64,000 nucleotides of DNA from Sphingomonas beigongshangi (GTDB lineage: Bacteria; Pseudomonadota; Alphaproteobacteria; Sphingomonadales; Sphingomonadaceae): the NCBI RefSeq assembly GCF_016820445.1, contig NZ_JADHDT010000001.1, positions 186,001-250,000 on the forward strand, in the 5' to 3' direction. The notes beneath the pieces were generated by a model. That model was given only the letters and a program-made list of their open reading frames with translations, did no database searches and was not told the DNA's origin. Shown in pieces: positions 1 through 64,000 of the stretch (position 1 is its first letter; each line of letters starts with the position of its first letter). The translations under genes were made by a program, and so were the position numbers.

Positions 1-363
1 CTGTCGCTACGCAGCCTCGCGGACAATCCGGCGCAGCTGGAGGAGGCGATTGCCAACGGATCGGTCAAGGTGCCGGCCAACGGCGATGCCAAGGCCGAGA
101 AGGCGATGATGCTGGCGTCCGCCAGCCGCCCGCAGTCGGGCGACAGCACCTTCGCCACGGGAGCCGATGTCTCGCGCTTCCAGCGTAGTTCCGTGCCTGG
201 CAAGGCCTCCGGGCTTGCCGCGCAGGCGCAGGGGGTGGGCATGCCCGCTCCGGGTGGCGCCGCCGCGACCGCACCGGGTGCGGCCGCGATACCAACCGGT
301 CCCGTCGTGCGTGTCGCGCGCGGCACCAGCGTGACCGTCGTTCCGGTCGGGGGAAACAAGTAA
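1..363 (+). CDS. cpaB: Flp pilus assembly protein CpaB (3' end only)
   Basis: Only the last 120 codons are in the window and the frame is open from base 1. CpaB/RcpC is a periplasmic, SAF-domain protein of the Tad (Flp) pilus machine, thought to work with the secretin. What is visible is the variable C-terminal tail, rich in Ala, Gly and Pro and ending in an alternating Val/Arg/Thr segment. The tail alone would not identify the family. The call rests on cpaC starting 2 bp after the stop and on the cpaD-cpaE-tadB-tadC series that follows. The operon promoter and major pilin gene must lie upstream, outside the window. Confidence 0.8.
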   Translation: MSLRSLADNPAQLEEAIANGSVKVPANGDAKAEKAMMLASASRPQSGDSTFATGADVSRFQRSSVPGKASGLAAQAQGVGMPAPGGAAATAPGAAAIPTGPVVRVARGTSVTVVPVGGNK

Positions 364-365
364 TC

Positions 366-1952
366 ATGCGCAAGTCCTCGAAGCCTTTCGCACGCGCGCC
401 GCTCGCGCTGGCCATGGTGCTGGCGACGCCCGCCGGCCTCGCCGATGCGCGGCCGGCGCCAGGTGCGTCCAGCGCCCCCAGCGGCCTCGTCCAGGTCAAC
501 ACGGGTCGCGGCCGGCTCGTCACGCTGCCACGCCCGATGAGCGACGTGTTCGTCGCCGACGACGCGGTCGCCGACGTGCAGGTCCGCTCTCCGACCCAGC
601 TCTACATCTTCGGCAAGAAGCCGGGCGAGACAACGATCTCCGCGACGACCAAGGGTGGCGCGGTCGTCTATGCAAGCACGGTCCGCGTCGGCAACAACTA
701 CGACTCGATCGGCGCGATGCTGCGTCTTGCGATGCCGGAAGCACAGATCGTCGCAACGCCGATGAACGGTCTGGTCCTGCTCACCGGCACGATCGCCAGC
801 CCCGGCGACGCGGCCGAGGCGGAACGCCTTGTGCAGGCCTATGTCGGCGAAAGCACCAAGGTGCTCTCCCGCCTGAAGACGGCGACGCCGTTGCAGGTCA
901 ACCTGCAGGTGCGCGTCGCGGAAGTGAGCCGCAGCTTCATCAAGCAGGTCGGCGTCAACATCCAGTCGTTCGACGGCACCGGCGGTTTCAAGTTCGGCAT
1001 CACGCAGGGACGAGCCCAGACGCAATATGCCCCACTGAGCGGTGGGGCCAACGGCGGGGGCATGTTCACCGGGGGCACGACCGCATCGACGGGCAGCACG
1101 CTGCTGACGGGCGCGGCAACCGGCGGGACGCTGGGCTTCGCCGGCAGGCTGCTCGGCCTCGACCTGCTCGGCGCGCTCGACCTCGGCGAGACGACGGGCA
1201 TGGTGACGACGCTCGCCAATCCGAATCTCACCGCGCTGTCGGGCGAGACGGGCACCTTCCTCGCCGGCGGCGAGGTGCCGATCCCGATCGCGCAGGCGCT
1301 GGGCACCGTGTCGGTCGAATACAAGCAATATGGCGTCAGCCTGGCCTATACGCCGACGGTGCTCGCCGACGGGCGCATCAGCCTGCGTGTGCGGCCGGAG
1401 GTGTCGCAGCTCGATTACTCCAATGCGGTGACGATGAACGGCACCCGCGTTCCCGGGCTGACCACCCGCCGCGTCGAAACGACGCTGGAACTGGGCTCCG
1501 GCCAGAGCATGATGATCGGCGGCCTCCTCCAGAACACGCACAACAATTCGATCCAGAAGACGCCGTTCCTCGGCGATCTGCCGATCATCGGCGCGCTGTT
1601 CCGGTCGAACGGCTTCCAGCGCAGCGAGACCGAACTCGTCATCATCATCACCCCCTATCTGGTAAAGCCGATCAACAGCCTGTCGCAGGTCGCGCTGCCG
1701 AGCGACGGCTATCGCGCCCCCACCGATGCCGGCCGTCTGCTGCTCGGCGAACTCGGCACGGGGATCAGCGGCGATCGCCGCCCGGTGCCGTCGATGGCGC
1801 CAGGCAGCGCGCCCGGCATGGCGCCCAGTTACGGCGCATCCGCTCCGGTACCGGCGCAACCGCGGCGCGATGCCGCTCCGGCCGCCTCCGACGCCCGTAG
1901 CGATCGCAAGTCCCGCAAGGCGGACGTCCCCGCCCCCGGCTTCTCCAACTAA
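366..1952 (+). CDS. cpaC: Type II/III secretin of the Tad pilus, CpaC/RcpA
   Basis: Outer-membrane secretin that forms the exit pore for the Flp pilus; 528 aa, a usual length for CpaC. A signal peptide covers about residues 1-28 (basic start, Ala/Leu core, Ala-Asp-Ala end). An N-terminal pilus-formation domain with the motif GKKPGETTISA lies at about 40-115 and a BON-like region at about 125-185. The secretin core, about 290-435, holds GETGTFLAGGEVPIPI, MIGGLLQ and the terminal TELVIIITPYLV strand. A Pro/Ala-rich tail of about 80 residues with basic ends follows. The start lies 2 bp after cpaB, so translation is probably coupled. Confidence 0.95.
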   Translation: MRKSSKPFARAPLALAMVLATPAGLADARPAPGASSAPSGLVQVNTGRGRLVTLPRPMSDVFVADDAVADVQVRSPTQLYIFGKKPGETTISATTKGGAVVYASTVRVGNNYDSIGAMLRLAMPEAQIVATPMNGLVLLTGTIASPGDAAEAERLVQAYVGESTKVLSRLKTATPLQVNLQVRVAEVSRSFIKQVGVNIQSFDGTGGFKFGITQGRAQTQYAPLSGGANGGGMFTGGTTASTGSTLLTGAATGGTLGFAGRLLGLDLLGALDLGETTGMVTTLANPNLTALSGETGTFLAGGEVPIPIAQALGTVSVEYKQYGVSLAYTPTVLADGRISLRVRPEVSQLDYSNAVTMNGTRVPGLTTRRVETTLELGSGQSMMIGGLLQNTHNNSIQKTPFLGDLPIIGALFRSNGFQRSETELVIIITPYLVKPINSLSQVALPSDGYRAPTDAGRLLLGELGTGISGDRRPVPSMAPGSAPGMAPSYGASAPVPAQPRRDAAPAASDARSDRKSRKADVPAPGFSN

Positions 1953-1975
1953 GCGCGCGAAGGATGACCTTCCCG

Positions 1976-2605
1976 ATGATCCGTCCGATCCTCCTTGCCT
2001 CGCTCGCCGTTCCCGCACTGATGCTGGGCGGGTGCATGGGCACCCAGAACCGCGGCGTGGAGTCCGTGCACCAGCCGGTCGTCGACCGCACCAGCTACGC
2101 GCTCGATCTCGCGACGCGCGGCGGCGCGCTCGCGCCCGGCGAGGACTATCGCCTCGCCGGCTGGATGGAAGGCATGCACGTCGGCTTCGGCGACCGCATC
2201 GCGATCGACGATCCGGGCGGCTATGCGCCCACTGCCCACGAGCAGGTCGCCGGCGTCGTCGCGCGCTATGGCCTGCTGCTGTCGACCGATACGCCCGTCA
2301 CGAACGCGCCTGTGGCACAGGGCGCCGTGCGCGTCATCGTGTCCCGCATGCGTGCGTCGGTGCCGGGCTGTCCCGACTGGAGTCGCGACAGCAGCACCGA
2401 ACTCGATCAGCATACCTCGTCCAATTTCGGATGTGCGGTGAACAGCAACCTCGCCGCGATGGTCGCGCGTCCCGACGACCTCGTTCGGGGGACGGAAGCG
2501 GGATCGGTCGTCGATCCGGCGCTGACCAGCAAGGCGATCGACAATTACCGCAAGCGCACGGCGACGGGCGCGACGGGTACGCTGCCCGCGACGGGAGGAA
2601 AGTGA
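1976..2605 (+). CDS. cpaD: Tad pilus assembly lipoprotein CpaD
   Basis: CpaD is an outer-membrane lipoprotein of the Tad pilus, proposed to help the CpaC secretin assemble or localise. The 209-aa product starts with MIRPILLASL and has the lipobox LGGC, with the lipidated Cys at residue 20. A start at 1964 (four residues longer) is possible, but there the AAGG touches the ATG. From 1976 the GAAGGA is 11 nt upstream and the signal peptide has its Arg near the front, so I prefer 1976. The body is soluble, with two Cys that may pair (CPDWS and FGCAV). It lies between cpaC and cpaE in one operon. Confidence 0.88.
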   Translation: MIRPILLASLAVPALMLGGCMGTQNRGVESVHQPVVDRTSYALDLATRGGALAPGEDYRLAGWMEGMHVGFGDRIAIDDPGGYAPTAHEQVAGVVARYGLLLSTDTPVTNAPVAQGAVRVIVSRMRASVPGCPDWSRDSSTELDQHTSSNFGCAVNSNLAAMVARPDDLVRGTEAGSVVDPALTSKAIDNYRKRTATGATGTLPATGGK

Positions 2606-2606
2606 C

Positions 2607-3875
2607 ATGAACGCGCCCTGGAAGCCCGGTACCGGCCTGCGCGAACCCTTTGCCGCCTTCGCCTGCGACGACACCACCGCCGACACGCTGCGCGCGGTCG
2701 CCGCGGAGCTCGGCTGGACGGTCGAGAAGGTGCACAAGGGCGGGCTGCGCAACGCGGTCCAGTCGCTGTCGGTATCGGCCAGCCCGCAGATCCTGTTCGT
2801 CGACCTGGCGGAATCGGGCGATCCGCTGAACGACATCAATGCGCTCGCCGAGGTGTGCGAACCGGGGACGGTCGTGATTGCCGCCGGCCAGGTCAACGAC
2901 GTCCGGCTGTATCGTGACCTCGTGGCCAGCGGCATCCAGGACTATCTGCTGAAGCCGGTGCATCCCGACATGCTGCGCGAAGCGCTCGGCCACGCACAGG
3001 CGATGCTGAACGCGCCCAAGGCGACGGAGGCGGTCGTCGACCGTCCGCATTGCTCGACCGCCGTCATCGGTACGCGCGGCGGCGTCGGCGCTTCGACGGT
3101 CGCGACCTCGCTGGCCTGGCTGATGAGCGACAAGGAGAAGCGTGCGACCGCGCTGCTCGACCTCGACGTCCATTTCGGCACCGGCGCGCTGGCGCTCGAT
3201 CTCGAGCCGGGCCGCGGCCTGACCGACGCGATCGAAAACCCCAGCCGGATCGACGGCCTGTTCATCGAGCGGGCGATGGTGAAGGCGTCGGAGAAGCTCG
3301 CCGTGCTGTCCGCGGAAGCGCCGATCAACCAGCCGCTGATGACCGATGGCGCCGCCTTCTACCAGTTGCAGGAAGAGATGCGTGCCGCCTTCGAATGCAC
3401 CGTGGTCGATCTTCCGCGTGCGATGCTGGTGCAGCATCCACACCTGATCAGCGACATACAGACCGCGGTGGTCGTCACCGAACTGACGCTGGCGGCGGCG
3501 CGCGACACGATCCGCATCCTGTCGTGGCTCAAGTCCAACGCCCCGCAGACGCAGGTGACCGTCGTCGCCAACCGCATGCATGCCGCCGGGCAGCTCGAGA
3601 TCAGCCGCAAGGATTTCGAGGGATCGATCGAACGCAAGATCGATCATGTCGTGCCGTTCGACCAGAAACTGGCGGCACAGGCGGCGAAGCTCGGCAAGCC
3701 GATGGCGGAGGCGGGCAAGAATTCCAAGACCGTCGCGCCCCTGCTCGACCTGGTCAAGGGCGTGCTGAGCGTCGGCGACGAGGCGCTCGATGCCGGTGTC
3801 CCGGGTGCCGGCAAGAGCGGCGGCAAGGGCAGCTCGCTGCTCGCCTCGCTGCTCGCCAAGCGCCCGCGCAAGTGA
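2607..3875 (+). CDS. cpaE: Tad pilus localisation ATPase-like protein CpaE
   Basis: CpaE/TadZ is a cytoplasmic MinD/ParA-like protein that places the pilus machine, usually at a pole; 422 aa. Residues about 15-135 resemble a degenerate receiver domain. Residues about 145-400 form the MinD-like ATPase. Its deviant Walker A reads RGGVGAST, so the usual Lys before the final Thr is Ala, which is typical of CpaE and suggests weak or no ATP hydrolysis. LLDLDVHFGTGALAL is the switch-like segment. The Gly/Ser/Lys-rich C-terminus looks disordered. The start is 1 nt after the cpaD stop, with an AGGA site inside the end of cpaD. Confidence 0.93.
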   Translation: MNAPWKPGTGLREPFAAFACDDTTADTLRAVAAELGWTVEKVHKGGLRNAVQSLSVSASPQILFVDLAESGDPLNDINALAEVCEPGTVVIAAGQVNDVRLYRDLVASGIQDYLLKPVHPDMLREALGHAQAMLNAPKATEAVVDRPHCSTAVIGTRGGVGASTVATSLAWLMSDKEKRATALLDLDVHFGTGALALDLEPGRGLTDAIENPSRIDGLFIERAMVKASEKLAVLSAEAPINQPLMTDGAAFYQLQEEMRAAFECTVVDLPRAMLVQHPHLISDIQTAVVVTELTLAAARDTIRILSWLKSNAPQTQVTVVANRMHAAGQLEISRKDFEGSIERKIDHVVPFDQKLAAQAAKLGKPMAEAGKNSKTVAPLLDLVKGVLSVGDEALDAGVPGAGKSGGKGSSLLASLLAKRPRK

Positions 3876-3919
3876 ACCGGCGAATGCCGATAGCGGTCAT
3901 GGAGCCCTGATCGAACGTC

Positions 3920-4894
3920 ATGGATACGCTGCCCCTTTTCCTGCTCGCGATCGGTGCCACGCTGGCGCTGGGCCTCGTGGCGTTCGCCCTCGCGGGGCCG
4001 TCGCCGCAACGCTCGCAGGCGCGGCGGATCGCGGCCGTCCGCGGCCGGCACGGCGAGGCGGATGCGGTCGCCGAGGCGCAGATGCGCCGCATCACCGCGG
4101 GACGGGCGCAGACCAGGACGGACGTCGCCTTCGGCAAGCTGCTGCCCAACCCGGCGCAGCTGGCCAAGCGGCTGGCGATGACGGGCAAGGACTGGACCGT
4201 CGGGCAATATGGCATGGCGAGCGCCGGCCTGTTCGCGCTCGTCGCGGCGTTGCTGTGGCTGAAGGGCGCGCCGATCCTGCTTGCGATGTTCCTCGCGCTC
4301 TTCGTCGGCGCCGGCCTGCCGCATTACATCGTCGGCTATTTCATCAAGCGGCGTATCGCGAAGTTCACCGCGAAGTTTCCGGACGCGATCGAACTGCTCG
4401 TGCGCGGTCTGCGATCCGGTCTACCCGTCAGCGAGACGATGGCGGTCGTCGGCAACGAGGTCGAGGGCCCCGTCGGCGAGGAATTCCGGATGGTATCCGA
4501 CAAGATGAAGATCGGCAAATCCATGGATGCGGCGTTGCAGGACACCGCCGACCGGCTGGGCACGCCCGAATTCCAGTTCTTCGTCATCACCATCGCGATC
4601 CAGCGCGAAACCGGCGGCAACCTTGCCGAGACGCTGGCGAACCTCGCCACGGTGCTGCGCCAGCGCGGCCAGATGAAGCTCAAGATCAGGGCGATGTCGT
4701 CCGAGTCGAAGGCATCGGCCTATATCGTCGGGTCGCTGCCGTTCATCGTGTTCGGTATGATCTGGATGATCAACGCCAGCTACATGCAGAACTTCTTCGT
4801 CGACCAGCGCCTGATGGTCGCCGGCCTCGGCGGACTGCTGTGGATGAGCATCGGCGCCTTCATCATGGCCAAGATGGTCAGCTTCGAGATCTGA
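3920..4894 (+). CDS. tadB: Tad pilus inner-membrane platform protein TadB
   Basis: Inner-membrane platform protein of the Tad pilus, 324 aa. It has an N-terminal membrane helix (about 3-23), two more at about 95-140, a cytoplasmic type II secretion F domain (T2SSF, about 150-270, beginning FPDAIELLVRGLRSG) and C-terminal helices at about 270-320. It pairs with TadC and normally transmits the force of the CpaF ATPase. In most tad loci cpaF sits between cpaE and tadB; here the gap is only 44 bp and holds no cpaF remnant. The Shine-Dalgarno is weak, so translation may depend on coupling. Confidence 0.93.
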   Translation: MDTLPLFLLAIGATLALGLVAFALAGPSPQRSQARRIAAVRGRHGEADAVAEAQMRRITAGRAQTRTDVAFGKLLPNPAQLAKRLAMTGKDWTVGQYGMASAGLFALVAALLWLKGAPILLAMFLALFVGAGLPHYIVGYFIKRRIAKFTAKFPDAIELLVRGLRSGLPVSETMAVVGNEVEGPVGEEFRMVSDKMKIGKSMDAALQDTADRLGTPEFQFFVITIAIQRETGGNLAETLANLATVLRQRGQMKLKIRAMSSESKASAYIVGSLPFIVFGMIWMINASYMQNFFVDQRLMVAGLGGLLWMSIGAFIMAKMVSFEI

Positions 4895-4912
4895 CGGGCA
4901 AGGACAGGCAAC

Positions 4913-5893
4913 ATGCAGGCAACCGGCCCCACCCTCCTCGGCGTCGACGTCCTTTGGGTCGCGACGATCCTCTCCGGCGTCGCCGCGTTCGCGGTGATGA
5001 TCGCGATCTACGCGGTGACGACCGTCAGCGATCCGATGTCCAAGCGCGTCAAGGCGCTCAACGACCGGCGCGAACAGCTGAAGGCAGGTATCACCGCCTC
5101 GACGAAACGCCGCGCGAAACTGGTCCAGCGCAACGATACGGCCGACCGGATGCGCAGCATCCTGTCGTCGCTGAAGGTCTTGCAGGACAGCCAGGTCAAA
5201 ATCGCGCAGGTTAAGCTGATGCAGGCCGGCATCCGGTCGAAGGACTGGGCGGTCGCGGTCATCTTCGGCCGCCTCGCCCTGCCGATCGTCATCGGCGGCC
5301 TCGCGACCTTCTTCGTCTACGGCACCGACACGTTCGCCGACTATTCCGCGCTGCAGCGCTACGGCATCGTCGCGATGGCCTTCGTGCTGTCGTACAAGGC
5401 GCCGGATATCTACCTCAAGAACAAGATCACCAAGCGCAGCCACGCGATCCGCAAGGGGTTGCCGGACGCGCTCGACCTTCTGGTGATCTGCGCGGAGGCG
5501 GGCCTGACCGTCGATGCGGCCTTCCACCGCGTGGCGAAGGAACTTGGCCGCGCCTATCCCGAACTGGGCGACGAGTTCACGCTGACCGCCATCGAACTGG
5601 GCTTTCTCACCGAACGCCGCCAGGCGTTCGAGAATCTGGCGACGCGGGTCGATCTCGATGCGATCAAGGGCGTCGTCACGACCATGATCCAGACGGAGAA
5701 ATACGGCACGCCGCTCGCCTCCGCGCTACGCGTCCTGTCGGGCGAGTTCCGTAACGAGCGCATGATGCGCGCCGAGGAAAAGGCCGCGCGCCTGCCTGCG
5801 ATCATGACGGTGCCGCTGATCCTGTTCATCCTGCCGACGCTGTTCGTCGTCATCCTGGGTCCGGCAGCCTGTTCGATCAGCGACGCGTTCTGA
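4913..5893 (+). CDS. tadC: Tad pilus inner-membrane platform protein TadC
   Basis: Second T2SSF-domain platform protein of the Tad pilus, 326 aa. Membrane helices lie at about 12-35, 120-165 and 295-322. The F domain contains LPDALDLLVICAEAGL, the segment equivalent to the TadB motif. An AGGA ribosome site precedes the ATG, and the gene begins 18 bp after tadB. It ends with a hydrophobic helix and CSISDAF. It is the last recognisable tad gene here; no prepilin peptidase, TadD/TadG or pseudopilin follows. Confidence 0.92.
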   Translation: MQATGPTLLGVDVLWVATILSGVAAFAVMIAIYAVTTVSDPMSKRVKALNDRREQLKAGITASTKRRAKLVQRNDTADRMRSILSSLKVLQDSQVKIAQVKLMQAGIRSKDWAVAVIFGRLALPIVIGGLATFFVYGTDTFADYSALQRYGIVAMAFVLSYKAPDIYLKNKITKRSHAIRKGLPDALDLLVICAEAGLTVDAAFHRVAKELGRAYPELGDEFTLTAIELGFLTERRQAFENLATRVDLDAIKGVVTTMIQTEKYGTPLASALRVLSGEFRNERMMRAEEKAARLPAIMTVPLILFILPTLFVVILGPAACSISDAF

Positions 5894-5973
5894 TCCGGTT
5901 GCGAGGCGGCGACGCACGGCGCTGAACCATCGCCGCCCAGCGTCGTTGTGCTCCCGTAACAGGGAGTCCGACG

Positions 5974-6348
5974 ATGCTCTTCACCACCCCGACGCAGTTC
6001 GCCGCGCTGGCCCTTGCGCTGATCGCCGGCTGGCTGTTCGGTCTCGCCAGCCATCCTGGCGGCCGCAAGTGGAAGGAACGCTATGCGGCCGAACGCGAGG
6101 CGCATGCGGCGCATCGCCGCGACGGCGAAACGCGGCTGGCCGAGGCCAATCGGCGCACCGCCGAACTCGAGCGCGAAAACGAACGCCTCGCCAATGCGAC
6201 GCCGGTGGCAGCCACCCCTGTCGTCGATCCCGCCGTCGCCCGGCCGACGCTGACCGAACGCCTCAACGGCCGTGCCCCGGTCGCCGCGCGTAGCGCGCGC
6301 CCGGCGTTCACCGACGGCAGGCCGCGCGGCTGGTTCGACTTCCGCTGA
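5974..6348 (+). CDS. Small membrane-anchored coiled-coil protein, unknown
   Basis: A 124-aa protein I do not recognise by family. It has one N-terminal membrane helix (about 8-27), then a charged segment rich in Arg, Glu and Ala (about 32-75) with heptad-like spacing that suggests a coiled coil, then a Pro/Ala/Val linker and a basic tail ending in WFDFR. An AGGGAG site 8 nt before the ATG supports the start. It lies 80 bp after tadC on the same strand and could be cotranscribed, but nothing in the protein ties it to the pilus. Confidence 0.7.
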   Translation: MLFTTPTQFAALALALIAGWLFGLASHPGGRKWKERYAAEREAHAAHRRDGETRLAEANRRTAELERENERLANATPVAATPVVDPAVARPTLTERLNGRAPVAARSARPAFTDGRPRGWFDFR

Positions 6349-6395
6349 GCGACCGCCGTCTCGACTTGGCGGCGCAAAGTCGCCAAGGACGAGCG

Positions 6396-8048
6396 ATGGA
6401 GAGTGGAACGCGCACCGGAGGCCGGATTCTGGTCGACCAATTGCTCGCGCAGGGCTGCGAGCGGATTTTCACCGTGCCGGGCGAGAGCTTCCTGGCGGTT
6501 CTGGACGCCTTGCACGACACGCCGGCGATCGAAACGGTGGTCTGCCGGCAGGAGGGCGGCGCGGCGTTCATGGCCTGTGCCGACGGGACGCTGACCCGCC
6601 GCCCCGGCATCGCCTTCGTGACCCGCGGCCCGGGTGCGACGAACGCGTCGATCGGCGTCCATGTCGCCATGCAGGATTCGCAGCCGATGATCCTGTTCAT
6701 CGGCGACGTCGACCGCGCGACGCGGGATCGCGAGGCTTTTCAGGAGATCGACTTCGCCGCGATGTTCGGCCCGCTCGCCAAATGGGCGGCGCGGATCGAC
6801 GACGCGCGGCGCATTCCCGAATATGTCGCGCGCGCTTATGCCGTCGCCATGAGCGGGCGGCCCGGTCCCGTCGTCCTCGCCCTGCCCGAAGACATGCTGC
6901 TCGACCGTGTCGACGCCGTCGACCGGCCTCGCGTTGCGCGCATTAAACAGACCTGCGATCCGGCACAGATTCAGCGCGTGGCGGAAGCGCTGGCCTCGGC
7001 GGAGCGACCGGTCGCGATCGTCGGCGGCGCGGGCTGGGACCAGGATGCGGCGCGCGATTTCGTCGACTGGGCCGAACGTGTCGGTATTCCCGTCGCCGCC
7101 GCCTTCCGCCGGCAGGACGCAATTCCCAACACGTCGCCCGCCTGGGCGGGCAATCTGGGCTATGGTCCCAATCCGCGGCTTGTCGAGCGTGTCCGCGCGG
7201 CGGATCTGCTGTTGGTCGTGGGCCCGAGATTGGGCGAGGCGACGACCGACGGTTATACGCTGGTGACCCCCGACCATCCGGGACAACGCCTGGTGCACGT
7301 TCACCCCGACCCGGAGGAGTTGGACCGCACCTATCGTACAGATATCGCGATCTGCGCGGGCATGGCGGAATTCGCGCAGGCGTTGCTCGCCGTCGCGCTG
7401 CCAGCGCGCGATGCGGGCGGGCGAGCCCATGACGAATGGCGCGACTGGTCGACGCCACGGCCCCGCGATCTGATCATGGATCTCGGCCCCTGCGTCGCGG
7501 CGATGCGCGACCTGCTGCCCGCCGATACGATCCTATGCAACGGCGCAGGCAATTACAGCGGCTGGTGGCATCGCTACTGGCCCTATGCGGGGCCGGGGAC
7601 GCAACTCGCGCCGACGGCGGGCGCGATGGGCTATGGCGTCCCCGCGGCAGTCGCCGCGGCGCTGCGTCACCCGGGGCGCACCGTCGTCGCGCTTGCCGGC
7701 GATGGCTGTTTCCTGATGAACGGACAGGAGCTGGCGACCGCGGTTCAGCACGACGCGCAGATGCTGGTGCTCGTGGTCGACAACGGCGCCTATGGAACGA
7801 TCCGCATGCATCAGGAGCGGGAGTTTCCCGGCCGCGCCTCCGCGACCCGTCTCGCCAATCCGGATTTCGCCGCGCTGGCGCGCGCGTACGGCTGCTGGTC
7901 GGAAACCGTGCAACGCACCGAAGACTTCGCCCCCGCGCTTGAACGCGCGCAGCGCGTCCGGGGTGTTCGGCTGCTGCATCTGAAAACGGATGTCGAGGCG
8001 ATCACCGCCGGCACGACGCTAACGCAAGTCGCTGGCCGCGCCGGCTGA
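6396..8048 (+). CDS. Thiamine diphosphate-dependent enzyme, acetolactate synthase-like
   Basis: A 550-aa three-domain ThDP enzyme of the acetolactate synthase/benzoylformate decarboxylase superfamily. The N-terminal Pyr domain carries the catalytic Glu in CRQEGGAAF, a central domain follows, and the C-terminal PP domain has the Mg-ThDP motif GDGCFLMNGQELATAV followed about 25 residues later by DNGAYG. No regulatory ilvN-like subunit is adjacent and the gene is not with ilvC, so a catabolic or unassigned substrate is more likely than branched-chain synthesis. A TTG start 30 nt upstream is possible, but the ATG at 6396 has AAGGA at good distance. Confidence 0.85.
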   Translation: MESGTRTGGRILVDQLLAQGCERIFTVPGESFLAVLDALHDTPAIETVVCRQEGGAAFMACADGTLTRRPGIAFVTRGPGATNASIGVHVAMQDSQPMILFIGDVDRATRDREAFQEIDFAAMFGPLAKWAARIDDARRIPEYVARAYAVAMSGRPGPVVLALPEDMLLDRVDAVDRPRVARIKQTCDPAQIQRVAEALASAERPVAIVGGAGWDQDAARDFVDWAERVGIPVAAAFRRQDAIPNTSPAWAGNLGYGPNPRLVERVRAADLLLVVGPRLGEATTDGYTLVTPDHPGQRLVHVHPDPEELDRTYRTDIAICAGMAEFAQALLAVALPARDAGGRAHDEWRDWSTPRPRDLIMDLGPCVAAMRDLLPADTILCNGAGNYSGWWHRYWPYAGPGTQLAPTAGAMGYGVPAAVAAALRHPGRTVVALAGDGCFLMNGQELATAVQHDAQMLVLVVDNGAYGTIRMHQEREFPGRASATRLANPDFAALARAYGCWSETVQRTEDFAPALERAQRVRGVRLLHLKTDVEAITAGTTLTQVAGRAG

Positions 8049-8059
8049 TCACGCTTCGG

Positions 8060-8344
8060 TCAGCGCAGTTTCTCGGTTCCGTTGATCAACGCCGCCTTCT
8101 GCTCGTCGGTCATCGCCTGTGCGTTGACATCGGCGTCATCGATTGCGTCCGCCTGCTGTTTGCCGCTCTTGCGGATCTGGTCGGCCTGATCCTTCATGTT
8201 GTCGGCAGCCTGTTCCATCGCGTCGGCGCGATTGTCATAGGCCTTCTCGACATCATGGCCGAGCTTGTCGTCGCCCTTGCCGCCGCATGCGGCGAGCGAA
8301 AGCGCCATGCTACCCAGCAGCGCGGCGATCATCGTCTTCCTCAT
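8060..8344 (-). CDS. Small lipoprotein, unknown
   Basis: A 94-aa secreted lipoprotein. Its signal peptide has the basic start MRKTM, a Leu/Ala/Met core and the lipobox LAAC; the mature part is almost entirely charged helix (Asp, Lys, Gln, Ala) and probably a coiled coil. The function is not recognisable. It ends 11 bp from the ThDP-enzyme stop, convergently. It lies downstream of csbD on the same strand but is separated from it by a terminator-like hairpin. Its amphipathic helical make-up resembles small stress-linked envelope proteins, which is only a resemblance. Confidence 0.75.
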   Translation of the reverse strand: MRKTMIAALLGSMALSLAACGGKGDDKLGHDVEKAYDNRADAMEQAADNMKDQADQIRKSGKQQADAIDDADVNAQAMTDEQKAALINGTEKLR

Positions 8345-8369
8345 GAATTCTTCCCCTGTTCGATCAACG

Positions 8370-8402
8370 AAAAGGGCCGCCCCGCCGGAGCGGAACGACC
8401 CT
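8370..8402 (-). terminator. Rho-independent terminator after csbD
   Basis: Read on the minus strand, CCGCTCC-GGC-GGGGCGG forms a 7-bp stem with one G-T pair. It is extended by GGG/CCC across a small bulge and followed by TTTT. It sits between the csbD stop (8424) and the lipoprotein start (8344), so csbD would be mostly monocistronic. Confidence 0.6.
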
Positions 8403-8423
8403 GTCATTCTGTCTAGGCGCCGA

Positions 8424-8606
8424 TCAGATGTCGTCGCCGAGCGCGCCCTTGACCTTGCCCTTGGCCTGCTCGCCCTTGCCTTCCAGCTGCTGCGCCTTGC
8501 CCTCGGCGGCCAGATCGGCATTGTCGGTGTGGTTGCCGATCGCTTCCTTCGCCTTGCCGATCGCCTCGTTGACATTGCCCTTGATCTTGTCGGTCAGCTC
8601 GCCCAT
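8424..8606 (-). CDS. CsbD-family stress protein
   Basis: A 60-aa CsbD-like protein: MGELTDKIKGNVNEAIGKAK at the front and GKGEQAKGKVKGALGD near the end are the two halves of the family's repeated amphipathic pattern. CsbD proteins are small, helical, abundant in general stress or stationary phase and of unclear function. The start is set by an AGGAGG-type site 5-6 nt upstream. An EcfG-type promoter (8666-8691) lies about 60 bp upstream, and a hairpin terminator follows the gene. Confidence 0.9.
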   Translation of the reverse strand: MGELTDKIKGNVNEAIGKAKEAIGNHTDNADLAAEGKAQQLEGKGEQAKGKVKGALGDDI

Positions 8607-8665
8607 TCCGGCCTCCTGCGCTTCGTGCGACCCGCCTTTCGGGCCGCTTGATCCACGTCAGCAAT

Positions 8666-8691
8666 AACGGGCCGTGGCTCGCGCCGGTTCC
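8666..8691 (-). promoter_or_regulatory. EcfG (general stress sigma factor) promoter of csbD
   Basis: On the minus strand the sequence reads GGAAC-N17-CGTT, an exact match to the alphaproteobacterial EcfG consensus (GGAAC-N16/17-CGTT). The predicted start of transcription is about 50-55 nt upstream of the csbD ATG. The match is seen directly; the sigma-factor assignment follows from the known consensus. Confidence 0.8.
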
Positions 8692-8731
8692 GTGACAAAT
8701 CCGTAACGGGCACAGTTTTTGCGACGAGCGG

Positions 8732-8755
8732 CGGGCACTTAGACGGGCACTTAGA
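8732..8755. repeat. 12-bp perfect tandem duplication at the thiSG stop codon
   Basis: CGGGCACTTAGA occurs twice head to tail (8732-8743 and 8744-8755). The second copy contains the thiSG stop (TAA on the minus strand). The first provides an identical TAA-containing copy just downstream of the gene. It looks like a short slippage duplication. Confidence 0.85.
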
Positions 8756-9758
8756 TCAGCCCGGCCAGCGGACTCGAGGGATCGGCGTAGCGGCGTTGTC
8801 CCATGCGTCCCGCACGATAGCTCAACCGCCCCGCCTCGATCGCGGACTTCATCGCGGCCGCCATCATCACCGGGTCCTTCGCCTCGGCGATCGCCGTGTT
8901 CATCAGCACGCCGTCGCAGCCGAGCTCCATCGCCACCGCGGCATCGGAGGCGGTGCCCACGCCCGCGTCGACCAGGACAGGCACCTTCGCGCCCTCGACG
9001 ATCAGCCGGATGGTCACGCGGTTCTGGATCCCCAGCCCGGAGCCGATCGGCGCGCCGAGCGGCATGATCGCGACCGCCCCCGCCTCTTCGAGCTGCTTGG
9101 CCGCGATCGGATCGTCGACGCTATAGACCATCGGCTTGAACCCCTCGCGCGCCAATACCTCGGTGGCCTTCAGCGTCTCGCGCATGTCGGGATAGAGCGT
9201 CTTGGCCTCGCCCAGAACCTCCAGCTTGACGAGGTCCCATCCGCCCGCCTCGCGCGCCAGCCGCAACGTGCGGATCGCTTCCTCCGCGGTGAAGCAGCCC
9301 GCGGTGTTCGGCAGGTAGGTGACCTTCTTGGGATCGATATAGTCGGTCAGCATCGGCGCCTTCGGATCGCTGACGTTGACGCGGCGCACCGCGACGGTGA
9401 CGATTTCCGCCCCCGACGCCTCGAGTGCCGCGGCATTCTGGGCGAAGTCCTTGTACTTGCCGGTACCGACGATCAGCCGCGAGCGGAACGTGCGGCCCGC
9501 CACGGTCCAGCTGTCGGTATCGACCGCCCGCGCGTGATCGCCGCCGCCGACGAAATGCACGATTTCGATGTCGTCCCCGTCCTCCACGGTGACATCGGCG
9601 AGCGTCGAGCGCGGCACGACTTCCAGATTACGCTCGACCGCGACCTTTTCCGGCACGAGTCCCAGCTCGGACGCGAGCTGCGCGAGGGACAGGCCGGCGG
9701 CGACGCGCTTGTGCTCGCCGTTGACGGTGATGGAGACGGTGCCGTCGGTATGGGCCAT
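8751..9758 (-). CDS. thiG: Sulfur carrier ThiS fused to thiazole synthase ThiG
   Basis: A 335-aa fusion. Residues 1-73 are ThiS (ubiquitin-like fold) ending in VGGG at 70-73. Residues about 85-335 are ThiG, a TIM barrel that makes the thiazole phosphate of thiamine; [14 protein letters not shown] and [20 protein letters not shown] are typical phosphate- and substrate-binding segments. Normally ThiS ends in a free Gly-Gly that is thiocarboxylated. Here about ten linker residues follow and lead into ThiG, a known fusion type in some proteobacteria. No other thi gene is adjacent. A 12-bp tandem duplication (8732-8755) covers the stop codon. Confidence 0.95.
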
Positions 9759-9786
9759 GAGTCGCTATGCGGGGCGCAGCCCCACC

Positions 9787-9875
9787 CTTTCCATTCGGGC
9801 TGAGCCTGTCGAAGCCCTGCCCTTCCGGCGCCGCCCGTTCGGCGCGGGAAGAACTGCCCTTCGACAAGCGAGGGG
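9787..9875. repeat. Palindromic intergenic repeat, CTGTCGAAG type
   Basis: Between thiSG and aroQ, the left arm GAGCCTGTCGAAGCCC faces the right arm CTGCCCTTCGACAAGCG in inverted order, around a GC-rich centre. This TGTCGAAG/CTTCGACA arrangement is a widespread type of proteobacterial intergenic palindrome. It takes up about half of the gap between the two divergent genes. Confidence 0.65.
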
Positions 9876-9942
9876 CGATCGGGCTAGGAGAACGCGCTCG
9901 ATCTAGGCCCGGCTTCCGGGTGCCGCAACCCAAGGAGCGGAC

Positions 9943-10389
9943 ATGTCCGACACCGTCCCCGCGACGATCTTCGTTCTCAACGGCCCGAACCTGAACCTGC
10001 TGGGGCTGCGGGAGCCGGAGATCTATGGCCATGACACGCTCGACGACATCGCCGGGCAGCTGGAGGATCGCGCCCGCGAACTCGGGCTCGCGATCGACAT
10101 GCGGCAGTCGAACCACGAGGGCCATCTGGTGGATTGGCTGCACGAGGCGCAGGCGGTACGGGCCAAAGCGGTGCTGCTCAATGCGGGCGGGTTCACCCAC
10201 ACGTCGGTCGCGATCCACGACGCCATCAAGAGCGTGACGACCCCGGTGATCGAGGTGCATCTGTCCAATCCGCATGCGCGCGAAGCCTTTCGCCACAACA
10301 GTTTCGTGGGGCGCGCCGCAAAGGGAAGCATCGCGGGATTCGGTGCGTTGAGCTACATGCTCGCGCTTGAAGCCGCCGCGCGGTTCTGA
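9943..10389 (+). CDS. aroQ: Type II 3-dehydroquinate dehydratase
   Basis: Dehydrates 3-dehydroquinate to 3-dehydroshikimate in the shikimate pathway; 148 aa, the normal size for the dodecameric type II enzyme. [18 protein letters not shown] carries the flexible catalytic loop with its Arg and Tyr; the substrate-binding segments [15 protein letters not shown] and [17 protein letters not shown] follow, the latter with the catalytic His region. The start is ATG 9943, after a GGAG site. It lies 14 bp before accB and may be cotranscribed with accBC. Confidence 0.97.
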
Positions 10390-10403
10390 CAGGAGGCTCC
10401 GCC

Positions 10404-10895
10404 ATGACTGATAATAGCCAGAACAGCGCCCAGGGGGGCAATATGCAGGTCGACGTCAACCTCGTGCGGCAGCTCGCCGAATTGCTCGACGCCACGCACC
10501 TGACCGAGATCGAGGTCGAAGAGGGCGATCGCAAGATCCGCGTCGCGCGCAAGGCCGCCGCCGCCGCGCCTGCGGTTCATTATGCGCCGGCTCCGGCTGC
10601 CGCCCCCGCGCCTGCCGCCCCCGTGGCCGCGGAAGCGGGCGCTTCGGCCCCCACAGTGTCGGCGAACGCGGTCAAGTCGCCGATGGTCGGCACCGCCTAT
10701 CTTGCCGCCGAACCAGGCGCGAAGCCGTTCATCAGCGTCGGCCAGACCGTGTCGGCCGGCGACACGCTGCTGATCGTCGAGGCGATGAAGGTGATGAACC
10801 CTATCACTGCCACCTCCGCCGGCACTGTGAAGGCGATCCTGGTGGAAAATGGCCAGCCGATCGAGTTCGACCAGCCCCTGGTGGTGGTCGAGTAA
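10404..10895 (+). CDS. accB: Biotin carboxyl carrier protein of acetyl-CoA carboxylase
   Basis: Carries biotin for acetyl-CoA carboxylase, the first step of fatty acid synthesis; 163 aa. It has an N-terminal dimerisation-like region (to about 50), an Ala/Pro-rich flexible linker (about 53-85) and a C-terminal biotinyl domain (about 90-163) with the biotinylated Lys in EAMKVMNPI. An AGGAGG site precedes ATG 10404. The accC start follows after 4 bp, the standard accBC operon. Confidence 0.97.
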
Positions 10896-10899
10896 GGTC

Positions 10900-12249
10900 A
10901 TGCGTCCGATCAAAAAGCTGCTGATCGCCAATCGCGGCGAGATCGCACTGCGCATCCACCGCGCCTGCCGCGAGATGGGCATCCGCACCGTCGCGGTACA
11001 TTCGACCGCCGATGCCGATGCCATGCACGTACGCCTGGCGGACGAGGCGATCTGCATCGGGCCGCCGGCGGCGGCGGACAGCTACCTCAACATCCCGAAC
11101 ATCATCTCGGCCGCCGAGATTTCCGGTGCGGATGCGATCCACCCGGGCTATGGCTTCCTGTCGGAAAACGCCCGGTTCGCCGAGATCGTCGAGCTTCACA
11201 ACCTGCTCTTCGTCGGCCCCAAGCCCGAACATATCCGCACCATGGGCGACAAGATCGAGGCAAAGCGCACCGCGGGCGCGCTCGGCCTGCCGCTGGTGCC
11301 GGGATCGGATGGTCCGATCAGCGATCTGGCCGAGGCAAAGGCCATCGCGGCGCGCGCCGGCTATCCCGTGATCATCAAGGCGGCGTCGGGCGGCGGCGGC
11401 CGCGGCATGAAGGTCTGCCAGTCCGAGGATCAGCTGGAGACGCTGATGCAGCAGGCGGGGACGGAGGCGAAGGCCGCGTTCGGCGACGCCACCGTCTATC
11501 TCGAGAAGTACCTGGGCAATCCCCGGCACATCGAATTTCAGGTGTTCGGCGACGGCAACGGCAATGCCATCCATCTCGGCGAGCGCGACTGTTCGCTTCA
11601 GCGCCGCCACCAGAAGGTGCTCGAAGAGGCGCCCTCGCCTGTCATTTCCGCGGAAGAGCGCGCGCGCATGGGCGGCATCGTCGCCAAGGCGATGGCTGAC
11701 ATGGGCTATCGCGGTGCGGGCACGATCGAATTCCTGTGGGAAGACGGCGAATTCTACTTCATCGAGATGAACACCCGCCTGCAGGTTGAACATCCCGTGA
11801 CGGAGATGATCACCGGTCTCGATCTCGTCCGCGAGCAGATTCGCGTCGCCGAAGGGCATCCGCTGACGTTGCGGCAGGAGGACGTGCAGTTCCGCGGCCA
11901 TGCGATCGAATGCCGCATCAACGCCGAGGACCCGCGCAGTTTCACGCCCTCGCCGGGCCTGGTGAAGCAATATCATGCACCGGGCGGCATGCACGTGCGC
12001 GTCGATTCGGGCCTCTACGCGGGTTACAAGGTCCCCCCCTATTACGATTCGATGATCGCCAAGCTGATCGTCTACGGGACGACCCGCGAGGGCGCGCTGC
12101 GCCGTCTGCGCCGCGCGCTGGAGGAGTTCGTGATCGACGGGATGAAGACGACCATTCCGCTGCACCAAGCCCTGCTCGACGATCCGGAATTCCAGCAGGG
12201 CGACTATACGATCAAGTGGCTCGAGGAGTGGCTCGCGCGCCAGGACTGA
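10900..12249 (+). CDS. accC: Biotin carboxylase subunit of acetyl-CoA carboxylase
   Basis: ATP-dependent carboxylation of the biotin on AccB; 449 aa, the full family length. It starts at [20 protein letters not shown], the canonical N-terminus. An ATP-grasp domain (about 115-310) has the glycine loop [13 protein letters not shown], the metal and substrate residues [18 protein letters not shown], and a biotin carboxylase C-terminal domain (RINAEDP) follows. An in-frame start 51 nt upstream is inside accB and was rejected. A strong terminator follows 25 bp after the stop. Confidence 0.97.
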
Positions 12250-12274
12250 CCGTCACCGACGGCATGATTGCATC

Positions 12275-12305
12275 GGGGGGGGGCCGTAAGGCCGCCCCCC
12301 TTTTT
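12275..12305 (+). terminator. Rho-independent terminator of accBC
   Basis: A run of nine G followed by CC, the loop GTAA, GGCC and six C, then five T: a GC stem with a T tail, starting 26 bp after the accC stop. It should end the (aroQ-)accB-accC transcript. Confidence 0.9.
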
Positions 12306-13011
<706 letters not shown>

Positions 13012-13124
13012 CGCAATCTGACATCTACGTCATTTGACGCGGTGCAGCATAAGGCGTTCAATCGCACCGCACCGACCCGTACCGGCCAGTTCCGGCCGAC
13101 CTTTTCGAGAGCAAGGGGCTTACC

Positions 13125-14537
13125 ATGGCGACGACTGCCAGCGACATCCTGAACAAGATCAAGGACGAGGAGATCGAGTGGATCGATCTCCGCTTCACCG
13201 ACCCCAAGGGCAAGTGGCAGCACCTCACCATGGTCGCCTCGATCCTGGGCGAGGACGAGCTGACCGACGGGCTGATGTTCGACGGTTCGTCGATCGCGGG
13301 GTGGAAGGCGATCAACGAGTCGGACATGATCCTGAAGCCGGATCTCGACGCGGTCTACACCGATCCCTTCTCGGCCACGCCGATGCTGATCGTGTTCTGC
13401 GACGTCGTCGAGCCGTCGACCGGCGAACTCTACGCACGCGACCCCCGCTCGACCGCGAAGCGGGCCGAGGCCTATCTTAAGACCACCGGCATCGGCGACA
13501 CCGTCTACGTCGGTCCGGAAGCCGAATTCTTCATGTTCGACAACGTGCAGTTCGACACGAACTATGCCGGCTCGTACTTCAAGATCGACGACATCGAGCT
13601 GCCGACCAACACGGGTCGCGACTATGAGGGCGGCAACCTCGGCCACCGTCCGCGCGCGAAGGGCGGCTATTTCCCCGTCGCGCCGGTCGACTCGGCCGTC
13701 GACATCCGCGGCGAGATGGTCTCGACGATGCTCGAGATGGGCCTGCCCTGCGACAAGCACCACCACGAGGTGGCGGCGGCACAGCACGAGCTTGGCCTCA
13801 CCTTCGGCACGCTGACCACCACCGCCGACCGCATGCAGATCTACAAGTATGTCGTGCACCAGGTCGCACATGCCTATGGCAAGTCGGCGACCTTCATGCC
13901 CAAGCCGATCAAGGAAGATAACGGCTCCGGCATGCACACCCACTTCTCGATCTGGCAGGGCAAGGAGCCGCTGTTCGCGGGCAACGGCTATGCCGGCCTG
14001 TCGGATACCTGCCTCTATTTCATCGGCGGCATCATCAAGCATGCCAAGGCGGTGAACGCCTTCACCAACCCGACCACCAACAGCTACAAGCGGCTGGTGC
14101 CGGGCTATGAGGCGCCGGTGCTGCTCGCCTATTCGTCGCGCAACCGGTCGGCGTCGTGCCGCATTCCGTACGGCACGGGCGCCAAGTCGAAGCGCGTCGA
14201 AGTGCGCTTCCCCGATGCGATGGCCAACCCCTATCTCGCCTATGCGGCGCTGATGATGGCGGGCCTCGACGGCATCCAGAACAAGATCCATCCCGGCGAG
14301 GCGATGGACAAGAACCTGTACGACCTGCCGCCGGCGGAGCTTTCGCAGGTGCCGACCGTATGCGCGTCGCTGCGGGAGGCGCTTGAGTCGCTCTCCGCGG
14401 ACCATGACTTCCTGCTCAAGGGCGACGTCTTCTCGAAGGAGCAGATCGAAGCCTATATCGAGCTGAAGTGGGAAGAGGTCGCGCGTTGGGAGATGACTCC
14501 GTCGCCGGTCGAATACGACATGTACTACAGCGCCTGA
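13125..14537 (+). CDS. glnA: Glutamine synthetase, type I
   Basis: Makes glutamine from glutamate, ammonia and ATP; 470 aa, a dodecameric GS-I beta subunit. The beta-grasp N-terminal domain (to about 105) includes [10 protein letters not shown]. The catalytic domain has the ATP/metal segments KHHHEVA and GSGMHTHFS, and [10 protein letters not shown] with the glutamate-binding Arg. The adenylylation Tyr lies in KNLYDLPP, so activity is probably controlled by GlnE together with the PII protein encoded upstream. A terminator follows. Confidence 0.98.
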
Positions 14538-14593
14538 TCGAGCGGGCCGGCGGTTCGCCGACGGCCTGTGACGGCGACAAGCCAAAAGAGGGC

Positions 14594-14628
14594 GGGCGTC
14601 CGGAGCGATCCGGACGCCCTTCTCTTTC
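14594..14628 (+). terminator. Rho-independent terminator of glnBA
   Basis: GGGCGTCCGGA-GCGA-TCCGGACGCCC is an 11-bp perfect stem with a 4-nt loop, followed by TTCTCTTT, 56 bp after the glnA stop. Its core CCGGAGCGATCCGG recurs in reverse orientation in the hairpin at 15442-15467. Confidence 0.85.
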
Positions 14629-14750
14629 CATCCCTTGCCCCGTCGCATCGGCACTCTGGGTCAGCCCCTCCGGTCCCGCGCCGCCGCATCCTGTGCGGCG
14701 GCCCTGCCTTGCCCCTTTCCCCCCGGGGATCCGAACGCTAGCCTCTCCCG

Positions 14751-15434
14751 ATGGCCGAAAGCCCCGACGACACTGTGGGACATCGCGCGCGGCTGCGTCG
14801 CCGGTTGCTCGGACATGGTGGCGAGGCCCTGCTCGACCACGAACTTATCGAATACCTCCTTGCACTCGCGATTCCGCGCCGGGACACCAAGCCGCTCGCC
14901 AAGGCGCTGTTGCGCGAATTCGGCGGCATCGGCGGCCTGCTCACCGCCGATGCGGAGGCGATCGCACGCGTACCCGGCATGGGCGAAACCAGCGCGGCGG
15001 CGATCAAGATCGCCCATGCCGCCGCCCTCCGGCTGCTCCAGGCAGACGTCGCGGAGCGCCCCGTCCTAGGCAACTGGCAGGCGCTGCTCGACTATCTGCG
15101 TGCCGACATGGCGCATCACACGATCGAACGCTTCCGCGTCCTTCACCTCAACACGCGCAACATGCTCATCCGCGACGAGGTGATGAGCGAGGGGTCGATC
15201 GACGAAACCGCCGTCTATGTGCGCCAGGTGATCCGGCGCGCCATCGACTTCGGATCGGCGGCGGTCATCCTCGTCCATAACCACCCGTCGGGCGATCCCT
15301 CCCCCAGCCGCGCGGATATCGAGATCACCCGGGCGATCGCCGACGCGGGCAAACGACTGCACATCGCTGTCCATGACCACCTGATCATCGGGCTGCACGG
15401 CCATGTCAGCCTGCGCGCGCAGGGGCTGATCTGA
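14751..15434 (+). CDS. radC: RadC-family JAMM protein
   Basis: A 227-aa RadC/YeeS-type protein. Residues about 10-100 hold a UPF0758 N-terminal region with a helix-hairpin-helix (VPGMGETSAAAIK). Residues about 105-227 form the JAMM domain with the metal motif HNHPSGDPSPSRAD (H176, H178, D189). RadC proteins were named for repair, but their molecular activity is still unsettled. It stands alone between the glnA terminator and a convergent EF-hand gene. Confidence 0.93.
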   Translation: MAESPDDTVGHRARLRRRLLGHGGEALLDHELIEYLLALAIPRRDTKPLAKALLREFGGIGGLLTADAEAIARVPGMGETSAAAIKIAHAAALRLLQADVAERPVLGNWQALLDYLRADMAHHTIERFRVLHLNTRNMLIRDEVMSEGSIDETAVYVRQVIRRAIDFGSAAVILVHNHPSGDPSPSRADIEITRAIADAGKRLHIAVHDHLIIGLHGHVSLRAQGLI

Positions 15435-15441
15435 TGCGAGC

Positions 15442-15467
15442 GGGCCGCCGGATCGCTCCGGCGGCCC
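15442..15467. terminator. Hairpin between convergent radC and the EF-hand gene
   Basis: GGGCCGCCGGA-TCGC-TCCGGCGGCCC is a perfect 11-bp stem with a 4-nt loop, 7 bp after the radC stop and 23 bp before the end of the opposing gene. There is no T tract on either side, so intrinsic termination is uncertain; it may act as a bidirectional barrier. It shares the core of the glnA terminator, inverted. Confidence 0.45.
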
Positions 15468-15489
15468 TCGATCGATCATTCCCGAAAGA

Positions 15490-16053
15490 TCAGGACTTAC
15501 CCTGGGTCAGGAACCCGAGCAGCTCGGCCTTGCTGATCTCCTTGTTCCGATCCTTGTCCGCCTGGGTGAAGGCGGCGCCCAGCCACTTTTTAGTCGCGGC
15601 GCTATCGGCCGATGCGGTGGGATCGCTCTTTTCCTTGAGCTTGAGCATCCAACTGTCGAATTCCGCCCGCGTCAGCTGTCCGTCCTTGTTCGCATCGTAG
15701 GACGGGAACTCGGTGTCGACGATGCTGGCGACTTGGGCCGGACCGCTGGCGGGTTGCGCGGCGGGTTGCTGGGCGGCGGCCGTCGCATCCGCATTCCCCG
15801 ACGGGGTCGCGGCCGCGTCTGCCGACGTCGCCTGCGCGGTTTGCGGTGCAGCCTGTTCTGCCGGCGCAGCCGCATCTGCCGGCTGTGCTGCTGGCGAGGA
15901 CTGCGTCGTGGCACTCTGATCCTTGACAGTCGCCGGATCGGTTGGCGTGATCGCGGTACGACCGGGCTGCGTCTGCGGCTGATTTGCCGTCGTCTGCGCA
16001 AGTGCCGGTGCAGCAATCGTCATCGCGCCGGCGAGCAAAGCATATTTCAACAT
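15490..16053 (-). CDS. Secreted EF-hand protein
   Basis: A 187-aa exported protein. The signal peptide (MLKYALLAGAMTIAAPALAQ) is followed by a long low-complexity Ala/Gln/Thr/Pro region (about 20-110). Two EF-hand loops follow: DANKDGQLTRAEF (about 119-131) and DKDRNKEISKAEL (about 166-178). Both keep acidic residues at positions 1 and 12 or close equivalents, so calcium binding is plausible. ATG 16053 has GGGAG 8 nt upstream; an ATG five codons earlier has no ribosome site. A weak EcfG-like promoter (GGAAC-N17-TGTT, 16131-16156) lies about 75 bp upstream. Confidence 0.85.
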   Translation of the reverse strand: MLKYALLAGAMTIAAPALAQTTANQPQTQPGRTAITPTDPATVKDQSATTQSSPAAQPADAAAPAEQAAPQTAQATSADAAATPSGNADATAAAQQPAAQPASGPAQVASIVDTEFPSYDANKDGQLTRAEFDSWMLKLKEKSDPTASADSAATKKWLGAAFTQADKDRNKEISKAELLGFLTQGKS

Positions 16054-16130
16054 CTGCTTGTCTCCCATCGTCGTTCGAAACGTTACGCACGATGATCTTA
16101 GGCCACCGTGGCATCTATTTCATATGGGTA

Positions 16131-16156
16131 AACAGGTACGGGCTTTCAACGGTTCC
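16131..16156 (-). promoter_or_regulatory. Possible EcfG-type promoter of the EF-hand gene
   Basis: Minus-strand GGAAC-N17-TGTT matches the EcfG consensus except for the first base of the -10 element. It lies about 75 bp upstream of the EF-hand start, a sensible distance. The match is weaker than at csbD and dedA and could be chance. Confidence 0.3.
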
Positions 16157-16268
16157 GCACCGGACCGTTTGTCGCCGCGCGACCACTTTGCTAACGCGCC
16201 GCAGGAAACCACGAGTCGCGACGAAACCGACGCGGCGAGCCGTGCCCCCGACAGGACGAAGGAACCCC

Positions 16269-17591
16269 ATGGTCCCCCGCTATTCCCGCCCCGACATGAC
16301 CGCCATCTGGACGCCGGAGGCGCGCTACCGCATCTGGTTCGAGATCGAGGCGCACGCCACCGACGCGCTCGCCCAACTGGGCGTCGTGCCGCAGGAGGCC
16401 GCCGATGCGCTGTGGGCGTGGTGGCGGACCGATCCGGTCATCGACGTCGCCGCGATCGACGCGATTGAGGCGGTGACCAAGCACGACGTCATCGCCTTCC
16501 TGACCTGGGTCGCCGAACATGTCGGAGAGCAGGCGCGCTTCATGCACCAGGGCATGACCTCGTCCGACGTGCTCGACACGACGCTGGCGGTGCAGCTGGC
16601 GCGTGCGGCGGACATATTGATCGCCGATCTTGACGGACTGCTCGCGGTACTGGAGCGGCGTGCGCGGGAGCACAAGCTGACGCCGACGATCGGACGCAGC
16701 CACGGCATCCACGCCGAACCCGTCACCTTCGGCCTCAAGCTGGCGCAGGCCTATGCGGAATTCGATCGATGCCGGACCCGGCTGATCGCCGCGCGGGCGG
16801 ATATCGCGACCTGCGCCATCTCCGGTGCGGTCGGCACCTTCGCCAACATCGACCCGCGCGTCGAGGCGCATGTCGCCCAGAAGCTGGGCCTGGCGATCGA
16901 ACCCGTCTCGACCCAGGTCATCCCCCGCGATCGCCATGCGATGTTCTTCGCGACGCTGGGCGTCATCGCCTCGTCGATCGAGCGGCTGGCCACCGAGGTC
17001 CGCCACCTGCAGCGGACCGAGGTGCTGGAGGCGGAGGAATATTTCAGCCCCGGCCAGAAGGGCTCGTCCGCCATGCCGCACAAGCGCAACCCGGTGCTTA
17101 CCGAGAACCTGACCGGCCTCGCGAGGATGGTGCGCGGCTATGTCACGCCGGCGCTGGAGAATGTCGCGCTGTGGCACGAGCGCGACATCAGTCATTCGTC
17201 GGTCGAGCGCTACATCGGGCCGGATGCGACGATCACGCTGGACTTCGCGCTGGCGCGGCTGACCGGCGTGGTCGACAAGCTGCTCGTCTATCCGGCGCGG
17301 ATGCAGAAGAACCTCGACCGGATGGGTGGCCTGGTGCATTCGCAGCGCGTGCTGCTGGCGCTGACGCAGGCCGGCGTCAGCCGCGAGGACGCCTATCGGC
17401 TGGTCCAGCGCAACGCGATGAAGGTGTGGGAAAGCGACGGCGCGCTGTCGCTGCTCGACCTGCTCAAGGCCGATGCCGAGGTGACGGCGGCGCTGTCGCC
17501 GGCGGAGATCGAGTCGCGCTTCGACCTCGACTATCACCTGCGCCATGTCGATACGATCTTCGACCGCGTCTTTCCGAAGCGCGCGGACTAG
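16269..17591 (+). CDS. purB: Adenylosuccinate lyase
   Basis: Cleaves SAICAR and adenylosuccinate in purine synthesis; 440 aa, the short alphaproteobacterial/Bacillus-type length. The all-helical fumarase-superfamily fold is indicated by MTSSDVLDT (about 95), GRSHGIHAEP with the catalytic His (about 140) and the signature GSSAMPHKRNP (about 262) with the catalytic Ser loop. The ATG at 16269 has AAGGA 5 nt upstream; longer in-frame extensions upstream lack a site. A perfect 34-bp inverted repeat lies 22 bp after the stop. Confidence 0.97.
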   Translation: MVPRYSRPDMTAIWTPEARYRIWFEIEAHATDALAQLGVVPQEAADALWAWWRTDPVIDVAAIDAIEAVTKHDVIAFLTWVAEHVGEQARFMHQGMTSSDVLDTTLAVQLARAADILIADLDGLLAVLERRAREHKLTPTIGRSHGIHAEPVTFGLKLAQAYAEFDRCRTRLIAARADIATCAISGAVGTFANIDPRVEAHVAQKLGLAIEPVSTQVIPRDRHAMFFATLGVIASSIERLATEVRHLQRTEVLEAEEYFSPGQKGSSAMPHKRNPVLTENLTGLARMVRGYVTPALENVALWHERDISHSSVERYIGPDATITLDFALARLTGVVDKLLVYPARMQKNLDRMGGLVHSQRVLLALTQAGVSREDAYRLVQRNAMKVWESDGALSLLDLLKADAEVTAALSPAEIESRFDLDYHLRHVDTIFDRVFPKRAD

Positions 17592-17613
17592 AGTTTGATC
17601 CACCTGCGTGGAA

Positions 17614-17697
17614 GCGGTACCGGCCCTCACCCCCACCCGGCCGCCCACACAGCGTATCCTCGATGGGCGGCCGGGTGGGGGTGAGGGCCGGTACCGC
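17614..17697. repeat. 34-bp perfect inverted repeat
   Basis: The arms 17614-17647 and 17664-17697 are exact reverse complements around a 16-nt loop. Each arm starts or ends with GCGGTACCGG and contains CCCTCACCCCCACCC. It follows purB and faces the convergent TM2 gene. A second small hairpin, GATCCAGC-TTT-GCTGGATC, follows at 17703-17721. It could end transcription from both sides or be a mobile repeat. Confidence 0.95.
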
Positions 17698-17784
17698 GCC
17701 GATCCAGCTTTGCTGGATCGCACACTAACCGACCCCGACGCCCCGGCCGTCCGCCGGGGCGCGCCCGCCGTCCCGGCGTCGCGT

Positions 17785-18237
17785 TCAGGTGGTGCGCGGG
17801 TAGCGTGCGGCGAATTCACGGTCGGACATGATCAGATAGCGGATCGTGTCGACCAGCGCCCAGATGCCCGTCACGAACAGTCCGACGATCGTGATCGACA
17901 GGATCAGCATGACCACACCGCTGCCGGTCCGACCCAGATAGAAACGGTGGATGCCGAGCGTGCCGAGGAAGAAGGCGAGCAGGGCGGCGACCAGCTTGTT
18001 ACGGTCGGTGACGGGCGCCTCGGGCTTGGGCGGCAGCGTCACAGCGCCGCGTTCGCCCGGCATGGGAAAGACGCTCAGCGCCCGGTCATCGGCGGCTTCG
18101 AAGTCCACCGCCATGCCCACCGCCGGTTCGCCGCGCGTCGCCCAGTCGGTCTGGGCGAAGCGATAGCGCCGCCCGTCGTCCCCGGCGACGAGGCCCTCCC
18201 CCGTCCTGACGTCGACGCCCAGTACCTTGCCCCGCAT
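17785..18237 (-). CDS. TM2-domain membrane protein
   Basis: A 150-aa protein. Residues about 1-60 look like a small beta-rich domain (GKVLGVDVRTGEGLVAGDDG) that resembles an OB/cold-shock fold. Residues about 78-135 are a TM2 domain: two membrane helices with RNKLVAALLAFFLGTLG, then IHRFYLGR between them, and a final IWALVDTIRYL. TM2 proteins have no settled function. The gene is convergent with purB across the 34-bp inverted repeat. Confidence 0.85.
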   Translation of the reverse strand: MRGKVLGVDVRTGEGLVAGDDGRRYRFAQTDWATRGEPAVGMAVDFEAADDRALSVFPMPGERGAVTLPPKPEAPVTDRNKLVAALLAFFLGTLGIHRFYLGRTGSGVVMLILSITIVGLFVTGIWALVDTIRYLIMSDREFAARYPRTT

Positions 18238-18304
18238 AGATGCTCACATTCGCTATCGACGCGATGATGCGGCATTTACGCGCGGCCGCAAGGGGGCAGG
18301 CGCC

Positions 18305-18820
18305 TTACCCCACCCAGCCCGCGATCCAGTCGGCCAGCGCCTGGGGCGTCAGGCTGCGCGCATCGGCGAGCGCGGTCTCGCGGCCGGCGTTGACGAGGCG
18401 GTTGGTCTTCGGGTCGACGATGAGCACGGCCGGCACGCCGGCGAGACGCCCCTTGATGCCGTAGCTTTCGGGAATGTCGAGATTCTGGTCGAAGCGGCCG
18501 ACGTCGACCGTCACCACCTCGAAATGTTTCGCGACGAACGGCTTCATCTGCGGCAGGTCCATCACGCCCGCGAGCAGGCGGCAGTCGAGGCACCAATTGC
18601 CGCCCAGATCGATCAGCAGCCGCTTGTGCGCCTTGATCGCGCGTGCGCGCGCCGCGGCGATCTCCGCCTTCGCATTGCCGGCGTGATAGGGCAGCGGCAG
18701 CGGCTGCGGCAAAGCGTCGAACTTGGCGACATTCACCCGCGGCGCCGCGACGGGCGCCGCGGCGGGCAGCATCAGCGCGGCGGCGGCGGCGAGCGACAAG
18801 ACGACGGGCGAACGATTCAT
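18305..18820 (-). CDS. Exported thioredoxin-fold protein
   Basis: A 171-aa protein with an Ala-rich signal peptide (about 1-26) and a thioredoxin-like domain whose active site is NWCLDC (about residues 74-79). The overall pattern (HAGNAKAEIAAARARA, IPESYGIKGRLAGVPAVLIV with the cis-Pro in GVPA) resembles DUF953/thioredoxin_7 periplasmic proteins. It probably exchanges disulfides in the periplasm; the partner is unknown. The start has GGAG 7 nt upstream. It ends 68 bp before the TM2 gene start on the same strand. Confidence 0.85.
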   Translation of the reverse strand: MNRSPVVLSLAAAAALMLPAAAPVAAPRVNVAKFDALPQPLPLPYHAGNAKAEIAAARARAIKAHKRLLIDLGGNWCLDCRLLAGVMDLPQMKPFVAKHFEVVTVDVGRFDQNLDIPESYGIKGRLAGVPAVLIVDPKTNRLVNAGRETALADARSLTPQALADWIAGWVG

Positions 18821-18991
18821 GACGGCTCTCCGAAGAAGGGACCCTGCAATTGGAGCTGGGATCGGCGGCCGACGCAAGATAGGTCTGCTGCCCTGCCCGC
18901 AATGGCGGATTGCGGGCCCCGGCGCGATTCGCATCGGCGCGATCGAACCGGAGCCGGCGCGCGACGTTGGTGCGGCAGCAGGAGCACGCGC

Positions 18992-19183
18992 ATGTTCGTC
19001 GATTTCCGGGACCAGCCGCCGCCGCCCCGCTGGGAGCCGAAGCCCGTCCGCAAGACGCCCCAGCTGTCGAAACGGCAGCAGGATACGCTGGCCGCCATCA
19101 TCGGCATCAACATGCTGTTGCTGCTGATCGCGCCGATCGGCGGTGCGACCGTGATCCAGGCGATCGTCGCGCTGTTCCGCTGA
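18992..19183 (+). CDS. Small single-helix membrane protein, unknown
   Basis: A 63-aa protein with a Pro-rich, charged N-terminal third (FRDQPPPPRWEPKPVRK) and one C-terminal membrane helix (about 38-60, IIGINMLLLLIAPIGGATVI). GGAG lies 8 nt before the ATG. I recognise no family, but the codon pattern, ribosome site and clear hydrophobic helix support a real gene. It is divergent from the thioredoxin-like gene and convergent with the next. Confidence 0.7.
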   Translation: MFVDFRDQPPPPRWEPKPVRKTPQLSKRQQDTLAAIIGINMLLLLIAPIGGATVIQAIVALFR

Positions 19184-19193
19184 CGGCGCCACG

Positions 19194-19643
19194 TCACGCG
19201 GCGCGCCTTCGGTCACCGTCCCGATCGTCGTTCGCGGCCGCCCTGCGGGCAGTGCGGCGCGGGGCGCGTGTCGCGCGGTGCATCCCGTGGAAACGCACAC
19301 GCCCGCCCATCGCGCGCGCGCCGCCGCGCCATGCCGACAATGCCACCGCGACGGTGACAACCGCATCGATACACGCCGACACTTCGATCGACGTCATCCA
19401 CACAGCCGCGTCCGGCACCGCATAGAGGAGCAACCGAACGGCCGAACCATCCTCGCAAAGCGTCATGACAGCGACGCCGGCAAGGATCACGACAGCCACG
19501 GCGACATCGCCCCGACGGATCGCCGCCAGCCGCGCGGCGGGTCGGACCACCAACCAATCGCGCAATACCGCGGAAGAGCCGACCCCCGGCCATAGCAGCA
19601 TCGCCGCCCAAGCCATCAGGAACGTCGCCGCGATCACCAGCAT
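19194..19643 (-). CDS. Small membrane protein, unknown
   Basis: A 149-aa protein with about three hydrophobic helices (about 1-20, 46-62 and 90-106) and a strongly basic C-terminal tail from about residue 108. No family is recognised. A weak purine-rich stretch precedes the ATG. It lies 37 bp downstream of the dnaJ stop on the same strand and could be read from the dnaKJ transcript. The basic tail is partly what high-GC shadow frames produce, so confidence is moderate. Confidence 0.55.
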   Translation of the reverse strand: MLVIAATFLMAWAAMLLWPGVGSSAVLRDWLVVRPAARLAAIRRGDVAVAVVILAGVAVMTLCEDGSAVRLLLYAVPDAAVWMTSIEVSACIDAVVTVAVALSAWRGGARAMGGRVRFHGMHRATRAPRRTARRAAANDDRDGDRRRAA

Positions 19644-19680
19644 GTCGCATCCCCCGGAGGGCCCACAGGCCCGATGACGT

Positions 19681-20805
19681 CTATTCCCCCGCGAACACGT
19701 TCCTCAACTTGGCGAAGAAGCCCTGGCTCGCCGGGCATTCGTCGCCCGTCTCGGTCTCTCGGAACAGCTCGAGCAATTCGCGCTGCCGGGTCGATAGCTT
19801 GGTCGGCGTCTCCACCTCGATCTGGATGACCAGGTCGCCCTGCCCCCGCCCCTGCAACACCGGCATGCCCGCGCCGCGCTGGCGCAGCTGCTTGCCCGAC
19901 TGGATGCCGGCCGGGATCTTCACCTCGTGCGTGCGGCCGTCCAGCCCCGGGATCGACAGCGTGCCGCCGAGCGCGGCGGTGGTGAAGCTGATCGGCGCGC
20001 GCGCGAACAGCGTCGTGCCTTCGCGCTCGAAGATCGCGTGCCGCTTGATGTGGAGGAAGATGTACAGGTCGCCGGCGGGCGCGCCGCGCGGCCCCGCCTC
20101 GCCCTCGCCGGTCAGGCGGATGCGCGTGCCCTCGTCGACGCCCGGCGGGACGTTCACCGCCAGCGTCTTGGTCCGCTCGATCCGGCCGTCGCCACGACAG
20201 TCGGCGCACGGATCGGCGATCACCTGGCCCGAGCCCTGGCAGACCGGACAGGCCCGCTCGACGACGAAGAAGCCCTGCTGGGCACGCACCTTACCGTGGC
20301 CGCCGCAATGGCGGCAGGTCGTCGCCTGCGTCCCCGGCTTGGCGCCGGAGCCCTGGCAGGTGTCGCACTGCGCGGAGACGTCGACGGTGATCTCCGTCGC
20401 CTTGCCATGGAACGCCTCCTCGAGGCTGATCTCCATGTCGTAGCGCAGGTCGGCGCCGCGCCGGGGCTGCGCGCGGCCGCCGCCGCGCCCGCCGCCCATG
20501 AACTCGCCGAAGACGCTTTCGAAAATGTCGGAGAAGGCGCCGAAATCCTGCGCCCCGCCACCGCCGCCGCCGCCGTTCTGAAAGGCGGCATGGCCGTAGC
20601 GATCATAGGCCGCGCGCTTCTGCGGGTCCTTCAGGACCTCATAGGCCTCGCTGACCGCCTTGAACTTGGCCTCGGAATCCTTGCACCCGGCATTCTTGTC
20701 CGGGTGGTACTTCATGGCGAGCTTGCGATAGGCGGACTTGAGCGTCGCACCGTCCGCATCGCGCTCGCATTCGAGCAGCTCGTAATAGTCGACCGTGGTG
20801 CTCAT
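19681..20805 (-). CDS. dnaJ: Chaperone protein DnaJ
   Basis: Hsp40 co-chaperone that stimulates the DnaK ATPase and binds unfolded chains; 374 aa. The J domain (1-70) has the HPD triad in YHPDKNAG, a Gly/Phe-rich linker follows ([14 protein letters not shown]) and then four CxxCxGxG zinc repeats ([32 protein letters not shown]) between about 140 and 215. The C-terminal substrate domains include the LRQRGAGMP segment. It lies 115 bp downstream of dnaK in the same operon. Confidence 0.98.
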
Positions 20806-20920
20806 GCCCGCCCTCTACGCAAACCTCTCCCGTCCTCGGTGAAAGGTCACAAAAGTCGCAGTGTTTGCGGGTCTTTCGTGACCGATCACCGGAAAACGGG
20901 AGCCGGCCTTCTTACGCCTT

Positions 20921-22828
<1,908 letters not shown>

Positions 22829-22914
22829 ACGTGCTTAACCCTAGCCCCTCACAAACGAAAACACTGGAGGACACGCCCCGTTACGGCAGCGCAATCTCTC
22901 CGTCTCGGCGGGCG

Positions 22915-22942
22915 ATATAGGTGGGGTTCGCCTTGCCGCAAG
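22915..22942 (-). promoter_or_regulatory. Likely RpoH-type heat-shock promoter of dnaKJ
   Basis: Minus strand: CTTGCG - 16 nt - CTATAT, about 85 bp upstream of the dnaK ATG. The CTTG -35 and CTATAT -10 resemble alphaproteobacterial heat-shock sigma-32 promoters. I see no CIRCE operator (TTAGCACTC-N9-GAGTGCTAA) here, so the HrcA repressor encoded nearby probably acts elsewhere. Confidence 0.5.
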
Positions 22943-22988
22943 AACCGCCATTCCATAGAGCGGCAGGAAGGTTCCCGTCCGGAGACAC

Positions 22989-23435
22989 ATGATGGTGCGA
23001 TATCTGCTGCCGCTGGCGATCGCGGCCACGCTGGCGGGTTGCGTCAAGCCCGATCCGCTGACGATGACCGATGCCTGGGTACGGTTGCCGGCGGTACCCG
23101 GACGCCCGGCCGCCGGCTATTTCACGCTCCACGGCGGTACCGTCGCGCAGACGATCGTCGCCGCCAATTCCGACGTCTCGCTGCGCGCGGAGATGCACGA
23201 AAGCACCGGGGGCGGCGGCGGACCGGCCGGGATGACGTCGCTGTCGACGGTAACGCTTCCGGCCAACGCGCCACTGGTGTTCGGGCCGGGCGGCCGGCAC
23301 CTGATGCTATTCGGCGTCAACCCGGCGGTGAAGCCGGGCGACCGCGTGACGCTGAGCGCGACGCTGTCGAACGGCCGGCGCATCGCGGCGCGGGCCGTGG
23401 TCGTCGCCGCCGGGGCGCCGGCGCCGTCCTTCTGA
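22989..23435 (+). CDS. PCu(A)C-type copper chaperone lipoprotein
   Basis: A 148-aa periplasmic protein of the PCu(A)C/DUF461 family, which carries Cu(I) to cytochrome oxidase. It has a lipoprotein signal with the lipobox LAGC (Cys at about residue 18), and then MTDAWVRLPAVPGRPAAGYF, the usual family start. The likely copper ligands are in EMHEST, GMTSL and GGRHLMLFG, the His/Met set of the family. The start ATG 22989 has CCGGAG 6 nt upstream. It is divergent from dnaK, whose promoter region it shares. Confidence 0.88.
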   Translation: MMVRYLLPLAIAATLAGCVKPDPLTMTDAWVRLPAVPGRPAAGYFTLHGGTVAQTIVAANSDVSLRAEMHESTGGGGGPAGMTSLSTVTLPANAPLVFGPGGRHLMLFGVNPAVKPGDRVTLSATLSNGRRIAARAVVVAAGAPAPSF

Positions 23436-23448
23436 CGGTGGCGGACCG

Positions 23449-23907
23449 ATGGCCGTGAGCGCGCGTCCCCTCACCCCCGGCGAGATCGCCCTGGCGCGCG
23501 GCGTCTTCCACGACTCGATCGACTATGCGCAGGTGCGGATCGCGCGGCGCAAATGGGCCTTCTTCCAGCCGCGCGACACGGTGATGGCGCCGAGCGGCTG
23601 CATCCATTTCCATCCGGCCGGCACCGCCTATCGCGACGATTTCGCCGCCGCCGCGCTGACCGATCAGGGTCTGTTCGTGCACGAGATGGTGCATATCTGG
23701 CAGCATCAGCGCGGCATCTTCCTGCCGCTCGTCCGGCACCCCTTCTGCCGGTACGATTATGCGCTGAAGCCCGGCCAGCCGCTGCACCGCTACGGCATCG
23801 AGCAGCAGGGAGAGATCGTGCGGCACGCCTTCCTGCTGCGCCACGGCGCGGTCATTCCCGGCGCCCCGCCCCTGACCCAATATGAGACATTGCTGCCCTT
23901 CCGATAA
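23449..23907 (+). CDS. HEXXH protein, putative metallohydrolase
   Basis: A 152-aa soluble protein with HEMVHIWQHQ (about residues 76-85), a zinc-binding HEXXH motif followed by a further His. No signal peptide or membrane helix is seen. Similar short proteins in sphingomonads are often annotated as vgr-related proteins; I know of no tested function. The chain is about half the length of usual zincin peptidases, so it may be a fragmentary or specialised fold. It begins 13 bp after the copper-chaperone stop and is probably cotranscribed. Confidence 0.75.
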   Translation: MAVSARPLTPGEIALARGVFHDSIDYAQVRIARRKWAFFQPRDTVMAPSGCIHFHPAGTAYRDDFAAAALTDQGLFVHEMVHIWQHQRGIFLPLVRHPFCRYDYALKPGQPLHRYGIEQQGEIVRHAFLLRHGAVIPGAPPLTQYETLLPFR

Positions 23908-23970
23908 ACGATGCGATCCCGATCCGTCCGTTTTGAGACATTTAACGATTTAACCTTAGTCAAAATCGGT

Positions 23971-24714
23971 ATGGCATCACGGTCTCCATCCAGCGTTCCG
24001 CCTGATACTCGCAATCGCCTGTCCGCGATCACCCGCGATCCGGCGATCCCCGCCGCGCTGGCGCAAATCTGGTCGCTCCTCGAGCGCACGCTGCTCGATC
24101 AGTGCAAGGCCTTCTGCCACGATCCGCTGTCGCGCAGGCTCTATCCCCCCGATATGTCGCGCGAGGCGCTCGAGCAGCGCGAACACGCCTATACCCGCGC
24201 CAAGTTTCTCGGGCCGTTCGACGAGGCCCTGGCGCAGGAGATGGAGGCGCGCGGGCGGCGCTATGCCGCCAACGGCGGCGACCCGGACGATTATCTGGAC
24301 GGCCTGATCGAGAACTACCGGGTGCGCGACGCGATGATGCGGCAGGCGCTGGGCGAGCGCGTGGCGGACTATGCGGAACTGAGCAACGCGCTGCATCTGT
24401 TCGGCATGGTCGACATCCGCGCCTTTGCCGCCGGCGCCGCCGCGCATCGCTACGCGCAGGAGAGCGCGCTGCGCGGCAATCTGTCGGCGACCATGGAGGA
24501 GGTGGCGCGGATCGTCACCTCGATCGAGACGATCAGCACCCAGACCAATCTCCTCGCGCTCAACGCCTCGATCGAGGCGGCACGCGCCAACGAACACGGG
24601 CGCGGTTTCGCGGTCGTCGCGCAGGAGGTGAAGCGGCTCGCGCAGGCGACGCGCGAGGCCGCCGCGCAGGCCGGCGTGCTGCTGGCGGCGACGGAGCGCG
24701 ACGCCGCCGCCTGA
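23971..24714 (+). CDS. Soluble protoglobin-like chemoreceptor-type signalling protein
   Basis: A 247-aa cytoplasmic protein without membrane helices. Residues about 25-140 resemble the protoglobin fold of globin-coupled sensors ([18 protein letters not shown], then [15 protein letters not shown]). Residues about 170-235 are a short methyl-accepting (MCP) hairpin with [20 protein letters not shown] and [13 protein letters not shown], the CheA/CheW contact region. At the position of the proximal heme His, the motif reads RGRRY, giving Tyr98. A frame extension to 23911 adds 20 residues; I prefer ATG 23971, next to an AT-rich promoter-like stretch (TTGAGA at 23933). Confidence 0.75.
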
Positions 24715-24718
24715 GGCG

Positions 24719-25957
24719 TCAGAGCGCGTCGAAATCGATCGGCTGGTGACGATCGAGCCAGTTCGGCGCCTCCGGCATCGGATATTTGAGTCCGGTGGCG
24801 CAGTTGAACAGCACGACCTTTTCCTCGGCATCGACCTCGCCGGTCCGCAGCGCCTCGCGATAGGCGGCGAGCGTCGCGCCCCCTTCCGGGCAGAGCAGCA
24901 GGCCGTCCTGCCGCGCGCAATCGTCGACCGCCTTGAGGATCGCCGGATCGCCGACGCCGAGCGCCTTGCCGCCGCTTGCCCGCACCGCGCGCAGGATCAG
25001 GAAATCGCCGACCGCGCGCGGCACGCGGATGCCCGCCGCGACGGTATGCGCATCCTCCCAGCGCTCGGCATGTTCCACACCTTCCTCGAAGGCGCGGACG
25101 ATCGGCGCGCAGCCGCTCGCCTGCACCGCATACATGCGCGGCCGTTCGGAGCCGATCCAGCCGAGCGCCTCCATCTCGTCGAACGCCTTCCACATGCCGA
25201 TCAGGCCGGTGCCGCCGCCGGTGGGGTAGAAGATCGCGTCCGGCAGCGTCCAGCCGAGCTGCGCGGCGAGCTCGAGCCCCATCGTCTTCTTGCCCTCGAT
25301 CCGATAGGGCTCCTTCAGCGTCGACAGGTCGAACCACCGCCCTTCCGCCGCGCCCTTGCCGACGATCGCGCCGCAATCGTCGATCAGGCCGTTGACGCGA
25401 TAGACGCGCGCGCCCTGCAGCGCGATCTCGCGAACGTTCACCTCCGGCGTGTCCTCCGGGCAGAAGACGATCGTCTCGATCCCGACGCGGCTGGCATAGG
25501 CGGCGAGCGCGGCACCGGCATTGCCGTTGGTCGGCATCGCGATGGTGCGCACGCCCAGTTCCTTCGCCATCGCCACCGCCATGACGAGGCCGCGCGCCTT
25601 GAAGCTGCCGGTGGGCAAGCGCCCCTCGTCCTTGACCAGCACGGTGTCGCCGCCGGCGCTGCGCGATAGGGGGATCAGCGGCGTCTCGATCTCGCCCAGG
25701 CTGACGATATTCTCCGTCCTGCGTACCGGCAGCAGCTCGCGCCAGCGCCACAGATCGGTCGGCCGCGCGGCGAGCATCGGCCTGGGCAGGTTCGCGCGCA
25801 CCGCCTCGAGATCGTAGCGGACGAGCAGCGGCCGCCCGACGCGCGACAGGCCGTGCAGCCGGTCCGCCTCGTACCGCTCCCCCGTCATCGAACATTCGAG
25901 GTGCGTGACGAACGTGGGGCGGTCGGTGTTGAGATTAAGGTTACTGCCGAAAGTCAT
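24719..25957 (-). CDS. thrC: Threonine synthase
   Basis: PLP enzyme converting O-phosphohomoserine to threonine; 412 aa. After an N-terminal segment with CSMTGERYEADRLHGLSRVG (a rubredoxin-like position that lacks most of the Cys pairs), the core has the PLP Lys in GSFKARG (about 120), the substrate loop PTNGNAGAALAAYA and the phosphate-binding YPTGGGTGLIGM. It could also act as a related threonine-deaminase-like enzyme, but the length and N-terminal block favour ThrC. It ends 4 bp from the chemoreceptor-like gene, convergently. Confidence 0.88.
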   Translation of the reverse strand: MTFGSNLNLNTDRPTFVTHLECSMTGERYEADRLHGLSRVGRPLLVRYDLEAVRANLPRPMLAARPTDLWRWRELLPVRRTENIVSLGEIETPLIPLSRSAGGDTVLVKDEGRLPTGSFKARGLVMAVAMAKELGVRTIAMPTNGNAGAALAAYASRVGIETIVFCPEDTPEVNVREIALQGARVYRVNGLIDDCGAIVGKGAAEGRWFDLSTLKEPYRIEGKKTMGLELAAQLGWTLPDAIFYPTGGGTGLIGMWKAFDEMEALGWIGSERPRMYAVQASGCAPIVRAFEEGVEHAERWEDAHTVAAGIRVPRAVGDFLILRAVRASGGKALGVGDPAILKAVDDCARQDGLLLCPEGGATLAAYREALRTGEVDAEEKVVLFNCATGLKYPMPEAPNWLDRHQPIDFDAL

Positions 25958-26027
25958 GATGGCGTCCGCTCCATGTTAGGTCCATTTTGGCCATTGATGG
26001 GGCCGGGAGGATCGTTAGACCATCCCC

Positions 26028-26285
26028 ATGCCATTCGAGTTCGATTCCGCAAAGGATGCGATTAATCGACGCAAGCACGGCCTGTCGCTGGCCGAGGTCC
26101 GGCCGTTCGATCGGGAGCCCAAGGTCGTCCGGGATGACCGCTTTGACTATGGTGAAATTCGCTACCGTGCGTTCGGCAGGGTCGACGGCAAGCCGCACTG
26201 CCTAATCTTCACCTTCACCGAAACGGGCGTACGCGTTATAAGTTATCGGCGCGCTCGAGAGAAGGAGCTTCGCCGCTATGAATAA
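26028..26285 (+). CDS. brnT: BrnT-family toxin
   Basis: An 85-aa BrnT ribonuclease-type toxin (RelE-like fold). FEFDSAKDAINRRKHGLSLA is the family start, DDRFDYGEIRYRAFGRVDGK the middle and VRVISYRRAREKELRRYE the end. The conserved Arg and Glu/Lys residues of the BrnT active surface appear to be present. It overlaps brnA by 8 bp, the standard toxin-first order of brnTA operons. The pair sits between thrC and the grpE cluster, divergent from thrC by 70 bp. Confidence 0.92.
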   Translation: MPFEFDSAKDAINRRKHGLSLAEVRPFDREPKVVRDDRFDYGEIRYRAFGRVDGKPHCLIFTFTETGVRVISYRRAREKELRRYE

Positions 26286-26532
26286 GCCACATCCGTCCGC
26301 GCACTTCGATCCCGATGCCGATTTCGACGAAAACCCCGAATGGACGGAGGCGGACTTCGCGCGGGCTCGGCCGGCCCGCGAAGTGCTGCCGCCGCATGTC
26401 GCCGCCATGCTGACCGCCGCCCCCCAGAAGGTGACGCTGCGCCTCGATCGGGATGTGATCGCCAAGTTCCGCGCGACCGGGCCGGGCTGGCATGCGCGGA
26501 TCAACGCGGCGCTCCGCGCGGCGCAGGTCTGA
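26278..26532 (+). CDS. brnA: BrnA-family antitoxin
   Basis: An 84-aa antitoxin. The N-terminal half is acidic and Pro/Asp-rich (toxin neutralisation), with NPEWTEADFARARPAREVLP typical of BrnA. The C-terminal half, KVTLRLDRDVIAKFRATGPGW, is the ribbon-helix-helix DNA-binding part that usually represses its own operon. Its ATG lies inside the last codons of brnT, indicating translational coupling. The 3' end is convergent with the small gene at 26540. Confidence 0.92.
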   Translation: MNKPHPSAHFDPDADFDENPEWTEADFARARPAREVLPPHVAAMLTAAPQKVTLRLDRDVIAKFRATGPGWHARINAALRAAQV

Positions 26533-26539
26533 CGCGGCC

Positions 26540-26749
26540 TTAGTCGTCGAATGCAAGCGCCGCCGCCGCGCCGCCCGACAGGTCGAGCGGGCGGTCGGGG
26601 GTGACCGGGCATGGGTCCGCGCCCGGCAGGCCCCTGCCATCCGGCCCGCCGCGGCGACGCCGCGCGATCTCGCTGGCTAAGCGCAGCCGCGCCGCCGACA
26701 ATCGCAGCTCGACCGGCTTGCCGGTCGGCTTGTCGTGGCGCGGCCTCAT
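26540..26749 (-). CDS. Small basic protein downstream of grpE, unknown
   Basis: A 69-aa, Arg/Gly/Pro-rich protein with no recognised family. The ATG is 6 bp after the grpE stop and has GGAG inside the end of grpE, 9 nt upstream, which supports translation as the last gene of hrcA-grpE. A basic, low-complexity middle (RRRRGGPDGRG) is a warning that it might be a non-coding frame. It ends 7 bp from brnA. Confidence 0.5.
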   Translation of the reverse strand: MRPRHDKPTGKPVELRLSAARLRLASEIARRRRGGPDGRGLPGADPCPVTPDRPLDLSGGAAAALAFDD

Positions 26750-26755
26750 GCTGCG

Positions 26756-27316
26756 TTACTCCGGCTTCTTCGCCACCGCGACCAGCGCGGGGCGGAGCAG
26801 GCGGTCCTTGATCATATAGCCAGCCTGCATCTCCTGCACGATCGTGCCGGGCTCGGCGTCGCTGGGCATTTCCATCATCGCCTGATGCTTGTTGGGGTCG
26901 AGCGTCACGCCCATCGCCTCGACCTTGGTGATGCCGTGGCGGGTGAAGACGCTCTCCAGCTCGCGGCCGGTCGCCTCCAGCCCCGTGACCAGGCCCTTCA
27001 TCTTGTCGTCCGCGCGCAGCTCCGCGGGGATCGCGGCGAGCGCGCGCGACAGATTGTCGGCCACGGACAGGATGTCGCGGGCGAAATTGGTCGCGGCGTA
27101 ATTGCGTGCGTCGGCCGCATCCTTTTCGGCACGGCGACGGACGTTCTGGATGTCCGCCTGCGCGTACAAGGTGTCCTGCTTCGCCGCGGCGAGCTGATCC
27201 TCCAGCTCCGCGATGCGCCGCGCCGCAATATCGTGCTCCGCCACTTCGGGCGCGGCTTCCGCGGTTTCCTGGCGCAGATCCTCCGCCGCGGCGGATTTGG
27301 TCGTCTCGTCGGTCAT
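26756..27316 (-). CDS. grpE: Nucleotide exchange factor GrpE
   Basis: Exchange factor for DnaK; 186 aa. It has a disordered acidic N-terminus (about 1-30), a long coiled-coil helix (about 30-90, IAARRIAELEDQLAAAKQD then AQADIQNVRRRAEKD) and the C-terminal beta domain with the family signature VEAMGVTLDPNKHQAMMEMP and YMIKDRLLRPALVAVAKKP. It follows hrcA by 15 bp in the same operon. DnaK and DnaJ are encoded 3.9 kb downstream on the same strand. Confidence 0.97.
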   Translation of the reverse strand: MTDETTKSAAAEDLRQETAEAAPEVAEHDIAARRIAELEDQLAAAKQDTLYAQADIQNVRRRAEKDAADARNYAATNFARDILSVADNLSRALAAIPAELRADDKMKGLVTGLEATGRELESVFTRHGITKVEAMGVTLDPNKHQAMMEMPSDAEPGTIVQEMQAGYMIKDRLLRPALVAVAKKPE

Positions 27317-27331
27317 TCGTATCCCTGTTCT

Positions 27332-28372
27332 TCAGCCCATGCGTCGGGCCAGCGTTGCCGCCGTGAAATCCACCATGGGCACGACGCGCGCATAGTTCAA
27401 CCGCGTGGGGCCGATCACCCCCACCACGCCGACGACGCGCCCGCCCGGCCCGCGGAACGGTCGCGCGATCACCGACGAGCCCGACAAGGCGAACAGCTTG
27501 TTCTCCGCACCGATGAAGATCCGCGTCGCGTCGCCGGCCCGCGCGCTGTCGAGCAGCGCCGCGATCTCCTGCTTGCCGTCGAGGTCGTCGAGCAGGTCGC
27601 GCACCCGTTCCAGGTCCGCCGCCGCCGCCGCATCGATCAGGCGCCCCTGGCCGCGCACGATCAGCACGGGACGGCGCGCGCCGTCCTCGCTCCATACGAC
27701 GAGCCCCTGTTCGACCAGCGCGCGAGCCGCGCCGTCGAGCATCGCCCGCTCCTCCGCCATCTCGCGCTCGATGCGCGCCCGCGCCTCCGCCAGCGTCAGG
27801 CCGCCGAGCGTCGCGGTCATGTAATTGCCCGCCTCCACCAAAGCGGACGGGCTCATGCCCGCCGGCAAGCGGATGACGCGGTTCTCGACCGAGCCGTCCT
27901 CGCTGACGATCACCGCCATGCCCTGCGTCGGCGACAGGGCGACGAAGCCGATCGAGCGCAGTGCGAGCTCGCGCTTCGGCACCAGCACAAGCCCCGCGCA
28001 GGCGGACAGGCCGGACAGCGCCGCGGTGGTCGCGGCCAGCGCCTCCTCGACCGGGCCACCCGCGCCAGCGCGCGCCTCGATCGCCGCGCGTTCCTCCGCG
28101 CTCGGTTCCAGCGCCTGCATCATGCCGTCGACGAACAGGCGCAGGCCGCGCTCGGTGGGGATGCGCCCCGCGCTGGTATGCGGGCTGGCGAGCAGGCCCA
28201 GCTCCTCCAGCTCCTGCATGACGCCGCGGATCGACGCCGGCGATAGGTTGAGGCCCGACGCCGCGGCGATCGTCTTCGACCCCACCGGCATGCCGTTTTC
28301 GACATAGCCGTCGACCACCGCGCGGAAGATGTCGCGCGCGCGATCGGTCAGTTCGGTGACGGGCGGAGCCAT
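27332..28372 (-). CDS. hrcA: Heat-inducible transcription repressor HrcA
   Basis: Repressor of class I heat-shock genes; 346 aa. It has an N-terminal winged helix (about 1-75: LTDRARDIFRAVVDGYVENG and SPASIRGVMQELEELGLLASPHTSAGRIPT), a GAF-like dimerisation part and an inserted domain, ending GVIGPTRLNYARVVPMVDF. HrcA usually binds CIRCE elements, often before groESL. I see no CIRCE in this window, so the target is probably outside it. It begins 5 bp after the DUF6438 gene stop, so the two may share a promoter. Confidence 0.96.
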   Translation of the reverse strand: MAPPVTELTDRARDIFRAVVDGYVENGMPVGSKTIAAASGLNLSPASIRGVMQELEELGLLASPHTSAGRIPTERGLRLFVDGMMQALEPSAEERAAIEARAGAGGPVEEALAATTAALSGLSACAGLVLVPKRELALRSIGFVALSPTQGMAVIVSEDGSVENRVIRLPAGMSPSALVEAGNYMTATLGGLTLAEARARIEREMAEERAMLDGAARALVEQGLVVWSEDGARRPVLIVRGQGRLIDAAAAADLERVRDLLDDLDGKQEIAALLDSARAGDATRIFIGAENKLFALSGSSVIARPFRGPGGRVVGVVGVIGPTRLNYARVVPMVDFTAATLARRMG

Positions 28373-28377
28373 GCCTC

Positions 28378-28890
28378 CTATTTAGGACGCCGCGTCGTGC
28401 CGATAAAGTCGGCAATCGGCAGCGCTTTCGGCGCGTCCGCCAGCCGCCGGAACAGCGCCGCGTTGCGGTCCATGTCGCAACCGAAATAGGCGTGCAGATG
28501 CGACGGCGGCGCCGCCCCGCCGGTCCAGCGGACGTCGACGGTGATCTGATCGGTGGCGATGGTGCGGCAGGCCGGTTTGCCGCCGAGCAGGCGCTCCGAC
28601 CTCGGCCGGTCACCGCGCAGGCGGTCGCGGAAGGCCGCGAATTGCGCCGGGGCGACGCGGAACCGCTGTGACCCCGTCACCGCGGTGAAGCGGCCGCCCT
28701 CGAAAAGCCCCTCCCCCGTCGACGACACGGTGACGCGATACGACGGGCAGAAGCCGAAACACGGCCCCGTTTCGTAGACGATACGCTCGGGGGCCGGCCG
28801 CGCCGATGCGGCGGTCGCGCCGGTGGTCGCTGCGGCCAAGGCGACCAAAGCGGCGGACGCGGCCGATATTGCCCGAATCACGCTCTTCAT
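28378..28890 (-). CDS. Exported DUF6438-like protein
   Basis: A 170-aa protein with an Ala-rich signal peptide (MKSVIRAISAASAALVALAA) followed by the DUF6438-type block YETGPCFGFCPSYRVTVSS and later Cys in KPACRT and YFGCDMD. Four mature Cys could form two disulfides. The function is unknown. The start ATG 28890 has a GGGG run upstream; an extension to 28932 lacks support. The first about 15 codons and the upstream sequence are repeated twice, in decayed form, at 29191-29260 and 29528-29575 (see the tandem array). Confidence 0.8.
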   Translation of the reverse strand: MKSVIRAISAASAALVALAAATTGATAASARPAPERIVYETGPCFGFCPSYRVTVSSTGEGLFEGGRFTAVTGSQRFRVAPAQFAAFRDRLRGDRPRSERLLGGKPACRTIATDQITVDVRWTGGAAPPSHLHAYFGCDMDRNAALFRRLADAPKALPIADFIGTTRRPK

Positions 28891-28943
28891 CCGTTTTCCC
28901 CTTCCCTGCATGAAGGTCCCCCTCCCGCGCATCCGTTTCCCCG

Positions 28944-29050
28944 TTCGTCATCCCGGCGCACGCCGGGATCCATGGATGCGATATGGTCGCAGTCTCGCAC
29001 GAAACCGGCGTTCCGCAACCATGGGTCCCGGCGTTCGTCGGGATGACGAA
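28944..29050. repeat. Palindromic doublet B1 (CCCGGCG type)
   Basis: Left element: CGTCA then ATCCCGGCG-CA-CGCCGGGAT then CCA. The right element is its inverted relative (GGGTCCCGGCG...CGGGATGACG). The outer ends TTCGTCATCC and GGATGACGAA are exact reverse complements. Repeated at 29281-29390 and 29576-29685. Confidence 0.85.
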
Positions 29051-29088
29051 GGGGTCGGGCGTTAGGGAATGGCAGGTTCGCCCCGTCA

Positions 29089-29189
29089 CCGTCATTCCCG
29101 CGAAGGCGGGAATCCAGACACGATGCCGTCGCGCTACCAGCCGGCACAGTCGAGGTTCTGGATTCCCGCCTTCGCGGAAATGACGAAGG
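29089..29189. repeat. Palindromic doublet C1 (TTCCCGC type)
   Basis: CGTCA-TTCCCGC-GAAG-GCGGGAA-TCCAG faces an inverted copy CTGGATTCCCGCC...AATGACG, with about 45 bp between. The flanks CGTCA and TCCA are the same as in B1 but the stem differs. A second copy lies at 29421-29527. Confidence 0.85.
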
Positions 29190-29280
29190 CGGCCGACGCG
29201 GCCGATACCGCCTAATAATGCTCCTCATCCGTTTCCCCGTTCCGTGCAGGCGGTTCCCCCTTCCGCGCATCCGTTTGCTC

Positions 29281-29390
29281 CTTCGTCATCCCGGCGCACG
29301 CCGGGATCCACGGATGCGATGGGGCCGTAGGATCGCACGCAACCGGCGTTTCGCAACCATGGGTCCCGGCGTGCGCCGGGACGACGAAGG
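29281..29390. repeat. Palindromic doublet B2
   Basis: Second copy of the CCCGGCG-type doublet, in unit 2 of the array. The left hairpin matches B1 (CGTCATCCCGGCGCACGCCG...). The right one reads GGTCCCGGCGTGCGCCGGGA, more symmetrical than in B1. Confidence 0.85.
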
Positions 29391-29420
29391 GGGGCAAATG
29401 GGGCATGGCAGGTTCGCCCC

Positions 29421-29527
29421 GTCACCGTCATTCCCGCGCAGACGGGAATCCAGACACGCCGCCGTCGCGCTTTCAGCCGGATCGCCCGAGGTCATGGATT
29501 CCCGCCTTCGCGGGAATGACGAAGGCG
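29421..29527. repeat. Palindromic doublet C2
   Basis: Second copy of the TTCCCGC-type doublet, in unit 2. The left hairpin (TTCCCGCGCAGACGGGAA) carries a stem mismatch; the right one (ATTCCCGCCTTCGCGGGAAT) is perfect. The middle spacer has diverged most from C1. Confidence 0.8.
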
Positions 29528-29575
29528 GCCGACGCGGCCGATACCGCCTGAATCATGTTTTTCATCCGTTTCCCC

Positions 29576-29685
29576 CTTCGTCATCCCGGCGCATGCCGGG
29601 ATCCACGGATGCGTTGGGGTCGCAGGATCGCACGAAACCGGCGTTTCGCAACCATGGGTCCCGGCGTTCGCCGGGACGACGAAGG
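29576..29685. repeat. Palindromic doublet B3
   Basis: Third copy of the CCCGGCG-type doublet, in the truncated unit 3. The left loop is ATG-like (GGCGCATGCC) instead of CA within GGCGCACGCC. Downstream similarity to units 1 and 2 stops at about 29690. Confidence 0.85.
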
Positions 29686-29859
29686 GGCCCGGGAATGACG
29701 GAAGGGCCCGGGAGCGACGTAAGCCGCCGGGCGGCGGAGGTCCCGAGTGACGGAGGGCCCGGGGTGACGAAACTGCGGGAACGACCGGCGGAGCGGCAAC
29801 GGCTGGCGTCACCTTCCCGTCCGGTCTATCGCCGCGACTGACCAGATAAGGAGATACGA

Positions 29860-30576
29860 ATGCGCCCCAGCGGACGCGCCCCCGACCAGATGCGTGCCAT
29901 CACGATCGAGCCGCATTTCACCCGCCATGCGGAAGGATCGGTGCTGATCGGCTTCGGCGACACGCGCGTGCTCGTCACCGCCAGCGTCGAAGAGCGCGTG
30001 CCCCCCTTCCTGCGCGGCAAGGGCGAGGGCTGGGTCACCGCCGAATACGGCATGCTGCCCCGCGCCACGCACACCCGCGGCAGCCGCGAAGCCGCGAAGG
30101 GCAAGCAGTCCGGCCGCACGCAGGAAATCCAGCGCCTGATCGGCCGCAGCCTGCGTTCCGTCATGGACATGAAGCTGCTCGGCGAGCGCCAGATCACGCT
30201 CGACTGCGACGTCATCCAGGCGGACGGCGGCACGCGGACGGCGTCGATCTCCGGCGCCTGGGTGGCGATGCGCCTTGCGGTCAATCGCCTGCTCGCCGAG
30301 GGCAAGCTGACCGTCGACCCGATCAAGCAGAAGGTCGCGGCCGTCAGCTGCGGCATCCATCAGGGCACGCCGGTGCTCGACCTCGACTATATCGAGGATT
30401 CCGCCGCCGACGCCGACGCCAATTTCGTGCTGCTCGAGAATGGCCATATCGCGGAGGCGCAGGCCACCGCCGAGCACGCGACCTATGACGAGGAGGCGCT
30501 GCTGCGCCTGCTGCGCCTCGCACGCATGGGCTGCGCGGAGATCTTCGCCGCGCAGGACCGGGCGGTGACGGCGTGA
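29860..30576 (+). CDS. rph: Ribonuclease PH
   Basis: Phosphate-dependent 3'-5' exonuclease that trims tRNA 3' ends; 238 aa, the standard length. [19 protein letters not shown] is the family start; [20 protein letters not shown] holds the phosphate- and RNA-binding Arg residues, and [20 protein letters not shown] the signature. AAGGAG precedes the ATG. rdgB begins inside the stop codon (GTGA overlap), a conserved rph-rdgB pairing. The tandem repeat array ends about 170 bp upstream. Confidence 0.97.
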
Positions 30577-31199
30577 GCGGGGAAGGCCCGCAGCCGCAGG
30601 CGATCCGCAAGCTCCAGCCCGGCAAGCTGGTGATCGCCAGCCACAACCAGGGCAAGGTCGCCGAATTCCGCGAGCTGCTCGCACCCTATGGCGTCGAGCT
30701 GCTGTCGGCGGCGGAACTGGACCTGCCCGAACCGGAGGAAACCGGCACGACCTTCGTCGCCAATGCGGAACTGAAGGCGCTGTCGGCGGCGGACCTGTCG
30801 GGCCTGCCCGCCCTATCCGACGACAGCGGCCTGTGCGTCGAGGCGCTGGGCGGCGATCCCGGCCTGTTCTCGGCGCGCTGGGCGGGGCCGGACAAGGATT
30901 TCGGCATGGCGATGCGTCTGGTCGAGGACCGCCTGTCGGAAGAGCCGGAAACGCCGCGCGAGGCGCATTTCATCTGCGCGCTGGCGCTCGCCTGGCCCGA
31001 TGGTCATGTCGAATGGTTCGAGGGCCGGGTCGACGGCTGCATCGTCTGGCCGCCGCGCGGCGACAAGGGCCATGGCTATGACCCGATCTTCCAGCCGCTC
31101 GGCCACGACCAGACCTTCGCGGAGATCGATCCGGCGGTGAAGAACGCGATCAGCCACCGCGCGGATGCGTTCCGCCAGCTGACCGACGCGGTGTTCTGA
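30573..31199 (+). CDS. rdgB: Non-canonical purine NTP pyrophosphatase, RdgB/HAM1
   Basis: Hydrolyses dITP/XTP to monophosphates, keeping deaminated purines out of DNA; 208 aa. [18 protein letters not shown] is the nucleotide-binding start, [20 protein letters not shown] the central motif and [10 protein letters not shown] the C-terminal signature. The GTG start at 30573 overlaps the rph stop by 4 nt. The N-terminus is about ten residues longer than E. coli RdgB. Confidence 0.96.
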
Positions 31200-31203
31200 C
31201 CCG

Positions 31204-31869
31204 GTGCCGGGGTCGGAGACGGCCGTCGATCCCGACCTCGTCCGCGGCTGGCTCGCCGCGCGCTCGCTGTCGCGCGGGCTGCCCGCGCCGGTCGCCGACC
31301 ATGGCGGCTGGCGCGTCGACACCGACGATGCGGAGGAGCGCCGCCGCTACGTCTTCGCGACGGCCGGTGAGGGCCTGGTAGCCCTTGCCGGGTCGATCGA
31401 CGCGCCGCGCGTCTTCGTGAAGCTCTGCGCCGATGCGGCGGCGCTGCGTGCGCTGCTGCCGCCGCGCTGGTCGGTCCTACCGTCCAATTGCATGATGGTG
31501 CGCGCGGCGCCCGGCCCCGCGCCAGCGATCCCCGCCGGCTATCGCGCCATGGTGGAGCGGCGCGGCGCCGTCACGCGCGTCGATCTGGTAACGCAGGACG
31601 GTCGCCCGGCCGCGCGCGGGTTCGCGGCCGAGCACGATGGCGTCTTCTGCTACGACCGGATCGTCACGGAGGAGGCGCACCGGCGCCGCGGGCTGGGCCG
31701 TGCGCTGATGGCGACGCTGGCGACGGCGCGTCGGGACCCGACCGCGCGCGAGGTGCTGACGGCGACGCCGATGGGCCGCGCGCTGTACGCGACGATCGGC
31801 TGGCGGGTGTACGTCCCCTATACGACCGCGGTCATCCCGGACGCCGACGGCGCCGGCAAAGGTCAATAA
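31204..31869 (+). CDS. GNAT-family N-acetyltransferase
   Basis: A 221-aa protein. The C-terminal half (about 110-215) is a GNAT domain: the acetyl-CoA loop is EEAHRRRGLGRALMATL and the late motif ALYATIGWRVY. The N-terminal half is a less conserved region that may be a degenerate second GNAT fold. The substrate is unknown. GTG 31204 lies 4 bp after rdgB. Its 3' end overlaps the antisense CAP gene by 7 bp. Confidence 0.85.
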   Translation: MPGSETAVDPDLVRGWLAARSLSRGLPAPVADHGGWRVDTDDAEERRRYVFATAGEGLVALAGSIDAPRVFVKLCADAAALRALLPPRWSVLPSNCMMVRAAPGPAPAIPAGYRAMVERRGAVTRVDLVTQDGRPAARGFAAEHDGVFCYDRIVTEEAHRRRGLGRALMATLATARRDPTAREVLTATPMGRALYATIGWRVYVPYTTAVIPDADGAGKGQ

Positions 31870-32426
31870 GCGCGCCAGCCGACGACATTGCCGGGCGGGC
31901 TGTAGCGGCAGACCAGATAATCGTCGCGCGCGTTGCTGGCGAGCGCGCAGCCGACCTCGGTCGAGCCCCGCCAGACGATCTGGGAATAATGGCCGACGTC
32001 CCCGAACGTCCCGGTGCGGCTGGCGGCGGGGACCGGCAGGTTGACGAAATCCTTCCGCTCCGCGAGCCAGTGGCCCATCATCTCCGCATAGTCATAGGCG
32101 TCGCGCGTGCCGGTCCACAGGTTTTCGCCCTGGCGGCCGGGCCCCATCGGCTGATGCGCATGTTCGAAGCGTCCGGTACGCGCCATCTCCTCGGCATAGG
32201 CCCTGGCCGACACGGCGAGCGCGTCGCTCCACGCGATCGGCGGGGTGCCGACCGCCGCGCGGGCGACATTGTGGCTGTCGATGACCGCCCCGCGCAACAG
32301 CGCCTCGCCCCGCGCCGCCGGCGCCTGCGTTTCGCGCCGCTCGACGACGCGCTCCGGGCCAGGCTGGGCGCAGGCGCTGGCGAGGAACAGCAGGGCGATG
32401 GCGAGATGCTGGCGTTTGAACCACAT
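31863..32426 (-). CDS. Exported CAP/SCP-domain protein
   Basis: A 187-aa protein with an N-terminal signal (LAIALLFLASACAQ, possibly a lipoprotein although Leu is at -4) and a CAP (SCP/PR1) domain: IDSHNVARAAVGTPPIAWSD, GENLW, GHYSQIVW and DYLVCRYSPPGN are the four CAP signatures. The domain's tandem of His and Glu residues is kept, and two Cys may pair. It lies wholly antisense between GNAT and hemW. A start at 32435 adds three residues; either way the start is only 12-21 bp from that of hemW. Confidence 0.88.
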   Translation of the reverse strand: MWFKRQHLAIALLFLASACAQPGPERVVERRETQAPAARGEALLRGAVIDSHNVARAAVGTPPIAWSDALAVSARAYAEEMARTGRFEHAHQPMGPGRQGENLWTGTRDAYDYAEMMGHWLAERKDFVNLPVPAASRTGTFGDVGHYSQIVWRGSTEVGCALASNARDDYLVCRYSPPGNVVGWRAY

Positions 32427-32447
32427 CGCCGCCATATCGGCGCCACC

Positions 32448-33761
32448 ATGACCCCCGACAAGACGCCGCTCGCGCTCTACGTCCACTGGCCGTTCTGCGT
32501 CTCGAAATGCCCCTATTGCGACTTCAACAGCCATGTCCGCGACACGGTCGACCAGGCGGCGTGGCGCGACGCCTTGCTTGCGGATCTGGCGCACGAGGCG
32601 GCGCAGCTGCCGGGGCGGACGCTGGGCTCGGTCTTCTTCGGCGGCGGCACACCGTCGCTGATGCCACCGGCGACGGTGGCGGCGATCCTCGACGCCGCGC
32701 AGACTTATTGGCCACCCGAGCCGGATGTCGAGATCACGCTGGAGGCCAATCCGTCGTCGGTCGAGGCGGCGCGCTTCGCCGACCTTGCGGCCGCGGGGGT
32801 GAACCGCGCGTCGCTGGGCCTGCAGGCGCTCGACGATGCGGCGCTGCGCTTCCTCGGCCGCGCGCACGACGTGAAGGAGGGGCTGGGCGCGCTCGATGTC
32901 GCGCAGGCGACGTTCGCGCGGGTCAGCATCGACCTGATCTGCGCCCGCCCCGACCAGACATTGGCGGCCTGGCAGGCGGAGCTGGCGCGCGCGCTGGCGT
33001 TCGGCACCGAGCATCTGTCGCTCTACCAGCTGACGATCGAGCCTGGCACGCGCTTCGCCACCGAGGCGGCGAAGGGCCGGCTGACGCTGCCCGACAGCGA
33101 CGATGCGGCGGACCTGTTCGAGGCGACGCGACAGATGACCGCCGCTGCCGGCCTGCCCGCCTATGAGACGTCGAACCATGCCAGACTGGGCGCGGAGAGC
33201 CGCCACAACCTGACCTACTGGCGCTATCGCGACTATGCCGGCATCGGCCCGGGCGCGCACGGGCGGCGCGGCGGCATGGCGACGCAGCGGCGGCGCAAGC
33301 CGGAGAACTGGCTTGCCGCGGTCGCCCGCAACCGCCACGGGATCGAGGCGGAAACCTGCCTGACGCCGCACGAACGCGCCACCGAGGCGCTGGTGATGGG
33401 GCTGCGCCTGCGCGAGGGGGTCGACCTGGCGCATGTCGCGGCGCTCGCCGGGGGCCAGGCGCCCGTCGTCGACAGCGCCGTCGACCGGCTGGTCGCGCAG
33501 GGCATGGCGGTGTGCGACGGCGAGCGGCTGCGGATCACCGAGGCGCTGGTGATGGGGCTGCGCCTGCGCGAGGGGGTCGACCTGGCGCATGTCGCGGCGC
33601 TCGCCGGGGGCCAGGCGCCCGTCGTCGACAGCGCCGTCGACCGGCTGGTCGCGCAGGGCATGGCGGTGTGCGACGGCGAGCGGCTGCGGATCACCGAGGC
33701 GGGCGCACTGCTGCTCGACGCGATCCTGCCGCTGGTGGTGGCGGACGCAGCCACTGCCTGA
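32448..33761 (+). CDS. hemW: Radical SAM heme chaperone HemW with internal duplication
   Basis: HemW-type protein (once called oxygen-independent coproporphyrinogen oxidase-like), which binds heme and an Fe-S cluster; 437 aa. The radical SAM Cys motif is C17-VSK-C21-PY-C24. It lacks the extra N-terminal Cys and residues of true HemN, as is usual for HemW. Near the C-terminus residues 312-363 are repeated exactly as 364-415, due to a 156-bp tandem DNA duplication. Without it the chain would be 385 aa, the family's normal size. The duplicated part is the winged-helix-like HemN_C domain, so function may be changed or tolerated. Confidence 0.92.
   Translation: MTPDKTPLALYVHWPFCVSKCPYCDFNSHVRDTVDQAAWRDALLADLAHEAAQLPGRTLGSVFFGGGTPSLMPPATVAAILDAAQTYWPPEPDVEITLEANPSSVEAARFADLAAAGVNRASLGLQALDDAALRFLGRAHDVKEGLGALDVAQATFARVSIDLICARPDQTLAAWQAELARALAFGTEHLSLYQLTIEPGTRFATEAAKGRLTLPDSDDAADLFEATRQMTAAAGLPAYETSNHARLGAESRHNLTYWRYRDYAGIGPGAHGRRGGMATQRRRKPENWLAAVARNRHGIEAETCLTPHERATEALVMGLRLREGVDLAHVAALAGGQAPVVDSAVDRLVAQGMAVCDGERLRITEALVMGLRLREGVDLAHVAALAGGQAPVVDSAVDRLVAQGMAVCDGERLRITEAGALLLDAILPLVVADAATA
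33381..33701. repeat. Exact 156-bp tandem duplication inside hemW
   Basis: Copy 1 is 33381-33536 and copy 2 is 33537-33692, with no mismatch that I can find, plus a further 9-bp match (ACCGAGGCG) after copy 2. 156 bp is 52 codons, so the frame is kept. The 9-bp ACCGAGGCG at both ends of the original segment suggests slippage or short-homology recombination. Complete identity means it is recent, or an assembly error. Confidence 0.95.
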
Positions 33762-33801
33762 AGCGCGATCCGGCGCGGCTGGATCAGGGCGGCGCCGGCC
33801 C

Positions 33802-35004
33802 TTACCCCCCGAAGCCGGTCGGTGCGGGCGAGACCGTGACCGTCGTGCCGTCGCGGATCTCCTGCACCTCCAGCGCCCGCTCGGCGACGCCGTCGCGCCC
33901 GAAGCGGAAGGCGCCGTCGATCCCGGCGAAGCCGTCCGAGTCGCGCAGCCGGCTCTCGGGGAAGGGGCGGCCGACGGGCCAGTCGCGCGCGATCCGGACC
34001 GTCAGCAGCACCGCGTCATAGCCCAGGCTCGAGAGGCGATAGGGCGCCGCGCCGTAGCGGGCACGGTATTTGGTCGCATATTGGCGATAGAGCGTATTGC
34101 CGACACTGGCGAACCAGGCGCCGGACAGGCCGGGCCTGGCGGCAATGCCGCTTTCGGAATTCCACAATTCGGTCCCGAGGATGCGCGTGTCCGCGCCCGC
34201 GCCGCGCCGCACCAAGGGCGCGGCGGCGGCGGCGGTCGGGCCTGCATCGGCGATCAGCACCGCGCCATAGGGCGCCTTCGCCGACAGTCGCGTCACCGCC
34301 GCCTGCACCCCGCCGCTCGTCCGGCTGTAGGTCTGGAGCGAGACGACCTGTCCGCCCGCCCCCTCGACGCTGCGCAGGAAGGCGGTCGAGGCGCGCTCGC
34401 CATAGAGGCCGTTGGGGACGAGGCCGGCAAAGCTCGTGACGCCGCGGCCGCGCGCATAGGCGACGACCCGCGCGATCGACTGAGACGGGACATAGCCCAT
34501 CAGATAGGTACCGTTGCCCCCCAGGCTGGTGTCGTTGGAGAAGCTGAGCACCGGTACGCCCGCCGCATGCGCGACCGGCGCCACGGCGCGGACGTCGTCG
34601 GCGAGCAACGGCCCGAGGATCAGCTGCGCGCCTTCCTGAATCGCGCGCTGCGCCGCGGCGGCGGCGCCGGTGGCGGTGTCGTAGTTGGTGATGCGGACCT
34701 TGTCGGTGCCCGTGTCGAGCACGGCCAGCATCGTCGCATTGGCGATGGAGCGGCCGACGCCGGCGTTGCTCCCGGACAGCGGCACCAGCAGCGCGACGCG
34801 GTTGCGCTGCGTGTCGCGCGGCAGGCCGGGCTCGACGGCCGGCGCGGGACGGTTGGCCTGCGAGCGGACCGGCCGCTGCTCGGGCGATTCGACCGGCCCG
34901 CGCGGGACCACCGTCGAACAGGCGGCGAGCGCCGCCGCCGCGGCGATCGCCAGCCAGCGCCCAAGCCTGCCCGCAGGCTGTCCAATCGTTCCCGCCTCTG
35001 CCAT
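33802..35004 (-). CDS. Penicillin-binding protein activator, LpoA-like lipoprotein
   Basis: A 400-aa lipoprotein (lipobox LAAC at about residue 29) with a type I periplasmic-binding fold: VALLVPLSGSNAGVGRSIAN, ILGPLLADDVRAVAPVAHAAGVPVLSFSND and GTELWNSESG. This is the C-domain of LpoA, which activates peptidoglycan synthases. The N-terminal TPR half of E. coli LpoA is missing, which is normal in alphaproteobacteria. It is divergent from rsmI and the two start codons share bases (CATG at 35002-35005). Confidence 0.87.
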   Translation of the reverse strand: MAEAGTIGQPAGRLGRWLAIAAAAALAACSTVVPRGPVESPEQRPVRSQANRPAPAVEPGLPRDTQRNRVALLVPLSGSNAGVGRSIANATMLAVLDTGTDKVRITNYDTATGAAAAAQRAIQEGAQLILGPLLADDVRAVAPVAHAAGVPVLSFSNDTSLGGNGTYLMGYVPSQSIARVVAYARGRGVTSFAGLVPNGLYGERASTAFLRSVEGAGGQVVSLQTYSRTSGGVQAAVTRLSAKAPYGAVLIADAGPTAAAAAPLVRRGAGADTRILGTELWNSESGIAARPGLSGAWFASVGNTLYRQYATKYRARYGAAPYRLSSLGYDAVLLTVRIARDWPVGRPFPESRLRDSDGFAGIDGAFRFGRDGVAERALEVQEIRDGTTVTVSPAPTGFGG

Positions 35005-35848
35005 GACCGCTCCCGTGAATGCTTTAGAACCAGGCCTCTACATCGTCGCGACACCGATCGGCAATCTTGCTGACCTGTCGCCGCGCGCCGCCGACATCCT
35101 GTCCCGCGCCGACGTGATCGCGGTGGAGGACAGCCGCGTCACCGCCGGGCTGCTCCGCCATATCGGGATAAAGCGGCCGATGCTGCCCTATCACGACCAT
35201 AATGCGGAGGGCGTGCGGCCGGGCCTGGTCGCCCGCATGGCGCGCGAGGCGGTGGCGCTCGTCTCCGACGCCGGGACGCCGTTGATCTCCGATCCCGGGT
35301 ACAAGCTGGTCCGCGACGCGCGTGCGGCGGGGCATACGGTGGTGACGATCCCCGGCCCCTGCGCCGCCGTGGCCGCGCTGACGCTCGCCGGCCTGCCGAC
35401 GGACCGGTTCCTGTTCCTCGGCTTCCTGCCGCCCAAGGCCAAGGCGCGCAGCGACGCCATCGCCGAGGTCGCGGCGGTGCGGGCGACTTTGGTGCTGTAC
35501 GAATCGGGGCCGCGGCTGGCCGCCTGCCTGGCGGCGCTGGCCGAGGGCCTCGGCGACCGGGAGGCGGCGGTGACGCGCGAGATCACCAAGAAGTTCGAGG
35601 AGGCGGTGGCCGGGACGCTGTCGACGCTCGCCGCCCGCTACGCCGATGCGCCGCCCAAGGGCGAGATCGTCGTCGTCGTCGCGCCGCCCGGCGAAGCGGC
35701 GCCCTCGACGATCGAAGATGCGGACGCCGCGCTCGTGGAGGCGATGACCCGCCTGCCCCTCGCCAAGGCGGCGGGCGAGGTGGCGAAGCGGCTCGGCCTC
35801 GACCGCAAGACGCTCTACGCGCGCGCGCTGGCGCTCAAGGACGGATGA
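35003..35848 (+). CDS. rsmI: 16S rRNA 2'-O-methyltransferase RsmI
   Basis: Methylates C1402 of 16S rRNA; 281 aa. GLYIVATPIGNLADLSPRAA is the tetrapyrrole-methylase-fold start; VSDAGTPLISDPGYKLVRDA and GPCAAVAALTLAGLPTDRF follow as SAM-binding elements, and LFLGFLPPKAKAR as the usual core. The ATG overlaps the start codon of the divergent activator gene. In many alphaproteobacteria rsmI is followed at once by yraN and gshB; here a 3.1-kb TonB receptor gene on the other strand lies between. Confidence 0.95.
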   Translation: MTAPVNALEPGLYIVATPIGNLADLSPRAADILSRADVIAVEDSRVTAGLLRHIGIKRPMLPYHDHNAEGVRPGLVARMAREAVALVSDAGTPLISDPGYKLVRDARAAGHTVVTIPGPCAAVAALTLAGLPTDRFLFLGFLPPKAKARSDAIAEVAAVRATLVLYESGPRLAACLAALAEGLGDREAAVTREITKKFEEAVAGTLSTLAARYADAPPKGEIVVVVAPPGEAAPSTIEDADAALVEAMTRLPLAKAAGEVAKRLGLDRKTLYARALALKDG

Positions 35849-35888
35849 TCCCCGCCCGCCGGCCGGGCGGGCGGGGACCGGCGCGGCA

Positions 35889-38800
35889 TCAGAACTGGAT
35901 CGTCGTGCCGATCGCGATCTGGCGGCCCAGCGAGTCGTAGCGCTGCGGGATGGTGTTGTTGCGCGCCAGCGACACGTTGTACGAGTTCGGGATGATCGGC
36001 GGGTTCTTGTCGAGCAGGTTGTTCGCGATCACGCGGAAGGCGAACCGCTTGGCGATGTTGAACGTCAGCGCCAGGTCGAAATAGCTGACCGGGGCGAGCC
36101 GGTAGAACGTCGTCTGCGCCGGCGTCGGATTGGCCGCGTTGGCGCCGCTGATCGCCGGGTCGGACGCGTTGTTGGCATTGGTCAGCGCGCCGACATAGCG
36201 CCAGTTGAACGACGCGTTGAGGAAGCTGTCCGCGGTCGAATAGGTCGCGCGCAGGCCGTGCGCCCATTTCGGGATCAGCTGGCCGCAACCGTTGCCGAAA
36301 TAGCCGGTGCAGTTGCGCATCGGCTGAAGCGGCGAATCCTGGCCACCGGCGAAGGTCGTGATCGAGCCGTTGAAGTCGAAGTCCATCCGGCCCGCGCCGC
36401 CCAGACCCAGCGTGTAGGTGCCCTGGAAATCCCAGCCGCGCGCGATCGAGAAATAATAATTGGTGGTGCCGGCGCGGATGAAGCCGCTCGTCGGATTGCC
36501 CGATGCCGCGGCATAGAGCGTGCCGTTGGCGGCGCGCACGATGCCCGAGCAGAAGAACGGGTTGCCGTTCGAACGCAGACAGCCGTCGGTATAGTAGCTG
36601 TCGTCGTTATAGCCGAGCGAGTTGTTGATCTTGATCCGGTAGCGGTCGACCGAGAAGACCAGCCCCCTGATGAAGCGCGGCTTCACCACCAGACCATAGG
36701 TCTGCGTGTAGGCGGTTTCCGGATCGGCGGTGAAGCCGCCCGAGCGCACCGTGCACTGGTCGTTCGGGCACAGCAAGGTCGGGCTGCCATAGAGCGCGGG
36801 CGACAGGCCGGTCGCCGCGCAGACCGCCGGCGAGGCGAGCGGCGTGGTCGTCGTGATCGTCCGACCGGGATTGTTCGGGTCGGCGATCTGGCGCGGCACC
36901 GGTGCGCAGAAATCGTTCTGCGAGCCGCCCTGTCGCGAGAAGCTGATGTTCGACGCCTGATAGGCCTCGACCACCGTCGGCGCGCGCTGTGCCTTGTTGA
37001 ACGAGGCGCGGAAGGTCAGGTCGCTGACCGGCGCGTAGATGCCCTCGACCTTCCAGGTTGTGAAGCGGTTCGGATTGCTGCTGTACTTCGACAGGCGATA
37101 ACCGCCGTTGACCTGCAGCAGGTGCGCGAAGGGACGATCCTGCACCAGCGGCGCCTGCGCCTCGATGTTGGATTCCCATACGTCCTGGCTGAGGTCCGAC
37201 GGGCTGCCGCCGTAATCGTCGATGAAGCCCTGCGTCAGCTGCGAGAACTGGCGGTCCTTGCGATATTCCGTCCCCAGCGCGAAGGCGAGGCCGTCGGTCG
37301 CGAGCGGCGACGTGATGCCGTACTTGCCCAGGTCGCCGGTCATGTTCGCCTGGACGTCGTACAGGATGCCGACGGTCTTCTGGATCGCGGGCCCCTGCCC
37401 GCCGTAGATATAGTCGATGAGCGCCTGGTTGCCGTTGCCGGCCGAGAAGGCGTCGAAGGGAACGCAGGCGCCCCCCGACACGCAGGTCGGCGTGCCGTTG
37501 ACGTTGACCACGTTCAGCGCGTTGTTGATCCGGCCGAAGTCGGGTAGGCGCGACGAATTCCAGATCTGCTGGTTGCGCGCATAGACGCCGCCGACGTCAT
37601 AGGTCCAGGCATCGCCGACCTTGCCGCGCAGGCCACCCGTCGCGCGGATCGCGCTGTTCGTGTAGACGTCGTCCAGATAGGGCGCGTTGAACCGATACCG
37701 GATGTCGACGGGCGCCAGCGCACTGGTCCCAGCCGCCGCGCCGCAGATGATCGCCGCCTGCTGGCTCGACAGGAACGGGTTGTTGCAGTTCACCTGGAAC
37801 GGATCGGAGCCGTAATTGGCGGCGGCGAAGACGCGCGTCGGCACGCGGTTGATCGACTTGTCGCGGAACCAGAGGGCGGAACCGTAGACCTCGTATTCCG
37901 GCGCGAGCTTCAGCGTGACGAAGCCGCCCGCGTTCACGCGCTCGTCCTGGCGCTGGTACGAATAGCCGTCATAAGGATTGGCGGCATTGCCCGCCCCGAT
38001 CCCGTAGGGGACGAACGTCCGCGTGCCGCTCGGATCGTTGACATAGGCGGTGCCGGCATTGGCACCGGCGAGCGGTCGGACGTAGCCGCTGACCGAATAG
38101 GTCGACAGCGAGCAGCTGAGCGGACCGTCCTTGCCCGTCTGGAGCAACTGGCACGCCGAGGTCGAGCGCGCGTCGTAGGGCACGAGATCGGCGTGCTTGT
38201 AGTTTACGAAGCCTTCGACGTTCAGCTTGCCGTCGAACAGCGACGTGCCGGCGGTCAGCGTGAGGTCGGCACGGCCGCCGTCGTTGACATGGCCGAGCAG
38301 CGGCGAGAACCCCGAGGCCTGCGCGGTCTGGCTGACGACGTTCGACCGGTTGACGTGGTCGTAGAAATTGTAGTTGGCATCGACGCGAACGCCGGTGAAA
38401 TTCTGCTTCATGATGAAGTTGACGACGCCGGCCACGGCGTCGGAGCCATAGACCGACGAGGCGCCGCCGGTGAGCACGTCGACCCGGTCGAGCAGCGTCA
38501 CCGGGATGATATTGGTATCCTCGCCGTTCTGCGTGCCCAGGCGCTTGCCGTCCACCAGCACCAGCGTGCGCTCGAATCCGAGGCTGCGCAGCTTGATGCG
38601 CTGGCGGCCATCCGAATCCTGATAGTTCTGCTGGCTGTCCGGCGCGACCTGCGGCAGCCGGTTCAGCACCTCCTCGACGTTGAGGGGCGCCTGCGCGCGG
38701 ATGTCCGCCGAGGTGACGGAGGTGATCGGGGCGGCCGCGGTGAGGTTCGGGCGGACGATCCGCGTCCCGGTCACGACGATTTCGCCATTGCCGCGGTCGG

Positions 38801-39008
38801 AGCGTGCGGGCGCGCCGTCGATGGCAGCGGCGCGATCCGCAGCGGATGCCTGAACCGTGTCGCCGGGCGTCGTACCGTCCGCAACGGGCATGCCATTGGT
38901 ATCGGTCTGCGCAGTACCGCCCGCAGGCTGCTGCTGGGCCAGGGCCGGCGCGCCGCCGAGCATCGCCACCGCGAGCGCAAGCGTGGAGATCGTGGATAGA
39001 CGTGACAT
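35889..39008 (-). CDS. TonB-dependent outer-membrane receptor
   Basis: A 1039-aa receptor. It has a signal peptide (about 1-24, ending ALAQ), a Gln/Thr-rich linker, a TonB box-like GEIVVTGTR (about 75) and a plug domain (about 85-190) with RLPQVAPDSQQ, LRSLGFERTLVLVDGKR and GGASSVYGSDAVAGVVNFI. A 22-strand barrel follows and ends in AIGTTIQF with a terminal Phe. It takes up an unknown ligand; the plug subtype is common in sphingomonads and often linked to plant glycans or complex organics. No transporter or sigma/anti-sigma gene is adjacent. A sigma-70-like promoter lies upstream. Confidence 0.93.
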   Translation of the reverse strand: MSRLSTISTLALAVAMLGGAPALAQQQPAGGTAQTDTNGMPVADGTTPGDTVQASAADRAAAIDGAPARSDRGNGEIVVTGTRIVRPNLTAAAPITSVTSADIRAQAPLNVEEVLNRLPQVAPDSQQNYQDSDGRQRIKLRSLGFERTLVLVDGKRLGTQNGEDTNIIPVTLLDRVDVLTGGASSVYGSDAVAGVVNFIMKQNFTGVRVDANYNFYDHVNRSNVVSQTAQASGFSPLLGHVNDGGRADLTLTAGTSLFDGKLNVEGFVNYKHADLVPYDARSTSACQLLQTGKDGPLSCSLSTYSVSGYVRPLAGANAGTAYVNDPSGTRTFVPYGIGAGNAANPYDGYSYQRQDERVNAGGFVTLKLAPEYEVYGSALWFRDKSINRVPTRVFAAANYGSDPFQVNCNNPFLSSQQAAIICGAAAGTSALAPVDIRYRFNAPYLDDVYTNSAIRATGGLRGKVGDAWTYDVGGVYARNQQIWNSSRLPDFGRINNALNVVNVNGTPTCVSGGACVPFDAFSAGNGNQALIDYIYGGQGPAIQKTVGILYDVQANMTGDLGKYGITSPLATDGLAFALGTEYRKDRQFSQLTQGFIDDYGGSPSDLSQDVWESNIEAQAPLVQDRPFAHLLQVNGGYRLSKYSSNPNRFTTWKVEGIYAPVSDLTFRASFNKAQRAPTVVEAYQASNISFSRQGGSQNDFCAPVPRQIADPNNPGRTITTTTPLASPAVCAATGLSPALYGSPTLLCPNDQCTVRSGGFTADPETAYTQTYGLVVKPRFIRGLVFSVDRYRIKINNSLGYNDDSYYTDGCLRSNGNPFFCSGIVRAANGTLYAAASGNPTSGFIRAGTTNYYFSIARGWDFQGTYTLGLGGAGRMDFDFNGSITTFAGGQDSPLQPMRNCTGYFGNGCGQLIPKWAHGLRATYSTADSFLNASFNWRYVGALTNANNASDPAISGANAANPTPAQTTFYRLAPVSYFDLALTFNIAKRFAFRVIANNLLDKNPPIIPNSYNVSLARNNTIPQRYDSLGRQIAIGTTIQF

Positions 39009-39061
39009 TTTCGGAACCCCTTCTCGCCGCCCCTGTAGGAAAAGGTCAGCAACAAGCCCGC

Positions 39062-39090
39062 AATCTTTTCCTATTGGTCTTGTCAGTCAA
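39062..39090 (-). promoter_or_regulatory. Possible promoter of the TonB receptor gene
   Basis: Minus strand: TTGACT - 17 nt - AAGATT, in the only AT-rich patch of this gap, about 55 bp upstream of the receptor ATG. The -35 is a good match and the -10 a poor one (3 of 6). Confidence 0.35.
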
Positions 39091-39173
39091 TACATTTGGA
39101 TGACCATTGCCTTACCTGGGCCTGATTTGGTCATCGCTGTGGCGCAAACGCCACGCTTGCCGCGAGGGTCGGG

Positions 39174-39575
39174 ATGACGCAGCCTCGTCGCATGACCCCG
39201 CCGTCCCGCCGCCCCCCGACGCCCGCCCGGCAAGCCGCGGAAGCCGCCGGCCGGCGCGGCGAACGGCTCGCGGGGTGGTGGCTGCGCCTCAAGGGATGGC
39301 GCATCCTCGACCGGCGGGTGCGGACCGCGGCGGGCGAGATCGACCTCGTCGCGCGCAAGAGCAATCTGGTCGCCTTCGTCGAGGTGAAGACGCGGGCGAG
39401 CGCCGCCGACCTCGACAGCGCGATCGACGAGCGGCGGCTGGCACGCGTCGCCGCCGCGGCGGAGCTGCTGATGCCGCGCTACGTCGCGGCGGGCGACGAC
39501 ATGCGCGTCGACGTCATCCTGCTCGCCCCCGGCACACGGCCGCGGCATATCGAGAATGCCTGGATCGGCTACTGA
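39174..39575 (+). CDS. yraN: YraN-family endonuclease-like protein
   Basis: A 133-aa UPF0102 protein with a Holliday-resolvase-like (restriction-endonuclease) fold. GRRGERLAGWWLRLKGWRIL is the N-terminal helix pair; the nuclease-like residues are in GEIDLVARKSNLVAFVEVKTR, that is E-x-D and E-x-K at the expected spacing. The cellular role is uncertain. GAGG lies about 7 nt before ATG 39174; a second ATG at 39192 is possible. gshB follows after 55 bp. Confidence 0.88.
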   Translation: MTQPRRMTPPSRRPPTPARQAAEAAGRRGERLAGWWLRLKGWRILDRRVRTAAGEIDLVARKSNLVAFVEVKTRASAADLDSAIDERRLARVAAAAELLMPRYVAAGDDMRVDVILLAPGTRPRHIENAWIGY

Positions 39576-39630
39576 CAAGCGGCGCGCGGGCGCCTACCTC
39601 GGCCGCTCGCCACGCCGTTCCGGAGGACCC

Positions 39631-40599
39631 ATGACCCTGACCGTTGCCGTCCAGATGGACCCGCTCGACAGCATCAACATCGCGGGCGATTCGAGCTTCG
39701 CGCTGATGCTCGCCGGCCAGGCTCGCGGCCACCGCCTGTTCCACTACACCGCCGACGCGCTGAACTATCGCGACGGCCGCGTCTGGGCGAAGGCACATCC
39801 GGTGACGGTCCAGCGGCCCGCCCCAGGCACGAAGGGCGACCATTTCCGTTTCGACGCGCCGGTGAACCTCGATCTGGGCGACGAGGCCGATGTCGTGCTG
39901 ATGCGGCAGGACCCGCCCTTTGACCTCGGCTATATCACCGCGACGCATCTGCTGGAGCGGATCGCCGACCGCACCCTGGTCGTCAACGACCCGGCCAGCG
40001 TCCGCAACGCGCCCGAGAAGGTCTTCGTCCTCGACTATGCGCGCTTCATGCCGCCGACGCTGGTGACGCGCAGCCTGGAGGAGGCGCGCGCCTTCCTCGC
40101 CGAGCATGGCGAGATCGTCGTCAAGCCGCTGCACGGCAACGGCGGCAAGGCGATCTTCCGCGTCGGCAGCGATGGCGCCAACCTGTCCGCGCTGATCGAG
40201 GTGTTCAACCAGACCTGGCGCGAGCCGCACATGATCCAGGCGTTCCTGCCGGCGGTGGCGAAGGGCGACAAGCGCATCGTGCTGGTCGACGGCGAGGTGG
40301 TGGGCGCGATCAACCGCCTGCCCGGCGAGGGGGAGATACGCTCCAACCTCGCGGTCGGCGGATCGGCGGAGAAGACCGAGCTGACGCCGCGCGAGCGCGA
40401 GATCTGCGCGGCGCTGGGCCCCGAACTGAAGCGGCGCGGGCTGCTCTTCGTCGGCATCGACGTGATCGGCGGCGAATGGCTGACGGAGATCAACGTCACC
40501 AGCCCGACCGGGATCGTCGCGATCGAGCGATTCGACGGGACGGACGTCGCAGGCCTGATCTGGGACGCGATCGAGCGTCGGGTGGCGGTGCGCGGCTGA
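39631..40599 (+). CDS. gshB: Glutathione synthetase
   Basis: Joins gamma-glutamylcysteine and glycine using ATP; 322 aa. MTLTVAVQMDPLDSINIAGD is the canonical start, after a GGAGG site. The ATP-grasp domain has EIVVKPLHGNGGKAIFRV (ATP-binding), RIVLVDGEVVGAINRLP and the Gly-rich loop before NLAVGGSAEKTEL, and ends with GIDVIGGEWLTEINVTSPTG. An in-frame start 75 nt upstream was rejected. It is probably cotranscribed with yraN. Confidence 0.97.
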   Translation: MTLTVAVQMDPLDSINIAGDSSFALMLAGQARGHRLFHYTADALNYRDGRVWAKAHPVTVQRPAPGTKGDHFRFDAPVNLDLGDEADVVLMRQDPPFDLGYITATHLLERIADRTLVVNDPASVRNAPEKVFVLDYARFMPPTLVTRSLEEARAFLAEHGEIVVKPLHGNGGKAIFRVGSDGANLSALIEVFNQTWREPHMIQAFLPAVAKGDKRIVLVDGEVVGAINRLPGEGEIRSNLAVGGSAEKTELTPREREICAALGPELKRRGLLFVGIDVIGGEWLTEINVTSPTGIVAIERFDGTDVAGLIWDAIERRVAVRG

Positions 40600-40618
40600 C
40601 GGCGTGCGACCGGCTGAC

Positions 40619-40644
40619 GGAACGTCCGCGACGGCGCGGCCGTT
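40619..40644 (+). promoter_or_regulatory. EcfG (general stress sigma factor) promoter of dedA
   Basis: GGAAC (40619-40623) - 17 nt - CGTT (40641-40644), an exact consensus match. Only 9 bp separate it from the dedA ATG at 40654. Transcription starting 6-8 nt after the -10 would give an mRNA with almost no leader. Confidence 0.75.
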
Positions 40645-40653
40645 CGTCCGGTC

Positions 40654-41256
40654 ATGACCGCATTCATCCTCGATGCGATCGCGCGGGGCGGGTATATCGG
40701 CATCTTCCTGCTGATGGCGCTCGAGAACATCATCCCGCCGATCCCGTCGGAGGTGATCATGGGCCTTGGCGGCATGGCGGTGGCGCGCGGCGACATGGAC
40801 CTCGTACCGCTGATCGCCTGGGGCACCGCCGGCACGACGGCGGGCAATTACGCTTGGTATGCGCTCGGGCGACGCGTCGGCTACCAACGCTTCCGCCCGT
40901 TCGTCGAGCGCCACGGGCGGTGGCTGACGATGGAGTGGCGCGACGTCGAGGCGCTGCATCGCTACTTCGTCAAGCGCGGCGGCTGGGTGGTGTTCGTCTT
41001 CCGCTTCATGCCGACCTTCCGCACCATGATCTCGCTGCCCGCCGGGATCACGCGCATGCCGCGCTGGAAGTTCGTCGTCTGGACCTTCGCGGGCAGTGCG
41101 ATCTGGAACACGATGCTGGCGGGTGCCGGCTATTATCTCGGCGCCAATTTCGCCGCGATCGACCGCTACGTCGGGCCGGCGGCCATCGTGCTGACGGCGG
41201 CGATGGTGGGCGCCTATCTGTGGCGCGTCGCGACGTGGAAGCCGCGCGGGCGATAA
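40654..41256 (+). CDS. DedA-family membrane protein
   Basis: A 200-aa DedA (VTT/SNARE-associated) integral membrane protein; the family includes undecaprenyl-phosphate and phospholipid carriers. LMALENIIPPIPSEVIMGLGG carries the conserved Glu and Pro of the first re-entrant helix; the second motif holds FVFRFMPTFRTMISLPAGITRM, with the conserved Arg residues, and helices follow at about 155-195. A perfect EcfG-type promoter ends 9 bp before the ATG, so expression under general stress and a leaderless message are likely. It is convergent with xerC, 3 bp apart. Confidence 0.92.
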   Translation: MTAFILDAIARGGYIGIFLLMALENIIPPIPSEVIMGLGGMAVARGDMDLVPLIAWGTAGTTAGNYAWYALGRRVGYQRFRPFVERHGRWLTMEWRDVEALHRYFVKRGGWVVFVFRFMPTFRTMISLPAGITRMPRWKFVVWTFAGSAIWNTMLAGAGYYLGANFAAIDRYVGPAAIVLTAAMVGAYLWRVATWKPRGR

Positions 41257-41259
41257 CGC

Positions 41260-42174
41260 TCAGGCGCGCGGATGCGCGTTGCGATAGACGTCGAGCAGAT
41301 GCGCCGCATCGACGCCGGTATAGACCTGCGTCGAACTGAGGCTGGCATGGCCGAGCAGTTCCTGCAGCTGGCGCAGGTCCGCGCCGCGCCCGAGCAGATG
41401 GGTCGCAAAACTGTGGCGCAGGGCATGCGGGGTCGTCCGCTCCGACAGGCCGAGGCGACCGCGCGCAGCCTGCACCGCCTTGCGCACGATGCCCGGCGAC
41501 AGCGCGCCGCCGCGCACGCCGCGGAACAGAGGCGCGCCACGCTCCAGCGCATAGGGGACGGCGGCGGCATAGGCCTCGATCGCCGCGCGGACCTGCGGCA
41601 GCAGCGGCACGACGCGCGTCCGGTCGCGCTTGCCGGTCACCGCCAGCGTCTCGCCCAGCGGCAGGACCGCGCCGGTCAGCGCCACCGCCTCCCCGATCCG
41701 CAGCCCGGCGCCGTAGAGCAGCAGCAGCAGCGCCCAGTCGCGCCGGCCCGTCCATTCCTCGCGCGCATCGTCCGCGATCGCCTCCGCCAGCGCCACCACC
41801 TCGTCGGGCGCGATCGGCCGGGGCACACCCTTGCGCACGCGCGGCCCCTTGAGCCGGAGGGGCTCGGCGCCCAGCCACGTCAGGAAGCCGCGCACCGCCG
41901 ACAGTTCGCGCGCCGCCGAGGCATTGCCGATCCCCTCCGCGCGGCGCGCGGCGAGAAAGGCCCGCAGGTCCGTCGCGTCGACGCCACGCAACGCCGCCGC
42001 GTCGATCCGCTCGCCGCGATGCACCTGCAAAAAGGCGACGAGCCGTTCCGCCGCCGCCTGATAGGCGCGCACCGTGTGGATGGAGCGCCGCCGGTCGTGC
42101 GAAAGGTGCGCCGCCCAGCGCATCGACGGGGGCTGTTCCTGGTCCATGGCCCGATCGATGTCGTCCATGTTCAC
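41260..42174 (-). CDS. xerC: Tyrosine recombinase XerC
   Basis: Site-specific recombinase that resolves chromosome dimers at dif with XerD; 304 aa. It has an N-terminal SAM-like core-binding domain (about 15-105) and a catalytic domain with R159 (GAGLRIGE), K182 (TGKRDRTR), H250 and R253 (HALRHSF), H276 (LLGHASLS) and the nucleophile Y285 (VYTG). All six catalytic residues are present. No integrase-type flanking att sites were seen, and the neighbours are housekeeping, so XerC is favoured over a phage integrase. Confidence 0.94.
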   Translation of the reverse strand: MNMDDIDRAMDQEQPPSMRWAAHLSHDRRRSIHTVRAYQAAAERLVAFLQVHRGERIDAAALRGVDATDLRAFLAARRAEGIGNASAARELSAVRGFLTWLGAEPLRLKGPRVRKGVPRPIAPDEVVALAEAIADDAREEWTGRRDWALLLLLYGAGLRIGEAVALTGAVLPLGETLAVTGKRDRTRVVPLLPQVRAAIEAYAAAVPYALERGAPLFRGVRGGALSPGIVRKAVQAARGRLGLSERTTPHALRHSFATHLLGRGADLRQLQELLGHASLSSTQVYTGVDAAHLLDVYRNAHPRA

Positions 42175-42202
42175 CGCATTGCAAAGCCCTTTTTAACCGT
42201 TT

Positions 42203-43672
42203 GTGATCATGGCTTTGCCGGTGACAAACACGACCCGCACGAACGCCTACGCCGACGAGGACGCCCGCCTCGCGGCCCTGCATGCCCTCGCCCTCATCGA
42301 CGGAGAGCCGATCCGCGAATTCGATTCGCTCGTCGCGCTGGCGGCGGACATGCTGGGGTGTCCGACCGCGCTGATAAACCTCGTCGATCGGGACACGGTC
42401 TGGATCCAGGCCAGCAATGCCCCGGCGCCGCGGCAGATCGGCCGCCATGACGCGTTCTGCGATCGTACCATCGCGACGGACGCCCCCGTCATCATCCCCG
42501 ACCTGAGCGCGGACACGCGCTTCGCGACGACGCCGCTGGTCAGCGCTGGCAGCCGCTTCTACGCGGGGGCGCCGATCCACGCGCGCGATGCCGACGGCGT
42601 GCGCCATGCGGTGGGGACGATCTGCGTGCTGGACGTCGCGCCGCGCTCGCTCAACGCCGCCGGCAAGGGTGCGCTCGTCCACCTCGCGACGCTCGCCGAA
42701 TCGCTCATCACGGCCCGGCGTACGGCACAGGACGCGCTGCACATCGCCATGCGCGGCGAGACGCTGCTCGGCGCGCTGGCCGAGAAGGATCGCATCTTCC
42801 GTCAGGCGGAACGCATCGCCTCGATGGGTTCGTGGCGCGTGACGCTGCCCGAATACAAGGTCGACTGGTCGGAGAACGTCTACCGCATCCACGACGTGCC
42901 GGTCGGGCAACAGCCGACGATCGACACCGCCCTCGATTTCTACCCCGCCGCCGCGCGCGACTATGTGCAGGCGGTGATCCAGGCGACGATCGACGAAGGC
43001 AAGCCGTTCGACTACGAGACCGACTTCGTCACCGCGAAGGGGCGCCAGATCCGTGTCCGCGCGATGGGCGAACCGGAGATCGTCGACGGCACCGTCACCG
43101 CGATCATCGGCGTGTTCCAGGACGTGACCGACCGCTATCGCCTGGAACAGCAGCTGCGCCGCTCCGCCGACACCGACGCGCTGACCGGTATCGCCAATCG
43201 CGCCGCGTTCGACCGCGAGCTGGAGCGCGCGATGACGCGCGCCCGTCGCGACGACACGCCGCTGCTGCTCGTGCTCGTCGACCTCGACGGGTTCAAGGAC
43301 ATCAACGATTCGCTCGGCCACGATGCCGGCGACGAGGTGCTGCGCCGCACGGCCCAGGCCCTGCGGCAGCCGTGGCTCGCGCAGTGCCACCCTGCACGGA
43401 TCGGGGGCGACGAATTCGCCCTGATCGTCAGCGATCCCGCGCTCGCGCGCGATCCCGACCTTCTCCGCGAACGGATCGAGGCGACGCTGCGCATCTCCGT
43501 CGATGCGGACGGCATCGTCATGACCAGCGCGGGTTCGATCGGCATCGCCGCGCTCGACGGCGACATGCAGTCGCTGCGCGATTTCGCGCGCCGCGCCGAC
43601 AGCGATCTCTATGCCGCGAAGCGCGGCCGCGTCGGCATCGGTCGCCAGCGCCGGGCCCGCGAGGCGGCATAA
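42203..43672 (+). CDS. GAF-PAS-GGDEF diguanylate cyclase
   Basis: A 489-aa soluble protein that makes cyclic di-GMP. It has a GAF domain (about 30-170, with DRDTVWIQASNAP and FYAGAPI), a PAS/PAC domain (about 195-310, ERIASMGSWRVTLPEYKVDW) and a GGDEF domain (about 325-485) with an intact active site RIGGDEFAL at about 401-405. No RxxD inhibitory site precedes it (the five-residue-upstream position reads QCHP), so product inhibition is probably absent. The GAF and PAS ligands are unknown. An ATG two codons in is also possible. It is divergent from xerC by 28 bp. Confidence 0.93.
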   Translation: MIMALPVTNTTRTNAYADEDARLAALHALALIDGEPIREFDSLVALAADMLGCPTALINLVDRDTVWIQASNAPAPRQIGRHDAFCDRTIATDAPVIIPDLSADTRFATTPLVSAGSRFYAGAPIHARDADGVRHAVGTICVLDVAPRSLNAAGKGALVHLATLAESLITARRTAQDALHIAMRGETLLGALAEKDRIFRQAERIASMGSWRVTLPEYKVDWSENVYRIHDVPVGQQPTIDTALDFYPAAARDYVQAVIQATIDEGKPFDYETDFVTAKGRQIRVRAMGEPEIVDGTVTAIIGVFQDVTDRYRLEQQLRRSADTDALTGIANRAAFDRELERAMTRARRDDTPLLLVLVDLDGFKDINDSLGHDAGDEVLRRTAQALRQPWLAQCHPARIGGDEFALIVSDPALARDPDLLRERIEATLRISVDADGIVMTSAGSIGIAALDGDMQSLRDFARRADSDLYAAKRGRVGIGRQRRAREAA

Positions 43673-43714
43673 GGCGGTTTCCTCCGCCCGCGTCGCGCCC
43701 CATATGGGGCGCGC

Positions 43715-45886
43715 ATGTCGACCCGCGCCCGCGTCCTCGTCCTCAATTCCGCCCTCGGTCCGCTCGACTATCGCGTGCCCGCGGGCATGCATGTCGAGCC
43801 CGGCTCGATCGTCGTCGCACCGCTCGGCCCGCGCCAGCTGATCGGCGTGGTGTGGGAGCCGGAGCGGCTGCCGTCGGATGCGGAGGTCGGCGACAACCGG
43901 CTGCGCAACCTGCTCGCGGTCGCCGATGCGCCGCCCCTCGGTGCGGCGCTGCGCCGGCTGGTCGAATGGACCGCCGATTATTATCTGGCGCCGCCCGCCG
44001 CCGTGGTGCGCATGACGCTCTCCTCGACGTCCGCGCTGGAGGGCGCGCGCACCGTCACCGAATATCGCGCGACGGGCGACGTGCCGCCGCGCCTGACGCC
44101 GCAGCGCGAGCAGGCGCTCGAGCGGATCGGCGACCGGCAGGGGCTGATCCGCGAACTGGCGGCGATCGCCGACGTCTCCGACGCGGTGATCCGCGGGCTG
44201 GTGAAGGCCGGCGCGATCGCGGCGGTCGAGGTCGACATCGACAGCCCCTTCCCCCGCCCCGACCCCGCCTTCGGGCCGCCGACGCTGTCCGCCGACCAGC
44301 AGGCGGCCGCGGACACGCTGGTCGGCCATGTCGCCGCGCACGATTTCCATCCGACGCTGCTCGACGGCGTCACCGGGTCGGGAAAGACCGAAGTCTATTT
44401 CGAGGCGGTGGCCGAGTCGATCCGGCAGGGGCGCCAGTGCCTGGTCCTGCTGCCCGAGATCGCGCTGACCGAACCGTTCCTCAAGCGCTTCCACGACCGT
44501 TTCGGCTGCGAGCCCGTCGCGTGGCATTCGGGCCTGCGCTCGACCCAGCGCCGGCGCGCCTGGCGCGCGATTGCGAGCGGCGAGGCACTGGTGACGGTCG
44601 GCGCGCGCTCGGCCCTGTTCCTGCCCTATCGCAACCTCGGCCTGATCGTCGTCGACGAGGCGCACGAGACGAGCTTCAAGCAGGAAGAGGGCGTCCACTA
44701 TCATGCGCGCGACGTCGCGGTGATGCGCGGCAAGTTCGAGGGCTGCCCCGTGATCCTCGCCAGCGCGACCCCCGCGATCGAGACGCGCCAGCAGGTCGTG
44801 CTCGGCCGATACGAGGAGCTCAAGCTGCCCGGCCGTTTCGGACCGGCGGAAATGCCGTCGATCGAGGCGATCGACCTGATCGCGGAGCCGCCGGAGCGCG
44901 GCCGCTGGCTGGCGCCGAAGCTGGTCAAGGCACTGGGCGAGACGCTGGCGCGCGGCGAACAGTCGCTGCTCTTCCTCAACCGCCGCGGCTATGCGCCGCT
45001 GACGCTGTGCCGTAACTGCGGCCACCGGTTCCAGTGCCCCAATTGCACCGCATGGATGGTCGAGCACCGGCTGACCCGCCGCCTCGCCTGCCACCATTGC
45101 GGCCATGTCATGCCGACGCCGCGCGCCTGTCCGGAGTGCAGCGCGGAGGACAGCCTGGTCGCCTGCGGCCCCGGCGTGGAGCGGATCGCGGACGAGGTCG
45201 CCGCGCTCTTCCCCGAGGCGAAGGTCGCGGTCGTCACCTCCGACACCATCTGGTCCCCCGCCAAGGCGGCGGAATTCGTCGGGCGGATGGAGGCGGGCGA
45301 CATCGACATCGTCGTCGGCACGCAGCTCGTGACCAAGGGCTATCATTTCCCCAATCTGACGCTGGTCGGCGTCGTCGATGCCGACCTGGGGCTGGAGGGC
45401 GGCGACCTGCGCGCCGCCGAGCGCACCTTCCAGCAGATCCGCCAGGTGTCGGGGCGCGCGGGGCGCGGCGAGAAACCGGGGCATGTCTTCATCCAGACGC
45501 ACAGTCCGTCCGCGCAGGTGATGCGGGCGCTGGTCACCGGCGATGCCGACGCCTTCTATGCCGCGGAGACGGAAGCGCGCGCGGACGCCGGCGCGCCGCC
45601 CTTCGGTCGTTATGCGGCGATCATCGTCTCCTCCGAGGATCAGGCCGCGGCGCACGACGTCGCGCGCAGCGTCGCCGCCGCCGCGCCGCGCATCGACGGC
45701 ATGGCGGTCTATGGCCCCGCCCCCGCCCCGCTCGCGATGCTGCGCGGACGCCACCGATTCCGCCTGCTCGTCCACGCCCGCCGCGCGCTCGACGTGCAGG
45801 ACGTGATCCGGGGCTGGCTGGGTGGGCTCGACTGGCAGGCGAAAGTGCGGGTGACGGTCGACGTCGATCCGTACAATTTCCTGTGA
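43715..45886 (+). CDS. priA: Primosomal replication restart helicase PriA
   Basis: Restarts stalled replication forks; 723 aa. It has the N-terminal 3' DNA-end binding domain (about 1-105), a helicase core with Walker A DGVTGSGKTEVYFEA (about 220), Walker B VVDEAHE (about 310) and GRAGRGEKPG (motif VI). A zinc domain of eight Cys (CRNC, CPNC, CHHC, CPEC; about 432-480) pairs two Zn ions. A C-terminal domain follows. The start is ATG 43715. The 42-bp gap from the diguanylate cyclase gene leaves room for cotranscription. Confidence 0.97.
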   Translation: MSTRARVLVLNSALGPLDYRVPAGMHVEPGSIVVAPLGPRQLIGVVWEPERLPSDAEVGDNRLRNLLAVADAPPLGAALRRLVEWTADYYLAPPAAVVRMTLSSTSALEGARTVTEYRATGDVPPRLTPQREQALERIGDRQGLIRELAAIADVSDAVIRGLVKAGAIAAVEVDIDSPFPRPDPAFGPPTLSADQQAAADTLVGHVAAHDFHPTLLDGVTGSGKTEVYFEAVAESIRQGRQCLVLLPEIALTEPFLKRFHDRFGCEPVAWHSGLRSTQRRRAWRAIASGEALVTVGARSALFLPYRNLGLIVVDEAHETSFKQEEGVHYHARDVAVMRGKFEGCPVILASATPAIETRQQVVLGRYEELKLPGRFGPAEMPSIEAIDLIAEPPERGRWLAPKLVKALGETLARGEQSLLFLNRRGYAPLTLCRNCGHRFQCPNCTAWMVEHRLTRRLACHHCGHVMPTPRACPECSAEDSLVACGPGVERIADEVAALFPEAKVAVVTSDTIWSPAKAAEFVGRMEAGDIDIVVGTQLVTKGYHFPNLTLVGVVDADLGLEGGDLRAAERTFQQIRQVSGRAGRGEKPGHVFIQTHSPSAQVMRALVTGDADAFYAAETEARADAGAPPFGRYAAIIVSSEDQAAAHDVARSVAAAAPRIDGMAVYGPAPAPLAMLRGRHRFRLLVHARRALDVQDVIRGWLGGLDWQAKVRVTVDVDPYNFL

Positions 45887-46021
45887 GTCGCGCACCACGA
45901 CCGCGCGAATCGTCTCGCCAGGGTTGTTCCGGGGTCCGCCGTGCCGCACGGTCGGGCCGATGCCCCCTGCGGCATGGTCGCTGCAGGGACGGGTCCGGCA
46001 GGACGTTGAAAGGGTGAAGAG

Positions 46022-47020
46022 ATGACGACACGGCGCACGTTCCTGGGCGGCATGGCGGCGAGCGGCGTGGCCGCGGGGACCGCGGCACGGGCCGCCACGC
46101 CACGCGCGACGATCGTGTCGACCTGGGACTTCGGCGCCGCCGCCAATGCCGCGGGATTCGCGAAGATGCGCGCGGGCGGCTCGCTGTTCGACATCGTCGA
46201 AGCGGCGGCGATGGTGCCGGAGGCTGACCCGGAGAACCATTCGGTCGGCTACGGCGGCTATCCCGATCGCGACGGCCATGTCACGCTCGACGCGGTGATC
46301 ATGGACGATGCGGGGGGCGTCGGCGCCGTCGCGGCGCTGGAGGATACGGTCCATGCCATCTCCGTCGCGCGCCGCGTCATGGAGAAGACGCCGCATACGC
46401 TGCTGGTCGGCGAGGGTGCGACCCGCTTCGCGCGCGACCAGGGCTTTCCGAAGGTCGACCTGCTCACCCCGCCCGCCGAGCAGGCGTGGCGCGACTGGCT
46501 GAAGACCTCTCAGTACAAGCCGGAGGCGAATGTCGAGAACAAGCGGGGGCCGCATGCCGGCCCCCGTGGGGGCGCGCTGGACCACGACACGATCGGCCTG
46601 CTGGCGCGCGACGCGTCGGGGCGGATGGCGGGCGCGTGCACCACGTCGGGCATGGCGTTCAAGATGCGCGGCCGCGTCGGCGATTCGCCGCAGGTAGGTG
46701 CGGGCCTGTACGTCGAGCGCGGCGTCGGCGGCGCGACCTCGACCGGCCTGGGCGAGGAAGTGACGCGCGTATCGGGCAGCGCCCGCGTCGTCGCGTCGAT
46801 GCGCGCGGGCCTGTCGCCGCAAAAGGCGTGCGAGGAGGTGGTGCGGCATATCGCCGCGCTGCGCGGCGATGCGATCAAGGGGGTGCAGGTCGGCTTTCTT
46901 GCCTTGTCGCCGCGGGGCGAGGTCGGCGCCTTCTGCCTGCTGCCGGGCTTCACCTATGCGGTGACGGATGCGGACGGCACGACCGTCGTCCTGAAGGCAC
47001 CGTCGCTGTTCACGGCTTAG
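46022..47020 (+). CDS. Exported N4-(beta-N-acetylglucosaminyl)-L-asparaginase
   Basis: Ntn-hydrolase of the glycosylasparaginase family, which cleaves the GlcNAc-Asn bond or related beta-aspartyl bonds; 332 aa. The N-terminus TTRRTFLGGMAASGVAAGTA is a Tat signal with the twin Arg. The autocleavage and nucleophile Thr lies in GGALDHDTIGLLARDASG (about residue 188). TSGMAFKMRGRVGDSP and the acidic/Gly-rich C-terminal motif match the family. Substrate in a bacterium is unclear; isoaspartyl peptides are possible. GAAAGGGTGAAGAG precedes the ATG. It stands alone after priA. Confidence 0.9.
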   Translation: MTTRRTFLGGMAASGVAAGTAARAATPRATIVSTWDFGAAANAAGFAKMRAGGSLFDIVEAAAMVPEADPENHSVGYGGYPDRDGHVTLDAVIMDDAGGVGAVAALEDTVHAISVARRVMEKTPHTLLVGEGATRFARDQGFPKVDLLTPPAEQAWRDWLKTSQYKPEANVENKRGPHAGPRGGALDHDTIGLLARDASGRMAGACTTSGMAFKMRGRVGDSPQVGAGLYVERGVGGATSTGLGEEVTRVSGSARVVASMRAGLSPQKACEEVVRHIAALRGDAIKGVQVGFLALSPRGEVGAFCLLPGFTYAVTDADGTTVVLKAPSLFTA

Positions 47021-47089
47021 TGCGTGAGCCGCAGTTCGCGACCGACCGGCCAGAGTACGCCGGTGGCGTGCCCGAAATCGCTCGCTGTT

Positions 47090-47185
47090 CCCGTCATTCC
47101 CGCGCGGGCGGGAATGCGGAAACGCTGACGGTGGTGCTCGAACCGACGACCTGCGCGTCCGGATCCCCGCCTGCGCGGGGATGAC
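47090..47185. repeat. Palindromic doublet D (CGTCATTCCCGC type)
   Basis: Left hairpin CGTCATTCCCGCGCGGGCGG-GAATG and right hairpin ATCCCCGCCTGCGCGGGGAT-GAC in opposite orientation, between the glycosylasparaginase gene and atpC. It is in the same family as B and C of the tandem array. The left stem is TTCCCGC and the right is ATCCCCGC, so the two arms have different stems. Confidence 0.75.
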
Positions 47186-47257
47186 CGATACACGCCGCCT
47201 CCGCCGCTCAGCATCGGATATGAAGGTCCTGCCTCACAGGACCGGCGCCGGCCCGCC

Positions 47258-47509
47258 TTACCCCGCGTGTTCGGCGAGGACGGTCAGCCCCTTGGCGTTG
47301 ACCTCGGCGAAGCCGCCCTGGATCGGCACGATCTCGGGCTGCGCGCCCGCGCTGCGGTAGATCGACAGCGCGCCGTCGCGGATCGTCGACATGAAGGGGG
47401 CATGCCCCTCCAGCACGCCGAAATCGCCCTCGGTGCCGGGGACCACGACCATGTGGACCTCCTCGGAGCGGATCAGCTTTTCAGGCGTGACGAGTTCGAA
47501 GTGGAGCAT
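47258..47509 (-). CDS. atpC: F1 ATP synthase epsilon subunit (short form)
   Basis: An 83-aa epsilon subunit: [40 protein letters not shown] and [21 protein letters not shown] make up the N-terminal beta-sandwich. Most bacterial epsilons are about 130-140 aa and end with two helices that inhibit ATP hydrolysis; those helices are missing here. Short epsilons are known in some alphaproteobacteria, which have a separate inhibitor. ATG 47509 has only a weak site, TGAGA. It is the last gene of the atp operon, 187 bp after atpD. Confidence 0.95.
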
Positions 47510-47523
47510 TGTCTCAGGTCCTG

Positions 47524-47688
47524 ACACCCCTCTCCCCTTGTGGGAGAGGAAGGGGCCCATCGCGGCGGCGATGGGAGGGTGAGGGGTGCGCGCCGCAAAG
47601 GCTGGCGCGGCGCTTCCCCCTCATCCAACCTCCGCCAGGCAGCATGGCTGCCAGGCTTCGGTATCCTTCTCCCACAAGGGGAGAAGGC
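47524..47688. repeat. Palindromic elements E in the atpD-atpC gap
   Basis: CCCTCTCCCCTTGTGGGAGA (47527-47546) faces CTTCTCCCACAAGGGGAGAAG (47666-47686) in inverted order. Between them are a CCCATCGC-CGCGATGGG palindrome (47556-47575) and a CAGGCAGCATGGCTGCCAGG-like pair. The gap is nearly filled by inverted repeats. The CTCCCACAAGGGGAG motif is frequent in proteobacterial intergenic repeats. Confidence 0.85.
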
Positions 47689-47696
47689 GATACGGC

Positions 47697-49184
<1,488 letters not shown>

Positions 49185-49187
49185 CTA

Positions 49188-49256
49188 GTTCCCCGGCGAA
49201 GGCCGGGGTCCAGCATGGGGACCTGCGTAACTGGGCCCCGGCCTTCGCCGGGGAAC
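49188..49256. repeat. Palindromic doublet F in the atpG-atpD gap
   Basis: Left 49188-49212, GTTCCCCGGCGAAGGCCGG followed by GGTCCA; right 49232-49256 is its reverse complement with one mismatch. Spacing is 19 bp. Each half alone also folds (CCCCGGC-GAAG-GCCGGGG). It fills most of the 96-bp gap. Confidence 0.9.
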
Positions 49257-49268
49257 AACGTCTTTGAC

Positions 49269-50144
49269 TTACAGCGCCTCGGCGCCCGAGATGATTTCGA
49301 CCAGCTCCGTCGTGATCGCGGCCTGGCGGGTGCGGTTGTACTGGATCGACAGGCGGTTGATCATGTCGCCGGCGTTGCGCGTGGCATTGTCCATCGCGTT
49401 CATGCGGCTGCCCTGTTCCGACGCCGCATTCTCCTGCAGCGCGCGGAAGATCTGCACCGCGATGTTGCGCGGCAGCAGGTCGGCCAGGATGTCCTCCTCG
49501 CTCGGCTCATACTCGACCACCGCGTCCGCGCCGCTTTTGGGCGCGCGGTCGGTGGCGAGCGGCACCGGGATCAGCTGGCGGCCGGTCGGCTCCTGCACCA
49601 GCGCCGAGACGAACTTGGAGAAGAAGAGGTGGGCGACGTCGAACTCGCCGCGCGTGAAGCGCGCGACCAGATCGTCGGCCACGACGCGCGCGTCCTCGAA
49701 CGACACGGTCTTGATATGGCCCATCTCCTGGTCCGCCAGGATCGCATTCGGATAGAAGCGCTTGAGCACCCGGCCCTTCTTGCCGACCAGGTAGAATTTC
49801 ACCGTCTTGCCCTGCGCGATCAGCTCCTCGGCCTTGCGGCGCGCCGCGCGGACGATGTTGCTGTTGAACGCGCCCGCGAGGCCGCGCTCGCTGGTCGCGA
49901 CGACGAGCAGCTGCACCTGATCCTTGCCGGTGCCGGCGAGCAGCGGCGAAGCGCCGACGCCGCCGACGCGGCTCGCCAGGCTGGCCATCACCGCCTCGAG
50001 CCGCTCGGCATAGGGGCGGCCGTTCTGCGCCGCTTCCTGCGCACGGCGCAGCTTGGCGGCGGCGACCATCTTCATCGCCTTGGTGATCTTCTGCGTCGAC
50101 TTCACCGAGCCGATGCGAAGCTTGAGGGCCTTCAAACTTGCCAT
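49269..50144 (-). CDS. atpG: F1 ATP synthase gamma subunit
   Basis: Rotor stalk subunit; 291 aa, full length. The N-terminal helix [20 protein letters not shown] and the C-terminal helix [20 protein letters not shown] form the coiled coil inside the alpha/beta ring; the central Rossmann-like part includes [16 protein letters not shown]. The order atpA-atpG-atpD is standard. It lies 147 bp downstream of atpA; that gap contains palindromic doublet G. Confidence 0.98.
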
Positions 50145-50169
50145 TCTAGTGCGTCACCATTCCCTCAAA

Positions 50170-50262
50170 CCGTCATGCCGGACTTGTTCCGGCATCCACT
50201 TCGCCACCCGCGCCATGGGCAATTGTGGATCGGTGGACCCCGGAACAAGTCCGGGGTGACGG
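50170..50262. repeat. Palindromic doublet G in the atpA-atpG gap
   Basis: Left 50170-50199: CCGTCA-TGCCGGACTTGTTCCGGCA-TCCAC. Right 50233-50262, read on the other strand: CCGTCA-CCCCGGACTTGTTCCGGGG-TCCAC. The two differ only at two positions in each stem arm, and both differences keep pairing (TG/CA against CC/GG). This is compensatory change within a hairpin. Confidence 0.92.
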
Positions 50263-50291
50263 CGTGTGTGTGTCAGCCGCTATGCGCGTCC

Positions 50292-52380
<2,089 letters not shown>

Positions 52381-52593
52381 GCGATCGAAATCCCTCACAA
52401 CTGATGTTGGCCCATGGGGAAGAGGGCGCGAAAGCTCGCACCTGCTATGGGTTGCGGGCGGCTAGCATGGGGGTGGCGAGGATGCAAGACGCGCACGGCC
52501 GGCGAGGCAACACCCGATGAACGCGGCCGCAACGGCCCGTTCAGGAACGCCGCCGTAACGATCGGCAAACGGGCGAGACAAGGGAGCAATGCG

Positions 52594-53628
52594 ATGCGGT
52601 GTGCGACAGTCGGCGGATCGGGACAGCAAGGTCGCGGCCGCGACGCCGCAACGGACGCTGCCTCCCCTGTCGAGGCGGAGCGGCCGGCGCAGGCACGCGA
52701 TCGGATACGCCCCCCCGTGCTGCCGATGACGGCCGCCGTCCTAGCAGCCCTTTTTCCTATATCTGCCGACGCCGAAGTCCTGCGGGTCGAGGGCATCTTC
52801 GCCGCCACCGCGCGCGAGGCGAGCCTGCTTCCGACGCTGGGCGTCGGCGCGATCGGCGGGCCGGAGGGCGGGCGACTGGCGGATGCCATCGCGCAGCGGC
52901 TGGCGACGCTCGGGCGCGACGGCGTACGGCATGCGCAGATCGTGCCGGCCTCGCTCCGCCCCGACGGCCTGCTCGTCGGCGATGCGGGCGCCACCGTGTC
53001 GCACGAAGACTATAGCGAGACGCGCGAGCGCTGCACGGAGAAGAAGGACGGCAAATGCGTCAGCCGCACGCGCTACCGCGTCGCCTGCACCCGCCGCACG
53101 ATCGCGGTACGCGCCGACCTAAGGGTCCTGCGCTGGAACGATCGCCGCATGCTGTTCGCAAGCCCCAAGACCCGCGACGACAGCAGCAGCTGGTGCGAGG
53201 ATTCCGGGGTGGAGACGAGCGTCGACGGCGAGATCCAGTCCATGGTCGATTCGATCGCGCAGGAGGTGCGCCTCGACCTCGCTCCGCATCGCGAGAGCTA
53301 CAAGGTCCGCGTGCTGGAAAGCCGCGACGGCCTGCCGCCGGAAGCCGCGGCGGTGTTCAAGCAGGCCGTGCGACAGACCAAGCACGATCCCGCCGCCGCC
53401 TGCCGTGGGTTCGCGCAGGTCGACACGATGGTCCCCGATCACGGTCCGACGATGTTCAACCTCGCGCTCTGCGCGGAAGCCGCGGGCCTCTATCCCGAAG
53501 CGCGCGACCGCTATGGCCGGGCGCGCCTGTTCGCGCCCAAGGCCGGCGGCGAAGTGACCCGCGGTCTCGCCCGCGTCGGCGCGCTCGCCGCGGGCGACGA
53601 GGACGTGCGCCACATGGCGGCGCTCTGA
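52594..53628 (+). CDS. Exported TPR-like protein, unknown
   Basis: A 344-aa protein with an odd N-terminus: about 44 Gly/Ala/Arg-rich residues precede a signal-like core (PMTAAVLAALFPISADAEV). ATG 52594 has AGGGAG 7 nt upstream; ATG 52726 would start at that core (300 aa). The middle part has four Cys in RERCTEKKDGKCVSRTRYRVAC and SSSWCEDSG, likely disulfides. The end (about 245-335, AVFKQAVRQTKHDPAAACRGF then TMFNLALCAEAAGLYPEARD) looks like TPR repeats. No family is recognised. It is convergent with the metalloprotein gene. Confidence 0.75.
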   Translation: MRCATVGGSGQQGRGRDAATDAASPVEAERPAQARDRIRPPVLPMTAAVLAALFPISADAEVLRVEGIFAATAREASLLPTLGVGAIGGPEGGRLADAIAQRLATLGRDGVRHAQIVPASLRPDGLLVGDAGATVSHEDYSETRERCTEKKDGKCVSRTRYRVACTRRTIAVRADLRVLRWNDRRMLFASPKTRDDSSSWCEDSGVETSVDGEIQSMVDSIAQEVRLDLAPHRESYKVRVLESRDGLPPEAAAVFKQAVRQTKHDPAAACRGFAQVDTMVPDHGPTMFNLALCAEAAGLYPEARDRYGRARLFAPKAGGEVTRGLARVGALAAGDEDVRHMAAL

Positions 53629-53630
53629 GC

Positions 53631-55172
53631 CTATTTCGCCGGATTGCCGCCGTCTTCCAGTGCAGCGATGGCGGCTGGACCGGATTTTCCGTCGTCGAGT
53701 AGGGCGAGCAGGCGCGCGGCGGCATTGTCGGCCGATGCGTGGGGTGAATAGGCGAGCGGGCGCAGCACCTGCCGCCCCGTCCCGACATCGCCGTCGATCA
53801 GCGTCTGGCGGGCGAGACGGAAGCGCAGATTATCGTCCTGCGGCACCAGCTCCATCGCGCGGTAAAGCGCGTCGACGGCATTCTTCGTCGGCTTGACGTT
53901 CGCCATGCCGAAACTGTCGTAATAGGTCTCAAGCGCCTCGGCATTGTCATTTTCGACCTTGTTGGCCTTGAGCAGCCAGCTGCGCGCTTCCGTCCATCCC
54001 GCGACATCCGCCTTGCGTGTCACGGCTCGCCGCAGATGCACCTTGGCCTTATAGATCAGCGCCTGGATCGATCGTTGATCGTGTGTCAGCGCGCGATCGG
54101 CCGCGGCCTCCGCCTCGTCGTCCTTGCCGGCGTCATAGGCCATTTCGGCGAACCAGCCCTGCGCGGTCGCGTCGGCGGGGAAGCGCGCGGCGAGCGGCGC
54201 CGCGCGGGCGAACACATCGGCGGCATCCTTTTCCCCGACGCCGCGGTCCGAGCGGATGCGCAACGGGATCAGCGCGCGCTCGCCCTCGGTGAGCAGGCGA
54301 ACGGAAACGCGAGGCGTCGGCAACTTGTCCATCGGAATGGTCACGGCCGGAAGGGTGTTGCGGTTGAGGTAGGCGTTGAGGTCGCGGTTCAGGCTGCCAA
54401 GATCACCGAACGCGGCCTTTGCGGCCTCCAACGACGGCGTGCCTTTGTTGAAAGCAACGAGGAAACGCTGGAAAGCCTTGCGGCGCGTATCATCGAGCAT
54501 AAGGTAATGCGTCAGCAGCCATCCGCGGGCATACAGGGATTCGGTATCCTCTGCCTTGAGCTTGCGGCGGTCGGCTTCGAAAAGCTGCTGGACGGTCAGC
54601 CCCCGGGTCAGCAACAGGCTGTAGGCGCGATGTTGCGCCGCGCCGCCCACCCAAATCTTGTCCTTGTCGAAACGCGTGGTGGAGGCGAATTCGGCATAAC
54701 CCTCAGCGAACCAGGACGGATAGGCGATCGCGTAGTTCGTCAGCAGCATGTGGTGCGCATATTCGTGGAACAGCACGATCTGGGGCTGGAGCCCGTTGTC
54801 GCCGTCCCCCATCCCCTTGTCGGGGACGAAGGCCACCGATCCGCTCGCCCGACCGAAGTAGAAGCCGGCGACGTCGTTTCCGCCCTTGCCATAGAGCCGC
54901 TGTACCGCGCCGACGCTGGGCACGATGTAGACGGTCAGCTTGTTCGCCTCGTCCTCTCCCGCCGGCTTTGCCGGCATGGCGTGGAAATAGCGCAGGACGC
55001 CGTCGAACCGTTCGAGGCGCTCCGCCGTGGCGCGCAGGCTCGTCTCGCTCGTATCGCCGTAAACGATGAAGTGGCTGCTCGTCGCCTGGCGCCATTCGGC
55101 CGCGGCGGGGGAGGCGACGGCGCATGCCGCCACGCACGCCGCGCCCGACAGCCATGCCAGAATCCGCGCCAT
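53631..55172 (-). CDS. Exported TPR metallopeptidase-like protein
   Basis: A 513-aa protein with a signal peptide (MARILAWLSGAACVAACAVA, ending in AAA-EW). It has a DUF1570-like domain with FHEYAHHMLLTNYAIAYPSW, i.e. HEYAHH (about residue 135), followed by FAEGYAEFAST, where the Glu is a third ligand (gluzincin-type HEXXH...E). The C-terminal half (about 320-490) has TPR-like helices. It probably acts on periplasmic or surface substrates; none is known. ATG 55172 has GGGAGG 8 nt upstream. It lies 109 bp downstream of the serine protease gene on the same strand. Confidence 0.82.
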   Translation of the reverse strand: MARILAWLSGAACVAACAVASPAAAEWRQATSSHFIVYGDTSETSLRATAERLERFDGVLRYFHAMPAKPAGEDEANKLTVYIVPSVGAVQRLYGKGGNDVAGFYFGRASGSVAFVPDKGMGDGDNGLQPQIVLFHEYAHHMLLTNYAIAYPSWFAEGYAEFASTTRFDKDKIWVGGAAQHRAYSLLLTRGLTVQQLFEADRRKLKAEDTESLYARGWLLTHYLMLDDTRRKAFQRFLVAFNKGTPSLEAAKAAFGDLGSLNRDLNAYLNRNTLPAVTIPMDKLPTPRVSVRLLTEGERALIPLRIRSDRGVGEKDAADVFARAAPLAARFPADATAQGWFAEMAYDAGKDDEAEAAADRALTHDQRSIQALIYKAKVHLRRAVTRKADVAGWTEARSWLLKANKVENDNAEALETYYDSFGMANVKPTKNAVDALYRAMELVPQDDNLRFRLARQTLIDGDVGTGRQVLRPLAYSPHASADNAAARLLALLDDGKSGPAAIAALEDGGNPAK

Positions 55173-55281
55173 ATACCCGCCCTCCCCAAAGACCGGGGTC
55201 GAGACTAAAAGCGTCTGCTTATCTCGCAAGGATTCATGGGCCGGATAGATCGAAAACGGATTATTATCGTCCCCGCGCGCC

Positions 55282-56787
55282 TCATCCGGTCTTTCGACAG
55301 CTGTAGACCAGCTTCTCGTTGGGCAGCGGCGGCAGCGCGGCGCGGATTGCGGCCTCCGCCTGCGTCAGGCGCTCGATCGTCGCGGGCGCGACGGTGCAGG
55401 ATTTCGGGACCGCATCGCCGCGCATCTTGCGCACCGACTCCATCGCCGCCGATCCGAGGAGGTAGCGCGTGTTTGTGTAGGTCTTCGTCGCCGGGTCGAA
55501 GCCGAGCACCGACACGGTCTGCTCGCCGTCGGGGACCAGGACCCGCTCCCACCGGTCGCCGCCCGGCAGATATTGGGTGCGACCGTTGACGCAGCCGCTG
55601 CGTCCCCAGTCGAGCGACACGTCCTGCGTCGAGGAGACGGTGACGCGGCTGCGTTGCGGCACGAAGGCGCAGGTCAGCCGGCCGAGCGGCGCATTGGCGC
55701 TCGCCACCGGGCGCGCCGCGGCGGCGACGGCGGGCAGGCTGATCTCCGCGGACGGGCGCAGCAGATAGACGACCACAGCACCGGCCATCACCGCGCCGCC
55801 GCCATACAGCGCCCAGCGGGCGCGCCGCGCGTCCTCGCGCAGCACGAGGAACCCGGCGCCGCCGATCCCCATCGCACCCAGCACCAGCATCAGGCCAGCG
55901 AGCGCCATCGCATTCTCCCGCCGGGTCAGCGCCGTGGCGCGCGCCTCCGCCAGCGCCGCCTCGCGCGCCAGCGTCTCGCGCGCCAGCGTCTCCCGCGCGT
56001 TCGACGCAGCGTCGCTGCGCGCGCGGGCATCCGCGTCGCTGTCCTCGCGCAGCCGCTCCTCGATCGAGGTGCAGGGCGTGCCGACCTGCTGGAACGGCTG
56101 CTTGGCGGCGCGGAGGAAGGCGGCGAGCTCGGTATCGGCGATGGCGAAGCCGAACGAGCTGTCGCCCTCCTCGCCGCGCGTGATCGCGGAATTGATCCCG
56201 ATCACCCGTCCGCAGCGGTCGAGCAGCGGGCCGCCCGAATTGCCGCGGGCGATGCTGGCGGTGTGAAGCAGCACCTCGACCCCGGTCAGCGTGCGACGAC
56301 CGGAAAAGACGCCTTCCGAGCGAACCGGCGACGTCGGCCGTATATAGTCGGCGGCGGACCGGGCGGTGGCGAGATCGACGTTGCCGGGATAGCCGAGCGC
56401 GACGACCGGATCGCCCTCGCTCACCGGCCCCGTGTAGAGCGTCGCGGGCGGCAGGCGCGCGCCGGAGAACTCGATCATCGCCAGATCCGCCTTGGCATCA
56501 TAGGCGACGACATGGCCCTGGAAGCTCTTGTCGCCTTCGCTCGGCACCACGCCGACGACGACATTGTCGGGATAGCGTTCGGCGAGTTCGGTGACGTGCG
56601 CATTGGTGACGATGCGGTTGGGCGCGACCGCGACGCCGCTGCCGTGGCCAAAGCCCACCACCTGTCCGTCGACGACCGCGATGGTGACGATGCGCACGAC
56701 GCCGCGCGCGGTCGCGCCGATGTCGTCCGCAGCCGCCGGGGTCGCCCCGGCGAGAAGGGCGAGAGGGATGAGGAGGCGGCGCAGCAT
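55282..56787 (-). CDS. Membrane-anchored trypsin-like serine protease
   Basis: A 501-aa protein. It has a signal peptide (about 1-20), a trypsin-like domain with the triad H64 (TNAHV), D101 (KADLAMI) and S184 (ARGNSGGP), and an acidic/Arg/Ala-rich coiled coil (about 245-292) with the repeat ARETLARETLAREA. Two membrane helices follow (about 297-317 and 326-346) and then a C-terminal soluble domain (about 365-501) with four Cys. Unlike HtrA, there is no PDZ domain. The second domain may sense a signal and regulate the protease, which is only inference. It is divergent from cpaF by 126 bp. Confidence 0.85.
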   Translation of the reverse strand: MLRRLLIPLALLAGATPAAADDIGATARGVVRIVTIAVVDGQVVGFGHGSGVAVAPNRIVTNAHVTELAERYPDNVVVGVVPSEGDKSFQGHVVAYDAKADLAMIEFSGARLPPATLYTGPVSEGDPVVALGYPGNVDLATARSAADYIRPTSPVRSEGVFSGRRTLTGVEVLLHTASIARGNSGGPLLDRCGRVIGINSAITRGEEGDSSFGFAIADTELAAFLRAAKQPFQQVGTPCTSIEERLREDSDADARARSDAASNARETLARETLAREAALAEARATALTRRENAMALAGLMLVLGAMGIGGAGFLVLREDARRARWALYGGGAVMAGAVVVYLLRPSAEISLPAVAAAARPVASANAPLGRLTCAFVPQRSRVTVSSTQDVSLDWGRSGCVNGRTQYLPGGDRWERVLVPDGEQTVSVLGFDPATKTYTNTRYLLGSAAMESVRKMRGDAVPKSCTVAPATIERLTQAEAAIRAALPPLPNEKLVYSCRKTG

Positions 56788-56913
56788 GGCCGCGCCTTCG
56801 AACGCGGGCGGGGCCGCGCTGTCAAGCGTGTCCGCCGCCAGGCGGGTGGTTTGGTTAGGAAAATGTCAAACCTTGGCCCCTACCCCTTCGCACTCGAATA
56901 TGAGGACTGAGGG

Positions 56914-58470
56914 ATGAGCGCGTTCGGCCGTCGCAATGGAATGGGGAGCGGGCAACCGGTGCGCCCGGCGTTCGGTGTCGCCAAGCCTATGCAGGGTGGC
57001 GGCCTCGCCCGCCCGGAGCCGGATCCGCTGACCGGCGGAGGCCAGTTTCCGCCCCTGGAATCGATGCCGCCGATGGGTGCGGCAGACGCCGGCGCGGCCG
57101 ACGGCTTCGGTCCGGGCACCATGCCCGGCACGGCGATGGACGCGATGGCGCGCCTCGCCGAGCGCCAGAATGCCAGCGGCGATGCCGGCAACAGCCGCGC
57201 CGAGGGCTTCGAGGCCTCCGTGCACAAGATCAAGGAGCAGGTCCTTCCGCGTCTGCTGGAGCGCGTCGATCCCGAAGCCGCGGCGACGCTGGGCAAGGAC
57301 GAGCTCGCGGAGGAATTCCGACCGATCATCGGCGAGGTGCTCGCCGAGCTCAAGCTGACGCTCAACCGTCGCGAGCAATTCGCGCTGGAAAAGGTGCTGG
57401 TCGACGAATTGCTCGGCCTGGGCCCGCTCGAGGAGCTGCTGGCCGATCCGGCGGTCAGCGACATCATGGTCAACGGACCCGACCAGACCTATGTCGAGCG
57501 CAAGGGCAAGCTGGAGCTCGCCCAGATCCAGTTCCGCGACGAGGAGCATCTGTTCCAGATCGCGCAGCGGATCTGCAACTCGGTCGGCCGCCGCGTCGAC
57601 CAGACGACGCCGCTCGCCGACGCGCGCCTCAAGGACGGCAGCCGCGTCAACGTCATCGTGCCCCCGCTGTCCCTGCGCGGCACCGCGATCTCGATCCGTA
57701 AATTCTCGGCCAAGCCGATCACGCTCGACATGATGGCCGCCGGCGGATCGATGTCGACGAAGATGGCGACGGCGCTGAAGATCGCCGGCGCGAGCCGGTT
57801 CAACGTCATCATCTCGGGCGGCACCGGCTCGGGCAAGACGACGATGCTCAACGCCATGTCGAAGATGATCGACCCCGGCGAGCGGGTGCTGACGATCGAG
57901 GACGCGGCCGAGCTTCGGCTGCAGCAGCCGCACTGGCTGCCGCTGGAGACGCGCCCCGCCAACCTGGAGGGCCAGGGCGAGATCAACATCCGCGACCTCG
58001 TCAAGAACGCGCTGCGTATGCGTCCCGACCGGATCATCCTGGGCGAAATCCGCGGCGCGGAATGTTTCGACATGCTCGCGGCGATGAACACCGGTCACGA
58101 CGGCTCGATGTGCACGCTCCACGCCAACTCGCCGCGCGAGGCGCTGGCGCGTATGGAGAACATGGTGCTGATGAGCGACATCAAGGTGCCCAAGGAGGCG
58201 ATCAGTCGCCAGATCGCCGATTCCGTCGAGCTGATCATCCAGGTGAAGCGCCTCCGCGACGGCAGCCGCCGCGTCACCAACGTCACCGAGGTGATCGGCA
58301 TGGAAGGGCCGGTGATCGTCACGCAGGAACTCTTCAAGTTCGAGTATCTGGACGAAAGCGCCGACGGCAAGATCATCGGCGAATATCGCTCGATGGGCCT
58401 CAGGCCCTACACGCTCGACAAGGCCAAGCAGTTCGGCTTCGACAGCGCGTTCCTGGAAGCGTGCCTGTAA
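56914..58470 (+). CDS. cpaF: Tad pilus assembly ATPase CpaF/TadA
   Basis: Motor ATPase of the Tad pilus; 518 aa. A long, Gly/Pro/Met-rich, low-complexity N-terminus (about 1-75) is followed by the N-domain (about 80-190) with LPRLLERVDPEAAATLGKDE, and the secretion ATPase core. Walker A is IISGGTGSGKTTMLNAMS (about 305), Asp box IEDAAELRLQQPHWLPLETR, Walker B RPDRIILGEIRGAE, and the His box MNTGHDGSMCTLHANSPREAL. AGGA lies 7 nt before the ATG. It is unlinked to cpaBCDE-tadBC (about 51 kb away), with only unknown genes around it. Confidence 0.96.
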   Translation: MSAFGRRNGMGSGQPVRPAFGVAKPMQGGGLARPEPDPLTGGGQFPPLESMPPMGAADAGAADGFGPGTMPGTAMDAMARLAERQNASGDAGNSRAEGFEASVHKIKEQVLPRLLERVDPEAAATLGKDELAEEFRPIIGEVLAELKLTLNRREQFALEKVLVDELLGLGPLEELLADPAVSDIMVNGPDQTYVERKGKLELAQIQFRDEEHLFQIAQRICNSVGRRVDQTTPLADARLKDGSRVNVIVPPLSLRGTAISIRKFSAKPITLDMMAAGGSMSTKMATALKIAGASRFNVIISGGTGSGKTTMLNAMSKMIDPGERVLTIEDAAELRLQQPHWLPLETRPANLEGQGEINIRDLVKNALRMRPDRIILGEIRGAECFDMLAAMNTGHDGSMCTLHANSPREALARMENMVLMSDIKVPKEAISRQIADSVELIIQVKRLRDGSRRVTNVTEVIGMEGPVIVTQELFKFEYLDESADGKIIGEYRSMGLRPYTLDKAKQFGFDSAFLEACL

Positions 58471-58609
58471 GGCAGCGGGGGCGGCCGGGGACGACAGCCA
58501 TGGTGATGGCGCGCCTTTCACCGCTGCATCCTTCGTCGCGGACGTGCCGGTGAACGGCGCGGCCTATGGCGCCGTCGCGCGCGCCCTGCGCACGCCGGAT
58601 CGCGGAGAG

Positions 58610-60208
58610 ATGTCGGCCGATGTGCCTCGTCGCTGGCGCGCGCGCGCAGGTGCGCTGCTCTTGCCCGCGCTGCTCCTGCTGTTGCCGCTCGCTTTCTATC
58701 TCGCGCTGTTCCAACCCGCGACGCTCGACATCGGCAATGTCGGCTGGCTGATCCGCGGCACCGACAATGGCGAGAATGCGCTGGGCGCCCATGCCTATTG
58801 GCATGACGTGCATGCCGGCGCATCGCTCAGGACCCGCCTGCTCAACGCGCCCGACGGCGTCCCGGTCCTGTATACCGACAGCAACCCGCTCGCCGTGCTG
58901 CTGGCAAAGCCGTTCGCCGCCCTCCTGCCCGCCGACGCACAGCTCGTCGGGCCGGTCCTGCTCCTGAACCTGATGTTGCAGGCGCTGTTCGCCTGGGCGT
59001 TGCTGCGCCGGCATGCGCCGGGACCGCTGGCCTTGTGCGCGGGCGTGGTGCTGCTCGCCTTTCCGCCGACGCTGGCCAACCGGTTCATCCACGTCAATCT
59101 GATGGCGCACTGGACGATCCTTGCCGCGCTGTGGCTGTTCGTCGACCCGGCGCGCCGCGACCGATGGCGCTGGTGGGCGGCGCTGATCGTCGCCACCGCG
59201 CTGATCCACAGCTACCTGCTGGTCATGGTCGGCGCGCTATGGGGCGCGGCGCTGCTCGACCGCTTCAGCCGTGGATCGTGGCCTGTGCGCGGACAGGTTC
59301 TGCTGGCGGGCACGGCGATGCTGGCGATCGTCGCGGTGCTGGCACGGTGGCTCGGCGTCGGCGACCAGATGCCGACCGAATTCTTCGGTGCCTTCGCGGT
59401 ACCGATCGATGCGCTCTGGAATCCGCATGCCGGTGGCCTATCGCGTCTCGCGGGCCAGGGCCCCTACGATCAAGCGCAATGGTCCGAAGGGTTCCAGTAC
59501 ATGGGCGCCGGCGGACTGGCGCTCGTCGCCGTGGCGCTGCTGATCGCACGCCGTCACGCCGCCCCTGCCGCAATGCGGGAGACGACGGATCGGCTCCGCG
59601 CGCTGGTGCCTGCCTTGGGTCTGCTGGGACTGCTGTCGATCTGGAGCGCGCCCCTACCCGCTGCGGTGCTGCATGTGCTGGATCCGGTGCGCGCGTCCGG
59701 GCGGCTGTTCTGGCCGATCGGCTATGTGCTGGTGTTCGTCGCGTTGCTCGCCGTCTACCGCCTGCCCGCCCGTTACGCGGGCCCGCTCCTCGCGCTGCTG
59801 GTGACCGTTCAGGCGATCGACCTCGCCCCGATGGCGCGGGCGATCCGCACCACCAGCGCCGATGCGGCCAGTCACCGGTTGTGGCGACGCACGCTCGATC
59901 CGCGTTGGGAAATGTTGATCGGCAGGGCGCGTTCGGTCGCCTTCATGCCCGGCCAGCCGCCGCGCGACCTGTCGCTGTTCCAGGAAGTGGCCTGGCGCGC
60001 GATCGACGCGGGCATTCCCGTCACCAGCGTCTACGCCGCGCGGATCAGCCGCCAGACCGCCGCACGGCTGCGAGGTGAACGGCAGGCATTCGATCGCGGG
60101 GCGCTCGTCCCCGGTCGGATGTACGTCCTGCTGCCCACGGCGTCCCCGCCGGCGGGCACGACGCCGCTGCTGCTCGACGGCGTTCCGGTGATCGCGCCAC
60201 GCCCATAG
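58610..60208 (+). CDS. Polytopic membrane protein, DUF6311-like
   Basis: A 532-aa integral membrane protein with about ten hydrophobic helices (the first at about 12-32; clusters between 85 and 195, 210-250, 275-315 and 340-400) and a soluble C-terminal domain of about 130 residues. The loop TDNGENALGAHAYWHDVHAG after helix 1 resembles the large periplasmic loop of GT-C glycosyltransferases and DUF6311 proteins; the Asp and Glu could be catalytic. No adjacent sugar genes. The start is uncertain: ATG 58610 has GGAG only 2 nt away; GTG 58544 gives 554 aa. Confidence 0.75.
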   Translation: MSADVPRRWRARAGALLLPALLLLLPLAFYLALFQPATLDIGNVGWLIRGTDNGENALGAHAYWHDVHAGASLRTRLLNAPDGVPVLYTDSNPLAVLLAKPFAALLPADAQLVGPVLLLNLMLQALFAWALLRRHAPGPLALCAGVVLLAFPPTLANRFIHVNLMAHWTILAALWLFVDPARRDRWRWWAALIVATALIHSYLLVMVGALWGAALLDRFSRGSWPVRGQVLLAGTAMLAIVAVLARWLGVGDQMPTEFFGAFAVPIDALWNPHAGGLSRLAGQGPYDQAQWSEGFQYMGAGGLALVAVALLIARRHAAPAAMRETTDRLRALVPALGLLGLLSIWSAPLPAAVLHVLDPVRASGRLFWPIGYVLVFVALLAVYRLPARYAGPLLALLVTVQAIDLAPMARAIRTTSADAASHRLWRRTLDPRWEMLIGRARSVAFMPGQPPRDLSLFQEVAWRAIDAGIPVTSVYAARISRQTAARLRGERQAFDRGALVPGRMYVLLPTASPPAGTTPLLLDGVPVIAPRP

Positions 60209-60243
60209 CCTCGCGCTCGCTCGCGCGGTAGCAGGGGCGACCG

Positions 60244-61449
60244 ATGTTGCCGATCACCCTGCTCCTCGCCGCCGCCGCGGCCGCCTTCGCCCCTTCCGTC
60301 GTGGCGCGCACGCCGGCGCTCGTGCCGCCGCAGGGCGATGGCATCGCGACGCTCGCGCCGGACAGCGACGTGCGCTGGGTGCCGTTCGACCTGACGCCGG
60401 GCAACCAGATCCGGTTCACGCTGACGCTGGACGCCCGCTCGCTCGTCGCCATACTCGATACCGGCGTCAGCCATTCGGTGCTCGCGCGCAAGTCCGCCGC
60501 CGCCGATCCGGCACGCATCACCGACGGGGGCAAGGCGACCGCGATCGGCGGCGCGGTGCCGATCGGCTGGCTGCCCACCGCGCGGCTGAGCCTGGGCGGC
60601 CTTACGCGCACCGGCGGCGGCGTCACCGTCGCGGACCTGCCCGCGCTCGCCACCGGAAGCGCCACACCTGTCGACATCCTCGTCGGTCGCGACATCGTCG
60701 CGGGCCAGGCGCTCGACATCGACTTCGCCAATCATCGTTTCCGCCTGCTCCCCTCCGGGCAATTGCCGTTCGCGGGCGCGCTCGCGCCGCTCTCCGTGTC
60801 GCCGACCCGCCGCGTCTACGAAAGCAGCGCGACGATCGCCGGCCGCCGCGTCGCGCCGCTCGTCCTCGATACCGGCGACGGCGCCGCGCTGACGCTGTCG
60901 GAGCCGACGTGGCGCGCGGTACGGCCCAACGGCCTGCCGACCACGACGACCATCTCGTTCGGACTCGCCGGCGCGGTGACGAGCACGCTCGCCATCCTGC
61001 CCAGGCTGTCGATCGGCGAACGCGTCGCCCGCGAGGTGGAGGTTCGCGTCGAACCGGAGGGTGGCTTTTCCGAACAGATCGGCGTCGCCGGGCGGATCGG
61101 ATCGGGGTTCCTGCAACACTATCGCGTGCTGCTCGACCCGTCGGCGGGGCGGATGGTGCTGCAGCCCGGTCCCGATGCCGACGTGCCGCCGCTGCGCTCG
61201 ACGAGCGGGCTTCTGGTCGGAATGGAGCAGGGCAGGCTCAAGGTCCTCCACGTCATGCGCGACAGCCCCGCCGCGATGACGGGCTGGGCGGCCGGCGACA
61301 TGATCTGCACGATCGACGGCGCGGCGATCCCGGCGGACTATGCCCGCAGCGCGCTCGCCGACTGGTCGATCGCGCCGCCGGGCACCATCGTGCGGCTCGG
61401 CCTGTGCGGGGGCGCCTTGCGATCGCTTACCACGCGTCGTTTCTATTGA
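60244..61449 (+). CDS. Exported retropepsin-like aspartyl protease with PDZ domain
   Basis: A 401-aa protein. It has a signal peptide (about 1-22) and two aspartyl-protease halves: the first with ILDTGVSHSVL (about residue 70), the second with VLDTGDGAALTL (about 208). Both keep the D-T-G needed to form one active site within a single chain. The C-terminal PDZ-like domain (about 325-401) has SGLLVGMEQGRLKVLHVMRD and SPAAMTGWAAGDMICTIDG. The substrate is unknown. It is 35 bp after the membrane protein gene, on the same strand, and convergent with the P-loop gene. Confidence 0.87.
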   Translation: MLPITLLLAAAAAAFAPSVVARTPALVPPQGDGIATLAPDSDVRWVPFDLTPGNQIRFTLTLDARSLVAILDTGVSHSVLARKSAAADPARITDGGKATAIGGAVPIGWLPTARLSLGGLTRTGGGVTVADLPALATGSATPVDILVGRDIVAGQALDIDFANHRFRLLPSGQLPFAGALAPLSVSPTRRVYESSATIAGRRVAPLVLDTGDGAALTLSEPTWRAVRPNGLPTTTTISFGLAGAVTSTLAILPRLSIGERVAREVEVRVEPEGGFSEQIGVAGRIGSGFLQHYRVLLDPSAGRMVLQPGPDADVPPLRSTSGLLVGMEQGRLKVLHVMRDSPAAMTGWAAGDMICTIDGAAIPADYARSALADWSIAPPGTIVRLGLCGGALRSLTTRRFY

Positions 61450-61453
61450 GCCG

Positions 61454-62029
61454 TCATCGGCCCAGCCCCTCGCGTCGGTAGAATTCGGCGATCGCATCGG
61501 GCGAAGGCAGTGCGATGCAGGGGATGTCCAGGTCGGCCAGCAGCGCCGTATGGCGGCGTCTGCTGGCGCGCGTCGCGACCGCGATATGATGGAGCATGCT
61601 CCATTTGACGCTGTCCCTGCCGCCCTCCAGCGCACCGGCGCGGTCGCTCTCGAACCAGCACCGCCGCACATAGCGCCAGAGGCTGACCCGCGTCGGCACG
61701 TCGAGCAGGATCAGCCCCGACGCCCGCGCCAGCCGCTGCGGCAGCAATCGGGTATAATTGCCCTCCATCACCCAGCGGTCTTGCTGGATCGCGGCGTCGT
61801 GCAGCCGGACGAAGGCATCCGGGGCACGCGGCACCCAATCGGTCCCCGGCAGGTGATGCAACAGGTCGAGGTGCACGACCGGCATCTTGCGCGCCCTGCC
61901 GATCGCGCGCGCGAGCGTCGATTTGCCGGCATTGGAGGGGCCCATCAGGACGACCCGCGGACCCAGATCGTCGAGGGTCACGGCCCGCCCCGATGGCGGA
62001 GGAAAGCCAGGCTTGTTGCTGTTCGGCAT
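61454..62029 (-). CDS. P-loop nucleoside kinase-like protein
   Basis: A 191-aa P-loop protein: GPSNAGKSTLARAIGRARKMP is Walker A plus the next helix, followed by HLDLLHHLPGTDWV. VMEGNYTRLLPQRLARASGLILLDVP matches the adenylate kinase/topology-modulation family (FlaR-like). It may phosphorylate a small molecule; none is known. The start 62029 gives a short, unstructured N-terminal tail; the P-loop begins at residue 30. It ends 4 bp from the aspartyl protease gene and lies downstream of phaR and a small gene. Confidence 0.8.
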   Translation of the reverse strand: MPNSNKPGFPPPSGRAVTLDDLGPRVVLMGPSNAGKSTLARAIGRARKMPVVHLDLLHHLPGTDWVPRAPDAFVRLHDAAIQQDRWVMEGNYTRLLPQRLARASGLILLDVPTRVSLWRYVRRCWFESDRAGALEGGRDSVKWSMLHHIAVATRASRRRHTALLADLDIPCIALPSPDAIAEFYRREGLGR

Positions 62030-62062
62030 GACCGACGTCGCCCTCAGGATCGTCGTTGGCGG

Positions 62063-62254
62063 TCAGCGAGCGTTGAGGCCGATGCTGACCAGGATCATCG
62101 CCACGACCAGCGCCGCCAGCTGGACGGAACGCCAGTCGATCCAGCCGACGCGATCAAGGTCGGCGCGTCGATGCCGCCGCCGCTCCCGCCATGCGGCGAG
62201 GATGGCGACCACCACGCCCGCGCCCGCGCCCGCGAATGCAACCGGCACCGCCAC
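62063..62254 (-). CDS. Small two-helix membrane protein, unknown
   Basis: A 63-aa protein with hydrophobic helices at about 2-20 and 44-61, and a basic loop between (WRERRRHRRADLDRVGW). No family is recognised. The GTG start lies 4 bp after the phaR stop and lacks a strong ribosome site, so translation would depend on coupling. It fits in phaR-this gene-P-loop gene on one strand. Confidence 0.55.
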   Translation of the reverse strand: MAVPVAFAGAGAGVVVAILAAWRERRRHRRADLDRVGWIDWRSVQLAALVVAMILVSIGLNAR

Positions 62255-62258
62255 CGGC

Positions 62259-62813
62259 TCAGCCGAGCTTCTCGACCTTTTCCTGCAGGCGCGACAGTTC
62301 GGCGCGCAACGCGGCGATCTCGTCGTCCTTGTTGCCGCCCGGTGCGGGCGTCGGCGCCGGCGCGGGCGATGCCGGCTTGAACGCGGCCGCCGCCGCCTCG
62401 AACATCGCCAGGTTGCGCTTGGCGATCTCCGCGAAGGGCGAGCCGGCGAAGGCGCCCTCGACCGCGCTCTTGAATTGCTCCTGGTTGCGGCGGAAGCTGT
62501 CCATCGACGCCTCCAGATATCCCGGCACCATCGCCTGCATCGAGTCGCCGTACATCGCGATCAGTTGCCGCAGGAAGCTGACCGGCAGCATCGTCTGCCC
62601 CCGGCTTTCCTCCTCCATGATGATCTGGGTGAGGACGTTGTGGGTGATGTCCTCTTCGGTCTTCGCGTCCACGACCTTGAAGTCACGCCCCTCGCGGGTC
62701 ATCGTCGCCAGATGGTCGAGCGTGATGTAGGATGACGTCTCGGTATTGTAGAGGCGCCGATTGGCGTATTTCTTGATGATGACCGTGCCGTCGCCCTTGT
62801 TCTGTTTCTTCAT
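62259..62813 (-). CDS. phaR: Polyhydroxyalkanoate synthesis repressor PhaR
   Basis: Represses phasin and PHA genes, and senses PHA granules; 184 aa. The N-terminal DNA-binding domain IIKKYANRRLYNTETSSYIT (about 12-31) is the PHB/PHA accumulation regulator signature, then MTREGRDFKVVDAKTEEDIT and the PHB-binding region QTMLPVSFLRQLIAMYGDSM. A C-terminal Pro/Ala linker leads to a coiled coil (EIAALRAELSRLQEKVEKL). GGGGAG precedes the ATG. It is divergent from the PhaC-like gene with only 30 bp between starts. Confidence 0.94.
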   Translation of the reverse strand: MKKQNKGDGTVIIKKYANRRLYNTETSSYITLDHLATMTREGRDFKVVDAKTEEDITHNVLTQIIMEEESRGQTMLPVSFLRQLIAMYGDSMQAMVPGYLEASMDSFRRNQEQFKSAVEGAFAGSPFAEIAKRNLAMFEAAAAAFKPASPAPAPTPAPGGNKDDEIAALRAELSRLQEKVEKLG

Positions 62814-62843
62814 ACGGCTCCCCTGTCCGCGACGATCCCGTCC

Positions 62844-63947
62844 GTGACGAAAGGGGATGATAGACCTGTGTTTTCTGCGTCGCAACACGGGCCGCGTCCG
62901 CTGCCTCTGTTCCTGGCGATGCTGCGCGAGGAAACGCGGGACGATCCCGTGCGCCGCACCGCAGCGCTCGCCGGCCTTGCCGCCTATCAGGCCGCGCCGC
63001 GCCCCGTTCCGCCGCCGAGCCATCCAGTCGTGGCGAGCGCGGGCCGCGCGGTGCTGCGCGACCATGGCGGCGACGCCGACGCCGGCCTCGCCACCGTCGT
63101 GCTGGTACCGTCGCTGATCAATCCGCCGGCGATCCTCGATCTCGGCGACGCATCGCTTGCCGCCTTTCTGGTCGACCGGGGCCATCGCGTCCTGTCGATC
63201 GACTGGGGCGAGGCCACGGCCGCGGACCGCGAGCTGGGCGTCACCGCGCATGTCGAGGCTATGCTCGTGCCGCTGCTGGCCGTGCTCGATCGCCCGCCGG
63301 TGCTGGTCGGTTACTGCCTGGGCGGCACGCTGGCGCTCGCCGCGGCCTGCGCGACGCCCGTCGCCGGCCTCGCCACGATCGCAGCGCCATGGCGGCATCG
63401 TGGCTATGGCGAGGCGGCGCGCGGCGCGATGCTCGACCTCTGGGATGCCGCCCGTCCCGCCGCGGACGCGCTGGGCGTCCTGCCCATGGAGGCGTTGCAG
63501 AGCGGCTTCTGGCGCCTCGACCCGGCGCGGACGATCGACAAATACGTGCGGTTCGGCCGCCTCGCGCCGGATGCCCCGGCGGCGCGGGCGTTCGTCCGGC
63601 TGGAGGATTGGGCGAATGCCGGCGCGCCGCTGCCCCTTGCCTTCGCCACCGATCTGTTCGAGGCGTTCGTGGCGCAGGACGCGCCCGGCCGTGGCCTCTG
63701 GTCGATCGCGGGCGCTCCCGCCGGACCGCACCGTCTGGACTGCCCCGCGGTCGAATTCGTCTCTACCACCGACCGCATCGTACCGGCCGCCACCGCCGCG
63801 GGCCTGGCCGATCGCCGCGACCTGTCGCTGGGGCATGTCGGGATGATCGTCGGCGGGCGGGCCCGCGGCGCGCTCTGGCAGCCGCTGGCCGACTGGATCG
63901 GTGCGCTGCCACCCGCTAAAGGCCGCCACACAAGGAGATCGCCATGA
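62844..63947 (+). CDS. PhaC-like alpha/beta hydrolase (putative PHA synthase/depolymerase)
   Basis: A 367-aa alpha/beta-hydrolase fold: VVLVPSLINPPAILDL, then DRGHRVLSIDWGEATAADR, the nucleophile box GYCLGGTLALAAA (about residue 155-167) with a Cys where lipases have Ser, as in PHA synthases, and later TTDRIVPAATA and GHVGMIVGG with the probable Asp and His. Length and motifs are close to class III PhaC. The GTG start 62844 is weak; a GTG at 62868 is nearer an AAGGGG but 11 nt away. It overlaps the thiolase ATG by 4 nt. Confidence 0.83.
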   Translation: MTKGDDRPVFSASQHGPRPLPLFLAMLREETRDDPVRRTAALAGLAAYQAAPRPVPPPSHPVVASAGRAVLRDHGGDADAGLATVVLVPSLINPPAILDLGDASLAAFLVDRGHRVLSIDWGEATAADRELGVTAHVEAMLVPLLAVLDRPPVLVGYCLGGTLALAAACATPVAGLATIAAPWRHRGYGEAARGAMLDLWDAARPAADALGVLPMEALQSGFWRLDPARTIDKYVRFGRLAPDAPAARAFVRLEDWANAGAPLPLAFATDLFEAFVAQDAPGRGLWSIAGAPAGPHRLDCPAVEFVSTTDRIVPAATAAGLADRRDLSLGHVGMIVGGRARGALWQPLADWIGALPPAKGRHTRRSP

Positions 63948-64000
63948 CCGAGATCGTCATCACCGCCGCCAAGCGCACCCCCGTCGGCAGCTTCCTGGGC
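63944..64000 (+). CDS. phaA: Acetyl-CoA acetyltransferase (5' end only)
   Basis: Only the first 19 codons are here: MTEIVITAAKRTPVGSFLG, the standard start of a beta-ketothiolase. AAGGAG lies 6-7 nt upstream. The ATG overlaps the stop of the PhaC-like gene (ATGA). With phaR and the PhaC-like gene, PhaA (condensing two acetyl-CoA) is the likely role; a catabolic thiolase cannot be excluded. The gene runs off the window. Confidence 0.85.
   Translation, partial: MTEIVITAAKRTPVGSFLG

Follow-up and report, generated by a model that had tools for sequence, protein, structure and literature searches.

In a co-directional F1 operon of five genes in Sphingomonas beigongshangi, the gap from the stop codon of atpA to the start of atpG contains two hairpins, here called doublet G. 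What kind of element are they, and do they do anything for the operon in which they sit? We addressed this in a stretch of 64,000 nucleotides containing the operon (the window; contig NZ_JADHDT010000001.1, positions 186,001 to 250,000) and at the corresponding junctions of relatives. Any effect of a REP on its host is hard to test because its copies sit in different places. One operon followed across dozens of species amounts to a set of replicated natural experiments, with the same site and the same kind of fold but a different repeat family; the atp sites also offer clean swaps between near-identical neighbors and negative-control junctions in the same operon. Replication, swaps, and built-in controls therefore make REP domestication directly testable by ordinary RNA-seq.

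Doublet G is a dimer of CGTC-tagged REPs

Read directly, the left half of doublet G (50171-50198, plus strand) is CGTCA-TGCCGGA-CTTGT-TCCGGCA-TCCA, and the right half (50234-50261, minus strand) is CGTCA-CCCCGGA-CTTGT-TCCGGGG-TCCA: head CGTCA, loop CTTGT, and tail TCCA are common to both, and the stems differ, with both arms changing in step. The CGTC-tagged ends face outward, and the total span is 91 bp. A preliminary description of this DNA had proposed a constant CGTCA...TCCA frame around covarying stems, which direct reading, genome-wide matches, and an arm-shuffle test all bear out. Nine further places in the window have an identical or almost identical frame (28946, 29022, 29090, 29159, 29284, 29426, 29495, 29579, and 47092, the last with tail TGCG in place of TCCA). 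Across the S. beigongshangi genome, the strict pattern CGTCANNCCNGN{4,9}CNGGNNTCCA gave 29 matches on 6 contigs compared to 0 for the reversed pattern, showing that the flanks recur outside the window copies; a looser frame pattern gave 53 matches compared to 5 for its control, and CGTCATN{15,18}ATCCA, with no constraint on the inner stem, gave 45 compared to 0.

For the stems, we fixed only head and tail, left the stem letters free, and counted frames in which ≥6 of the 7 stem positions form Watson-Crick pairs. Such pairing was present in 31 of 38 frames from a 464-kb sample of the same genome (the window and 20 further stretches, of which 12 were picked for holding REPs) and in 26 of 39 frames from 80 loci of relatives, and in none of the control frames (6 + 10 + 10 in the S. 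beigongshangi genome; 2 + 32 + 36 in relatives). When all 42 distinct arm pairs from both sources were taken, 195 of 294 cells were paired, against a partner-shuffle mean of 124.6 (SD, 7.8; maximum, 150); the 25 arm pairs selected for having at least 5 of 7 pairs gave 162 of 175 cells, against 104.3 (SD, 6.2; maximum, 125). RNAalifold, applied to 13 elements, found compensatory changes in three of the seven pairs (for example, one pair is CG in 5, UA in 5, and GC in 3). No Rfam family matched the window at the gathering score.

Pair orientation was surveyed for 83 elements found under a loose criterion, those within genes being probably due to chance. Thirty of the 32 neighboring pairs in the own-genome sample are inverted, with the tagged ends outward in 22 and inward in 8; among the outward pairs, 13 have spans of 91-96 bp and 6 have spans of 103-111 bp, with 3 outliers. 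The 31 outward pairs in the 80 relative loci have more scattered spans (60-101 bp, plus 132 and 250). Eight CGTC REPs form a cluster (28946-29605) that occupies the long divergent hrcA/RNase PH intergenic region and is partly a tandem duplication (unit length, about 300-340 bp). Near the head of the genome's separate Fo operon, CGTC elements also occur in two groups, in a stretch of ~970 nt between a DUF1318 gene and atpB (L166:6747-7129).

S. wittichii, S. chlorophenolicum, and N. aromaticivorans are presumably sphingomonads. All three are among the hosts of CGTC-tagged REPs, which Di Nocera, De Gregorio, and Rocco described in 2013 as families CGTC-1 and CGTC-2, and which include Neisseria dRS3 and Rickettsia RPE-4/RPE-6 (PMC3733652). 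According to excerpts of that report, these elements have an unpaired CGTC tag, a stem of 8-9 bp whose positions one and two are almost always AT, a loop of 4-5 nt, and a CCA tail; they are dispersed, mostly as inverted dimers, near 3′ ends of genes, and the superfamily is described as being without a dedicated transposase, no transposase link being reported there (PMC3733652). The elements found here are alike in tag, stem, loop, tail, inverted dimers, position 3′ of genes, and sphingomonad hosts: CGTC is unpaired at one end and CCA forms the tail at the other, stems are 8 bp, loops are 4 or 5, the strict matches are dispersed over 6 contigs, and inverted dimers predominate among neighboring pairs. 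Two elements, L016 and the right half of doublet G, have C-G in place of T-A as the second stem pair. Doublet G is a dimer of CGTC-tagged REPs and, as such, an already known element; the excerpts make no mention of atp operons, of recurrent occupation of a single site, or of swaps with other palindrome families (PMC3733652).

The preliminary description had further likened the hairpins to REP elements with RAYT transposases; on such a reading they would be mobilized by a RAYT, with the doublet as a REPIN-like unit. The dispersed REP-like repeat stands, but the RAYT link is not supported. Short palindromes and inverted pairs are shared with GTAG REPs and REPINs, and the dimer anatomy, with 22 of 32 neighboring pairs tagged outward and mostly of the two span classes above, suits such a unit. 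However, those elements carry a GTAG tag and come with a RAYT (TnpA-REP), whereas the tag here is CGTC, GTAG is absent, and a search of the S. beigongshangi genome for Y1_Tnp (PF01797) at E ≤ 1 found none, although the same search was positive in E. coli and nine other controls. Among 31 genomes (this one included), Y1_Tnp was found in 7 and not in the other 24; matches to the stem-free pattern ranged from 2 to 292 per genome, repeat counts were not associated with Y1_Tnp (median of 15 with it, 44.5 without; p = 0.21), and no Y1 transposase was found in the relative with 292 matches. The more scattered spans in relatives also speak against a REPIN-like unit, as does the lack of a reported transposase link in the excerpts on CGTC REPs (PMC3733652). 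We give RAYT mobilization hardly any credence; recognition of the flanks by some enzyme is possible.

The F1 operon of the window

The operon lies on the minus strand. Its atpA gene (50292-51821) has ATP-synt_ab domains and was assigned to the alpha subunit from operon order and tblastn; atpG (gamma, 49269-50144) was identified by PF00231, atpD (beta, 47697-49172) by domain search, and atpC (epsilon, 47258-47509) by position and tblastn to relatives. F1 contains three copies each of alpha and beta and one copy each of gamma and epsilon. The 147-nt atpA-atpG gap (50145-50291), characterized from its letters and by folding, holds doublet G, and its RNA is predicted to form one long hairpin in which both REPs pair with each other (minimum free energy, −73.2 kcal/mol; z, −4.62). 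The atpD-atpC gap (47510-47696) holds a palindrome pair of another family (CCTTCTCCCC..GGGAGAAGG / CCTCTCCC..GGGGAGAGG), and the atpG-atpD gap (49173-49268) another inverted hairpin pair with CGTC-type stems without the CGTCA head; this last pair is an exception, since most measured relatives are without a hairpin there. A degenerate CGTC REP doublet of 95 bp (47092-47186; left tail TGCG, right head GGTCA) lies between atpC and a convergent asparaginase-family gene. No terminator-like site was found on either strand of 49000-50500. On the plus strand, a 1466-aa open frame (47586-51986) runs antisense through the atp genes and is presumably an artifact of GC-rich codon usage.

Hairpins directly 3′ of atpA and atpD in related sphingomonads

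We examined the best 80 of at least 579 atpG loci, 74 of which are named as sphingomonads (the exceptions are L077, L080, L097, L122, L148, and L150), and scored a hairpin when a gap of 15-230 nt (up to 300 for atpE and nuo) had a stem of ≥7 bp and a folding z of ≤−2. By our own start codon calls, median gaps were 4 nt for atpH-atpA (74 loci), 101.5 nt for atpA-atpG (80 loci), 27 nt for atpG-atpD (80 loci), and 125 nt for atpD-atpC (77 loci); the atpA-atpG values of two loci are faulty, L097 as an artifact (its atpG is 313 bases away from the start of the locus) and L146 as a boundary mis-call (the gap is really 109 nt and has a CGTC-type pair).

A strong hairpin was present in 54 of 66 atpA-atpG gaps and 50 of 64 atpD-atpC gaps, but in only 4 of 51 atpG-atpD and 0 of 13 atpH-atpA gaps. 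Thinning to <90% protein identity, which removes kinship only partly, left 39 loci with a similar distribution (23/31, 22/29, 1/28, and 0/8, respectively). Pairing junctions within loci, the hairpin was only at atpA-atpG in 31 loci and only at atpG-atpD in 2; it was only at atpD-atpC in 29 and only at atpG-atpD in 0. Among loci in which both favored sites were scorable, 5 had a hairpin at neither and 17 at just one, and co-occurrence at the two was not significant (38, 12, 5, and 5 loci; p = 0.13). In related sphingomonads, a strong hairpin of one palindrome family or another usually occupies the sites directly 3′ of atpA and atpD. What is new is the location: the atpA-atpG junction, usually occupied by a hairpin in relatives, had escaped the preliminary description, and we found no published account of the pattern in sphingomonads in the open-access literature.

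As a base rate, hairpins occurred in 7 of 89 co-directional gaps between non-atp genes, counted over these loci and the window, and in 7 of 33 gaps at the operon edges (between an atp gene and its neighbor). Within the S. beigongshangi sample, where 12 of the 20 sampled stretches had been chosen for REPs, a hairpin was present in 24 of the 98 gaps of 41-230 nt between co-directional genes; in the eight stretches not so chosen, the count was 7 of 25. Convergent gaps of this sample had a hairpin in 14 of 26 cases, divergent gaps in 0 of 22. Eight of the 80 loci (L076, L087, L088, L104, L111, L112, L117, and L147) have about 295-640 nt of other sequence and no hairpin at atpA-atpG; the extra sequence is probably an additional gene. 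In 24 loci, more than 230 nt separate atpG and atpD.

At atpA-atpG, a median of 7 nt separates the atpA stop from the first stem, and 15 nt lie between the end of the last stem and the start of atpG; at atpD-atpC, the corresponding margins are 6 and 12 nt, so the hairpin occupies the whole space from the stop codon to the ribosome-binding site. A T-run followed the strongest stem in 0 of 60 atpA-atpG and 1 of 57 atpD-atpC gaps; under a laxer test, a T-run after any stem was seen in 2 of 66 and 5 of 65 gaps, respectively, compared to 25 of 30 stretches behind rplL. A GC stem followed by a T-run being so rare, intrinsic terminators are a disfavored reading of these hairpins.

Different repeat families at one site

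The atpA-atpG hairpins belong to unrelated families: CGTC dimers, CCCTCTCCC..GGGAGAGGG pairs, CTGAGC-TTGTCGAAG types, GTGCTCCCGC types, and others; those at atpD-atpC are mostly of the CCCTCTCCC or CCCCTCCC kind. These two gaps make up ~14 kb of the 967 kb in the loci, yet hold 10 of the 28 CGTC matches under the strict pattern and 61 of the 68 hairpins of the CTCTCCC type, the pattern for the latter having been devised after viewing those gaps. Outside atp gaps, the loci contain 7 hairpins of the CTCTCCC type and the own-genome sample contains 6; the type is therefore dispersed, though not abundant there.

Near-identical neighbors can differ completely in what fills the site. The 500-nt flanks of L084 and L085 are 96.6% and 95.6% identical without gaps, whereas the gap sequences are unrelated: L084 has 100 nt with a CGTC dimer and L085 has 124 nt with a CTCTCCC pair. 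L081 and L080 likewise have different gap contents between flanks that are 94.6% and 92.0% identical, the spot that holds a hairpin in L077 is taken up by 295 nt of other sequence in L076, and the difference between L082 and L079 is an inserted or deleted palindrome beside another one. Mapped onto an 81-row FastTree protein tree, the atpA-atpG labels require at least 37 changes with six states, or at least 26 with four (CGTC, CTCTCCC, TCGAAG, and other); these counts are rough, because labels came from regular expressions that placed the clear CGTC rows L106, L118, and L123 in "other," a class that also includes a few gaps without a hairpin. Such comparisons suggest that scattered repeats may serve as interchangeable RNA parts setting gene output.

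Junctions of atpE, nuoH, and rplL

If copy number is the reason for the hairpins, the gene for the c subunit, atpE, should also have one behind it. This prediction held in the same-family genomes (atpE loci from 30 of 39): a hairpin was present behind atpE in 14 of 26 gaps (21 of 26 by stem of ≥7 bp alone) and in front of it in 0 of 28 (1 of 28 by stem alone). Some of the atpE gaps extend into the neighboring gene. To the eye, the atpE hairpins look unique and fall outside the repeat families. For comparison, junctions flanking nuoH, which belongs to a 1:1 complex, had a hairpin in 5 of 35 testable cases (43 of 84 junctions are <15 nt). Behind rplL, a stem of ≥7 bp lay within 120 nt in 28 of 30 same-family genomes, and in 25 of 30 when z was also applied, compared to 3 of 28 in front; because 25 of the 30 (L351-L380) have a T-run after the stem, these are ordinary terminators or attenuators, and rplL, a second trial of the copy-number idea, speaks neither for it nor against it.

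Other alphaproteobacteria mostly lack the pattern. In 60 of the 93 genomes with atpG, taken roughly by score order and each with a different family code, median gaps were 32 nt at atpA-atpG, 32 nt at atpG-atpD, and 24 nt at atpD-atpC, and hairpins were found in 2 of 45, 3 of 41, and 4 of 31 gaps, respectively. At atpE (30 of 57 genomes), the counts were 2 of 21 behind and 0 of 15 in front, although 8 of these 30 loci, whose genomes gave a further match, may represent second ATPases.

A possible role and its alternatives

On balance, we favor the view that these hairpins may be interchangeable mobile palindromes kept as intercistronic 3′ mRNA stabilizers behind the genes of multi-copy subunits. 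Endonucleolytic cleavage of the atp transcript would come first, and the hairpin would then block 3′-to-5′ exonucleases, giving the segments for alpha, beta, and c a longer life than those for gamma, delta, epsilon, and a; unequal segment lifetimes would help produce the subunits in the enzyme's unequal ratio. The palindromes would arrive as mobile or recombining repeats and be retained at atp sites for structure rather than sequence. We infer that the hairpins are transcribed, protect against exonucleases, affect stoichiometry, and are under selection. More broadly, and only tentatively, sphingomonads may use any mobile palindrome at hand as a plug-in behind the F1Fo alpha and beta genes (and ordinary hairpins behind c); position and fold would be selected and the family repeatedly replaced, turning selfish repeats into domesticated stoichiometry parts. 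The atp hairpins might then explain how the lineage reaches 3:3:1 and c-ring ratios via mRNA architecture.

McCarthy reportedly described in 1991 that mRNA stability is segmental in the atp operon of E. coli, and stem-loops of the selective RNA processing and stabilization (SRPS) type are said, in the titles of papers cited in PMC5927463, to occur at malE-malF and puf. Excerpts of two further reports state that, in an E. coli reporter, a stem-loop raises upstream expression when an RNase E site follows (PMC10667835) and that ATP synthases are named among the SRPS operons of Clostridium (PMC8219983). The systems of Clostridium (PMC8219983) and E. coli (PMC10667835), as represented in these excerpts, share with the atp sites a stem-loop without a U-tract in the 3′ UTR of selected operon genes. 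Judged from sequence alone, the atp gaps hold strong stem-loops that lack poly-U and lie in the 3′ UTR of a selected operon gene; they differ from SRPS operons in that single-site stem-loops come from several unrelated palindrome families.

Several observations count against stabilization. S. beigongshangi itself has a hairpin pair in its atpG-atpD gap, and its atpE gap falls short of a scored hairpin (stem 6; z, −3.6). Other alphaproteobacteria make the same enzyme without such hairpins. Further counterevidence comes from the loci with a hairpin at neither site or just one, the eight with other sequence at atpA-atpG, and the higher base rate in the S. beigongshangi sample.

The main rival holds that atp junctions are a permissive hot spot for selfish repeats: palindromes would insert or recombine into junctions behind stop codons, those of the atp operon being merely tolerant or targeted by repeats, with no host function. 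CGTC dimers also lie in secD-secF, pheS-pheT, and a transhydrogenase gene pair of the S. beigongshangi genome, as this rival would have it, and since secD-secF and pheS-pheT are operons with 1:1 products, the CGTC dimer as such is no stoichiometry device. The single-palindrome difference between L082 and L079, the range from 2 to 292 matches per genome, and the frequency of hairpins at convergent gene ends point the same way. However, tolerance alone fits poorly with the atpG-atpD, atpH-atpA, and pre-atpE gaps, which are almost never occupied, although atpA-atpG, atpG-atpD, and atpD-atpC gaps are similarly short in other alphaproteobacteria; nor does it readily account for a site that stays occupied through family swaps or for atpE hairpins that, by eye, are unlike the repeat families. 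We think a pure hot spot unlikely, though it deserves to be taken seriously.

Two further explanations give the hairpin a different function. As a translational insulator, with no part in mRNA decay, it would part a heavily translated gene (alpha, beta, or c) from a lightly translated one and end their coupling. The same positions would be expected, and a hairpin that takes up the space from the stop codon almost to the following start suits this role, as it does stabilization, from which sequence cannot tell it apart; but gaps of ~30 nt without a hairpin suffice in other alphaproteobacteria, and we regard insulation as rather improbable. As a transcription attenuator, the hairpin would end part of the transcripts and lower downstream genes, for which the strong GC-rich stems and a position preceding one-copy genes can be cited. 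The rarity of T-runs compared to rplL and the lack of a terminator-like site in 49000-50500 argue against this, and an attenuator behind atpA would lower three-copy atpD too; attenuation seems very improbable to us.

Hairpins behind atpA in other proteobacteria

A supply of palindrome repeats at alpha and beta, together with hairpins at c, is a sphingomonad pattern. In a phylum-wide draw (30 loci of 60 genomes, 28 loci outside the genus of S. beigongshangi), the loci outside the genus had a hairpin in 7 of 25 atpA-atpG gaps and in 1 of 21 atpG-atpD gaps; the site behind atpA is therefore used elsewhere too, less often, which fits a function. Seven loci, six of them outside the class of S. beigongshangi and one inside (L321, L325, L326, L328-L330, and L335), have a single hairpin at atpA-atpG, suggesting convergent use of this site in seven other proteobacteria.
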